Below, in pieces: positions 1 through 38,207 of a stretch of DNA of 38,207 nt. The notes under the pieces are model-generated. The model had not been told where the DNA came from and ran no database searches. It was given only the letters and a program-made list of their open reading frames with translations. The position numbers and the translations under genes were made by a program. Location of the stretch: the NCBI GenBank assembly GCA_002842755.1, contig PHDU01000031.1, positions 1 through 38,207 on the forward strand, written 5' to 3'. Every line of letters begins with the position of its first letter. Position 1 is the stretch's first letter. Source of the DNA: Bacteroidetes bacterium HGW-Bacteroidetes-1. GTDB lineage: Bacteria; Bacteroidota; Bacteroidia; Bacteroidales; F082.

Positions 1-2
1 AA

Positions 3-71
3 CAAAACCTAAATATTGAACGAAATGATTTCCATGGCGAATGGAACTACAAAATATCACCTAAATTGTAA
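3..71 (+). pseudogene. 3' end of a transposase, ISAzo13-like (partial at window edge)
   Basis: An open frame enters from the left edge and ends at a TAA at 69-71. Its last 22 residues include NIERNDFHGEWNYKISP. The phrase FHGEWNY followed by a short basic tail resembles, from memory, the C-terminus of ISAzo13/Rhodopirellula-type DDE transposases. Only the tail is visible, so I cannot tell whether the gene is intact upstream. The AT-rich 190 bp that follow should hold the right end of the element, but I could not assign a terminal inverted repeat or a target duplication without the other end. The family is suggested by one short motif only. Confidence 0.55.
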
Positions 72-262
72 ATGTTATTTATTGACAACTCCTTAGTGAA
101 TAATGAATAGTGTGAGAGAGCGTGCTATATAGCTAACATACAATAAGCTAATAAGACCAACTGTCTTTAACCTAACACCCTTTCAAATCAGATAACCAAC
201 AAAAGAATCGCTTAAAAAAGGAGGTTATAATAGGTATCCCAAATCAAAACCAATCCAACGAA

Positions 263-3070
263 TCAATTCTGTTCCTTCACAATTTTTTTTGTAACAAACC
301 TGCTTCCAGTATCAATTCGCAATAGGTAAATACCTGCAGGTTGCTCTTTTAAATCATTAACACTGAATTTAATTTCACCCTTTTCAAGCGTACCTTCGAA
401 AACATTTTTGATTTGCTGCCCAAAAGCATTGAAAAGATTTATCTTAAAAGATCCGTGCTCGGGTATGTCAACAAAAAAGTCAAATACCCCATTTGTTGGA
501 TTGGGAAAAATCCTCATCTCAGGAATCAAACCAGTCCCACCTTCATCAAGGCCTACAAAATCAGGAACTGCTATTTTTTTACTTGTATAAACCCTAAATT
601 CACCTGCATTTAAAAGAACATTTGCGCTCACATCAGTAACATCGAGTGAGTCTCCATCAAAATAACTATACCACATGCCTGCAAAATAAAACTGAGGATT
701 GATTTCTTTAGGAACAACATCAAAATTTGCCAATACTGCAACCGACATATCCTCATTATAAAGGTGAAGATTTTTTGTTATCGCATTTGCATTCATGGCA
801 AAATCACTGGTACTGAAAACAGGATGTGATTTTCTTAAGGCAATTAAATTACTATAATAGTGGTACAATAATCTTCGATCCCAATCCTGTTGATAGTTCC
901 AACGAATTGGTTTTGGACAAACGCGGCATGGGTCGTCAATAGAAACATCGTAGCCCAACTCTCCAAACTGCCAGATCATTTTTGGGCCGGGAACAAGAAG
1001 AAACATTGCAGCAGCTGCAGCATTGCGTTTGACAGCAATATTCAAATTGCGGGTATTGTGATTGGGATTACTTGTATTTCCATAGGTTTTATTCTTAAAC
1101 ATTTGTCTTTCTTCATCATGGCTCTCCATATATCCAACAAGATGAGGATTGTTCCATCCTCGTTTTTTATACGAAACCCATGATAAATCAGAATCAGAAG
1201 CATAACCCATTGTAGCCTGGCTATAGGCATGGTTCATATTCCCCCATATCATCATTCCATTTGAAGAAAGTTCCTTTTCTTCGGTATTGGGAGCAAAATG
1301 TTCAAGAATCACGTATGCCTTATCGTTAACCTCCCATATTTTATTTGCCATCCTGTTCAGAATCGCTATACGTGAAGCGTCATAACTGCTTCCATCTCCA
1401 ATGCGGTTTGAAAATCCTTTTGTAAAATCGAAACGATATCCATCCACTTTAAACTCCTCAATCCAGTAAGAATTTACCCTGTCGATGAAATTTTTGGTGT
1501 GGATACTTTCATGGTTAAAGTCATATCCCCAGCAATAAGGCGGGTGCGGACAAGAGGCATTGTACCAGGGGTTTTGGGCTGATGGTTGGCCCGAACCAGC
1601 ATCAAGATACATTTGAACCAAAGGCGATTGTCCGTATGAGTGATTTAGAACCATATCAATAATAACAGCTATTCCTCTTTTATGACACTCGTCAATAAAA
1701 CGCTTGTAGTCATCGATTGTACCATACGCTTTATCCGTAGCAAAATAAAAAGATGGATTATATCCCCACGAATCATTGCCTTCAAATTCGTTGATTGGCA
1801 TTAGTTCAATGGCATTAACACCAAGTCGCTGAAGATAGTCAAGCGTGTCGGTAACCGTTTTTATGAAGCGTGTTGCAACAAAATCACGAATGTGTAATTC
1901 GTAAATAATCAAGTCCCCTACTGCCGGAGGATCGAAACTCTCTGCCTCCCACTCATAAGGCAGTTGCGATGTTTGAAGTACAGAAACAATTCCACTTGTT
2001 TTACCTGTTGGATAAGGCTTAAGATTGGGATACGTACTCGATGATATATAAGGATCATTCCAGGGATCAAGAATTTTGTGCGTATAGGGATCAGCAATTC
2101 TTAATGAACCGTCAATAAAATATTGATATGCATACTCTTCACCATCCTCAAGCCCAGTCAGTTCAATCCAGTAACGAAAGGTGTCAGGTGTTCTTTTCAT
2201 ATAATTGGTTTCATCGAGCTCCCAGTTATTGAAATCGCCAATTGCAAATACATAGTTTTTGTAGGGAGCAAAAAGCGAAAGGATAACCGTTGAATCGTTG
2301 ATATAATTGACCCCATCAACAACATCTGCTGGAAGTGATTCTACAACCAGTGGAGGTCTTACAAAAATGAAAAAAGAATCAACAACAACTTCCTGATTGG
2401 CATAAGCAAAAGCTTTCACCCTAAATTGCCCTGCTTCAGCTGCCTGAATTGAGTATTCCAACTGATTACCTGTAGTTTGAGCCACTCTTTGATTGTTAAT
2501 TTTAAGAACAGTTGAGTCGGCATCCATTGAAGCCACAACAACAGGGATAATTTCACCCGGTTCAGCAAGCATTTGCTCCTGATCCGGCTGAATAAAACTT
2601 ACGTTGAGTCCACCTTCAAAAACATCATAATATATATCTCCATTCTGAGCAGTCTTTCCTTCAAGATAACTTCCTCCAACTTCTACTTCGCTTCTGAAAA
2701 CAAAAGCCATTTGAAGTATTGATTCATTGGACGGAACACCATAATAAGCACGAATATTAGGGCCAATCGTGAGTGTGTAAAGGTTGGTTGAGATTCTCGT
2801 CATCTTGGTTTCTGGAATATTAACTCCCCAATTTGCTACAACGTATTTCCAATCGGATCCACTGCTGCTGTTGTTGGTAATCACGCCGGTGTGAGCATAA
2901 ACATCACCACTATAACCTTCCAACCCGGCATTGCCTTCAGTTGCATCAAAAGTGATTACAACCTGCTGTTGATCGGTTGGAAAAGGAGGTTCAGCCGATA
3001 TAAGCTGTGCGCTAAGTCGCATGGAGCATAAGATAGCAAATGCAAGAAGTGGTAGAATGATACGTTTCAT
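263..3070 (-). CDS. Secreted alpha-amylase-family glycoside hydrolase (GH13) with T9SS sorting domain
   Basis: Starch- or glycogen-type alpha-glucan hydrolase expected outside the cell. Residues 1-22 form a signal peptide. About 25-240 are beta-rich accessory domains. About 255-330 is a CBM48-like domain (FAIGDFNNW). The GH13 barrel starts near 385 with GDLIIYELHIRDF. The four GH13 regions are intact: DMVLNH (472-477), GYRFD with the nucleophile Asp548, ILEHF with the acid Glu590, and ESHDE with Asp652. Residues 853-935 form a Por/type IX sorting domain (RIFPNPTNG, then PAGIYLLRI near the end), which in Bacteroidota directs export and surface attachment or release. No SusC/SusD pair is adjacent, so this is not a classical polysaccharide utilisation locus. 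The family is certain; the exact substrate (alpha-amylase versus pullulanase-like) is not. Confidence 0.93.
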   Translation of the reverse strand: MKRIILPLLAFAILCSMRLSAQLISAEPPFPTDQQQVVITFDATEGNAGLEGYSGDVYAHTGVITNNSSSGSDWKYVVANWGVNIPETKMTRISTNLYTLTIGPNIRAYYGVPSNESILQMAFVFRSEVEVGGSYLEGKTAQNGDIYYDVFEGGLNVSFIQPDQEQMLAEPGEIIPVVVASMDADSTVLKINNQRVAQTTGNQLEYSIQAAEAGQFRVKAFAYANQEVVVDSFFIFVRPPLVVESLPADVVDGVNYINDSTVILSLFAPYKNYVFAIGDFNNWELDETNYMKRTPDTFRYWIELTGLEDGEEYAYQYFIDGSLRIADPYTHKILDPWNDPYISSSTYPNLKPYPTGKTSGIVSVLQTSQLPYEWEAESFDPPAVGDLIIYELHIRDFVATRFIKTVTDTLDYLQRLGVNAIELMPINEFEGNDSWGYNPSFYFATDKAYGTIDDYKRFIDECHKRGIAVIIDMVLNHSYGQSPLVQMYLDAGSGQPSAQNPWYNASCPHPPYCWGYDFNHESIHTKNFIDRVNSYWIEEFKVDGYRFDFTKGFSNRIGDGSSYDASRIAILNRMANKIWEVNDKAYVILEHFAPNTEEKELSSNGMMIWGNMNHAYSQATMGYASDSDLSWVSYKKRGWNNPHLVGYMESHDEERQMFKNKTYGNTSNPNHNTRNLNIAVKRNAAAAAMFLLVPGPKMIWQFGELGYDVSIDDPCRVCPKPIRWNYQQDWDRRLLYHYYSNLIALRKSHPVFSTSDFAMNANAITKNLHLYNEDMSVAVLANFDVVPKEINPQFYFAGMWYSYFDGDSLDVTDVSANVLLNAGEFRVYTSKKIAVPDFVGLDEGGTGLIPEMRIFPNPTNGVFDFFVDIPEHGSFKINLFNAFGQQIKNVFEGTLEKGEIKFSVNDLKEQPAGIYLLRIDTGSRFVTKKIVKEQN

Positions 3071-3094
3071 TTATGAAATTTTTAAGTGATGTAT

Positions 3095-3102
3095 CAAAGA
3101 TA
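3095..3102 (-). promoter_or_regulatory. Putative -7 promoter box for the secreted amylase gene
   Basis: On the minus strand the sequence reads TATCTTTG, an exact match to the Bacteroidota -7 consensus TAnnTTTG. It lies 25 nt upstream of the ATG at 3070. I see no clear TTG at the -33 spacing, so the assignment rests on the -7 box and its position. Confidence 0.5.
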
Positions 3103-3164
3103 ACAAATATTGAACGTTAAAGGTTTAAAATATAATCACAAAGCCTTAAAAATCTATGCACAGG

Positions 3165-3200
3165 ATTGCAAAAAAAGCAGACTTTTTTTAGCCTGCTTTT
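3165..3200 (-). terminator. Intrinsic terminator of the GIN-domain gene
   Basis: Inverted repeat AAAAGCAG (3173-3180) and CTGCTTTT (3193-3200) with a 12-nt spacer. Read on the minus strand, the stem runs into seven T residues and lies 27 nt past the stop of the gene at 3227-4819, so it should end that transcript before the amylase gene. Confidence 0.7.
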
Positions 3201-3226
3201 CCAAATAAACAAAATTCGATAGTATG

Positions 3227-4819
3227 CTACCAACCACTCACCATGATTCCTACGGCAAAAGGATACAGCTCAGGACCTCTGTCTTTGATAAAAAGTGAAG
3301 TAATTCCATAATTCGCATAGAGATTAACAAACCCCCACCCCACTCGCACACTTGCATCAAGTTTAAAAGGTTGCTGTTGAAAACTATCAAAATCCTTAAC
3401 TATATTGCGATTTGTGTTGGATGGTGTGCGCATAATATCAGGGACCAAAACGTTTTGTGAATCACGTAAACGATATTCTTTGTTGGCCTCCTCAAAATAT
3501 ATTTTGGTGTGTGAGCTAAAGCGCCATCCGGCAACAACACCAGCAGCTATGTGTGCCTTTTCTTTCGTTTTGACTGATTTGGTCTGAAACTCAAGATACA
3601 ATGGCAATGTAAGATAGGCGTTTGTTAGTTTGCTTTTTCTAACATTAACCATATCCATATAATACCCAACAAATTGATTGTTTTCGCTGCGAACCATAAC
3701 GTTATCTGCGAACCTATAGTTATTCCAGGTGAGCCCTAAGCCACTCACGAGTCCAACATTACCACTTTTGTTGAGTGGGATATTTTGTTCATAAAAGTTG
3801 ATATTTACAGCAATACTTTTCTCCATTCTTTGATCAAGAAACTGAAGGTTATTGTCATAATTAAGATCGAAATCAGGGGTTAATAAGCCGTTGATGCCTA
3901 ATTCAACACCTGCCCAATGACCGTTAAATTTATGTTCTTTCTTGCGGGTCATGTTTACGTTCCCTTTTTCGTCCACTACCAACCGACGATTGCCTACGAC
4001 CACAACAGTAGAATCGCCATCGATCACCCTGACTTTCACATTGCCAACGTTTACGTTGACCGTGTCGCTATGCGATGATCCATGAACTTTTTCAATCCGG
4101 ACCTGCTGATCACTTTTAGATTCCATACTCGTAGGAGCCTGATCATATCTTAACTTTGAAGCCCCTGTCATTTCTGATGTAATATGCTCTTTTGCAAATA
4201 TATAAGCATCACTGGCTCCACTACCTTCAATTTGAGTAACATCTGTAACAAGGTTGTTGGCAATCAATTTTGACGCACCGCTCAGGCTGGCATCATGTGT
4301 AGTTGATGTTCCTGAAAGGGTAGCCCTGCTGGCACCTGAAAGTCGTGTCGTAGTATTGTCAAAATTTACATCAAGTACAATTCTTGATGCACCACTGGCA
4401 CACAATTCCAGATTCGATCCACTTAAAGTGTTCTCTGAAGTTATCTCAGATGCACCGGATACATCGATTAAGTTAATTATTGGTGAACTAACAGTTGCTG
4501 TTAGTTTTGAAGCTTTACGGATGCCTCTTGTAGTAAACTGAAGTATTCCGTTTTTGACTTCAATAGAAATTTCAGAAAAAAGATTTTCATCCGTTTCAAA
4601 ATAAACATGCTGTTCAGGGGCTTGTATAATAATAACTTTAATTGCACCACCAGCTTCTATGCCAGTAAAAGAAGGCAAATCATACGTTTTACCAGTTATG
4701 ATGCCATTTCCTGTTTTTTGAGCTGAAGCAGTTAAGGTTATAAACTGGATAAAAATGATAGCGAATAAAATTCTAAGTTTAAAGATTGTTTTCATGATAA
4801 TTTTTTTTAAGGTTTGCAT
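3227..4819 (-). CDS. GIN-domain (DUF2807) protein fused to an outer-membrane beta-barrel-like domain
   Basis: 530 residues. A hydrophobic signal peptide ends at TASAQ near residue 34. Residues about 40-235 are a DUF2807/GIN (head GIN) domain: FTGIEAGGAIKVIIIQAPEQ at the start, followed by repeated beta-strand turns carrying GAS motifs (DVSGASEI, CASGASRI, LSGASRA, LSGASKL), which suggest a right-handed beta-helix-like fold. Residues about 295-530 alternate hydrophobic and polar positions with aromatic ends (HWAGVELGINGL at the start, VGIMVSGW at the C-terminus), like a PorT/OmpW-type barrel. A second Met at residue 9 (4795) is the more likely start because it leaves a standard signal peptide. 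GIN domains have no established biochemical role; an envelope location is inferred. Confidence 0.8.
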   Translation of the reverse strand: MQTLKKIIMKTIFKLRILFAIIFIQFITLTASAQKTGNGIITGKTYDLPSFTGIEAGGAIKVIIIQAPEQHVYFETDENLFSEISIEVKNGILQFTTRGIRKASKLTATVSSPIINLIDVSGASEITSENTLSGSNLELCASGASRIVLDVNFDNTTTRLSGASRATLSGTSTTHDASLSGASKLIANNLVTDVTQIEGSGASDAYIFAKEHITSEMTGASKLRYDQAPTSMESKSDQQVRIEKVHGSSHSDTVNVNVGNVKVRVIDGDSTVVVVGNRRLVVDEKGNVNMTRKKEHKFNGHWAGVELGINGLLTPDFDLNYDNNLQFLDQRMEKSIAVNINFYEQNIPLNKSGNVGLVSGLGLTWNNYRFADNVMVRSENNQFVGYYMDMVNVRKSKLTNAYLTLPLYLEFQTKSVKTKEKAHIAAGVVAGWRFSSHTKIYFEEANKEYRLRDSQNVLVPDIMRTPSNTNRNIVKDFDSFQQQPFKLDASVRVGWGFVNLYANYGITSLFIKDRGPELYPFAVGIMVSGW

Positions 4820-5025
4820 TTATGACGTAAGCCAATCAAAAAATGTTACAGCGCAAAAAAAATAATTGATTCAATAAAAAATCTGTAACCAATTTCCATC
4901 CTGATTTTCATTCTTTTTGAAAAGATAGTCGTCCTTCAAATTGTCGATGAAGCCCATTCTTTAGATTGCTAAATAATTCTTTCTTGGATAGAACATTTAC
5001 ACAAGATTCATTCACGACTGCTTTG

Positions 5026-5033
5026 TACATTTG
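5026..5033 (+). promoter_or_regulatory. Putative -7 promoter box for the EamA transporter operon
   Basis: TACATTTG matches the Bacteroidota -7 consensus TAnnTTTG and ends 12 nt before the ATG at 5045, implying a very short leader. No convincing -33 TTG is visible at the usual distance. Confidence 0.45.
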
Positions 5034-5044
5034 CAGGAAAAAAA

Positions 5045-5899
5045 ATGCTTTACCTTTTTGCCTCCATTGTATTCTCTGCCCTGATATTGATTCTTTTCAG
5101 ATATTTCACCCGATTCGGCATTGACAATCTTCAGGCAATCATTGGCAATTATTTTATTGCAGCCATTATTGGATATATAGCATATCCCGGGTCTCCTGAT
5201 TTTCTTTCTATTACAAAACTCAGTTGGTTTCCAATGGCGGTTTTATTAGGTTTTATCTTTATAGGTGTGTTCTTTTTATTCGCACTCTCCTCACAGAAAG
5301 CAGGAGTTGCAGTTACAGCTGTTGCAAGTCGCATGTCGGTCGTAATTCCTGTTGCAGGAGGCTTCCTGCTTTTTGGTGAGCAGGCTACACTATTTAAAAT
5401 CATTGGAATCCTGATTGCGTTGCCTGCTTTCTATTTTACATTTAAAAATAAGCAAAAAATGAAATTCAATATTTCACTTGCATTGCTCCCTTTTTTCATT
5501 TTTTTAGGAACAGGCACCAATGATTTATTGATGAAATATACCGACCATCACTTTCTTACAAATGACTTATTTTTGTTGCTTGCAACCATATTCGCTTTTG
5601 CATTTATAATAGGATCAAGCGTATTGCTTATCAGACTTTACAAAAAGAAAACACAGTTGCATGTAAAGCATTTTGGTGCAGGGCTTGTCCTTGGACTTGT
5701 CAATTTCGGTTCTACCTATTATATGTTCAAGAGTATGGAATTTTTTGATAGTTCGGTCATGTTTCCAATACTTAATACAGGCGTGGTAAGCCTTGCAGCA
5801 CTGGCTGACTATTTATTGTTCAACGAGCGATTAAGCAGAACCAATTGGATTGGTATTCTGCTTGCCATCATTGCCATTATTTTTATATCATTGGGATGA
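5045..5899 (+). CDS. EamA/DMT-family transporter
   Basis: 284-residue inner-membrane protein made of about ten hydrophobic segments in two homologous halves, the EamA (drug/metabolite transporter) layout. The first half ends with GGFLLFGEQATLFKIIGILIAL and the second with DYLLFNERLSRTNWIGILLAI. These loop-E-loop repeats before the last helix of each half are typical of EamA domains. The substrate cannot be told from sequence; relatives export amino acids, metabolites or nucleotide sugars. The stop overlaps the start of the next gene (ATGA at 5896-5899), so the two are translationally coupled. Confidence 0.85.
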   Translation: MLYLFASIVFSALILILFRYFTRFGIDNLQAIIGNYFIAAIIGYIAYPGSPDFLSITKLSWFPMAVLLGFIFIGVFFLFALSSQKAGVAVTAVASRMSVVIPVAGGFLLFGEQATLFKIIGILIALPAFYFTFKNKQKMKFNISLALLPFFIFLGTGTNDLLMKYTDHHFLTNDLFLLLATIFAFAFIIGSSVLLIRLYKKKTQLHVKHFGAGLVLGLVNFGSTYYMFKSMEFFDSSVMFPILNTGVVSLAALADYLLFNERLSRTNWIGILLAIIAIIFISLG

Positions 5900-6510
5900 C
5901 AGAAAGTGACACATATAAAATAATTACCGCACCATCAGAAGGGTTGTATAAAGAAAAAGGCAGCAAGTTTATCAGCATTGCGATGCACGTAACTTCAGAA
6001 GAGGAGGTTAAAATTCAACTCGAAAAAATTAAGAAAGAATATTATACCGCCCGTCATCACTGCTATGCATATGTTCTTGAACCCGATAAACGATTGTTCA
6101 GAGCCAACGATGATGGTGAACCGTCGGGATCGGCCGGGAAACCAATTCTAAATCAGATTTACTCTTTTGAGCTAACAAATATTTTGGTGGTAGTGGTCAG
6201 GTATTTTGGTGGCACAAAGTTAGGGGTCAGCGGACTAGTTAACGCTTATAAAACCGCAACGAGAGAAGCACTGGCAATAGCACCAACAGAAATCAGAACA
6301 ATTGATGAAGTATATGCACTTTCTTTTCCATATCCACTCATGAACGAAGTGATGCGTATCACCAAAGAGGAAAATCTCCAGCAAATTAATCCGAAATTTG
6401 AACTTGATTGTTATTTTGAAATTAAATGCAGAAAAAATGATGTTGAAAAAATAATTGAAAAGTTCAAAAATATTTACGGACTAACAATAAAATACCTCCA
6501 AACCCTTTAG
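5896..6510 (+). CDS. YigZ/IMPACT-family protein
   Basis: 204 residues from the ATG at 5896, which sits inside the ATGA overlap with the transporter stop. The open frame extends 17 codons further upstream, but that part lies inside the transporter gene and is not conserved-looking. Family hallmarks: GLYKEKGSKFI near the N-terminus, ARHHCYAY, then DDGEPSGSAGKPIL and VVRYFGGTKLGVSGLVNAY. These match the UPF0029/IMPACT N-terminal domain. A ferredoxin-like DUF1949 domain fills the C-terminal third. E. coli YigZ has the same size and order. The biochemical role is not settled; eukaryotic IMPACT acts in translational control. Confidence 0.92.
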   Translation: MTESDTYKIITAPSEGLYKEKGSKFISIAMHVTSEEEVKIQLEKIKKEYYTARHHCYAYVLEPDKRLFRANDDGEPSGSAGKPILNQIYSFELTNILVVVVRYFGGTKLGVSGLVNAYKTATREALAIAPTEIRTIDEVYALSFPYPLMNEVMRITKEENLQQINPKFELDCYFEIKCRKNDVEKIIEKFKNIYGLTIKYLQTL

Positions 6511-6743
6511 CAATAAGCTCTTCAAAAAGATAACCGAAATCGGATAGGTATTTCCCATTTACAACGAATTTTTTTAATTGTCAATACAAAAAAAAGTTTT
6601 TTTTTAACTTTTTTTAATTCATTTTTGTTGAAAAGAATGCAACATTATTTGATCAGGTTAAAGCGAAGATAATCAGATAGTTTGCTTTAATTATAAAATC
6701 ATGGGTATTTAATTTTATTATAACTGATTGATTTACAATAAGA

Positions 6744-8180
6744 ATGAAAAAAAAGCATCACGAAGTGTGGGAAAAGTGTCTGGAAGTTATTAAGGATAAC
6801 ATCCACATTCAAAGCTTTAAAACATGGTTTGAGCCTATTGTACCAATTAAACTTGAAAACAATGTTCTTACCATACAGGTACCGAGCCAGTTTTTCTATG
6901 AATGGCTCGAAGAACATTATATTGTTTTATTAAAAAAAACAATTAAAAAGGAACTTGGCCCGGAAGGCAGACTTGAATACAGCATTATTATGGACAATAG
7001 CTATAGTTCAAGTGGCCCATTTGCAGTAAATTATCCCACAAGCAACCATAAAGCAACTAAAAACCCTTACGTTTCCATGCCTCTTGATCTCAATCGTGGT
7101 ACCTCTAAAGACATCCCAAATCCCTTCATAATTCCCGGGCTTAAGAAAATAAAAGTTGAATCGCAACTTGTCGAGAGTTACTCATTTGATAGTTTCATTG
7201 AAGGTGATTGTAACCGGCTTGCACGGTCAGCAGGTTACGCTGTTGCTGAAAATCCCGGTAAAACTGCTTTTAATCCATTGCTTATATTCAGTCCAACGGG
7301 TTTAGGTAAAACACATCTTGCACATGCCATTGGGCTTCAGGCTAAAAATAATTTTCCGGATAAAATAGTATTATATGTTCAAAGCGAACAATTTATAAAT
7401 CAATTTATAGAATCGGTTCGAAATAACAACCAAAACGACTTTGTTCACTTTTACCAGATGATCGATGTGTTAATTATCGACGACATTCAGTTTCTATCTG
7501 GAAAAGACAAAACTCAGGATGTTTTTTTCCATGTATTCAATCATTTACACCAAAACAGTAAACAACTTATTATAACCTGCGACAAGCCTCCTGTTGAGCT
7601 TAAAGGGATGGAACCCCGCCTGTTATCTCGATTTAAATGGGGTCTTTCTGCCGATCTGCAACTTCCCGATTTAGAGACAAGGACACTCATTTTGAAGAGG
7701 AAATTATACAACGATGGTATTGTAATCCCATCAGAAGTAATTGATTATCTCGCTCAATCCATTTCAACCAATGTACGCGAGATGGAAGGAGCGCTCATTT
7801 CTTTGATTGCTCAATCATCCCTCAACAAAAAGTCAATCACGCTTGACCTTGCGCGCCAAATGATTGATAAATTCATTAAAAATACAACGAAGGATATTTC
7901 TATTGATTTTATTCAAAAAATTGTTTGTGACTATTTCGGATTACCTGTAGATCAATTGAATACAAAGACACGTAAACGTGAAATTGTTCAGGCAAGACAA
8001 GTTGCAATGTATTTTTCAAAAAAACATACAAAATCTTCACTTGCTACTATTGGTCTTCAATGTGGCAACAAAGACCACGCAACAGTGTTACATGCATGTA
8101 AAACAATTGCAAATCTTATTGAAACGGATAAACAATTCCGGTCGAACGTTTTTGAAATTGATAAGAAGATTATTCAATAA
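6744..8180 (+). CDS. dnaA: Chromosomal replication initiator protein DnaA
   Basis: Binds DnaA boxes and melts the replication origin. 478 residues. Domain I is about 5-80 (WEKCLEVIKDNI, then FKTWFEPI). A linker follows to about 140. Domain III is an AAA+ ATPase with Walker A SPTGLGKTH (183-191), Walker B LIIDDIQF (243-250) and the box VII arginine in PRLLSRFKWG (291-300). Domain IV (about 380-478) is the DNA-binding domain with signature GNKDHATVLHACKTI (441-455). The residues before the Walker A core are SPTG rather than the more usual GGVG/GGTG, while GKTH is kept. It appears monocistronic with an AT-rich 233-bp upstream spacer. Confidence 0.97.
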   Translation: MKKKHHEVWEKCLEVIKDNIHIQSFKTWFEPIVPIKLENNVLTIQVPSQFFYEWLEEHYIVLLKKTIKKELGPEGRLEYSIIMDNSYSSSGPFAVNYPTSNHKATKNPYVSMPLDLNRGTSKDIPNPFIIPGLKKIKVESQLVESYSFDSFIEGDCNRLARSAGYAVAENPGKTAFNPLLIFSPTGLGKTHLAHAIGLQAKNNFPDKIVLYVQSEQFINQFIESVRNNNQNDFVHFYQMIDVLIIDDIQFLSGKDKTQDVFFHVFNHLHQNSKQLIITCDKPPVELKGMEPRLLSRFKWGLSADLQLPDLETRTLILKRKLYNDGIVIPSEVIDYLAQSISTNVREMEGALISLIAQSSLNKKSITLDLARQMIDKFIKNTTKDISIDFIQKIVCDYFGLPVDQLNTKTRKREIVQARQVAMYFSKKHTKSSLATIGLQCGNKDHATVLHACKTIANLIETDKQFRSNVFEIDKKIIQ

Positions 8181-8771
8181 CTCATTGTTATCTAAGATTG
8201 AAAAAGTCAGCAAGATTCTTTTCATTTGTACTTATTTTGAGATAACCCTTATCATAGTTCAGGCAAGTCTTGATTGATCAGAATAGGCTCTGCGTACTTT
8301 ATCTTGAGAATTTATTATTCAATCGAGTTCTTGGGCAAGTATCAGGACTTTTCTTCCACCATCGTTTCCTGCAAGACCCTCAAAAGGATTTGGTTGAGGA
8401 AGACCTTTTTGAATGACTTCAGAAAGAACAGTTTGAAAAGTTACTCCATTTTCTGAAAAATTATTCATCATATAGCTCAGTAAACCTGAAAAGCCTACCC
8501 TGCTTCAAGAAATTTTATCGAATCTATTATTGGCAGTCCTGCGCCAAAATTGGTTTCTTATTAAAAATTATCCGGTAATATTTCAAATCCAGAAGCAAAT
8601 TCGCATAAAATTGATAATTCTTTGTGTTATCTTCAGTCCCATCTTTGAAGAACACATCCTAGCACCTCATTTGTTGCACAACAAGTAATATTTAAGGAAA
8701 CGATCCACATCAGATTATGTTTTTTTGTATCTTCGTAACAATTGAAAAAAATAACTTAATACATTGACATT
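8181..8771. other. About 590-bp spacer after dnaA with no intact gene
   Basis: No recognisable gene, RNA or repeat. One plus-strand frame from 8258 to about 8574 runs for roughly 105 codons with a single TGA (after EEDLFE) and no start codon. A second short frame, 8274-8456, overlaps it. The amino-acid composition of the first frame (EEDLFE, then LQKEQFEKLLHFLKNY) looks protein-like, so a decayed gene is possible, but I recognise no family. The last 60 bp hold the leader of the phosphatase gene, including TATCTTCG, one base off the Bacteroidota -7 consensus. Confidence 0.35.
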
Positions 8772-9242
8772 ATGAATGTTCTATTTGTTTGTCTTAACAA
8801 TTTGTGCCGTTCACCCATTGCAGAAGGCATATTGAGAAAAATGTACCTCGAACAAGGCATCAAAGGCAAAGTTGATTCAGCAGGATTTGAATCCTTCCAC
8901 ATCAATGACGCTCCCGACCCATGCGCTATCCGTATTACTTCAAAGCATGGAATAGATATCTCTCAAAAAAAAGCCCGGCTTTTCAGAGCCGATGATTTTG
9001 ACACCTTTGATCATATTTTTGTTATGGACATAAAAAATATGCAGGATGTGCAAGAAGTAGCAAGAAATGAGGCAGACATGAAAAAAGTAGATTTTTTATA
9101 CAATTGCATCTATCCTGGTAAAAATATTTCAGTTCCTAACCCTTGTAGCAAAGACGAGAAAATATTGGATGAAATATTTGAAAAATTGAAAAAATCTTGT
9201 GAAGTAATTGCAAGTAAGGCTCTTAAAATAAATCACAATTAA
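8772..9242 (+). CDS. Low-molecular-weight protein-tyrosine-phosphatase family protein
   Basis: 156 residues, the normal size of the family. The N-terminal P-loop VLFVCLNNLCRSPIAEG carries the CX5R motif: nucleophile Cys7, Arg13, Ser14. MDIKNMQDV (85-93) matches the conserved MDxxN stretch. In the family the general acid is the Asp of a DPY-type loop near the C-terminus; here the equivalent reads VPNPC, with Asn at 123 (codon AAC). Activity may therefore be weak or altered, unless Asp128 two turns on compensates. The stop overlaps the next start by one base (TAATG), so the gene leads a three-gene operon with the dehydratase and the methyltransferase. Confidence 0.88.
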   Translation: MNVLFVCLNNLCRSPIAEGILRKMYLEQGIKGKVDSAGFESFHINDAPDPCAIRITSKHGIDISQKKARLFRADDFDTFDHIFVMDIKNMQDVQEVARNEADMKKVDFLYNCIYPGKNISVPNPCSKDEKILDEIFEKLKKSCEVIASKALKINHN

Positions 9243-10198
9243 TGAAACTTCAAAACGTTCCAACTTTAGCTGACATCAGAAATGCTCTGGAAGTAATCCA
9301 ACCTTTTATTCATAAAACACCACTGCTTCAATCGGAACAATTAAATCAACTGGCTCAATCAGCGTTGTTTTTCAAATGTGAAAACTTTCAGAAAGCCGGA
9401 GCATTCAAATCAAGAGGAGCAATGCACGCTCTCCTGAGTTTGGATGCTAACGAATTAAGACGAGGTGTTGCAACCCATTCGAGCGGAAATCATGCACAAG
9501 CGTTAGCACGTGCCGCTATGATTTTAAAAACTGACGCTCATATTGTGATGCCTGAAACTGCACCTTCTGTAAAAGTAGCAGCAGTAAAACAGTATGGTGG
9601 CAAGATTACTTTTTGCAAGCCAACTTTGGAAGCTCGGGAAAGTACTCTTGAAGCTGTAATGCTGAAAACCGGTGCGGAATTAGTGCACCCCTATAATGAC
9701 TATACTATAATTGCGGGTCAGGCTACTGCATGTTTGGAGATGCTTCAACAAATGCCTTCACCTGATTACGTTTTATGCCCTGTTGGAGGTGGTGGATTGC
9801 TGAGCGGAACGCTTCTTACCATCAAATACTTATCACCAAAAACAAAAGTGATTGCATGCGAACCTTCAGGCGCGAACGATACCTGGCAATCCTTCAAAAC
9901 CGGAAAGCTTGTTCCAAGTCTTCATCCACACACCATTGCTGATGGGTTACTAACTTCTCTGGGTAGTTTGACATACCCAATAATTATGGAAAATATTGAT
10001 GATGTTGTGACTGTTGATGACAATTCTATTATCGATGCAATGAAGTTGGTTTGGGAAAGAATGAAAATAATTATAGAACCAAGTTCTGCTGTTCCAGTTG
10101 CTGTTGCACTCTCAGGACTTTCTTTTCTAAAAGGGAAAAAGGCAGGAATCATATTGTCAGGCGGAAATATTGACCTAAACAAAATCCCATGGTTATGA
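9242..10198 (+). CDS. PLP-dependent serine/threonine dehydratase (threonine ammonia-lyase or serine racemase-like)
   Basis: Fold-type II PLP enzyme of 318 residues. The Schiff-base lysine is Lys56 in AGAFKSRGA. SSGNHAQALA (about 80-89) binds the substrate carboxylate, and the glycine loop PVGGGGLLSG binds the PLP phosphate. SGGNID near the C-terminus is also typical. There is no C-terminal ACT-like regulatory domain, so it resembles catabolic TdcB-type dehydratases and serine racemases rather than biosynthetic IlvA. Substrate (Thr, Ser, or hydroxyaspartate) cannot be fixed by eye. It overlaps the phosphatase stop by 1 nt and the next gene by 4-10 nt. Confidence 0.9.
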   Translation: MKLQNVPTLADIRNALEVIQPFIHKTPLLQSEQLNQLAQSALFFKCENFQKAGAFKSRGAMHALLSLDANELRRGVATHSSGNHAQALARAAMILKTDAHIVMPETAPSVKVAAVKQYGGKITFCKPTLEARESTLEAVMLKTGAELVHPYNDYTIIAGQATACLEMLQQMPSPDYVLCPVGGGGLLSGTLLTIKYLSPKTKVIACEPSGANDTWQSFKTGKLVPSLHPHTIADGLLTSLGSLTYPIIMENIDDVVTVDDNSIIDAMKLVWERMKIIIEPSSAVPVAVALSGLSFLKGKKAGIILSGGNIDLNKIPWL

Positions 10199-10926
10199 CA
10201 AATAAAATTAAACCCGGAATACTATATTTAATACCAACACCACTAGGCGATACTGCTCCTGAGCTGGTTATGCCATCAGAGGCCATTATAAAACTTCATC
10301 AACTGGATTATCTGATTGTAGAACAATTACGCACTGCAAGAAGACTACTTAGCAAAATGAAAATCAATAAACCAATTGACGATATTCAGTTTTTTGAGCT
10401 TAATAAGCGTACTGTGGAAACAGAAACAGAACGGTATCTTCAGCCTGCAATTGAAGGACATTCAATTGGTTTGCTGTCGGAAGCAGGCAGTCCTTGTGTT
10501 GCCGACCCAGGTGCTATAATTGTAAGAGCTGCTCATAAGTCCGGCATCAAAGTGGTACCATTATCAGGCCCAAGTTCAATCACCATGGCTTTAATGGCGT
10601 CAGGATTTAACGGACAGAATTTTTGTTTTCATGGATATTTACCCATTCATAATGAAACCCGTGATAAATACATTAAAACCATCGAAAAAAGCGCTGTACA
10701 AAGTGGCCAAACACAAGTTTTTATTGAAACACCATTTAGAAACAACCAGCTTTTAGATGGATTGCTTAAAGTTTGTAACCCTGCGACCATGCTTTGTATT
10801 GCATCCAACATTAGTCTATACGATGAATTTATTGTCGCAAGAAGCATCTCAGAATGGGAAAACAGAAAACCCGATATTCATAAAAAACCAACTGTTTTTC
10901 TGATCTGGAATGAAAAAAGACCATAA
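10195..10926 (+). CDS. SAM-dependent methyltransferase, RsmI/tetrapyrrole-methylase family (short form)
   Basis: About 243 residues. IPTPLGDTAPE near the N-terminus, LLSEAGSPCVADPGA in the middle and VPLSGPSS after it match the conserved stretches of RsmI (16S rRNA C1402 2'-O-methyltransferase): TPIGN, DAGTPxxSDPG and PxPGPSA. It lacks the C-terminal extension of E. coli RsmI (286 aa). I recall Bacteroidota genomes carrying both a full RsmI and a short paralogue of this type, so target specificity is uncertain. Two starts are possible, 10189 and 10195; the ATGA overlap with the dehydratase stop at 10195-10198 favours the second. Stop is inside a terminator stem. Confidence 0.85.
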   Translation: MTNKIKPGILYLIPTPLGDTAPELVMPSEAIIKLHQLDYLIVEQLRTARRLLSKMKINKPIDDIQFFELNKRTVETETERYLQPAIEGHSIGLLSEAGSPCVADPGAIIVRAAHKSGIKVVPLSGPSSITMALMASGFNGQNFCFHGYLPIHNETRDKYIKTIEKSAVQSGQTQVFIETPFRNNQLLDGLLKVCNPATMLCIASNISLYDEFIVARSISEWENRKPDIHKKPTVFLIWNEKRP

Positions 10927-10944
10927 CAAAAAGCAATGGTCTTT
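10916..10944 (+). terminator. Probable terminator of the phosphatase-dehydratase-methyltransferase operon
   Basis: Nine-base-pair perfect stem, AAAGACCAT (10916-10924) with ATGGTCTTT (10936-10944), and an 11-nt A-rich loop. The stem overlaps the stop codon of the methyltransferase gene. The T tract after it is short and interrupted, so efficiency is uncertain. Confidence 0.5.
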
Positions 10945-11024
10945 ATAGTAAAAAATAATTTCATTTCAGTTGAACGAAGTATTACTGATCAGAATAAAGA
11001 AGTAAAAGAAATAGAATAATACCG

Positions 11025-11534
11025 TTAATGATGATGATGACCATCAGGACCATGAGCATGACCATGTGACATTTCATCGTCTGTTGCATCTCGTATATCA
11101 AGGATTTCGCCGGAAAAATGAAGGGCCAGGCCAGCAAGTGGATGGTTGAAATCCATAGTAACGGCATCTTCTGTTACATCAAGCACAACACCTTCCATAG
11201 GATTGCCATCATTATCCTGCATCGTAATCTGGTTGCCAATGGTTAGTAATTCTTCATCAACGATACCATCAATTTCAAAAATTGATTTGTCAAGATCAAT
11301 GATAGCCTCCTCAGTATGCTCCCCATACGACTCCTCAGATTTCATTTCAAAACTAAAGGTATCACCTACTGATAAACCCTTGAGACTCTCCTCAAACTTT
11401 GGCAACAACCCCCCTATTCCAAATAAATAAACAAAAGGACGATCCTTTTCGACCTTCTGGATAAGTTCACCTTCAGCGTTTTCTTCACGCAATTCATACG
11501 TTAGTGAGACGACTTTTTTGTTTCCTACTTTCAT
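11025..11534 (-). CDS. FKBP-type peptidyl-prolyl isomerase, SlyD-like
   Basis: 169 residues. VSLTYELREENAEGELI opens the FKBP domain; FGIGGLLPKFEESLKGLSVGD and EESYGEH are the classic FKBP signature and tail. An insert-in-flap chaperone domain (about 75-130) follows, then the domain is closed by DFNHPLAGLALHFSGEILDI. The C-terminus is histidine-rich (HGHAHGPDGHHHH), like the metal-binding tail of SlyD, which in E. coli delivers nickel to hydrogenase maturation. No signal peptide, so cytoplasmic. Proline isomerase plus chaperone activity is expected; metal binding is inferred from the tail. Monocistronic, transcribed against the neighbouring plus-strand operons. Confidence 0.92.
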   Translation of the reverse strand: MKVGNKKVVSLTYELREENAEGELIQKVEKDRPFVYLFGIGGLLPKFEESLKGLSVGDTFSFEMKSEESYGEHTEEAIIDLDKSIFEIDGIVDEELLTIGNQITMQDNDGNPMEGVVLDVTEDAVTMDFNHPLAGLALHFSGEILDIRDATDDEMSHGHAHGPDGHHHH

Positions 11535-11739
11535 AATTTAGATTGTATTTTTCGAGCTTGCAGCATATTCAATACTTACCTTCACATGCACGGATTTAGA
11601 TAAAAAGGCTGTAAGATTACCGGGTTGCTCAATTTTAATGCGTTAATTTTTATATAATTGACAAAATGAATTCTTTTCTGCGGCAAAATTAATAATATTT
11701 TTTTGCCGGAAAGCGTAACAATAAAATGAAATACTCGTT

Positions 11740-12660
11740 TTGTTAAAAAAACATGGTATATTGAACAAAAAAATACTCACTATCAGCAATCTTCATAAGC
11801 ATTATGGCCGTATAAAAGCCATAGATGGTATTGACCTTGTTGTACATTCAGGAGAAGTTCTGGGGATTTTAGGACCAAATGGTAGCGGCAAAACTACAAC
11901 TCTTGGAGTCGTCCTATCCGTAATAAAACCAACAGCAGGAAGTTTTAAATGGTTTGAGGCATCGCCATCACCATCAAGTTTATGCAAGGTGGGAGCTATC
12001 TTGGAGCGCCCATTGTTTTACCCATATCTTGATGCTGTGGATAACCTGAAAATTATTGCAGATATCAGGAAGGTTTCTTACGAAGCAATAGATGAGGTGC
12101 TTGTTCGGGTAGAATTGCTGGATCGTAAGCATAGTAAATTTAGAACCTTTTCTTTGGGAATGAAGCAAAGACTGGCTATTGCCTCTGCTTTGCTCGGGAA
12201 TCCGGAAGTGCTTATTCTTGATGAACCTACAAATGGTTTAGACCCACAGGGGATTGCGGAAATACGTACACTTATTCAAAAAATTTCACAGCAAGGAACA
12301 ACCATCATTCTTGCCAGTCACCTGCTCGACGAGGTACAAAAAATTTGTTCCCATGTAGTAGTGTTAAATAAAGGGATAAAAATCTATGAAGGTCGTGTGA
12401 AAGATTTAATAATTGACAATTTGACTGTTGAGGTACAATCAAATGATATGCCATTCCTTGAAGCTTTGTTAACCAACTGGGAGGGCTCATCTTCTATTGA
12501 AAAAAAGGAAACCTTTTATCTTGTTAAACTTCATAAAGGGTATAACACCGAGCAATTAAATCATTATATATTTTCATCCGGCCATACACTGAACCATTTG
12601 GCCTCAGGCAAAAACAATCTTGAACAACATTTTCTTGAACTTTTGACCCAACCAAAATGA
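11740..12660 (+). CDS. ABC transporter ATP-binding protein (ABC-2 exporter type)
   Basis: 306 residues. Walker A GPNGSGKTTT (about 46-55), signature FSLGMKQRLAIA, Walker B VLILDEPTNGLD, and the switch histidine in LASHLLDEV. After the roughly 220-residue ATPase comes an 80-residue tail typical of the BcrA/CcmA-like subfamily. There is no ATG start in frame: the frame opens at TTG 11740, and a second TTG at 11761 would give NKKILTISNLHKHYG, closer to the usual start of such proteins. The start codon is therefore uncertain. The stop overlaps the permease start (ATGA, 12657-12660), so the two form a coupled exporter unit of unknown substrate. Confidence 0.9.
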   Translation: MLKKHGILNKKILTISNLHKHYGRIKAIDGIDLVVHSGEVLGILGPNGSGKTTTLGVVLSVIKPTAGSFKWFEASPSPSSLCKVGAILERPLFYPYLDAVDNLKIIADIRKVSYEAIDEVLVRVELLDRKHSKFRTFSLGMKQRLAIASALLGNPEVLILDEPTNGLDPQGIAEIRTLIQKISQQGTTIILASHLLDEVQKICSHVVVLNKGIKIYEGRVKDLIIDNLTVEVQSNDMPFLEALLTNWEGSSSIEKKETFYLVKLHKGYNTEQLNHYIFSSGHTLNHLASGKNNLEQHFLELLTQPK

Positions 12661-13460
12661 AACATCTTCTTCGTATAGAATTTCGTAAGGTATTCAAGAA
12701 CAATATATTCTGGCTGACATTAGGCCTCTATGTGTTTGGAATGATCATTATTCTAATTGGGACTGAATCGTTTATTAACAAAGTTGTTTCAAATGCCAAC
12801 CGCAACTCACCAATTCCTATTCCGGATTTCTCGCTTTATGCATTCCCATACATTTGGCATAACCTAACTTATCTTGCTGGTTTTTTTAAAATAATACTTG
12901 CATTTATTGTTATTCTTTTTATTTCTAATGAATTCAATTATAATACAATACGACAAAACATCATTACTGGCCTCAGTCGTGAGAATTTCTTTATCACAAA
13001 AGTATTTTTTCTTATTTTTCTGACTTTTGTATCATGTATGATAATCATAGCTGTAGCAATAATTCTTGGTTTTACACATACCGATGATATTTCGATATCA
13101 ATGATTATTATAAAATCTCATTTTCTCGCTGCCTATTTTCTGGAGGTATTTGCTTTTTTAAGTTTTTCAATGGCGCTTAGTTTCATATTTAAAAGAGCCG
13201 GCGTAACGATCATAGTTTTTTCCATTTATCTTTTTATTGTAGAAAATATCCTCTCCTTCAAATTAAATGAAGATTATTCAAAATACCTTCCGCTCAAAAC
13301 TTTTGGCAGGCTGATTGACATTCCAAACACCTCGTTGATGAAACTTTTCGGAGTTAATTTCCGTGAATATATTGACCCATTTGATACAGTACTTACACTT
13401 ATTTATACCATTATATTGCTTACTATCAGCTATCTGATTATTAAAAAATCAAATTGGTAG
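12657..13460 (+). CDS. ABC-2 type transporter permease
   Basis: 267 residues with about six hydrophobic segments: near residues 15-37, 65-90, 110-135, 150-170, 180-200 and 240-262. The N-terminal phrase LLRIEFRKVFKNNIFW and the FNYNTIRQNIITGLSRENFF cytoplasmic stretch are typical of ABC-2 (NatB/BcrB-like) permeases that pair with the preceding ATPase. Translation overlaps the ATPase gene by four bases. Substrate unknown; relatives export peptides, antibiotics or sodium. Confidence 0.85.
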   Translation: MKHLLRIEFRKVFKNNIFWLTLGLYVFGMIIILIGTESFINKVVSNANRNSPIPIPDFSLYAFPYIWHNLTYLAGFFKIILAFIVILFISNEFNYNTIRQNIITGLSRENFFITKVFFLIFLTFVSCMIIIAVAIILGFTHTDDISISMIIIKSHFLAAYFLEVFAFLSFSMALSFIFKRAGVTIIVFSIYLFIVENILSFKLNEDYSKYLPLKTFGRLIDIPNTSLMKLFGVNFREYIDPFDTVLTLIYTIILLTISYLIIKKSNW

Positions 13461-13627
13461 TAATCTAAAAGTGAGAATTTTCGTGTAGTATTATTGCTAT
13501 TTTTAGTCCAAAAAAAGTCAGTATCCAATTTTATTCTCTGCTGAAATCAGTTGTAATAACTATTGACCTTTATCTAATAAAGTTTAACGATATTTTCATC
13601 ATTGATGCTTTTGCATCGCAATTTTTT

Positions 13628-13635
13628 TAATTTTG
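13628..13635 (+). promoter_or_regulatory. Putative -7 promoter box for the sugar transferase gene
   Basis: TAATTTTG matches TAnnTTTG and lies 59 nt before the ATG at 13695. Just upstream a small GATGC/GCATC hairpin (13604-13617), followed after four bases by a T-rich run, could be a weak terminator of the ABC operon. Confidence 0.45.
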
Positions 13636-13694
13636 CCAAAGCTAATGTAGTATCCCATTCATTGACCAGGATTACTTGAAAAACAACAAGCTGA

Positions 13695-14495
13695 ATGAAG
13701 AAAACTTTTAATGTAGAAGAAAGTGAGCGCTTTAATCATTTTCGGATTAATAAAGGTAAGAGATTATTCGATATTTTCTTTTCTTTAATTGCTTTGATTA
13801 TTTTCTCTCCTTTCTTTTTCATAATTAGTATTCTAATTAAACTTGAGTCCAAAGGACCTATTTTCTACATTTCAGATCGGGTAGGAACAGGATACGATAT
13901 TTTCAGATTTTACAAATTTCGTTCCATGAAAGAGGGATCAGAGGAAGAACTATCTAAACTTTCAGAACTAAACCTTTACCTTATCAATAAAAAAAATCAA
14001 GTAAATGTTGAAGAAGGGGACGATTGCCCTGATTGCAAAAGACTGGGAATCAACTGTTCACCTTTGTTATTTATAGATGGCACCACAATATGTGAAAACT
14101 GGTATTTTGAACTGAAACGAAGGAAAAACTTCACTGCTACTTTTTTCAAGGCCAAAGACGATCCCAGAGTAACGAAAGTTGGGCGAATCATCCGTCGCAC
14201 CAACCTCGATGAGTTACCTCAATTTTTCAACGTGCTTAAAGGTGATATGTCCATTGTTGGAAACAGGCCGCTTCCATTGTATGAGGCAGAAAAATTAACA
14301 ACGGACCAATTCTCTTACCGGTTTCTTGCACCAGCAGGTATAACCGGTATATGGCAGATCAAAAAAAACCGTTTCCATTCAGAGGAAGAACGACTTGCCC
14401 TCGACAATCAATACACATTGATTGCCTCTCCATGGAAAGATTTGATGATAATTTTAAAAACATTGCCTACCTTTTTTCGTAAAAGTAATTATTGA
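13695..14495 (+). CDS. Sugar-phosphate transferase initiating glycan assembly (bacterial sugar transferase family)
   Basis: Transfers a sugar phosphate from UDP-sugar to undecaprenyl phosphate, the first step of capsule, O-antigen or exopolysaccharide assembly. 266 residues: KRLFDIFFSLIALII leads a membrane helix (about 22-50). RVGTGYDIFRFYKFRSM, VTKVGRIIRRTNLDELPQ and GDMSIVGNRPLP are the catalytic core, with the Asp-Glu pair in LDELPQ. APAGITGIWQI and DNQY near the end also match. It is the short monotopic form, without the WbaP-type N-terminal helices. An internal Cys-rich segment (about 112-137: CPDC, NCSP, ICENW) separates the two halves and could bind a metal. No other glycan genes are adjacent. 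Confidence 0.92.
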   Translation: MKKTFNVEESERFNHFRINKGKRLFDIFFSLIALIIFSPFFFIISILIKLESKGPIFYISDRVGTGYDIFRFYKFRSMKEGSEEELSKLSELNLYLINKKNQVNVEEGDDCPDCKRLGINCSPLLFIDGTTICENWYFELKRRKNFTATFFKAKDDPRVTKVGRIIRRTNLDELPQFFNVLKGDMSIVGNRPLPLYEAEKLTTDQFSYRFLAPAGITGIWQIKKNRFHSEEERLALDNQYTLIASPWKDLMIILKTLPTFFRKSNY

Positions 14496-14513
14496 AATGC
14501 CACCCCATTTGAT

Positions 14514-14531
14514 ATTGCTTTTTTAAGCAAT
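14514..14531. terminator. Possible shared terminator between convergent genes
   Basis: Seven-base-pair stem ATTGCTT (14514-14520) and AAGCAAT (14525-14531) with a TTTT loop, in the 36-bp gap between the convergent sugar transferase and VWA-like genes. The following T tracts are weak on both strands. Confidence 0.4.
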
Positions 14532-16619
14532 TTAATAAGAGCCAAAAGTTTTTCTTAAAAACCACTCAGCAGAAAGCAATAAAACAAGCAACGCTAAAAA
14601 CCAGTGTAAATTTGTCAGTAGTTCGTATTCTTTTGTGAATGAAGCAACTGAAGTAATGCGCTGATCAGCAGCAATTAAATCAGGGACAGACATCATCTCG
14701 CTTAAAGGCACGAATGTCCCTCCGGTAAGACGGGAAATACGATACAACAGATGATGATCTGCTATCAGACTTTGGCCTTCGAAAGATGATGCAAGAACAA
14801 CAAGCGATCCCTCATAGCGCAAAAGCTCATTACCCGAAACAGCTTCTGCATAAAAATTATAAAGACCTGCAGGCAATCGCCCTACATTGAGTTGGTATGA
14901 TTTTTTATCATCTCTTGAAAAGATATATTCATTGGACGTCTTGCTTTCAACATGGTTTAGCACAAGCTTAACATCCACATCATCAATCAGTTCAAGACTT
15001 GGATTATACAATTCTGCTTTGAATAGAATTTCATCATTAACTAAAAATTCTGCTTCAGTAAAAATACGCAGCCTTCTTCTATCCTGCTTAACTAAAAGAT
15101 AATTTACTATCTTCCCGACCATTTCGTTAAACGTTTCATGGTTGCCATTTTGGTTAAAATCTGATAATCGCCAGCGCCAGATACCTGTTCCGTTGATAAA
15201 ACCAACTGGTCTTTCACCTCCTTCAGAAAAACCGATAAGGGGATAATTTGTTTCTATTCCTTTTATTTTCTGGAATAAAAAGCTGGAATATGAAACAGGT
15301 ACTGAGTATTCTGCCAGCGGAGATGAAAGTGCCGGAAATTTTCTGATTCGATCCCTTTGAAAAGTTTCGAATGAAAAAAGTGTAAAAGAAGGATCTGGAA
15401 CAGGCATCGCGTCAATCATTGAAGACTGACCAACATTCAATATCTGAATTGAGTTCTGTAAACGGTTCAAAGCAGATAAATCAGTTTGTCCGCCAACAAT
15501 ATAAAGCACCGGAGTATCCTTATTGATCTCTAAATAGGATTCCAAAAGATTATTGTTGATACCTTCTCCAGGCAATTGATGCAAAATGATGAGACTAAAA
15601 GGCTTCTCATCCGGTTTCCATGTTTGGATAAAAGCAGTCGATATTTCAAAATAATCGCCAAAAACCGCTCTCATAGCGGCAAGATCAGGATGGGGTGATC
15701 TTGCAAGCATCAGCACCTGCTGTTTTTGATTGATAATCTCAATATAAAATTCACGGCGGTTGTTCAGAAGAATGGTTTCATTTTCAAGCCCCAGAACCTC
15801 AACAACCATCTTTTTTGTGCCATTTTCCGTAGCACTTATCAAAAATGAATGACTTGCTGAAAACCTGTTGCTCTCAATAGAAACAGATTGCTCTCCAACT
15901 TTTTTACCATCCATATAAATTTGAAGAATGGCTTTAGTACCCATAGCTTCCTTGGCTCTTATGGTAACCTCAACTGGAAAATCTGATTTATTATAGATCA
16001 ATCTATTGTATCGTAAATCAGAAATTGAAAGATCTGGATAAGTAATGGTGTCACCCAAACCAACCGAATAAACCGGAAAAGGGAACGAACCAGCTAATAA
16101 CTCCGGCTGAATACCTGCGTTGTAAATACCGTCAGAAAGCAGAACAACAGCACCAACGTTTCTTCTGTAATATGCAACAGACAATTCTTTCAATAAGGCA
16201 GAAAAATCGGTACGTTGATCTGTAAAATCAAGCTTTTTGGCTTCAGTAACAGTTTGCCCAAAAGTGTATTGGTCAATATCAAAATCCTTTCCAAGTTTTG
16301 CAGTCAGGCTATCAAAGCGGAGCGGGTATTTGTACTTATAAAAAAGAGAATCAGCATTAAGCGTTAATGAAGACGAGTTATCCTGTGCTAAAACTAGTAA
16401 CGGTTGTTCAACTACTTTTTTATTCTGCATTAAGTACGGGTTTAAAAGCAGCAATGTAATTAAACTTACAACTAAAAACCTCAGTATAAATAGCAATACT
16501 TGAAGTTGTTTGCTGAAAGGAAGGGTTTTGTTCCGGTAATAAAGCAAAGCTGCATAAGCGAGCCCTGTTAATGCCACGAGAGCCAACATCCACGAAGATA
16601 ATCCAGTAATAATATTCAC
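14532..16619 (-). CDS. Membrane protein with VWA-like domain (BatA-like architecture)
   Basis: 695 residues. Two N-terminal helices (about 9-28 and 40-61) and one C-terminal helix (about 668-688) frame a large extracytoplasmic part. LVLAQDNSSS gives a MIDAS-type DxSxS at Asp80/Ser82/Ser84, TDFS near 137-140 and LLSDGIYN with Asp163 complete a VWA-like metal site. Residues about 180-260 look like a CARDB-type beta sandwich, and 270-420 resemble the glutamine-amidotransferase-like fold often seen in these proteins (QVLMLARSPHPDL). The last beta-rich part precedes the C-terminal helix. Function unknown. It is not in a Bat operon here. Divergent or unrelated genes flank it. Confidence 0.75.
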   Translation of the reverse strand: MNIITGLSSWMLALVALTGLAYAALLYYRNKTLPFSKQLQVLLFILRFLVVSLITLLLLNPYLMQNKKVVEQPLLVLAQDNSSSLTLNADSLFYKYKYPLRFDSLTAKLGKDFDIDQYTFGQTVTEAKKLDFTDQRTDFSALLKELSVAYYRRNVGAVVLLSDGIYNAGIQPELLAGSFPFPVYSVGLGDTITYPDLSISDLRYNRLIYNKSDFPVEVTIRAKEAMGTKAILQIYMDGKKVGEQSVSIESNRFSASHSFLISATENGTKKMVVEVLGLENETILLNNRREFYIEIINQKQQVLMLARSPHPDLAAMRAVFGDYFEISTAFIQTWKPDEKPFSLIILHQLPGEGINNNLLESYLEINKDTPVLYIVGGQTDLSALNRLQNSIQILNVGQSSMIDAMPVPDPSFTLFSFETFQRDRIRKFPALSSPLAEYSVPVSYSSFLFQKIKGIETNYPLIGFSEGGERPVGFINGTGIWRWRLSDFNQNGNHETFNEMVGKIVNYLLVKQDRRRLRIFTEAEFLVNDEILFKAELYNPSLELIDDVDVKLVLNHVESKTSNEYIFSRDDKKSYQLNVGRLPAGLYNFYAEAVSGNELLRYEGSLVVLASSFEGQSLIADHHLLYRISRLTGGTFVPLSEMMSVPDLIAADQRITSVASFTKEYELLTNLHWFLALLVLLLSAEWFLRKTFGSY

Positions 16620-16704
16620 AAATAATTTTGTTTAAACTGAATGTACAAATACAGAAAAACCTGCAGCTGCGCCAAAAGTCAGAAAGAATTTAGAAAGGAA
16701 TTTC

Positions 16705-17451
16705 CTACATGCTCATGCCACCACAAACGCTTATTACCTGTCCAGTAACATAGGAAGACAAGTCGCTGGCAAGAAAAACAGCCACATCAGCTACGTCTTC
16801 TGGCTTGCCACTCCGGCGAAGCGGAATTGTACTCACCCACTGCTGCCTGACATCATCGGGAAGTTTATGGGTCATTTCTGTTTCTATAAATCCAGGTGCT
16901 ATTGCGTTGCAGCGTACATTACGACTTCCCAATTCCTGAGCAATTGATTTGGTAAAACCTATCATCCCTGCTTTGGAAGCCGAATAGTTTGACTGTCCTG
17001 CATTCCCATTAACGCCTACAACTGAACTCATATTAATGATTGATCCACCTCTTTGTTTGATCATAGTCCGCTGAACCGACTTTGTCAGATTAAAAACTGA
17101 CTTTAGGTTAACTGCCATCACTAAATCCCAATCTTGCTCCGTCATACGCATAAGCAAATTGTCGCGCGTGATACCTGCATTGTTGATGAGGACATCAATT
17201 CTGCCAAATTCAGCAATCACATCCTCAGCTAGTTTTTCGCTATCCTGCAATGAAGAAGCGTTAGAAGCAAATCCTTTGGCTTTCACTCCAAAAGCCTGAA
17301 TCTCTTTTTCTGTTGCTTCCATATGTTCATCCATTTTCAAATCAGAAAACGCAATAGCAGCGCCTTCAGCAGCAAATCGTAAGGCCAATGCCTTTCCTAT
17401 TCCGCGCGCACCACCAGTGATGAGCGCAACTTTTCCTTCTAATAATTTCAT
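16705..17451 (-). CDS. fabG: 3-oxoacyl-[acyl-carrier-protein] reductase
   Basis: NADPH-dependent reduction of 3-oxoacyl-ACP in type II fatty acid synthesis. 248 residues from MKLLEGKVALITGG; the open frame extends 17 codons upstream to 17502, but that part is a hydrophobic, non-family extension, so the ATG at 17451 is chosen. Short-chain dehydrogenase motifs: TGGARGIG (nucleotide binding), NNAGITRDNL, the catalytic serine in NMSSVVG, and Tyr/Lys in SNYSASKAG. The C-terminus YVTGQVISVCGGMSM is typical of FabG. No acpP or fabF is adjacent. A PHB-type acetoacetyl-CoA reductase is the main alternative. Confidence 0.9.
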   Translation of the reverse strand: MKLLEGKVALITGGARGIGKALALRFAAEGAAIAFSDLKMDEHMEATEKEIQAFGVKAKGFASNASSLQDSEKLAEDVIAEFGRIDVLINNAGITRDNLLMRMTEQDWDLVMAVNLKSVFNLTKSVQRTMIKQRGGSIINMSSVVGVNGNAGQSNYSASKAGMIGFTKSIAQELGSRNVRCNAIAPGFIETEMTHKLPDDVRQQWVSTIPLRRSGKPEDVADVAVFLASDLSSYVTGQVISVCGGMSM

Positions 17452-17622
17452 GCGGTTATTATTTTTTGCCAGCCAAAGATACAAAAATTGAATAAAGAAC
17501 ATCTAACTGTGAGTTGAAGATGGAAAGTTGAAATGTTAAGAGACAATTAATACAATACTATTACTGCTACTCTACCACACTAATTAATAATACTTTAGAC
17601 AAGCAAATAAAAAGTACTAAAG

Positions 17623-17653
17623 TTGAAATGGCAGCTATTTTCTGCCATTTCAA
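17623..17653. repeat. Perfect 12-bp inverted repeat upstream of the EF-hand/sigma operon
   Basis: TTGAAATGGCAG (17623-17634) and CTGCCATTTCAA (17642-17653) with a 7-nt spacer, in the 272-bp spacer between fabG and the divergent EF-hand gene. An A run follows on the plus strand and no T run follows on either strand, so it does not look like an intrinsic terminator. Just upstream is another inverted repeat, ACTTTAG (17592-17598) and CTAAAGT (17617-17623). It may be an operator or a leader hairpin. Confidence 0.55.
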
Positions 17654-17723
17654 AAAAAACCTCATTCAGCGCAAGAATTATTTTAAATCGTTGTCAAACT
17701 AGTGTCATTAAACATTAATAAAC

Positions 17724-18083
17724 ATGAAAAAAATTATTTTAAGCATCGCATTGTTAGGATTTATCTCAGTTGGACAAATCCAGGCACAATCAAATGAAAC
17801 GAAAGCAGAAAAAGCAACTGCACAGCAACAATTAGGGAATTTCGTTGACAGCAACAAAGATGGAGTTTGCGACAATTTTGAACAGCGTCAGAAAAATATG
17901 CAGGGACAGTTTTTCAAAGATGAAAACAAAGATGGAGTTTGTGATAATGCCGGAGAAAGACGTGGAAGAGGTCAAGGATTACGTGGAAAAGGACAAAGAA
18001 AAAATTGTCAGGGCACAACAGTAAATGGCGGCAGGAACAGGTCTGGCAGAGGTTTTAACCAATCATCGCATGAAACTAAATAA
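17724..18083 (+). CDS. Small secreted protein with two EF-hand-like calcium loops and RG-rich tail
   Basis: 119 residues. The signal peptide ends near VGQIQAQ (22). The first loop, residues 42-53 (DSNKDGVCDNFE), fits the EF-hand pattern with acidic or amide ligands at 1, 3, 5, 9 and Glu at 12. The second, from Asp66 (DENKDGVCDNAG), has Gly at position 12 with Glu next to it. Both loops carry Cys in the hydrophobic position 8. The tail (about 79-115) is rich in Arg and Gly (RRGRGQGLRGKG). Probably a periplasmic or exported Ca-binding protein. It heads the sigma factor cluster, separated from the sigma gene by a terminator. No TAnnTTTG box is visible upstream, which would fit an ECF-dependent promoter, but I cannot show one. 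Confidence 0.7.
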   Translation: MKKIILSIALLGFISVGQIQAQSNETKAEKATAQQQLGNFVDSNKDGVCDNFEQRQKNMQGQFFKDENKDGVCDNAGERRGRGQGLRGKGQRKNCQGTTVNGGRNRSGRGFNQSSHETK

Positions 18084-18112
18084 TCAATTCTAGAGAATAT
18101 TTGGCAGAGAAA

Positions 18113-18166
18113 AAAAGGAAGAATGGAATCTGTTTGCATATCTTTGAGCAGATTCTTCTTCCTTTT
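18113..18166 (+). terminator. Strong intrinsic terminator between the EF-hand gene and the sigma factor gene
   Basis: Left arm 18113-18132 (AAAAGGAAGAA, bulged TG, GAATCTG) pairs with right arm 18149-18166 (CAGATTC, TTCTTCCTTTT): 18 perfect pairs, a 2-nt bulge and a 16-nt loop, ending in TTTT. It lies 30 nt past the EF-hand stop and covers the upstream ATG (18123) of the sigma frame, which supports the downstream ATG at 18192 as the true start. Confidence 0.75.
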
Positions 18167-18191
18167 AAAGGATAGCCAAAGTGATGAAAAT

Positions 18192-18764
18192 ATGCATGAA
18201 AATCAATTAATTGAAGCTATTTGCGAAGGTGATGAACGTGCTTTTAGCCAATTAATAGATCAATACAGGCCTATGGTAATTCGCATTACATATCGCATTG
18301 TGCAGGACATGGATGATACAGAAGATCTTGTGCAGGAAGTTTTTTTGAAAATCTGGCAGACCATAGGAACATTCAAAGGAGAATCAAGTCTGAAAACATG
18401 GATCTACCGTCTGGCAGTCAACAAAGCCCTGAATTTTTTAAAATGGAAAAAAATAAGAACTTTTATTCTGCGTCAGGAGCCCTTAAATGATAAAACAAAA
18501 AACGACAAGAATTACATGAGAAGTCCCGAAGCTTTGAAGCATTTTCAACAGAAAGAAGATGCTTCAGCAATTGAAAAAGCGCTTTCCCATCTGCCTTCAA
18601 ATCAGCGGGCAGTATTTTCACTTAGCAAAGCTGAAGGTCTTTCAAACCCCGAAATTGCAACAATCCTCAATATCAATGTTGGGGCCGTTGAGTCGCTCAT
18701 CTTCAGAGCAAAAAAAAGTTTGCAAATACACCTTTCAACCTATTACAAAACAACTTTATCCTAA
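18192..18764 (+). CDS. ECF RNA polymerase sigma factor (sigma-70 family)
   Basis: 190 residues from MHENQLIEAICEGDERAF; the frame extends to 18123, but that part lies in the terminator hairpin. Region 2 is about 10-75 (FSQLIDQYRPMVIRITYRIV, then DTEDLVQEVFLKIWQ and STLKTWIYRLAVN-like SSLKTWIYRLAVN). Region 4 is about 125-185 (LPSNQRAVFSLSKAEGLSNPEIATILNINVGAVESLIFRAKKSL), the -35 binding helix-turn-helix. Followed after 18 nt by an anti-sigma gene and then a membrane-anchored CpxP-like gene, so one operon is likely. It probably responds to an envelope signal. Whether it controls its own operon is not shown. Confidence 0.93.
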   Translation: MHENQLIEAICEGDERAFSQLIDQYRPMVIRITYRIVQDMDDTEDLVQEVFLKIWQTIGTFKGESSLKTWIYRLAVNKALNFLKWKKIRTFILRQEPLNDKTKNDKNYMRSPEALKHFQQKEDASAIEKALSHLPSNQRAVFSLSKAEGLSNPEIATILNINVGAVESLIFRAKKSLQIHLSTYYKTTLS

Positions 18765-18782
18765 ATCTGAAATCAATTGATT

Positions 18783-19196
18783 ATGAATTGTCAAGATTGC
18801 ATGGCCATGTTATTAAATAAGGATCTCATTCATATGGAATCCTCCATTGAATTAATGGAACATTTAAAAAGCTGCAATGCATGCACCCATTTGCAAATTG
18901 AGTTTGAAAAAGACATGAAAAAGTGGATCGAAGGCCCTGCTATTTCTGATGATCCATTGTATTACGATAAAATAATCATAGCTTCAAACCTCAAGGCAAA
19001 GCATGTCTTCCTTCCAAAAAAGATTGCTGCCATGCTTGTCGCAGCATCGTTATTTGTAGGAATAACAATTGGAACACTCTTTTTGTCACAAGCTGCTTCA
19101 GTTAATGAACCAACTTTTCTCTCAAGTTTATCCTATGATTATGAGCTAAATCTCGCTGATGATGATGTCTTTCCAGTTGATTTTTTCTTTGAATAA
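18783..19196 (+). CDS. ZAS-type anti-sigma factor, single-pass membrane protein
   Basis: 137 residues from the ATG at 18783 (the open frame also has a TTG six bases earlier). MNCQDCMAML and HLKSCNAC give the zinc-associated anti-sigma pattern with His-x3-Cys-x2-Cys at the end of the first helical domain. A transmembrane segment lies near residues 80-102 (KIAAMLVAASLFVGITIGTLFL would be its core region), leaving a short acidic extracytoplasmic tail of about 35 residues (LADDDVFPVDFFFE). It should hold the adjacent ECF sigma factor at the membrane. The acidic tail is a candidate for metal or protein sensing, which is inference. Confidence 0.85.
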   Translation: MNCQDCMAMLLNKDLIHMESSIELMEHLKSCNACTHLQIEFEKDMKKWIEGPAISDDPLYYDKIIIASNLKAKHVFLPKKIAAMLVAASLFVGITIGTLFLSQAASVNEPTFLSSLSYDYELNLADDDVFPVDFFFE

Positions 19197-19207
19197 AATT
19201 CACTTCT

Positions 19208-19726
19208 ATGAAAACATATAAAAATCTTACAATACTATTTCTGGTGCTCTTTCTGATAAGCACTGTTGCTCTAATCACAATTTTAACGGGTAATCAATTC
19301 ACAAGAAAACCTGCAGAGACTACTCCAATGTATGGCAGAGGGTTCATGTACATTAAAAATCAATTGGGGTTCAGCACTACGCAGGAAATAAAATATGACA
19401 GCCTGTTGGCTGAGTACCATCGCTCTGTGAGTCCTTTGCGTGAAGAAATTTCGGATATTCAGGTAGCTATGCTCACCCAGTTTACTGACTCCTTTCCTGA
19501 CACGATCAAACTGGATCAATTAGCCAGCGATGCCTGTTTGATTCAGAATAAAATCAGACAATTAACCTTTCATCATCTTATCGCTGTTCGAGACATTTCA
19601 ACCCCGGAACAACAAACAGGTCTTAAATCTTTGTATTACGAGATGATCAATGAGAGTAAAAACAATCGTCTTCATCAAAATCAGGGAAGAGGGCGAAACC
19701 GCTTTAGACATGGACAACAGCAATAG
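19208..19726 (+). CDS. Membrane-anchored CpxP/Spy/ZraP-like periplasmic protein (heavy-metal sensor family)
   Basis: 172 residues. One N-terminal helix (about 7-28, ILFLVLFLISTVALITIL) anchors a periplasmic, mostly helical domain. The layout FMYIKNQLGFSTTQEIKYDSLLAEYHRSVSPLREEI, then a mid helix, then STPEQQTGLKSLYYEMI matches the LTxxQ-containing helical-hairpin proteins of the CpxP/Spy/ZraP group. The tail is Gly/Arg/Gln-rich (QGRGRNRFRHGQQQ), resembling the RG-rich tail of the EF-hand protein at the start of the cluster. It closes the sigma/anti-sigma operon (11 nt after the anti-sigma stop). It may act as chaperone or sensor modulating the anti-sigma factor; the family's ligand varies. 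Confidence 0.8.
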   Translation: MKTYKNLTILFLVLFLISTVALITILTGNQFTRKPAETTPMYGRGFMYIKNQLGFSTTQEIKYDSLLAEYHRSVSPLREEISDIQVAMLTQFTDSFPDTIKLDQLASDACLIQNKIRQLTFHHLIAVRDISTPEQQTGLKSLYYEMINESKNNRLHQNQGRGRNRFRHGQQQ

Positions 19727-19755
19727 AAAATCAGATTAAAATGTGCTTCAATTGT

Positions 19756-20691
19756 TTATTCTGATTCATTCTTAGATTCATTTTTTAAGTAATAGGGTTC
19801 AACATGGACACCTACATGCGTTTGCTCGCCATATTTATATCGTAAGGCATTTTCCACTGCTGTTGCAATTTCGTGCGACTCTTCAACAGTTAGACCTTTA
19901 TCCACTTTAACATGAACCTCAATCGCCAGAATATTTCCAATTTTGCGCGTTCTCAACTGATGATGATAAATAACTCCTGCTTGTGATGCAATTATATTTT
20001 TTATTTCGACACGAATAGATTCAGGCAGAGCAACCTCAAGCAACTCCCTTATGCTGGGCATGCCTAAATCCCAGGATACTTTCATAATAAAAACACTTAC
20101 TATCATACCGGCAACCGGATCAAGAACACGCCACTTTTCTCCTAAAAATATAGCTCCTGCAATTCCAAGTGCAGTGCCAATTGATGAAAAAGCGTCAGAG
20201 CGATGATGCCAGGCATTGGCAATTACAGTCTGGCTATTAATTCTCCTACCAACTAGAATGGTGTATTGGTATAAAATCTCTTTGGCAATGATAGAGGCGA
20301 TCGCTGCATAAAAAGCAACCATTCCTGGCTTTGGCATTATCTTTCCATCAACGGCTGACAAAATATTTTGCAAAGCATCCCAAAATATACCAACTCCAAC
20401 CAGCATTAAAGCAAAACTGATGATCATCGTCGCGAACGTTTCGTACTTACCATGCCCATACTGATGATCATGATCCTTCTCTTTACCGGCAATACCCACA
20501 AAAGCAATGACTACAAAGTCCGTCGCGATATCCGAAAGAGAGTGAACGCCATCAGCAAGCATGGCCGAACTTTTACCTAAAACACCAGCAAGCAATTTCC
20601 CTGAGGTAAGTAAAATATTTACAACCATCCCAACAAGGGTAACTTTTCTTGCATTATACACCCGTTCCTGACTCTGTGTTTTATCAATCAT
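19756..20691 (-). CDS. Cation diffusion facilitator (CDF) transporter
   Basis: Metal/proton antiporter exporting Zn, Fe, Co, Cd or Mn from the cytoplasm. 311 residues from MIDKTQSQERVYNARK; the frame extends to 20787, but that part overlaps the kinase gene, so the ATG at 20691 is chosen (14 nt after the kinase stop). Six helices lie in about 18-215. The metal site motifs are in HSLSDIATDFV (helix 2) and WHHRSDAFSS (helix 5), as in the ZT_dimer family. HGHGKYETF-like HDHQYGHGKYETF is the histidine loop. The C-terminal cytoplasmic domain (HVKVDKGLTVEESHEIA) is intact. The histidine in helix 2 and 5 (HxxxD pairs) suggests zinc- or iron-type specificity, which sequence alone does not settle. Confidence 0.9.
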   Translation of the reverse strand: MIDKTQSQERVYNARKVTLVGMVVNILLTSGKLLAGVLGKSSAMLADGVHSLSDIATDFVVIAFVGIAGKEKDHDHQYGHGKYETFATMIISFALMLVGVGIFWDALQNILSAVDGKIMPKPGMVAFYAAIASIIAKEILYQYTILVGRRINSQTVIANAWHHRSDAFSSIGTALGIAGAIFLGEKWRVLDPVAGMIVSVFIMKVSWDLGMPSIRELLEVALPESIRVEIKNIIASQAGVIYHHQLRTRKIGNILAIEVHVKVDKGLTVEESHEIATAVENALRYKYGEQTHVGVHVEPYYLKNESKNESE

Positions 20692-20704
20692 ACTTTGATA
20701 TTTT

Positions 20705-21883
20705 TTAAATATGAAGAGGAGAATTAGTCCATTTAACTGGTTCAAAAAATAAACAGACTTTAGCACCGCCTTCAGGCATGTTATCAACAGTTATCTCACC
20801 GCCATGTGCATCCATAATAAGTTTAACAGCAGCCAATGATAAACCAACTGTTTCATTGGAAATCATATTTCCTGTCAAAAAGAAATCGTTTAATACCTCT
20901 AAAACATATGGACTGAAACCCTCGCCATTATCACTCACTTGAATGCATACTTTTTTATCCTTAGCCCTATAGGCTTTGATCGAAACTTTTCCACCTTCAG
21001 GAAGCATATACACAGCATTTTCTATTAGAATAGAGATGCATTTTCTAATCAGATAAGCATCAACAAACACCAATAAATGTTCATCTTCGATATGCTGCTC
21101 AATATTTATCATTTTCTCCTTAATTTGAAAAGTCAAACCTTCAACAGCTACTTCTACCAATACCTTAACCAAAACCTCATAGAAATCTACCGCTTGATCT
21201 TTCGTCTGAAGAGAGGTAATCAATAATGCCATCTCGGAAAATCGTGCTAATCTATTTGATGTTTGACCAAGTGATTGCATGTATCCCCTTTGTTCCTCTG
21301 AAAGCTCCGTTTGATCAAGCAGACTTGTCAAACCAATTAATGCATTCAGTGGTGACCTGAGTTCATGACTTATAATCGATAAAAACTCACTTTTTGCCTT
21401 TTCAAGGCTTAACAATTGTCTATTTGCAGCCTCAAGTTGCCTTGTTCGTTCAAACACCTTTTTTTCAAGATCTCTATTCAATTCATCAAGCTGTTTTTGC
21501 TTCAAAAACAAATCAAGATGCGTTTTAACTCTGGCCAATAACTCAGCGCTATTAAACGGTTTGGTCAAGTAATCATTGGCACCACATTCAAAACCTTTGA
21601 CAATACTTTCCGAATCAGTCTTAGCTGTTATAAAAATTATAGGAGTTTTAGCAGTTGAAGGTTGAAGACGTAATTTCCGACACACTTCATAGCCATCCAT
21701 TAAAGGCATCATGATATCAAGCAGAATGAGGTCAAAATTTGTAGTATACGCAAGTTCTAACGCTTTCGATCCCTCTGTAGCATACGCAATCTGAACCTGC
21801 TCTTCAAGCAGGATATTTCCGATAATCTGAATGTTTTTCGAATTATCATCAACTATAAGCACTTTTAAATCAGTATATTTCAT
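20705..21883 (-). CDS. Receiver domain-histidine kinase hybrid (cytoplasmic)
   Basis: 392 residues. Receiver domain 1-120: Asp12/Asp13 acid pair, phospho-acceptor Asp56 in LLDIMMP, Lys108 in LTKPF. A coiled linker (about 125-165) leads to HisKA with phosphorylatable His173 in SHELRSPLN. The ATPase domain (about 265-385) has N box IENAVYM, G1 DNGEGF, and a G2 box reading TVGLSLAAV, which lacks the first glycine of the usual GTGLGL. No transmembrane segment and no DNA-binding domain. It lies 34 nt downstream of the TPR kinase and 14 nt upstream of the CDF gene, so it probably relays phosphate within this operon. The output is not visible. Confidence 0.9.
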   Translation of the reverse strand: MKYTDLKVLIVDDNSKNIQIIGNILLEEQVQIAYATEGSKALELAYTTNFDLILLDIMMPLMDGYEVCRKLRLQPSTAKTPIIFITAKTDSESIVKGFECGANDYLTKPFNSAELLARVKTHLDLFLKQKQLDELNRDLEKKVFERTRQLEAANRQLLSLEKAKSEFLSIISHELRSPLNALIGLTSLLDQTELSEEQRGYMQSLGQTSNRLARFSEMALLITSLQTKDQAVDFYEVLVKVLVEVAVEGLTFQIKEKMINIEQHIEDEHLLVFVDAYLIRKCISILIENAVYMLPEGGKVSIKAYRAKDKKVCIQVSDNGEGFSPYVLEVLNDFFLTGNMISNETVGLSLAAVKLIMDAHGGEITVDNMPEGGAKVCLFFEPVKWTNSPLHI

Positions 21884-21917
21884 TATATATTATTATATGA
21901 ATGCTTTCATTGTACAA

Positions 21918-24773
21918 TCAAGATTTGGCGTCAACTTGTTTCAAATAATGTCTAAAAGTTTTCAAACATTCTGAAATTTTTTCGACATCAAATGCATCAA
22001 TGTAGTCTGTCAGTTTAATCCCTAAATCTTTGAGGGCAGCATTGTGGTTTTGAATGGCAAACTGATTCAGTACAGTTGCAAATAGTGAAGTATCCTGAAT
22101 GAAACTACTCTTTTCTGCCTTTTCAAAGTACATTATCAGTTCATCGTATTTCTCAATATAGTCAGCACTCCGAACCTTAGATTCATAATCCAATTGAATT
22201 GATCCGCTATCCTCAATCACGTTTTCAAAAATTATCTGCTGCAAACGGATCATTTCATCAGGCAGTTCTACAACAAAATCAAAATAATTTTGAGTTTTTA
22301 ATGTCGATTCACTTTTATGATGAATTAACAGTATTTGCTTACTTTCAGATTTCACTTCTTGTTTTTGAGAAAGGGTAAGATCAATGGAATTGATCATATT
22401 TGAATCCCATAAAACACAATAGTATGCCTTTCCACCAATGAATTCATTATATAGATCGACGGTTTCATAAACATCACATTTTATAGATAATTCTGTTAGA
22501 GTGCGGCCCATAAGGACCTGTAATGGAGTGCTGTTACTAATCAAACCTATTTCAGACAATGTTACCAAATGGTTTGTTTTTCCTGTCATTATTCTTAATC
22601 TCGTGCGTTGCTGATGAAATTTGACTGTTCTGAAAATGACAGAAAATTTTGTGCCTTCATTCACGCTACTTTCAACGCTTATTTCGCCATTCAGTGCTTC
22701 GACCAACCGTTTGGTAATCGTTAATCCAAGCCCTGTGCCTGCATATCTTACTTTTCCAATATCAGACTGATAAAAAGCATCAAAAATATGTTCCATATCT
22801 TCCTGCGCCATTCCAATTCCTGTATCCTGAACCTCAAGCAAAATGTCACAATGATCCTCATCAATTGGAAGTGCTTTGATTGAGATATAAATTTTCCCTT
22901 TTGAGGTAAATTTAATTGCATTACCAATCAGGTTAAACATTATCTGACGCATACTGATTTCGCTCGAATGAATTATTTCAGGAAGACTATCCTCAATATC
23001 AATCTCAAAATCAATCATCTTTTGTGAGGATTGAAGGACAAAAACTCTTTTCAATTCAAAAACCAAAGCTCTTAAATCCATTGAATGAAATTCAATTACC
23101 TGTTTACCTGACTCGATTTTCGAAAGGTCAAGAATATCATTGATAAGCACCAAAAGACTCTGACCACTTGTGCGAATTGATTCGAGATATCCGAGTTGCT
23201 GAGGATTATGAATCATTTTCGAAAGGATATCGGAAAAACCAATAACAGAATTCATTGGAGTACGTATTTCATGACTCATATTAGCAAGAAACTGACTTTT
23301 AAGCCGGTTGCTTTGTTCGGCATCTTGCTTTGCCAAAAGTAATTTTTCAGCATATTCAGCAAGTTTATTTTTTGCCTGTTCAATTTCCTGATTCTTCTCA
23401 CGTAGCAATTTATTAGCATTGCTTCGAAATTGTAACACTAAAAATAACACAACAATTCCAACTACTAAAATAATAAAGCCTGAAATAATTACGAGATTAT
23501 AAATCTTTTGCCTTTTAAAACGTAAATCAGCAATTTGATTCTCATTCTTAAGGATCTCTATTTGATTTTGCGCTTTTTCCCTATTGAATACTGCCTGCAT
23601 TTGAAAGATAATGCGCTGCGTATTTTCATTTAGAATGCTGTCGTTAAGTGAGCTGGACAGTTCGAGGTACTGAATTGCATCTTTCGTATTGCCAAGTCTT
23701 TTACGTATTTGATACATTAACTTATAAGCATCTGCAAGATTGGAGCGGTTTAGCGTCAGTTCTGACAATCGAATTGCTTCTTTCACATAAGGTAGCGCTG
23801 TAAGATCACTATTTTTCTGGCTGTAAATTTTGGCCAATTTGAAATTATTAATTGCCAGGTAATAAAAATCTTCAATTGATTCATTTAGTTGATAACTAAG
23901 CAGATAATAATTCAATGCCTTTTCTGGTTCCTTTTTCTCAAGAAAAATATCACCAATATCTGTATAACAAATTGCAAGGCCTCTTTTTGATCCGATCTCA
24001 CGATTTATTTCAAGTGAAAGCATAAAATACTCAAGAGCACGGTCTATATCGTTAAGATGTTTATAAACATGGCCAACATTATTGAGGTTTATGGCCACTC
24101 CAATCATGTTGTTATTTAATTGCTCAATTCTTAGGCATTCCCTGAAATTTTGCATTGCTTCACTGAAATTATTCAATGCAAGATAAATATTGCCAAGTCC
24201 ATTGCTCGCATAAACATAACCTTTTATGTTTCCTGTTGAATCAGCTAACCTGAGAGCTTCCTGATAAGATTCTATTGCTATCTGATATTTATCCATCCTT
24301 CTATACAATAGTCCCAGATTATTTAGTGCCAGTATCTTATCTGATATGCGTTGAAGAGAGTCAGCATAAAACAGTTGAGTTGAATGCCAAAATATTGCAT
24401 TATTAAATTTGTATTTATTCCGTTCACTGATACCTTCTTCTTCAACTCTTCGTAAGAAATAATTCATCAGGTTGTTATTTGATGCAAAATGAAACGTTTT
24501 TGCGATCATTTCTTTTCGCTTCTCATCCACATTTATACTTGAAGATGTTTGCTTTAAATCATTGATATAACTGATAAAGGCATTTATCCTCAAGGTATCG
24601 TTTGTGAATTCTGATCGGGCATATGTAAGCAAGGAATCTTCAGAAGAATTGGCAATCATTTGAATAGGTTCAATCTCACCCTTTCCTGACACCTGAATTG
24701 ATGTCAAAGAAAACATAAAAAAAATCACAATGAGTTGTCTCATTTTTGCTTTTGTGGCTTTAATACCCGACAA
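21918..24773 (-). CDS. TPR-containing sensor histidine kinase with pseudo-receiver tail
   Basis: 951 residues from 24773; Met11 (24743) starts a cleaner signal peptide (MRQLIVIFFMFSLTSIQVSG) and is the likelier start. Periplasmic part to about 423 holds at least six TPRs (such as NNLGLLYRRMDKYQIAIESYQEAL, shortened here to its start). TM about 425-449, coiled coil, HisKA with His501 in NMSHEIRTPMN, ATPase with N box LIGNAIKFT, G1 DTGIGM and G2 GTGLGL. From about 725 a receiver-like fold follows that lacks the acid pair and the conserved Lys (VLWDSN, VVELPD), so it looks like a pseudo-receiver. The last 90 residues are helical (FDVEKI), common in hybrid kinases. Leads the operon to the CDF exporter. 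Confidence 0.92.
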   Translation of the reverse strand: MSGIKATKAKMRQLIVIFFMFSLTSIQVSGKGEIEPIQMIANSSEDSLLTYARSEFTNDTLRINAFISYINDLKQTSSSINVDEKRKEMIAKTFHFASNNNLMNYFLRRVEEEGISERNKYKFNNAIFWHSTQLFYADSLQRISDKILALNNLGLLYRRMDKYQIAIESYQEALRLADSTGNIKGYVYASNGLGNIYLALNNFSEAMQNFRECLRIEQLNNNMIGVAINLNNVGHVYKHLNDIDRALEYFMLSLEINREIGSKRGLAICYTDIGDIFLEKKEPEKALNYYLLSYQLNESIEDFYYLAINNFKLAKIYSQKNSDLTALPYVKEAIRLSELTLNRSNLADAYKLMYQIRKRLGNTKDAIQYLELSSSLNDSILNENTQRIIFQMQAVFNREKAQNQIEILKNENQIADLRFKRQKIYNLVIISGFIILVVGIVVLFLVLQFRSNANKLLREKNQEIEQAKNKLAEYAEKLLLAKQDAEQSNRLKSQFLANMSHEIRTPMNSVIGFSDILSKMIHNPQQLGYLESIRTSGQSLLVLINDILDLSKIESGKQVIEFHSMDLRALVFELKRVFVLQSSQKMIDFEIDIEDSLPEIIHSSEISMRQIMFNLIGNAIKFTSKGKIYISIKALPIDEDHCDILLEVQDTGIGMAQEDMEHIFDAFYQSDIGKVRYAGTGLGLTITKRLVEALNGEISVESSVNEGTKFSVIFRTVKFHQQRTRLRIMTGKTNHLVTLSEIGLISNSTPLQVLMGRTLTELSIKCDVYETVDLYNEFIGGKAYYCVLWDSNMINSIDLTLSQKQEVKSESKQILLIHHKSESTLKTQNYFDFVVELPDEMIRLQQIIFENVIEDSGSIQLDYESKVRSADYIEKYDELIMYFEKAEKSSFIQDTSLFATVLNQFAIQNHNAALKDLGIKLTDYIDAFDVEKISECLKTFRHYLKQVDAKS

Positions 24774-24803
24774 TGGTTAATTTCAAGGGTTAGTTGAAAG
24801 CAT

Positions 24804-24811
24804 CAAAATTA
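24804..24811 (-). promoter_or_regulatory. Putative -7 promoter box for the kinase/CDF operon
   Basis: Minus-strand TAATTTTG, an exact TAnnTTTG match, 30 nt upstream of the outer ATG at 24773 and 60 nt from the inner one at 24743. No -33 TTG is clear. Confidence 0.45.
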
Positions 24812-24934
24812 AGGAAATAATTCTCCTAAAAATATTTTTAAAGAGCTATAAAAAGCATGAGTGAAACAATACCCGCTAAAAGTTGTTTATGAGTGTGAAT
24901 TAAAAATGATGTTCTAAAACACCTTAATGATTCT

Positions 24935-25459
24935 TTGAAAAAAAATATGCACACTAAAATCTCAATATCTCTCCTGTTATGTTTTGGCATGATGATTACA
25001 TCCTGTTCCAGAAAAAACTTCAATCAAACACCTGAAACAATTACACAAATACCAGAAGGCATGATAAAAAAAATTGATAAAACAGAGGCAGAATGGATGA
25101 AAGAACTTGGTTCTGAACGTTATAATGTTCTTCGTCAGTGCAGTACTGAACCTCCATTTACAGGTAAATTTGTTAATCATAAAGCAAAAGGAAGTTACAT
25201 TTGTGCAGGGTGTGGTGCTGCATTGTTTAGCTCCGACAGTAAATATGATTCCCGTTCAGGATGGCCAAGTTTTTTTGATGCCATCGATCCATCAAAAATC
25301 AAAGAAATACGTGATACAAGTTATGGAATGGTACGCACAGAAATAAAATGTGCAAGCTGTAATGGTCATCTGGGCCATGTTTTTAATGATGGTCCTGCAC
25401 CTACCGGACTACGTTATTGTGTAAATTCAGCTTCTCTTGATTTCAAGCCAGAAGAATAA
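24935..25459 (+). CDS. msrB: Peptide-methionine (R)-S-oxide reductase, lipoprotein
   Basis: Repairs methionine-R-sulfoxide in envelope proteins. 174 residues. A lipoprotein signal ends at ITSC (Cys24), so it should be lipid-anchored. MsrB domain about 45-170: zinc ligands Cys90, Cys93, Cys139 and Cys142 (ICAGCG, KCASCNGHLGH), FxGKF-type FTGKFVNHKAKG, RSGWPSF, and catalytic Cys162 in RYCVNSASL. Cys69 in RQCSTEPPF is the likely resolving cysteine. Met5 (24947) is an alternative start. Ends 3 bp from the stop of the convergent gene. Single-gene unit; divergent from the kinase operon by 161 bp. Confidence 0.94.
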   Translation: MKKNMHTKISISLLLCFGMMITSCSRKNFNQTPETITQIPEGMIKKIDKTEAEWMKELGSERYNVLRQCSTEPPFTGKFVNHKAKGSYICAGCGAALFSSDSKYDSRSGWPSFFDAIDPSKIKEIRDTSYGMVRTEIKCASCNGHLGHVFNDGPAPTGLRYCVNSASLDFKPEE

Positions 25460-25462
25460 TAA

Positions 25463-25939
25463 TCAAAATGATGTTCTTGCCGGAATGGCAGATTGTATTT
25501 CCTTTAGTTCACTTAGAATTTTAAGTAAAGCTTCTTTACTATTTGCCTCACTTACAAAAGTTTCAAAAACGTCAAAATATCTTTGCTTTTCGTTAAAAGG
25601 CTTATAATTAATGCATTGTTGGTTATTTTTGCATCGAATTAAAAGTGCAAATCCTTTAGGTTTTTCAGTTTCAATAATCGTTGTATTTTCCAAATCTATT
25701 TCTTGAATTAAATAGGAAACTTCATATTGATAGGTTGAATCAGTTTCAATGATATTACCACCACCAGTGATATGGCAACTTGCCTTCCTGTCACCAACTC
25801 CTGCATAAAATAAACCCTCAATAATCTGAACAGAAGTAGCAATCTTGAGGCGTTCCACCTTTAACTGAGAGAAGAGGTCGCTGGCAATAAAACACAATAT
25901 AATTACTAAACTACTGGTTATTAATTGTTTAAAATTCAT
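25463..25939 (-). CDS. Secreted protein of unknown function
   Basis: 158 residues with a signal peptide ending near SDLFSQ (25). The mature part is beta-rich in its first two thirds (TGGGNIIETDSTYQYEVSYLI) and ends in a charged helix (SKEALLKILSELKEI). Cys60, Cys103 and Cys109 are present. I recognise no family. It starts 12 nt after the stop of the AGCS symporter, so it is probably co-transcribed with the two symporters, and its product may act with them in the periplasm (inference from position only). Confidence 0.6.
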   Translation of the reverse strand: MNFKQLITSSLVIILCFIASDLFSQLKVERLKIATSVQIIEGLFYAGVGDRKASCHITGGGNIIETDSTYQYEVSYLIQEIDLENTTIIETEKPKGFALLIRCKNNQQCINYKPFNEKQRYFDVFETFVSEANSKEALLKILSELKEIQSAIPARTSF

Positions 25940-25951
25940 TCGTAGAAGGTT

Positions 25952-27577
25952 TTATTTCAGAAATTTACCAGACTTGAGCTTAGACATATATTGTGCCAGA
26001 TCAAGTTTTACCTCATTTGCCAGAAAGAACAAACCCAATAAATTTGGGAAAGCCATGCACAAAACCATCATATCTGAGAAGTCCATTACTGGCCCCAGAC
26101 TAGATGAAGCGCCGATAATGATGCACATTAAAAAGAAAACATTAAATATAGTATTCGTTATTTTTCTTGATCCAAAATACCTTTCACCCCAAGCGCCAAA
26201 AAGAAAATCAAATCCTTTCAGGCCATAGTAAGACCATGAAATCATAGTACTGAAAGCGAATAGCGTGACTGCCAGTAAAAGCACATAAGGAAACCAACCA
26301 ATCACTGAACCATAAGCAGCAGAGGTAAGCTGCACACCTTGAATTTCCTCCAAATTAAAATTAACGCCTGAAAATATAATAACGAGTGCTGTCATGGTGC
26401 ATATAATAACTGTGTCAACAAAAGGCTCAATAAGAGACACGATACCCTCACTTACAGGCTCCTGTGTTTTAGCGGCAGCATGCGCAATGGATGCTGACCC
26501 AACACCGGCTTCATTTGAAAAGGCTCCTCTTTGAAATCCAAAAATAAGCACCCCAATAAATCCGCCTCTTATTGCTTCAGCAGAAAAAGCTCCGTCCCAA
26601 ATCATCAAAAGAGCTTCGTGCGTGCGATTGATATGCATAAAAATAATAATCAGTGATGCCACAACATATAGTAGTGCCATAAAAGGTACGATGCGTGCTG
26701 TAACCCTTGCAATACTTTTAATTCCACCAACGATAACAAGACCAACAATAATAGCCATTACCAGTCCATACCAGAAGCCATACGAACTAATTTCCGGATA
26801 AAAAAGCGCCAATTGTTCAAAGGCCTGATTTGCCTGAAGCATATTTCCACCACCTACGGACCCTCCTATTGCCATCATTGCAAAAAGAAAAGCGAGTATA
26901 ATACCAGTTTTCGGAAATCCTTTACGCGCAAGTCCATATTTAAGATAATACATTGCACCTCCCGATACCCTACCTTGTTCATCTATTCTCCGGTATTTTA
27001 ATCCAAGCGTACATTCGGCAAACTTTAACGACATTCCCAACAGTCCTGCAGCAATCATCCAGATGGTAGCTCCAGGCCCACCGATGGATATAGCAATGGC
27101 TACTCCAGCAATATTACCTAATCCCACCGTGGCTGACAACGCTGTTGTAAGTGCCTGAAAATGGGTCACTTCACCTTTTGATCCGGGTTCTGCATAACGC
27201 CCGGCAATCAATTGTATGGCATGATTGAACGCCCTGAGATTAATAAACCTTAGAAAAACAGTGAAAAATAGTCCTCCCCCCATCAACCATAAAACAATCA
27301 GCTTTAGAGGTGCTTTAACAGGTTCACCATTTTTATCTAAAACAACATTACCCTGTGCATCATATCTTTTTTGATCATAGATACCGATCGCATGAAACGG
27401 ATCCCAAAACAACACTTCAGTTAAAGTGTTTACAACGGGTGTAAAAGCATTATTAATCTTGTTACTTATCGTAAATTCCTTTTTACCAGCCTCAAGCGAA
27501 TCAGCTATAGGGCTTGAAATAGCTGCCACTGGTATCAGACATAAAACAAGAGCAAAAAACAAGAGTAGTCTTTTCAT
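25952..27577 (-). CDS. Alanine/glycine:cation symporter (AGCS family), long form
   Basis: 541 residues. An N-terminal signal-like segment (1-20) and an extra 70-residue extracytoplasmic stretch (about 25-90) precede the AGCS core, which begins with LWLMGGGLFFTVFLRFINLRAFNHAIQ and contains TTALSATVGLGNIAGVAIAISIGGPGA, the family signature. About 10-11 transmembrane helices. Relatives import alanine, glycine or related small amino acids with sodium or protons. It lies 33 nt downstream of a shorter paralogue, indicating an operon with a tandem pair. The extra N-terminal domain distinguishes it from its neighbour and from DagA/AgcS of classical type. Confidence 0.9.
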   Translation of the reverse strand: MKRLLLFFALVLCLIPVAAISSPIADSLEAGKKEFTISNKINNAFTPVVNTLTEVLFWDPFHAIGIYDQKRYDAQGNVVLDKNGEPVKAPLKLIVLWLMGGGLFFTVFLRFINLRAFNHAIQLIAGRYAEPGSKGEVTHFQALTTALSATVGLGNIAGVAIAISIGGPGATIWMIAAGLLGMSLKFAECTLGLKYRRIDEQGRVSGGAMYYLKYGLARKGFPKTGIILAFLFAMMAIGGSVGGGNMLQANQAFEQLALFYPEISSYGFWYGLVMAIIVGLVIVGGIKSIARVTARIVPFMALLYVVASLIIIFMHINRTHEALLMIWDGAFSAEAIRGGFIGVLIFGFQRGAFSNEAGVGSASIAHAAAKTQEPVSEGIVSLIEPFVDTVIICTMTALVIIFSGVNFNLEEIQGVQLTSAAYGSVIGWFPYVLLLAVTLFAFSTMISWSYYGLKGFDFLFGAWGERYFGSRKITNTIFNVFFLMCIIIGASSSLGPVMDFSDMMVLCMAFPNLLGLFFLANEVKLDLAQYMSKLKSGKFLK

Positions 27578-27610
27578 ACGTGAAAAAGAAAAATAATCAT
27601 TATCAATCGC

Positions 27611-29005
27611 TTAATGATGCGTCCGCGTCATATCTTTAAAATAATTTTTTGTTTCCTTTACAACAACGCCGGAAAGAAGCAACAGTGCTATTAGGTTTGG
27701 TATTGTCATAAAAGTAATAACCATATCAACAAAATGCCAAACAATATCAAGCCCCCAGATTGACCCTAAAAACACAAACATTCCATAAAGATAAAGGTAT
27801 GGTTTAACTGCCTTTTCGCCAATTAAATAAATAACAGCACGAGAACCGTAATATGACCAGGAAATGATTGTTGAGAAGGCAAAAAGAAGAATACTAAAAG
27901 CAATAATATGGCCTCCCATGCCATCAATACCAAAACGGTGCAAACCAATATTCATTGCATCCACAGTCATACCTACTCCTTTATTTCCAGTTTGCCATGC
28001 GTCAGTAACAATAATCATTAGAGCCGTCATTGTGCAAATAATAATGGTATCGATCATCGGCTCAAGAAGTGCAACAATACCTTCACGCGCGGGATATTTG
28101 GTGCGTGCAGCGGCATGAGCAATAGGTGCCGAACCTTGACCGGCTTCATTGCTAAACAATCCTCTTCTAACACCCCAAATAAGGGTCATTATGAATGTGG
28201 AACCTACAAAACCTCCCGTAGCAGCAGTACCAGTAAACGCTGAAGTTATTATCATGCTGAAAGCTTTGGGTATCTGATTCCATTCTGTAATAATAACTGT
28301 CATAGCAGCAAGAATGTAGATGAAAGCCATAATTGGAACCAATCTTGAGGTCACATCTGCAATGCGCTTGATACCTCCAATTATAACTAAAAGAACCAGG
28401 AATGTTATAGCAAATCCGGAAATCCATGTTGGGATGCTATAACTTGCAAACATGGCATCAGACATTGAGTTTGACTGGGCCATATTGCCAGTACCAAGTG
28501 AACATAATATTGTTGCAGATGCAAATACAAGAGCAAGAATTTTAGCCCACTTCCCTATTTTCTCTTTAAGTCCGAATTCCATATAATACATCGGCCCACC
28601 TGACACAGTTCCGTCACTATTAAACTTTCGAAACTTGTGAGCCAGCGTAACTTCAGCATATTTAAGCATCATGCCTAAAAATCCTGTTACCCACATCCAA
28701 AAAATAGCTCCGGGACCTCCAAGATAAATTGCCAAAGCCACACCCACAATATTTCCTGTGCCAACTGTTGCTGACAACGCCGTAGTTAGTGCCTTAAAGT
28801 GGTTCACATCGCCCTCAGTCCCTTTTACATCATACTTTCCTGAAACAACACGTATGGCGTGTCCAATTTTTGTAAGGTTTAAAAAATTCAATCTGAAAGC
28901 AAACCAAATTCCCGTTGGAATTAAAAGTGCTAGGATAAGATATCCTCCAACATAGCCGTTGTACCATTGAATGGCCTGATCAATAAATTCCAAAAAAGAT
29001 GTCAT
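27611..29005 (-). CDS. Alanine/glycine:cation symporter (AGCS family), standard form
   Basis: 464 residues. It begins directly with helix 1 (GGYLILALLIPTGIWFAF), then VSGKYDVKGTEGDVNHFKALTTALSATVGTGNIVGVALAIYLGGPGAIFW, the AGCS signature. NEAGQGSAPIAHAAARTKYP and PMIDTIIICTMTALMIIV mark the second half. It is about as long as AgcS. It is the first gene of a three-gene minus-strand unit with the long paralogue and the small secreted protein. No glycine riboswitch, which often precedes such genes, is visible in the leader. Substrate specificity (Ala, Gly, D-Ala or others) is not settled by sequence. Confidence 0.92.
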   Translation of the reverse strand: MTSFLEFIDQAIQWYNGYVGGYLILALLIPTGIWFAFRLNFLNLTKIGHAIRVVSGKYDVKGTEGDVNHFKALTTALSATVGTGNIVGVALAIYLGGPGAIFWMWVTGFLGMMLKYAEVTLAHKFRKFNSDGTVSGGPMYYMEFGLKEKIGKWAKILALVFASATILCSLGTGNMAQSNSMSDAMFASYSIPTWISGFAITFLVLLVIIGGIKRIADVTSRLVPIMAFIYILAAMTVIITEWNQIPKAFSMIITSAFTGTAATGGFVGSTFIMTLIWGVRRGLFSNEAGQGSAPIAHAAARTKYPAREGIVALLEPMIDTIIICTMTALMIIVTDAWQTGNKGVGMTVDAMNIGLHRFGIDGMGGHIIAFSILLFAFSTIISWSYYGSRAVIYLIGEKAVKPYLYLYGMFVFLGSIWGLDIVWHFVDMVITFMTIPNLIALLLLSGVVVKETKNYFKDMTRTHH

Positions 29006-29185
29006 ATCCTGATTATTAGTTTATTAATGTTACGGGTAGTCTCTAAATTCAAGTTAATTTTGATCTCCTTTTTTCTGATTCAAAGCACAAATATTAAAAA
29101 ATCAATCTTCAACCACAAATAAAATATTGATTTGCATGACCTTGTTTTTATATAATATTGATTCAAAGTCCTTTAACATAATAAA

Positions 29186-30469
29186 TTAAACAGAAGATCT
29201 ATGGGATTTGATCAGTACATGCCCAATACGACATTCCAGACAGCGTTTGGGGTTACAATACTGCTTTTTAAGATGTAGCAGCGCCTGAGAATGCAAGGCA
29301 TTTGCTACATCAACTCCAATTCTTGAATAATGACGAATGACTTCATTATCTTCTGCATCAAGCACTTCGAGCAATATCAGGGCTTTGTCTTTTAAAATAT
29401 CATTGTTGTGATGCATCCCATAGGCAAACATCACCTGAACAACGGTATTGATCAACAAAAGTTGAATGGCATCATTTCCCAGTTTTTTTTGCTGACCTTC
29501 AGATGATTTATCGAATTGAAAATGATTATCCCAATATGGTGAAGCGTTCACGGAAAAAACATCCTTGATATGATCGTTCGTCCCAGCCTGAATAATTTTT
29601 GAAAAAATTCGTCCGTTTTTATGGACCAAAGCTGCAAATTGTGATAAACGAATCGTAGGAAAATTGTAGGGTCTCATGCGCATAAATCTCCATTGCTCCG
29701 GCTTCATAGGAGTTATTTGATACTTTGACCTTAAAAACGCAAACTCCTTCTTCAAAACATTTGGATATTCATCTTTAAATTCCTTTTCAAGCAACCCGGC
29801 TGAACCAAAAAGCAAAGCTTCCAATTGCAGAAGTTGATCATTATGTCGCAGCAACAGGTTAAAAGGCAGTATTTGCCCAAGCTGCTCAAAAGGAGCATCA
29901 TTCACTTTGAATCCAAAGTTTGCTGCCAGACGCCGATAAAAAGTTTCTTCCCAGTCGTTATCAGTTTGATCATACGTCATCATAATATTCTCTACTTTCA
30001 TTTGCAGCCGCTCAACAATTATTCTGTCGAGCCATGATAACCATGTAAACCGCTGTACCTGAGTAGCTCCATCTTCGCATGCAATCCAACGACGGCTATC
30101 AATAAATGACCGGTATTGTAATAAAATGGACTCGTCAAAACATCCTTTTAGTTCAAGCGTTGGAATTTGTTGGCGATTCGTTGTATAAGTATGTCTGTCT
30201 GATTGATAAACAACATGAAGGATAACATTATCGTAGCTTTTATCTTTATCGTGATGATGGCGATACCAATCGGAGGCATTTACATGAATTTCAACATTTC
30301 CAACCCACAAAGTATCCCCAATTTTCAATCTTGCATTAAGAAAATCAGGACCTGCATCCGGATTGCGCATGCCAGGAAAAATTACCTGAACCGGAATATC
30401 ATCTATGGTAGTTAAATGAGGAAATAGCAATCGATTCTCCCAAAGATAAATCAGAAACACTTCTTTCAT
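29186..30469 (-). CDS. DUF2851 family protein
   Basis: 427 residues, typical of DUF2851, a family found mainly in Bacteroidota. The N-terminal LYLWENRLLFP-like LIYLWENRLLFPHL and the stretch IFPGMRNPDAGPDFLNARLKIGD are its signature, followed by VEIHVNASDWYRHHHD (a histidine-rich metal-site-like motif). The C-terminus holds YCNPKRCLECRIGH, a Cys-rich patch resembling a zinc or Fe-S binding motif. Cytoplasmic, function unknown. It is transcribed alone, with a 333-bp spacer upstream. The histidines plus the D(x)D pattern suggest a nuclease-like fold; I could not establish this. Confidence 0.85.
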   Translation of the reverse strand: MKEVFLIYLWENRLLFPHLTTIDDIPVQVIFPGMRNPDAGPDFLNARLKIGDTLWVGNVEIHVNASDWYRHHHDKDKSYDNVILHVVYQSDRHTYTTNRQQIPTLELKGCFDESILLQYRSFIDSRRWIACEDGATQVQRFTWLSWLDRIIVERLQMKVENIMMTYDQTDNDWEETFYRRLAANFGFKVNDAPFEQLGQILPFNLLLRHNDQLLQLEALLFGSAGLLEKEFKDEYPNVLKKEFAFLRSKYQITPMKPEQWRFMRMRPYNFPTIRLSQFAALVHKNGRIFSKIIQAGTNDHIKDVFSVNASPYWDNHFQFDKSSEGQQKKLGNDAIQLLLINTVVQVMFAYGMHHNNDILKDKALILLEVLDAEDNEVIRHYSRIGVDVANALHSQALLHLKKQYCNPKRCLECRIGHVLIKSHRSSV

Positions 30470-30709
30470 GATTTAAAGTTTTTAGACAAGAATTATTTAC
30501 AGACTTAATAGAAAAAAGTAAACTTCAACAATAAAATCTGAATGAAGAAAGATAAAAAAATCCATTCATTTTTAGGATAAAAGTAAAAAGCTTATGCAAT
30601 TCAAAGAGCATTTCAAAGAAAAATAAATGAATATGATTCATTGCGTCTTGTAAAAATTAATTGTTTTTAAACTTTGTCGGATTATATATCTGATTTTAAA
30701 CCTATTAAA

Positions 30710-30732
30710 TAGACGCAAATTCAAAGCGTCTA
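30710..30732. repeat. Small inverted repeat upstream of the zapB-zapA promoter
   Basis: TAGACGC (30710-30716) and GCGTCTA (30726-30732) with a 9-nt loop, 19 nt upstream of the -33 element. It could be a regulatory site or a terminator for upstream transcription. The rest of the 333-bp spacer 30470-30802 shows nothing clear. Confidence 0.35.
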
Positions 30733-30750
30733 AAAACATATTTAAACATC

Positions 30751-30781
30751 TTGCATAAACATTGCGGAATACCTACTTTTG
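30751..30781 (+). promoter_or_regulatory. Putative promoter of the zapB-like/zapA/6S/rny unit
   Basis: TTG at 30751-30753 and TACTTTTG at 30774-30781 are separated by 20 nt, which fits the Bacteroidota -33/-7 arrangement (TTG, then TAnnTTTG). The box ends 21 nt before the first ATG of the zapB-like gene. Confidence 0.65.
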
Positions 30782-30802
30782 TACTTTGATCAAATTTTGT
30801 AA

Positions 30803-31099
30803 ATGGGTGTTATGGCTGACACAGAAGTAATACTCTCCGGAATTGAATACAAAATCAGGAAACTGATTGAGGAGAACTTAAGGCATAAAAAAAAGGTGAA
30901 TGATCAAAAAGAAGAGATCGTGAAACTTCATCAGCAAGTTCAGGATTTAAAGGAGAAGAATTTATCATTAACGGAACAAATCAATAAAAAAATAATGGCT
31001 GATTCATTCAGCACAGAAGAAGAAATAGAAGAAGGAAGAAAACGCATCAAGACATTGATGCAAGAAATAGAACAGTGTATTGCTTTAGTTAACAAGTGA
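30803..31099 (+). CDS. Small coiled-coil protein, ZapB-like
   Basis: 98 residues, nearly all helical with heptad pattern from about 20 to 90 (IEENLRHKKKVNDQKEEIVKLHQQ, shown only in part, then LSLTEQINKK). No signal peptide. It sits 24 nt upstream of zapA. I recall Bacteroidota zapA being preceded by a short coiled-coil gene of this kind; a role in Z-ring organisation next to ZapA is inferred. Start may be 30803 or the next Met at 30812. Low sequence conservation is expected for such coiled coils, so the name is tentative. Confidence 0.6.
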   Translation: MGVMADTEVILSGIEYKIRKLIEENLRHKKKVNDQKEEIVKLHQQVQDLKEKNLSLTEQINKKIMADSFSTEEEIEEGRKRIKTLMQEIEQCIALVNK

Positions 31100-31123
31100 G
31101 TTAAAACAGAATAGAGAAAAGAG

Positions 31124-31414
31124 ATGGACGAAATCTCGATTACAATTAGCATCGCCGACCGGCCTTACAGGCTCACAATTAAACGTGAGGAAGAGGAAAG
31201 GGTACGCAAAGCTGCAGCCGTCATTTATGACCGGATAAAAGATTATGCGCAAAACTATGCTTACAAAGACCGGCAGGATTTGCTGGCAATGGTGGCATTA
31301 CAATTTGCCACATCTTCGCTGCTCTTCGAGTCAGAAGTTACTTTTAGAGATAATCATTTAACCGACAAATTAGTCGAAATTGATCAATTACTGAGTACTC
31401 ACTTAACGACATAA
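31124..31414 (+). CDS. zapA: Cell division protein ZapA
   Basis: Cytoplasmic FtsZ-ring stabiliser, 96 residues. SITISIADRPYRLTIKREEEERVRKAAAVIYDRI matches the ZapA N-terminal domain (I-x-G-x-x-Y-x-[IL] with a following helix), and DLLAMVALQFATSSLLFE begins the C-terminal helix. It lies immediately upstream of a structured RNA that is probably 6S RNA, an order also seen in E. coli (zapA-ssrS). Confidence 0.9.
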   Translation: MDEISITISIADRPYRLTIKREEEERVRKAAAVIYDRIKDYAQNYAYKDRQDLLAMVALQFATSSLLFESEVTFRDNHLTDKLVEIDQLLSTHLTT

Positions 31415-31434
31415 TATTTTCATTGTTCAGATCG

Positions 31435-31441
31435 TTCTTTG
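31435..31441 (+). promoter_or_regulatory. Possible promoter box of the 6S-like RNA
   Basis: TTCTTTG, close to the TAnnTTTG consensus but with T instead of A at its second position, ends 8 nt before the predicted 5' end of the RNA. No clear -33 element. Weak. Confidence 0.3.
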
Positions 31442-31448
31442 AAAAAAT

Positions 31449-31640
31449 AGTATCCGCCGAATTCACTATGATTGTAAACTCAACATTACAACTGTACCGG
31501 GATCGCTCTGTGTTGAGAAAACAGGCCTCATTCCTTAGGGAAGTTTGCTTAGGCAAACCAGTGGAAGTTTGATCGGCAAGGCACCTAAAACGTGTCGTTT
31601 CGGAGTTTACATACTCCCTGAACACAGGCGGATACTTTTT
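31449..31640 (+). ncRNA. ssrS: Probable 6S RNA (6S/6S-Flavo type) between zapA and rny
   Basis: The segment folds into one long rod. Terminal stem AGTATCCGCC (31449-31458) pairs perfectly with GGCGGATACT (31627-31636). A second stem, GTAAACTC (31474-31481), pairs perfectly with GAGTTTAC (31603-31610). Inside lies an internal hairpin GTTTGC-TTAG-GCAAAC. The end of the first stem continues into a T run (31636-31642), so the RNA carries its own terminator. The spacing and size (about 190 nt) fit 6S RNA, and zapA-6S synteny is known in proteobacteria. I could not verify it against the 6S-Flavo covariance model. The minus-strand open frame across it is a by-product of structure. Confidence 0.72.
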
Positions 31641-31682
31641 TTATCCTTCTTCCATGTATTAACTTAATAACGAATAGATTAT

Positions 31683-33251
31683 ATGGGAGAAATTATTATT
31701 TACACGATTCTGCTTATAGCAGGAGGAGGTATTGGAGTCTTGTTAACAAGTACAATTCTACGTAAGGCTGTTTTAAAAAACAGCTTGGTACTATTGGAAG
31801 AAGCCAAAGAAAAAGCTGAAGTGATAAAAAAAGAGAAGATACTTCAGGCAAAAGAAAAGTTTCTTCAGCTTAAAACGGACCACGAAAAGATTACAAGTGA
31901 AAAAAATCGTGAATTTCAGAAGGCTGAAAACAGGGCTCAACAGCGGGAACAAACATTAAATCAGAAGTTTGAAGAGTTCAACCGAAAACAAAAAGAGTAT
32001 CAGCAGCAAAAACAAATTTTAACTGATCAGCAACTGGTTCTCACTAAAAAACAAGAAGAAACGGACAGAATGAAAGAAGAGTTGAGCAAGGTGCAGGAAC
32101 AGCATTTGCGACAACTTGAAATGATTGCAGGCTTATCGGCCGATCAAGCCAAAGAACAACTCATCGAGAATATTAAAGAAGAAGCCAGAACAGAGGCTAT
32201 GATTCTCATCAGAGAAATTACTGATGAAGCAAAAATGACCGCTGCTGCTGAAGCCAAAAAGATTGTCGTTGAAACCATTCAACGCACCGCAGCTGAACAT
32301 ACGATTGAAAATACAGTAACGGTATTTAACATCGAAAGTGATGAAATAAAAGGCCGCATCATTGGTCGTGAAGGTCGTAATATAAGAGCACTCGAAGCTT
32401 TAACTGGTGTTGAAATTATTATCGACGACAGTCCTGATGCTATCCTTCTTTCTGGTTTCGATCCTGTAAGACGCGAAATCGCTCGTCTTTCGCTGCATAA
32501 GCTGGTTACTGATGGTCGAATTCATCCGGCTCGTATTGAAGAAGTGGTACAAAAAACCGAAAAACAAATCGAACAGGAAATTATCGAAACAGGTAAACGT
32601 ACCGTAATTGATCTTGGAATCCATAACCTGCCCAGCGAATTGATCAAAATGGTTGGAAGAATGAAATATCGTTCTTCTTATGGTCAAAATCTTTTGCAAC
32701 ACTCCATAGAGGTGGCCAAACTAAGTGCTACTATGGCTGCTGAACTTGGCCTCAATGTGAAAACTGCCAAGCGTGCCGGACTTCTTCATGATATTGGAAA
32801 GATCGCAGAAACGAATGAAGCCGAACTCCCACACGCCATATTAGGCATGAAGATCGCTGAAAAATACAAAGAAAAGCCCGATGTATGCAATGCAATTGGC
32901 GCACACCACGATGAAATTGAAATGGAAACCCTGATCGCACCTATTGTTCAGGTATGTGATGCAATTTCTGGTGCCCGACCAGGTGCCCGTCGTGAAGTTG
33001 TTGAAGCGTATATTCAACGACTGAAAAAACTTGAAGATATGGCATTATCCTATGAAGGAGTTGTTAAAACGTATGCCATTCAGGCAGGAAGAGAATTACG
33101 TGTAATTGTAGGTGCTGACCGTATTTCAGATAGCGATGCAGATAAACTTGCTTTTGACCTGTCGAAAAAAATTCAAACTGAAATGACTTATCCGGGTCAA
33201 ATAAAAATTACTGTAATTCGCGAAACACGGGCAGTTAGTTATGCAAAATAG
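31683..33251 (+). CDS. rny: Ribonuclease Y
   Basis: Membrane-anchored endoribonuclease starting bulk mRNA decay. 522 residues. TM helix about 3-22 ([20 protein letters not shown]), charged coiled coil about 30-170, KH domain about 205-270 ([26 protein letters not shown]), HD domain about 335-430 with [28 protein letters not shown] and VCDAIS as metal-binding residues. Length matches Bacillus RNase Y (520 aa). Located 40 nt after the 6S-like RNA. Followed by a strong terminator. Confidence 0.96.
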
Positions 33252-33321
33252 TTATCAAATTTATAATTGTTGTTATAAAGCTTGATTTGTTCTTTTTTAA
33301 AATGAATAGACAATTTCAAGA

Positions 33322-33353
33322 GGGGTGTCATTTTTTTGATATCCCTTTTTTTT
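33322..33353 (+). terminator. Intrinsic terminator of rny
   Basis: GGGGTGTCA (33322-33330) pairs with TGATATCCC (33337-33345) through nine pairs, two of them G-U, around a six-T loop. Eight T residues follow immediately (33346-33353). It lies 71 nt past the rny stop. Confidence 0.8.
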
Positions 33354-33420
33354 GAGAGGATTTTGATATTCATCCATAACTACAAATTTGATTCGTTGCT
33401 ATGTGAATGGGATGAAAAGG

Positions 33421-33951
33421 CTATTCTATTCCTGCATTCATTTTTTCAAATTCATCAATCAGTTGTTCAGGCGTTTTCCCCAAATTCCGTATAGCATTGC
33501 GGGCGTCCTCATTGAATTCTTTGTCAGGATAATTCTCGATGTATTGATTGTAGTAAACATGGGCAGAGGCAGTATCATTCAGTTTCGTATCAAAAATAAA
33601 CGCTTTCAGAAATAAACTAACTGATGCTTTTTCGTGCATGGAATAGTTGTTCATGATTCGATCGAGCAAACGAATGGTTGTCATTCCATCGGATACATAC
33701 ATTGATATATCAGCTGCTTTAAAAAGATATTCAGGCGTTAAGGAATCTGAAGGAAGCGAATCAGCAAAACGAATATATAGATCCATTAATTGCTTTGCAT
33801 CATCAGCGTTGTATTCACTTTCCTGACTAAAAAGTTTACCTTCCAGATTATCTATTTGTTTCTTCAAACCCATATCTTTTTGGCTGGATGATGAACAAGA
33901 TAAAAAGAAAAAAGCAATACTTAATGCTGAAAATAAAAATTTCGTTTTCAT
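33421..33951 (-). CDS. Lipoprotein with TPR-like repeats
   Basis: 176 residues. Lipobox FLSC (Cys19) with a preceding hydrophobic signal. The remainder is helical with TPR-like pairs: KQLMDLYIRFADSLP, PEYLFKAADISMYVSDGMTTIRLLDRIMNNY, and ASAHVYYNQYIENYPDKEFNEDARNAI, the last resembling a YfiO/BamD-style TPR ending in NAIRNLGKTP. Envelope-located, function unknown. It starts 10 nt after def stops, so it is the third gene of the ruvX-def operon; I recall the same arrangement in other Bacteroidota. Confidence 0.75.
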   Translation of the reverse strand: MKTKFLFSALSIAFFFLSCSSSSQKDMGLKKQIDNLEGKLFSQESEYNADDAKQLMDLYIRFADSLPSDSLTPEYLFKAADISMYVSDGMTTIRLLDRIMNNYSMHEKASVSLFLKAFIFDTKLNDTASAHVYYNQYIENYPDKEFNEDARNAIRNLGKTPEQLIDEFEKMNAGIE

Positions 33952-33961
33952 AGATTAAAAT

Positions 33962-34534
33962 TTAACGTTGCTTTCTTTTTATGGAAGGAAAAAGCATTTT
34001 ATATTCCACATCTACTTTTCCCTCTGAAATATCTCTAAGTTTTCCTTTCAACAATATGCGTCTGAACGGAGTTATCCGATCTACATATAAGACGCCATCA
34101 ATATGATCATATTCATGCTGAAGAACGCGTGCCACGAAGCTATCATAGCTTTCTTGGTGAGGCTCAAAATTTTCATCAAGATACTGAATTATCAATTTGG
34201 GCTTCCGACTCACCTCTTCATTTAATCCAGGGATACTCAAACAACCCTCACCGATAACAACCTCTTCTCCACTTTCTTCAGTAATATGTGCATTGATAAA
34301 AACCTTCTTAAAATCTTTTGTTTCCGGGTAATCTTCTGCATATGGTGTTGCATCAACAACAAATAACCTGATCGATTTATTAACCTGTGGCGCGGCGAGT
34401 CCAACACCATTGGCCTGATACATTGTTTCCCACATGTCAGAAATTAGTTTCTCAAGACCGGGATAATCCCTGTCAATATCCTTAGCAACTTTTTTCAAAG
34501 TTGGATGACCATATGCTACTATTGGTAAAATCAT
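33962..34534 (-). CDS. def: Peptide deformylase
   Basis: Removes the N-formyl group from nascent proteins. 190 residues from MILPIVAYGHPTLKKVA; the open frame reaches 34597, but that part overlaps ruvX and is not family-like. Motif 1 GVGLAAPQ, motif 2 EGCLSIPG (metal Cys), motif 3 QHEYDHIDG (HExxH; two metal His and catalytic Glu). The start lies 7 nt after the ruvX stop codon. Confidence 0.95.
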   Translation of the reverse strand: MILPIVAYGHPTLKKVAKDIDRDYPGLEKLISDMWETMYQANGVGLAAPQVNKSIRLFVVDATPYAEDYPETKDFKKVFINAHITEESGEEVVIGEGCLSIPGLNEEVSRKPKLIIQYLDENFEPHQESYDSFVARVLQHEYDHIDGVLYVDRITPFRRILLKGKLRDISEGKVDVEYKMLFPSIKRKQR

Positions 34535-34541
34535 TACTAAA

Positions 34542-34967
34542 TTAAAATTTTTGATGTTTAATGGACTCAAGGTATGATTGAAGAATAAGAGTGGCACTTA
34601 TGGTGTCAACCAAAGCCTTGTCCTGACGTTTTTTTTTGCTTAACCCTGCATCGATCATACTTTGAAGCGCCATTTTGGAAGTAAAGCGTTCATCATAGCG
34701 TTCGATGCGCATTTCTGGAAAGGCTGTTTTAAGTCGCTTCACAAATGGTTCAATAAAGCGTGAAGCATCTGAAGCCAGGTTTTGCATATCTTTGGGCTCT
34801 CCAACTACAACACAATCAACAATTTCGAGAAGCATGTATTTTTTCAGATAATCCAGTAACTGATTGCTTGGAATTGTATCGAGACCTGTGGCAAAAAGTT
34901 GAAGCGGATCGGTCACAGCAATCCCACTTCGTTTCTGACCAAAGTCTATCGCCATGATTCTTCCCAT
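34542..34967 (-). CDS. ruvX: Putative pre-16S rRNA nuclease / Holliday junction resolvase RuvX (YqgF)
   Basis: RNase H-like nuclease of 141 residues. MAIDFGQKRSGIAVTD carries the first catalytic Asp, VVVGEPKD the second motif, ERYDERFTS the third, and DTISATLILQSYL the last with the Asp. YqgF in E. coli is implicated in 16S rRNA 5' maturation; a resolvase role is disputed. It leads the operon with def and the lipoprotein gene. Confidence 0.93.
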   Translation of the reverse strand: MGRIMAIDFGQKRSGIAVTDPLQLFATGLDTIPSNQLLDYLKKYMLLEIVDCVVVGEPKDMQNLASDASRFIEPFVKRLKTAFPEMRIERYDERFTSKMALQSMIDAGLSKKKRQDKALVDTISATLILQSYLESIKHQKF

Positions 34968-34987
34968 ACTATTCGTGAATTACCGGA

Positions 34988-34995
34988 CAAAATTA
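34988..34995 (-). promoter_or_regulatory. Putative -7 promoter box for ruvX-def-lipoprotein
   Basis: Minus-strand TAATTTTG matches TAnnTTTG, 20 nt upstream of the ruvX ATG at 34967. A TTTTG lies upstream but at a spacing of about 16 nt, shorter than the usual 19-21. Confidence 0.5.
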
Positions 34996-35084
34996 GAATA
35001 AAAAATGATCCAAAAGCCTAAAAAATCAATCTGGTTGGACATGCTTTTGTAATTTAGCAGCCTGACAGCAATACAAAAAACAAG

Positions 35085-35900
35085 ATGAATGACCTAAAAA
35101 TTATGATTGAAGAAGCTTGGCGTGAACGATCATTACTTCAAAGTACAAGCCATCGGGATGCCATAAACGAAGTAATCCGCTTGCTTGATATTGGAATTTT
35201 GCGCGTTGCTTCCCAAGAGTCAGCAGGTTGGATTGTTAACGAATGGGTTAAAAAAGCAGTCATTCTTTATTTTCCTATCAGGCAAATGGAAATTACCGAA
35301 GCAGGGCCAATGGAGTTTCACGACAAAATCCCATTGAAAAAAAATTATAAGGAACTAGGTGTTAGGGTTGTGCCTCATGCCATCGCACGCTACGGCTCGT
35401 ATATTGCTAAAGGAGTTATAATGATGCCTTCATACATAAATATTGGAGCCTGGGTTGGTAGCGGAACTATGGTTGACACATGGGCAACTGTAGGCTCGTG
35501 CGCTCAGATAGGCGAAAACGTTCATCTTAGTGGAGGCGTTGGTATTGGTGGTGTATTGGAACCAGTGCAAGCTTCTCCGGTAATTATTGAAGACAACAGC
35601 TTTATTGGATCGCGTTGTATTGTTGTTGAAGGAGTGAAAGTTGAACGGGAAGCTGTACTCGGCGCCAATGTGGTTCTTACACAATCAACACGGATTATTG
35701 ATGTTACCGGCAGTAAACCATTAGAATTTAAAGGGATCATACCTACCCGCTCGGTAGTGATACCCGGAACAATTGAAAAACAATTTCCGGCAGGTAAATT
35801 TCAAATTGCTTGTGCGCTTATAATTGGAAAGCGCAAACCTTCAACAGATTTAAAGACTTCACTGAATGATGCACTTAGGGAATTTGACGTTTCAGTTTAA
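35085..35900 (+). CDS. dapD: 2,3,4,5-tetrahydropyridine-2,6-dicarboxylate N-succinyltransferase
   Basis: Succinyl-CoA-dependent step of lysine/diaminopimelate synthesis. 271 residues, as in E. coli DapD (274). The N-terminal helical domain is about 1-105. The left-handed beta-helix, about 110-230, has hexapeptide repeats IGAWVGSGTMVDTWATVG, AQIGENVHLSGGVGIGG, and IEDNSFIGSRCIVVEGVKV. The GAWVGSGTMVDTW stretch is typical of the family. The other lysine genes are not nearby. Single transcript. Confidence 0.95.
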   Translation: MNDLKIMIEEAWRERSLLQSTSHRDAINEVIRLLDIGILRVASQESAGWIVNEWVKKAVILYFPIRQMEITEAGPMEFHDKIPLKKNYKELGVRVVPHAIARYGSYIAKGVIMMPSYINIGAWVGSGTMVDTWATVGSCAQIGENVHLSGGVGIGGVLEPVQASPVIIEDNSFIGSRCIVVEGVKVEREAVLGANVVLTQSTRIIDVTGSKPLEFKGIIPTRSVVIPGTIEKQFPAGKFQIACALIIGKRKPSTDLKTSLNDALREFDVSV

Positions 35901-35940
35901 ATTTTAATAACAGTCCTCCCGACCTCATACCCCGGCCGGG

Positions 35941-36053
35941 ATTCGTTCAACTAAGGCTTTTGTTTCACTGCACTCACAAAAAGTAAGTTTCACTGAACAC
36001 GGGTCATATCTCAGGCTTTCAACAAGATTGTCGGAGGTCTCGCTGATGGCGGT
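35941..36053. repeat. Direct repeat copy A: RHS-derived remnant left of hicBA
   Basis: 113 bp, directly repeated at 36895-37007 with 18 mismatches and no gaps (about 84% identity by hand count). On the minus strand copy A corresponds to a decayed RHS-core fragment: it aligns with the coding frame of copy B but carries stops. Similarity may extend weakly to about 36095. The rest of the spacer 35901-36361 shows no gene; a hicBA promoter is expected near 36290-36330 but I cannot define it. Confidence 0.75.
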
Positions 36054-36361
36054 TGATGATACCAAAACTGAAGCTTGATTTTTGTACACGACTAGTAGAA
36101 TCCTTCAAAATTGATAATCAGCCCTGTCTAAAACAAAGACACAAATATTCTGAATGAAGTTTCACCGGAATAAAATTCAGCATTGAAAAACTAATGTTGA
36201 AGATTTTAGTATTTTTACCCCTGAAAAGCTTTCGTTCTTAATTCGTTTGGTACTTTGCGCTAAGAGAAGTGAACTTTTTCAAGCATAAAAACTTTGTATA
36301 TAATATTTATGCACAATGTTTTACGGATGTTTTAATAAATTTAATACGAATTTAAGGTATT

Positions 36362-36613
36362 ATGAAAATATCGGAAACAAAAATATTGCACCTTCCAATT
36401 CTGGTTGAACAAGACGAAGATAATGTTTTCATCGTAAGTTGTCCTGTTTTTAAAGGTTGTCATTCTTATGGTTCTACTATTGACGAGGCATTGAGCAATA
36501 TTAAAGAAGTAATTGACATGTGCATTGAGGAAGAGAAGGAAAAAGCCTCAGATTTTAACCGTTTTGTTGGTTTCAGGGAAATACAGGTTTCGTTAAAGTC
36601 GGCTGCCGTTTAA
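36362..36613 (+). CDS. hicB: HicB-family antitoxin
   Basis: 83 residues with the HicB partial RNase H-like fold: LPILVEQDEDNVFIVSCPVFKGCHSYGSTIDEALSNIKEVIDMC (quoted in part) shows the pattern of an edge strand, a central GC-type turn and an A-L-x-N-I helix. The C-terminal region is short and carries no obvious helix-turn-helix. It precedes the toxin gene by 10 nt. Antitoxin-first order (hicBA) differs from E. coli hicAB but is common elsewhere. It should neutralise HicA. Confidence 0.88.
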   Translation: MKISETKILHLPILVEQDEDNVFIVSCPVFKGCHSYGSTIDEALSNIKEVIDMCIEEEKEKASDFNRFVGFREIQVSLKSAAV

Positions 36614-36623
36614 AATAGTAGCT

Positions 36624-36857
36624 ATGTCTCAACTACCAGTAATCTCCGGTAAAGACTTTATCAGGTTCCTTCAAACGCTTGGCTTTAGTGTTACACGCGT
36701 TAATGGATCACACTACAGGCTAAAACACCCCGACGGTCGGATTACAACAGTTCCAGTCCATAAAAATAAAAATATTCCCAAAGGTTTGATGCGTAAGCTA
36801 ATCCGTGAAGATTTAGACCTGGAATTGGATGAGTTTCTTATCCTTTACAGGCAATAA
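36624..36857 (+). CDS. hicA: HicA-family mRNA interferase toxin
   Basis: 77 residues, dsRBD-like fold. SGKDFIRFLQTLGFSVTRVNGSHYRLKHPDG: the histidine in GSHYRL is the family's catalytic residue, and TVPVHKNKNIPKGLMRKLIRE gives the second beta strand and helix. Cleaves mRNA independent of translation in known members. Normal length, no frameshift, so probably active. Its 3' end overlaps an antisense RHS remnant. Confidence 0.92.
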   Translation: MSQLPVISGKDFIRFLQTLGFSVTRVNGSHYRLKHPDGRITTVPVHKNKNIPKGLMRKLIREDLDLELDEFLILYRQ

Positions 36858-37214
36858 AAGAAAAGAGGCCCGGTTTCCCGAGGCTACTGCCGGAATTCCT
36901 TCAACTAAGGCTTTTGTTTCGCTGTGCTCACAAAAACCAAGTTTCACTGAACACGGGTTGTGACTCAAACTTTCAACAAGGTTGCCGTTGGCATCGCTGA
37001 TGGCGGTGATGCTGCCCAGATAATCCTTGTGCACATAGTACATGGTTTGTGATATACCCCAATTATTAACCAAAATATCAAGGGGGCTGTCAGTAAAGTC
37101 ATGCACATGAATACTTTTTGCTTGCAAACTTTCTGCAAAAGTATTATTGCTGGTTTGATTGTAAACTATGGCCGTGCAAAGGTGCATCTGTGGATTTTGG
37201 CTTGTTAAAGGCAA
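36813..37214 (-). pseudogene. RHS-repeat protein remnant (C-terminal core fragment)
   Basis: A 133-codon frame contains MYYVHKDYLGSITAISDANGNLVES, the RHS-associated core hallmark (Y-x-H-x-D-x-L-G-S then D-x-x-G); quoted in part only. The core normally continues with a YDPWG-type tyrosine-rich stretch, but here it changes to SHNPCSVKLGFCEHSETK, which is not RHS-like. No upstream YD repeats are present, and the frame starts abruptly. So it is a truncated remnant and not a full gene. The end overlaps hicA on the other strand. Copy B of the direct repeat (36895-37007) lies inside it. Confidence 0.65.
36895..37007. repeat. Direct repeat copy B: RHS-derived remnant right of hicBA
   Basis: 113 bp matching copy A at 35941-36053 in the same orientation with 18 mismatches and no gaps. 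Contained in the RHS remnant frame on the minus strand. The two copies bracket the hicBA pair. Confidence 0.75.
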
Positions 37215-37220
37215 ATGTAT

Positions 37221-37256
37221 AAAAAACTTTCCCCCGATTGAAGTGACGGGGGAAAG
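37221..37256 (-). terminator. Intrinsic terminator of the 253-residue protein gene
   Basis: CTTTCCCCCG (37227-37236) and CGGGGGAAAG (37247-37256), a perfect 10-bp stem with a 10-nt loop. Six A on the plus strand (37221-37226) give a six-T run on the minus strand after the stem, 22 nt past the stop of the gene at 37278-38039. Confidence 0.82.
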
Positions 37257-37277
37257 AGATGTTTAGTTAAAATAACG

Positions 37278-38039
37278 TTAAAGATTTTTCAGTTTTAACA
37301 TCGTCAAACACGAATATAGAAGATTATTAATGATCATATGGTCGTTCACTTTTTCAGAATAGAACTCCGCTCTAAAAAACACCTTGCTCGTGTCTCCATT
37401 GCCAAATTCAAAAAGTCGCTGCGATGTAAAGTTGTTTGCGTAAATAGGTTCAAGGTCATCAGTATTTATACGTTGCAATACCTTGGATAAGCGTTTTACT
37501 TCTTTTGGTTTTAGTTTGTAAGAGGTAGAATAATCAATGATAAACCGAAATTCTTTATCAAAAAACCCTGATTTAAACACCAAGCTATCAGCCTCTGCGT
37601 AGTACCTTACCAGGTTATATCGCTGTTGATGATTTTTTTTTGGATTAATGTAATCAAATCGTTGATAGGCCATTCGTACTACCAATCCACTGGTTGAATC
37701 CTGAAGTAAAGGCTCGCCAAATTGCTGCAACAAGAAGGAATAGAACATGATTTGTGTATTCAAATAATCAGAATTATCAGCCGAGTAATCATCAGAAAAA
37801 TAATTTGGAATTATTTGAGCTGATGTGCTATCAACAAGAATATCATAAAATTCATGACACTTTCGAATTATCTCGTTCTTTTTATTAAGTGAAAAACGTA
37901 ATCTGCTTTCATTCAAGCTGTCATGCCCTTCCCTTAAATAGATCTCACCATTTTCTTTTCTGTAAACAGAAACTTCTTTTGGGGCATTTTTGTTGCTGGT
38001 AAAAACCAATTCCCTTACTTTAACCCATTTTGCAGCCAA
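37278..38039 (-). CDS. Hypothetical protein, start uncertain (no ATG)
   Basis: 253 residues, mostly charged, without a clear signal peptide or transmembrane helix. The visible frame starts at a TTG (38039); a TAA lies in frame 21 bp further upstream, and the next in-frame Met is more than 90 residues in. The codons between the TAA and the TTG read NGTC, whose Cys could be part of a lipobox whose signal peptide has shifted frame. Contents: repeated Tyr/Phe-rich stretches (RFDYINPKK, KVFFRAEFYSEKV) and an alpha/beta pattern. I do not recognise the family. A strong terminator follows, so it is or recently was a real transcription unit. Confidence 0.5.
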   Translation of the reverse strand: MAAKWVKVRELVFTSNKNAPKEVSVYRKENGEIYLREGHDSLNESRLRFSLNKKNEIIRKCHEFYDILVDSTSAQIIPNYFSDDYSADNSDYLNTQIMFYSFLLQQFGEPLLQDSTSGLVVRMAYQRFDYINPKKNHQQRYNLVRYYAEADSLVFKSGFFDKEFRFIIDYSTSYKLKPKEVKRLSKVLQRINTDDLEPIYANNFTSQRLFEFGNGDTSKVFFRAEFYSEKVNDHMIINNLLYSCLTMLKLKNL

Positions 38040-38157
38040 ACAAGTCCCATTTAGTTAAAAACTGGTCAAATCAGTCTTTTTTCGGGTGTCAAGTACAGTT
38101 ACAAAACAGCTAAGGAATTGTCAATAAATAATATACTCATATTTAAAGTAAATTAGT

Positions 38158-38165
38158 TACCTTTG
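38158..38165 (+). promoter_or_regulatory. Putative -7 promoter box of the gene entering the right edge
   Basis: TACCTTTG, an exact TAnnTTTG match, ends 12 nt before the ATG at 38178. No -33 TTG at the usual spacing. Confidence 0.45.
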
Positions 38166-38177
38166 TTAAAAAAAACA

Positions 38178-38207
38178 ATGGACACTAATGATATCATTAA
38201 AGCTCGA
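38178..38207 (+). CDS. Start of a coding region cut by the window edge
   Basis: ATG at 38178 opens ten codons (MDTNDIIKAR) to the edge without a stop, just behind a promoter-like box. Too short to assign. Confidence 0.35.
   Translation, partial: MDTNDIIKAR

Follow-up and report, generated by a model that had tools for sequence, protein, structure and literature searches.

The stretch of DNA analyzed here (38,207 bp, hereafter the window) is part of a 4.2 Mb genome of Bacteroidetes bacterium HGW-Bacteroidetes-1. A sequence-only reading of the window had described two convergent operons, one encoding a secreted EF-hand protein (g1), an ECF sigma factor (g2), a ZAS anti-sigma factor (g3) and a CpxP/Spy-like anchored protein (g4), the other a CDF metal exporter (g5), a receiver-kinase (g6) and a TPR kinase (g7). 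All seven ORFs were found at the claimed positions, strands and order, and the convergent arrangement was borne out, although the gap between the convergent stops measured 29 bp instead of the claimed 30 bp. To this description we add a predicted promoter in front of g1 and a conserved, divergently transcribed SDR gene upstream (Table 1). The starts of the sigma factor (probably 18192), anti-sigma factor (ATG 18783), CDF (ATG 20691, 13 bp after g6) and TPR kinase (ATG 24743) were corrected from homolog lengths and downstream ATGs.

Table 1. Features of the locus, with positions in the window and the basis of each assignment.
Feature	Position	Strand	Basis
695-aa VWA-like membrane protein (label by eye)	14532..16619	-	No Pfam match
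SDR (FabG-like), divergent from cassette	16705..17502	-	Pfam/NCBIfam
Predicted ECF sigma promoter, GCAAGAA-N15-GTCAAA	17671..17698	+	Motif conservation
g1, small secreted protein, 119 aa	17724..18083	+	Signal-peptide-like N-terminus, loops by eye
g2, ECF sigma factor, probably 190 aa	18192..18764 (ORF open from 18123)	+	PF04542 1.1e-17, PF08281 2e-17
g3, membrane anti-sigma factor with ZAS motif, one TM	18783..19196	+	Alignment, motif by eye
g4, membrane-anchored CnrX/ZraP/CpxP-fold sensor candidate, PF13801-like	19208..19726	+	Pfam, fold matches
g5, CDF cation exporter, 311 aa	19756..20691 (ORF open to 20787)	-	Pfam/NCBIfam, alignment
g6, receiver-HisKA-HATPase protein	20705..21883	-	Pfam
g7, TPR histidine kinase, TM segment by eye	21918..24743 (ORF open to 24773)	-	Pfam

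The family calls of the earlier reading held in Pfam and NCBIfam searches. Both sigma region 2 and region 4 match g2, g5 contains the Cation_efflux and ZT_dimer domains, and the architectures REC-HisKA-HATPase (20705-21883) and TPR-HisKA-HATPase (21918-24773) agree with the labels given to g6 and g7. The anchored protein g4 has the ZraP/CnrX/CpxP/Spy fold, in line with its CpxP/Spy-like label. The EF-hand and ZAS labels stood in part, as the loops of g1 and the HxxxCxxC motif of g3 are visible by eye but no Pfam or NCBIfam model matched either protein with a meaningful score.

In g1, two 12-residue EF-hand-like loops of the DxNxDGxCDN type, DSNKDGVCDNFE and DENKDGVCDNAG, are accompanied by an R/G-rich tail. 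The loop DSNKDGVCDNFE fits the pattern DxDxDGxxxxxE, the loop DENKDGVCDNAG lacks E12, both have Cys at position 8, and neither is matched by a Pfam EF-hand model. Judged from its sequence, g1 is probably a small secreted, metal-binding protein. In g3, the His and both Cys of HxxxCxxC (EHLKSCNAC) are invariant in all eight aligned rows, window included, the N-terminal Cys is kept in seven of the eight, and the periplasmic tail carries the conserved sequence DYxLxxxxDxxFPVDFF. Of the zinc motif and fold that mark a class I ASDI, g3 shows the HxxxCxxC motif in 8/8 rows, with no Pfam match and a weak AF2 model (low confidence, pLDDT 65).

Among 61 genomes (the window's own and 60 relatives), g4 matched in 14 and g1 in 12 at E ≤ 0.001. 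The g1-g4 cassette occurs in the same order in seven of nine genus genomes (the window's own, G001, G003, G004, G006, G007 and G008; g1 of G004 was identified by reading its frames), and the two genus genomes without it, G005 and G002, are 97 and 84% complete, respectively. The divergent SDR gene and the 695-aa gene flank the cassette in all seven, and the 695-aa gene adjoins the SDR gene in the related loci examined. No relative was found in viral contigs.

With a profile of g4, matches at E ≤ 1e-6 were obtained in 131 of 296 genomes sampled from the phylum. Forty listed places of this profile were fetched, and 67 loci were examined in all. In 54 of the 67, a sigma gene is followed by a g4-like gene after a gap that would fit one small gene, which is not a background rate because every locus had been chosen for a g4 or sigma homolog. 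The trio of sigma, anti-sigma and g4-like genes is phylum-wide; its carriers include the cultured Flavobacterium sp. CYK-55 and Mangrovibacterium lignilyticum. Three of the 54 gaps had no called ORF; HxxxCxxC was present in 15 and absent in 36 of the other 51, and a hydrophobic segment over 1.6 was found in 50 of the 54. The content of the effector slot varies. Members of the genus, as well as L079, L077, L086 and L094, have an EF-hand gene there. Spy-like and MbnP/MauG genes are discussed below, and some distant trios have genes for YHYH, metallophosphatase, CotH or Lcl_C proteins nearby, a T9SS tail being present in several of these proteins. In the sigma tree, the genus joins L079, where an EF-hand gene also comes first, and the flavobacterial sigmas fall in another clade.

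A separate observation concerns the flavobacterial trios L175, L176 and L178 (about 5000-7850), which are likewise divergent from an SDR gene, with a product 63-65% identical to that of the window, and from a gene related to the 695-aa gene at 24-27%. This common flank may reflect either linkage of great age or insertion that happened repeatedly. A close relationship to the flavobacterial cassettes was rejected, because their sigmas and that of the window are not joined in the tree.

The sequence GCAAGAA-N15-GTCWAA upstream of g1 is kept in all seven cassette-bearing genus genomes, where much of the flanking sequence has diverged. Its exact form occurs once in the window's own genome, at its own operon, and one mismatch gives 17 matches in that genome versus 21 for a reversed control. 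Outside the genus, the strict motif with up to two mismatches was found in 13 of 40 upstream regions, versus 1.9 expected from shuffles. A looser GCAAGWW form, whose test is not fully independent because it was written after the strict-motif output was seen (the strict genus motif being the cleaner test), was found with one mismatch and a spacer of 15 in 30 of 54 trios and in 23 of the 47 outside the genus; spacers of 11, 12, 13, 14, 16, 17, 18 and 19 gave 0, 0, 0, 0, 0, 1, 0 and 2 trios, respectively, and shuffles a mean of 0.3. At the trios the looser motif lies before the sigma gene, the anti-sigma gene or both.

Genome-wide, the looser motif stays at control level, with 17 sites in 11 genomes (19 for the reversed control) and 31 sites in 17 further genomes (35 for the control). 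A larger sigma regulon was rejected on these counts, and the cassette therefore appears mainly to regulate itself. The 17 sites comprise eight at own operons, eight inside ORFs and one in G001, and 30 of the 31 sites (that of G357:C27 was left out) comprise nine at own operons, 13 inside ORFs and eight that are intergenic. The intergenic sites precede a CotH gene (G356), two MbnP operons (G357), genes without evident link in L277, L282 and L290, and, in L281 and L294, no gene that could be found downstream. The G001 site, an exact looser motif at 1501-1528 of L156 (G001:C6), stands 75 bp upstream of the gene for a secreted protein of 475 aa and may be a second target or a chance match.

We propose, with a probability of about 60%, that the genes on the plus strand form an ECF sigma switch that is self-contained, regulates its own expression and operates in the manner of CnrYXH, beside which the CDF gene is a genus-level neighbor and the kinase genes are an older, separable pair. 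Conserved and with a set of parts like that of CnrX, the operon is, on sequence grounds, a candidate switch. The ZAS anti-sigma factor g3 would hold the sigma factor g2 at the membrane, and the short periplasmic tail of g3 would meet the anchored CnrX/CpxP-fold protein g4. A periplasmic signal, either a metal ion or envelope/protein-folding stress, would alter the g3-g4 contact and thereby free the sigma factor, which would then read the conserved GCAAGAA-N15-GTCAAA before g1 and raise the secreted EF-hand protein, as an effector or buffer, as well as its own brakes.

One alternative, which we regard as somewhat unlikely, is that the cassette serves purely in an envelope folding response of the CpxP/Spy type and that no metal acts as its signal. 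The match of g4 to PF13801 (Metal_resist; 1.6e-5, 25.5 bits) is under the 29.2-bit gathering score. Among the anchored relatives, those in L086, L074 and L075 score above this cut-off and those in L094, L079 and L077 below it. CpxP and Spy are among the fold matches of g4, as this alternative would have it, but ZraP and CnrX rank equal to or better than they do, and g4 shares with CnrX the anchored periplasmic helical-hairpin fold. The metal ligands of CnrX, H42, H46, E63, H119 and M123 (mutants of E63 and M123 are named in record titles), correspond to F46, K50, L67, H123 and V127 of g4 at a near-gapless offset of 4 whose register is approximate. Only H123 is kept of the five positions, in 11 of 12 aligned rows, and the absence of a CnrX-type metal site favors a folding response. 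So do the Spy-like secreted genes that fill the effector slot in four loci, one assigned with Pfam (L073) and three by eye and with the g4 profile (L075, L076 and L078). A folding response would, however, leave the EF-hand loops and the CDF neighbor unexplained.

The claim of an envelope- or metal-type signaling cassette is supported by the g4 fold and by the presence of a CDF gene with an HD-HD site beside the cassette in six of the seven cassette-bearing genus genomes. It is nevertheless unlikely that the window contains one metal-homeostasis locus in which a divalent metal, sensed through the cassette, is removed by the neighboring CDF, whether or not the kinases take part. In the six genomes, a close CDF homolog converges on g4, which has a CnrX-like fold; the TM2 and TM5 pairs are H-D and H-D in all 18 aligned CDFs; and in L078 (G052) the anti-sigma, sensor and Spy-like genes are followed in line by a distant CDF, which is 30% identical and belongs to a different subfamily. 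HD-HD sites favor Zn over Cd. Against a single metal locus stand the conservation in g4 of only one CnrX ligand position of five and the separate occurrence of CDF and cassette: in G005 the CDF gene adjoins the SDR gene without a cassette, in G004 only a 63-aa C-terminal CDF remnant lies beside the cassette (L173, 9542-9733, the same place as L069), and in G041 the two are on different contigs. Moreover, where a close CDF was found apart from the cassette (11 fetched loci, L080-L085 and L087-L091), no g4-like gene was present, and only L085 has an ECF sigma gene (~4 kb away, 30% identical). In the phylum survey, none of the 39 loci holding a g4-like gene has a CDF within 4.5 kb.

Nor does the sigma motif precede the CDF or kinase genes: at one mismatch only the exact site was found in the window, and at up to three mismatches there were 33 matches versus 33.4 expected. 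Co-regulation of the kinases and CDF by the sigma factor was rejected at the motif level. A TAnnTTTG box, the consensus described for the housekeeping sigma in the available text of PMC7366714, lies 68 bp before the likely ATG of g7, which is weak evidence because 48 such boxes occur on the two strands of the window.

The kinase genes adjoin the CDF gene in only three of seven cassette-bearing genus genomes (the window's own, G003 and G006). They lie beside msrB and symporter genes in G004, G005, G007 and G008 and elsewhere in G001, and g6 was not found in G002 at E ≤ 1e-60. In four of five opened family genomes outside the genus (G011, G013, G016 and G029; not G010), g7, g6, the SDR gene and the 695-aa gene form a row on one strand, and this row (L267, L268, L269 and L271) is a candidate functional unit of its own. 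Pfam found no DNA-binding output domain in g6 of the kind that marks a transcription-output two-component system. The earlier view that the two operons act in one response was not sustained, given the partial adjacency of the kinases to the CDF, the separate occurrence of CDF and cassette, and the lack of the sigma motif; the conservation of adjacency that it predicted across related genomes was found for the CDF, within the genus only, and not for the kinases. The CDF is best described as a genus-level neighbor with a possible functional link to the cassette, the kinases look like an older, separable pair that adjoins the CDF in one subclade, and the union of the plus-strand with the minus-strand operon would mostly be one of neighborhood. 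The simplest history would place the CDF gene and an inverted cassette between a kinase pair and an SDR gene that were neighbors of old, with later rearrangements splitting them in some genomes.

Several further observations were made around these genes. An MsrB gene (window 24935-25459) is divergent from the TPR kinase gene and accompanies the kinases in seven of the eight genus genomes that have the pair (not in G001). The locus L085 (G006:C27, 3243-13146) combines a second CDF copy, a 1442-aa gene, a kinase/regulator pair and the ECF sigma gene, by sizes and BLAST only, and is possibly a separate metal island. An RND efflux operon beside the CDF of G004, G007 and G008 was considered and rejected: Pfam shows other families in L070 (Nuo/molybdopterin-type subunits, LptF/G and a glycosyltransferase) and L072 (LptF/G and a glycosyltransferase), and the non-RND reading of G004 (L069) was drawn from gene sizes only.

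A calcium-linked loop, in which g1 as an EF-hand protein would bind Ca2+ and tune sigma activity by way of g4 and g3, is quite improbable. It has a precedent in Caulobacter, where calcium limitation and acid induce a periplasmic EF-hand protein encoded beside an ECF sigma gene, although the available text of that study leaves the CaBP-SigV link unresolved and identifies neither an anti-sigma nor a CnrX-like gene (PMC13171946). The EF-hand gene heads the operon in all seven genus members and in L079, and comes last in L086 and L094. Most of the surveyed trios, however, show no EF-hand gene, so that the EF-hand protein cannot be the core sensor, and the Cys at position 8 in both g1 loops also speaks against calcium.

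We give a similarly low probability to a copper-linked switch, in which periplasmic copper or redox state would be the signal for the cassette family, a reading prompted by its flavobacterial members. A copper role is ascribed to MbnP, and MbnP and MauG genes directly follow the trio in L175 and L178, as does MauG in L129. Three of the four exact motif sites in the flavobacterial MAG G357 lie at its own operon (at the anti-sigma gene) and before each of two MbnP operons. In G356 and G359, one MbnP/MauG pair is inside the cassette operon but the second has no motif in front of it; all seven genus MbnP/MauG loci likewise lack the motif at one mismatch, and G008 gave no MbnP match. Because the flavobacterial sigmas belong to a clade that is not sister to the window sigma and the genus MbnP loci lack the motif, copper is a lead for the family and not evidence for the window. 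Against a copper link also stands a 2013 statement, in the available text of PMC3621798, that no data linked close MbnP homologs to copper. The exact motifs before both G357 MbnP operons are on C4 and C16 (L293, L300, L303 and L313), and one of these operons begins with a small CVNKxKPxxHCNGKCHL protein that has no Pfam match.

The self-contained switch that we propose for the window can be read more widely. There is an even chance, in our estimation, that Bacteroidota possess a phylum-wide ECF cassette, composed of a sigma factor, a small and often ZAS-less anti-sigma factor and an anchored CnrX-fold sensor, which uses one fixed GCAAGWW-N15-GTCWAA promoter code nearly only for itself and an exchangeable secreted effector. 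The effectors would include an EF-hand protein, a Spy-like protein, an MbnP/MauG pair and CotH/metallophosphatase surface proteins, and the window operon would be the EF-hand version. A recognized class I anti-sigma gene is nearby for 6% of Bacteroidetes ECF sigmas, compared with 32% over all phyla, according to the available text of PMC7406223; the conserved small membrane anti-sigma candidate, ZAS-less in most trios, could fill part of this gap. With a fixed promoter motif, the targets of cassette sigmas become predictable and testable. Neither cassette nor motif was recognized as described for Bacteroidota in the available texts of the open-access literature, and the terms Bacteroidetes, CnrX and CpxP were not found in the text of PMC8103513.

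Among known systems, the CDF exporters FieF/YiiP and MamM share a full-length family match with g5, although FieF has Asp as the first TM2 ligand where the window CDF has His. The periplasmic proteins CpxP, Spy and ZraP resemble g4 in fold and by a distant sequence relation; they differ in that g4 has an N-terminal TM anchor and is partnered with an ECF sigma factor rather than a two-component pair. In Caulobacter CaBP-SigV, as is predicted for the window, the gene of a secreted EF-hand protein adjoins that of an ECF sigma factor within a feedback loop; the Caulobacter system belongs to another phylum, has other loops and, in the available text, no identified anti-sigma or sensor partner (PMC13171946). 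The Azospirillum operon of RpoE8, a hypothetical protein and a periplasmic heavy metal sensor has the same three-gene logic outside Bacteroidota; its available description reports only upregulation and mentions no EF-hand (PMC12826043). In comparison with CnrYXH/NccYXH of Cupriavidus metallidurans, no RND efflux genes are seen beside the window cassette, four of the five mapped CnrX ligand positions are not kept in g4, and the anti-sigma factor is putatively of the ZAS type, whereas CnrY is placed in class II in the available text of PMC7406223. While the Cnr sigma factor drives a metal efflux operon, the window cassette has the order sigma, anti-sigma, sensor, adds a secreted EF-hand gene and, by motif only, carries its one exact promoter site at its own operon.
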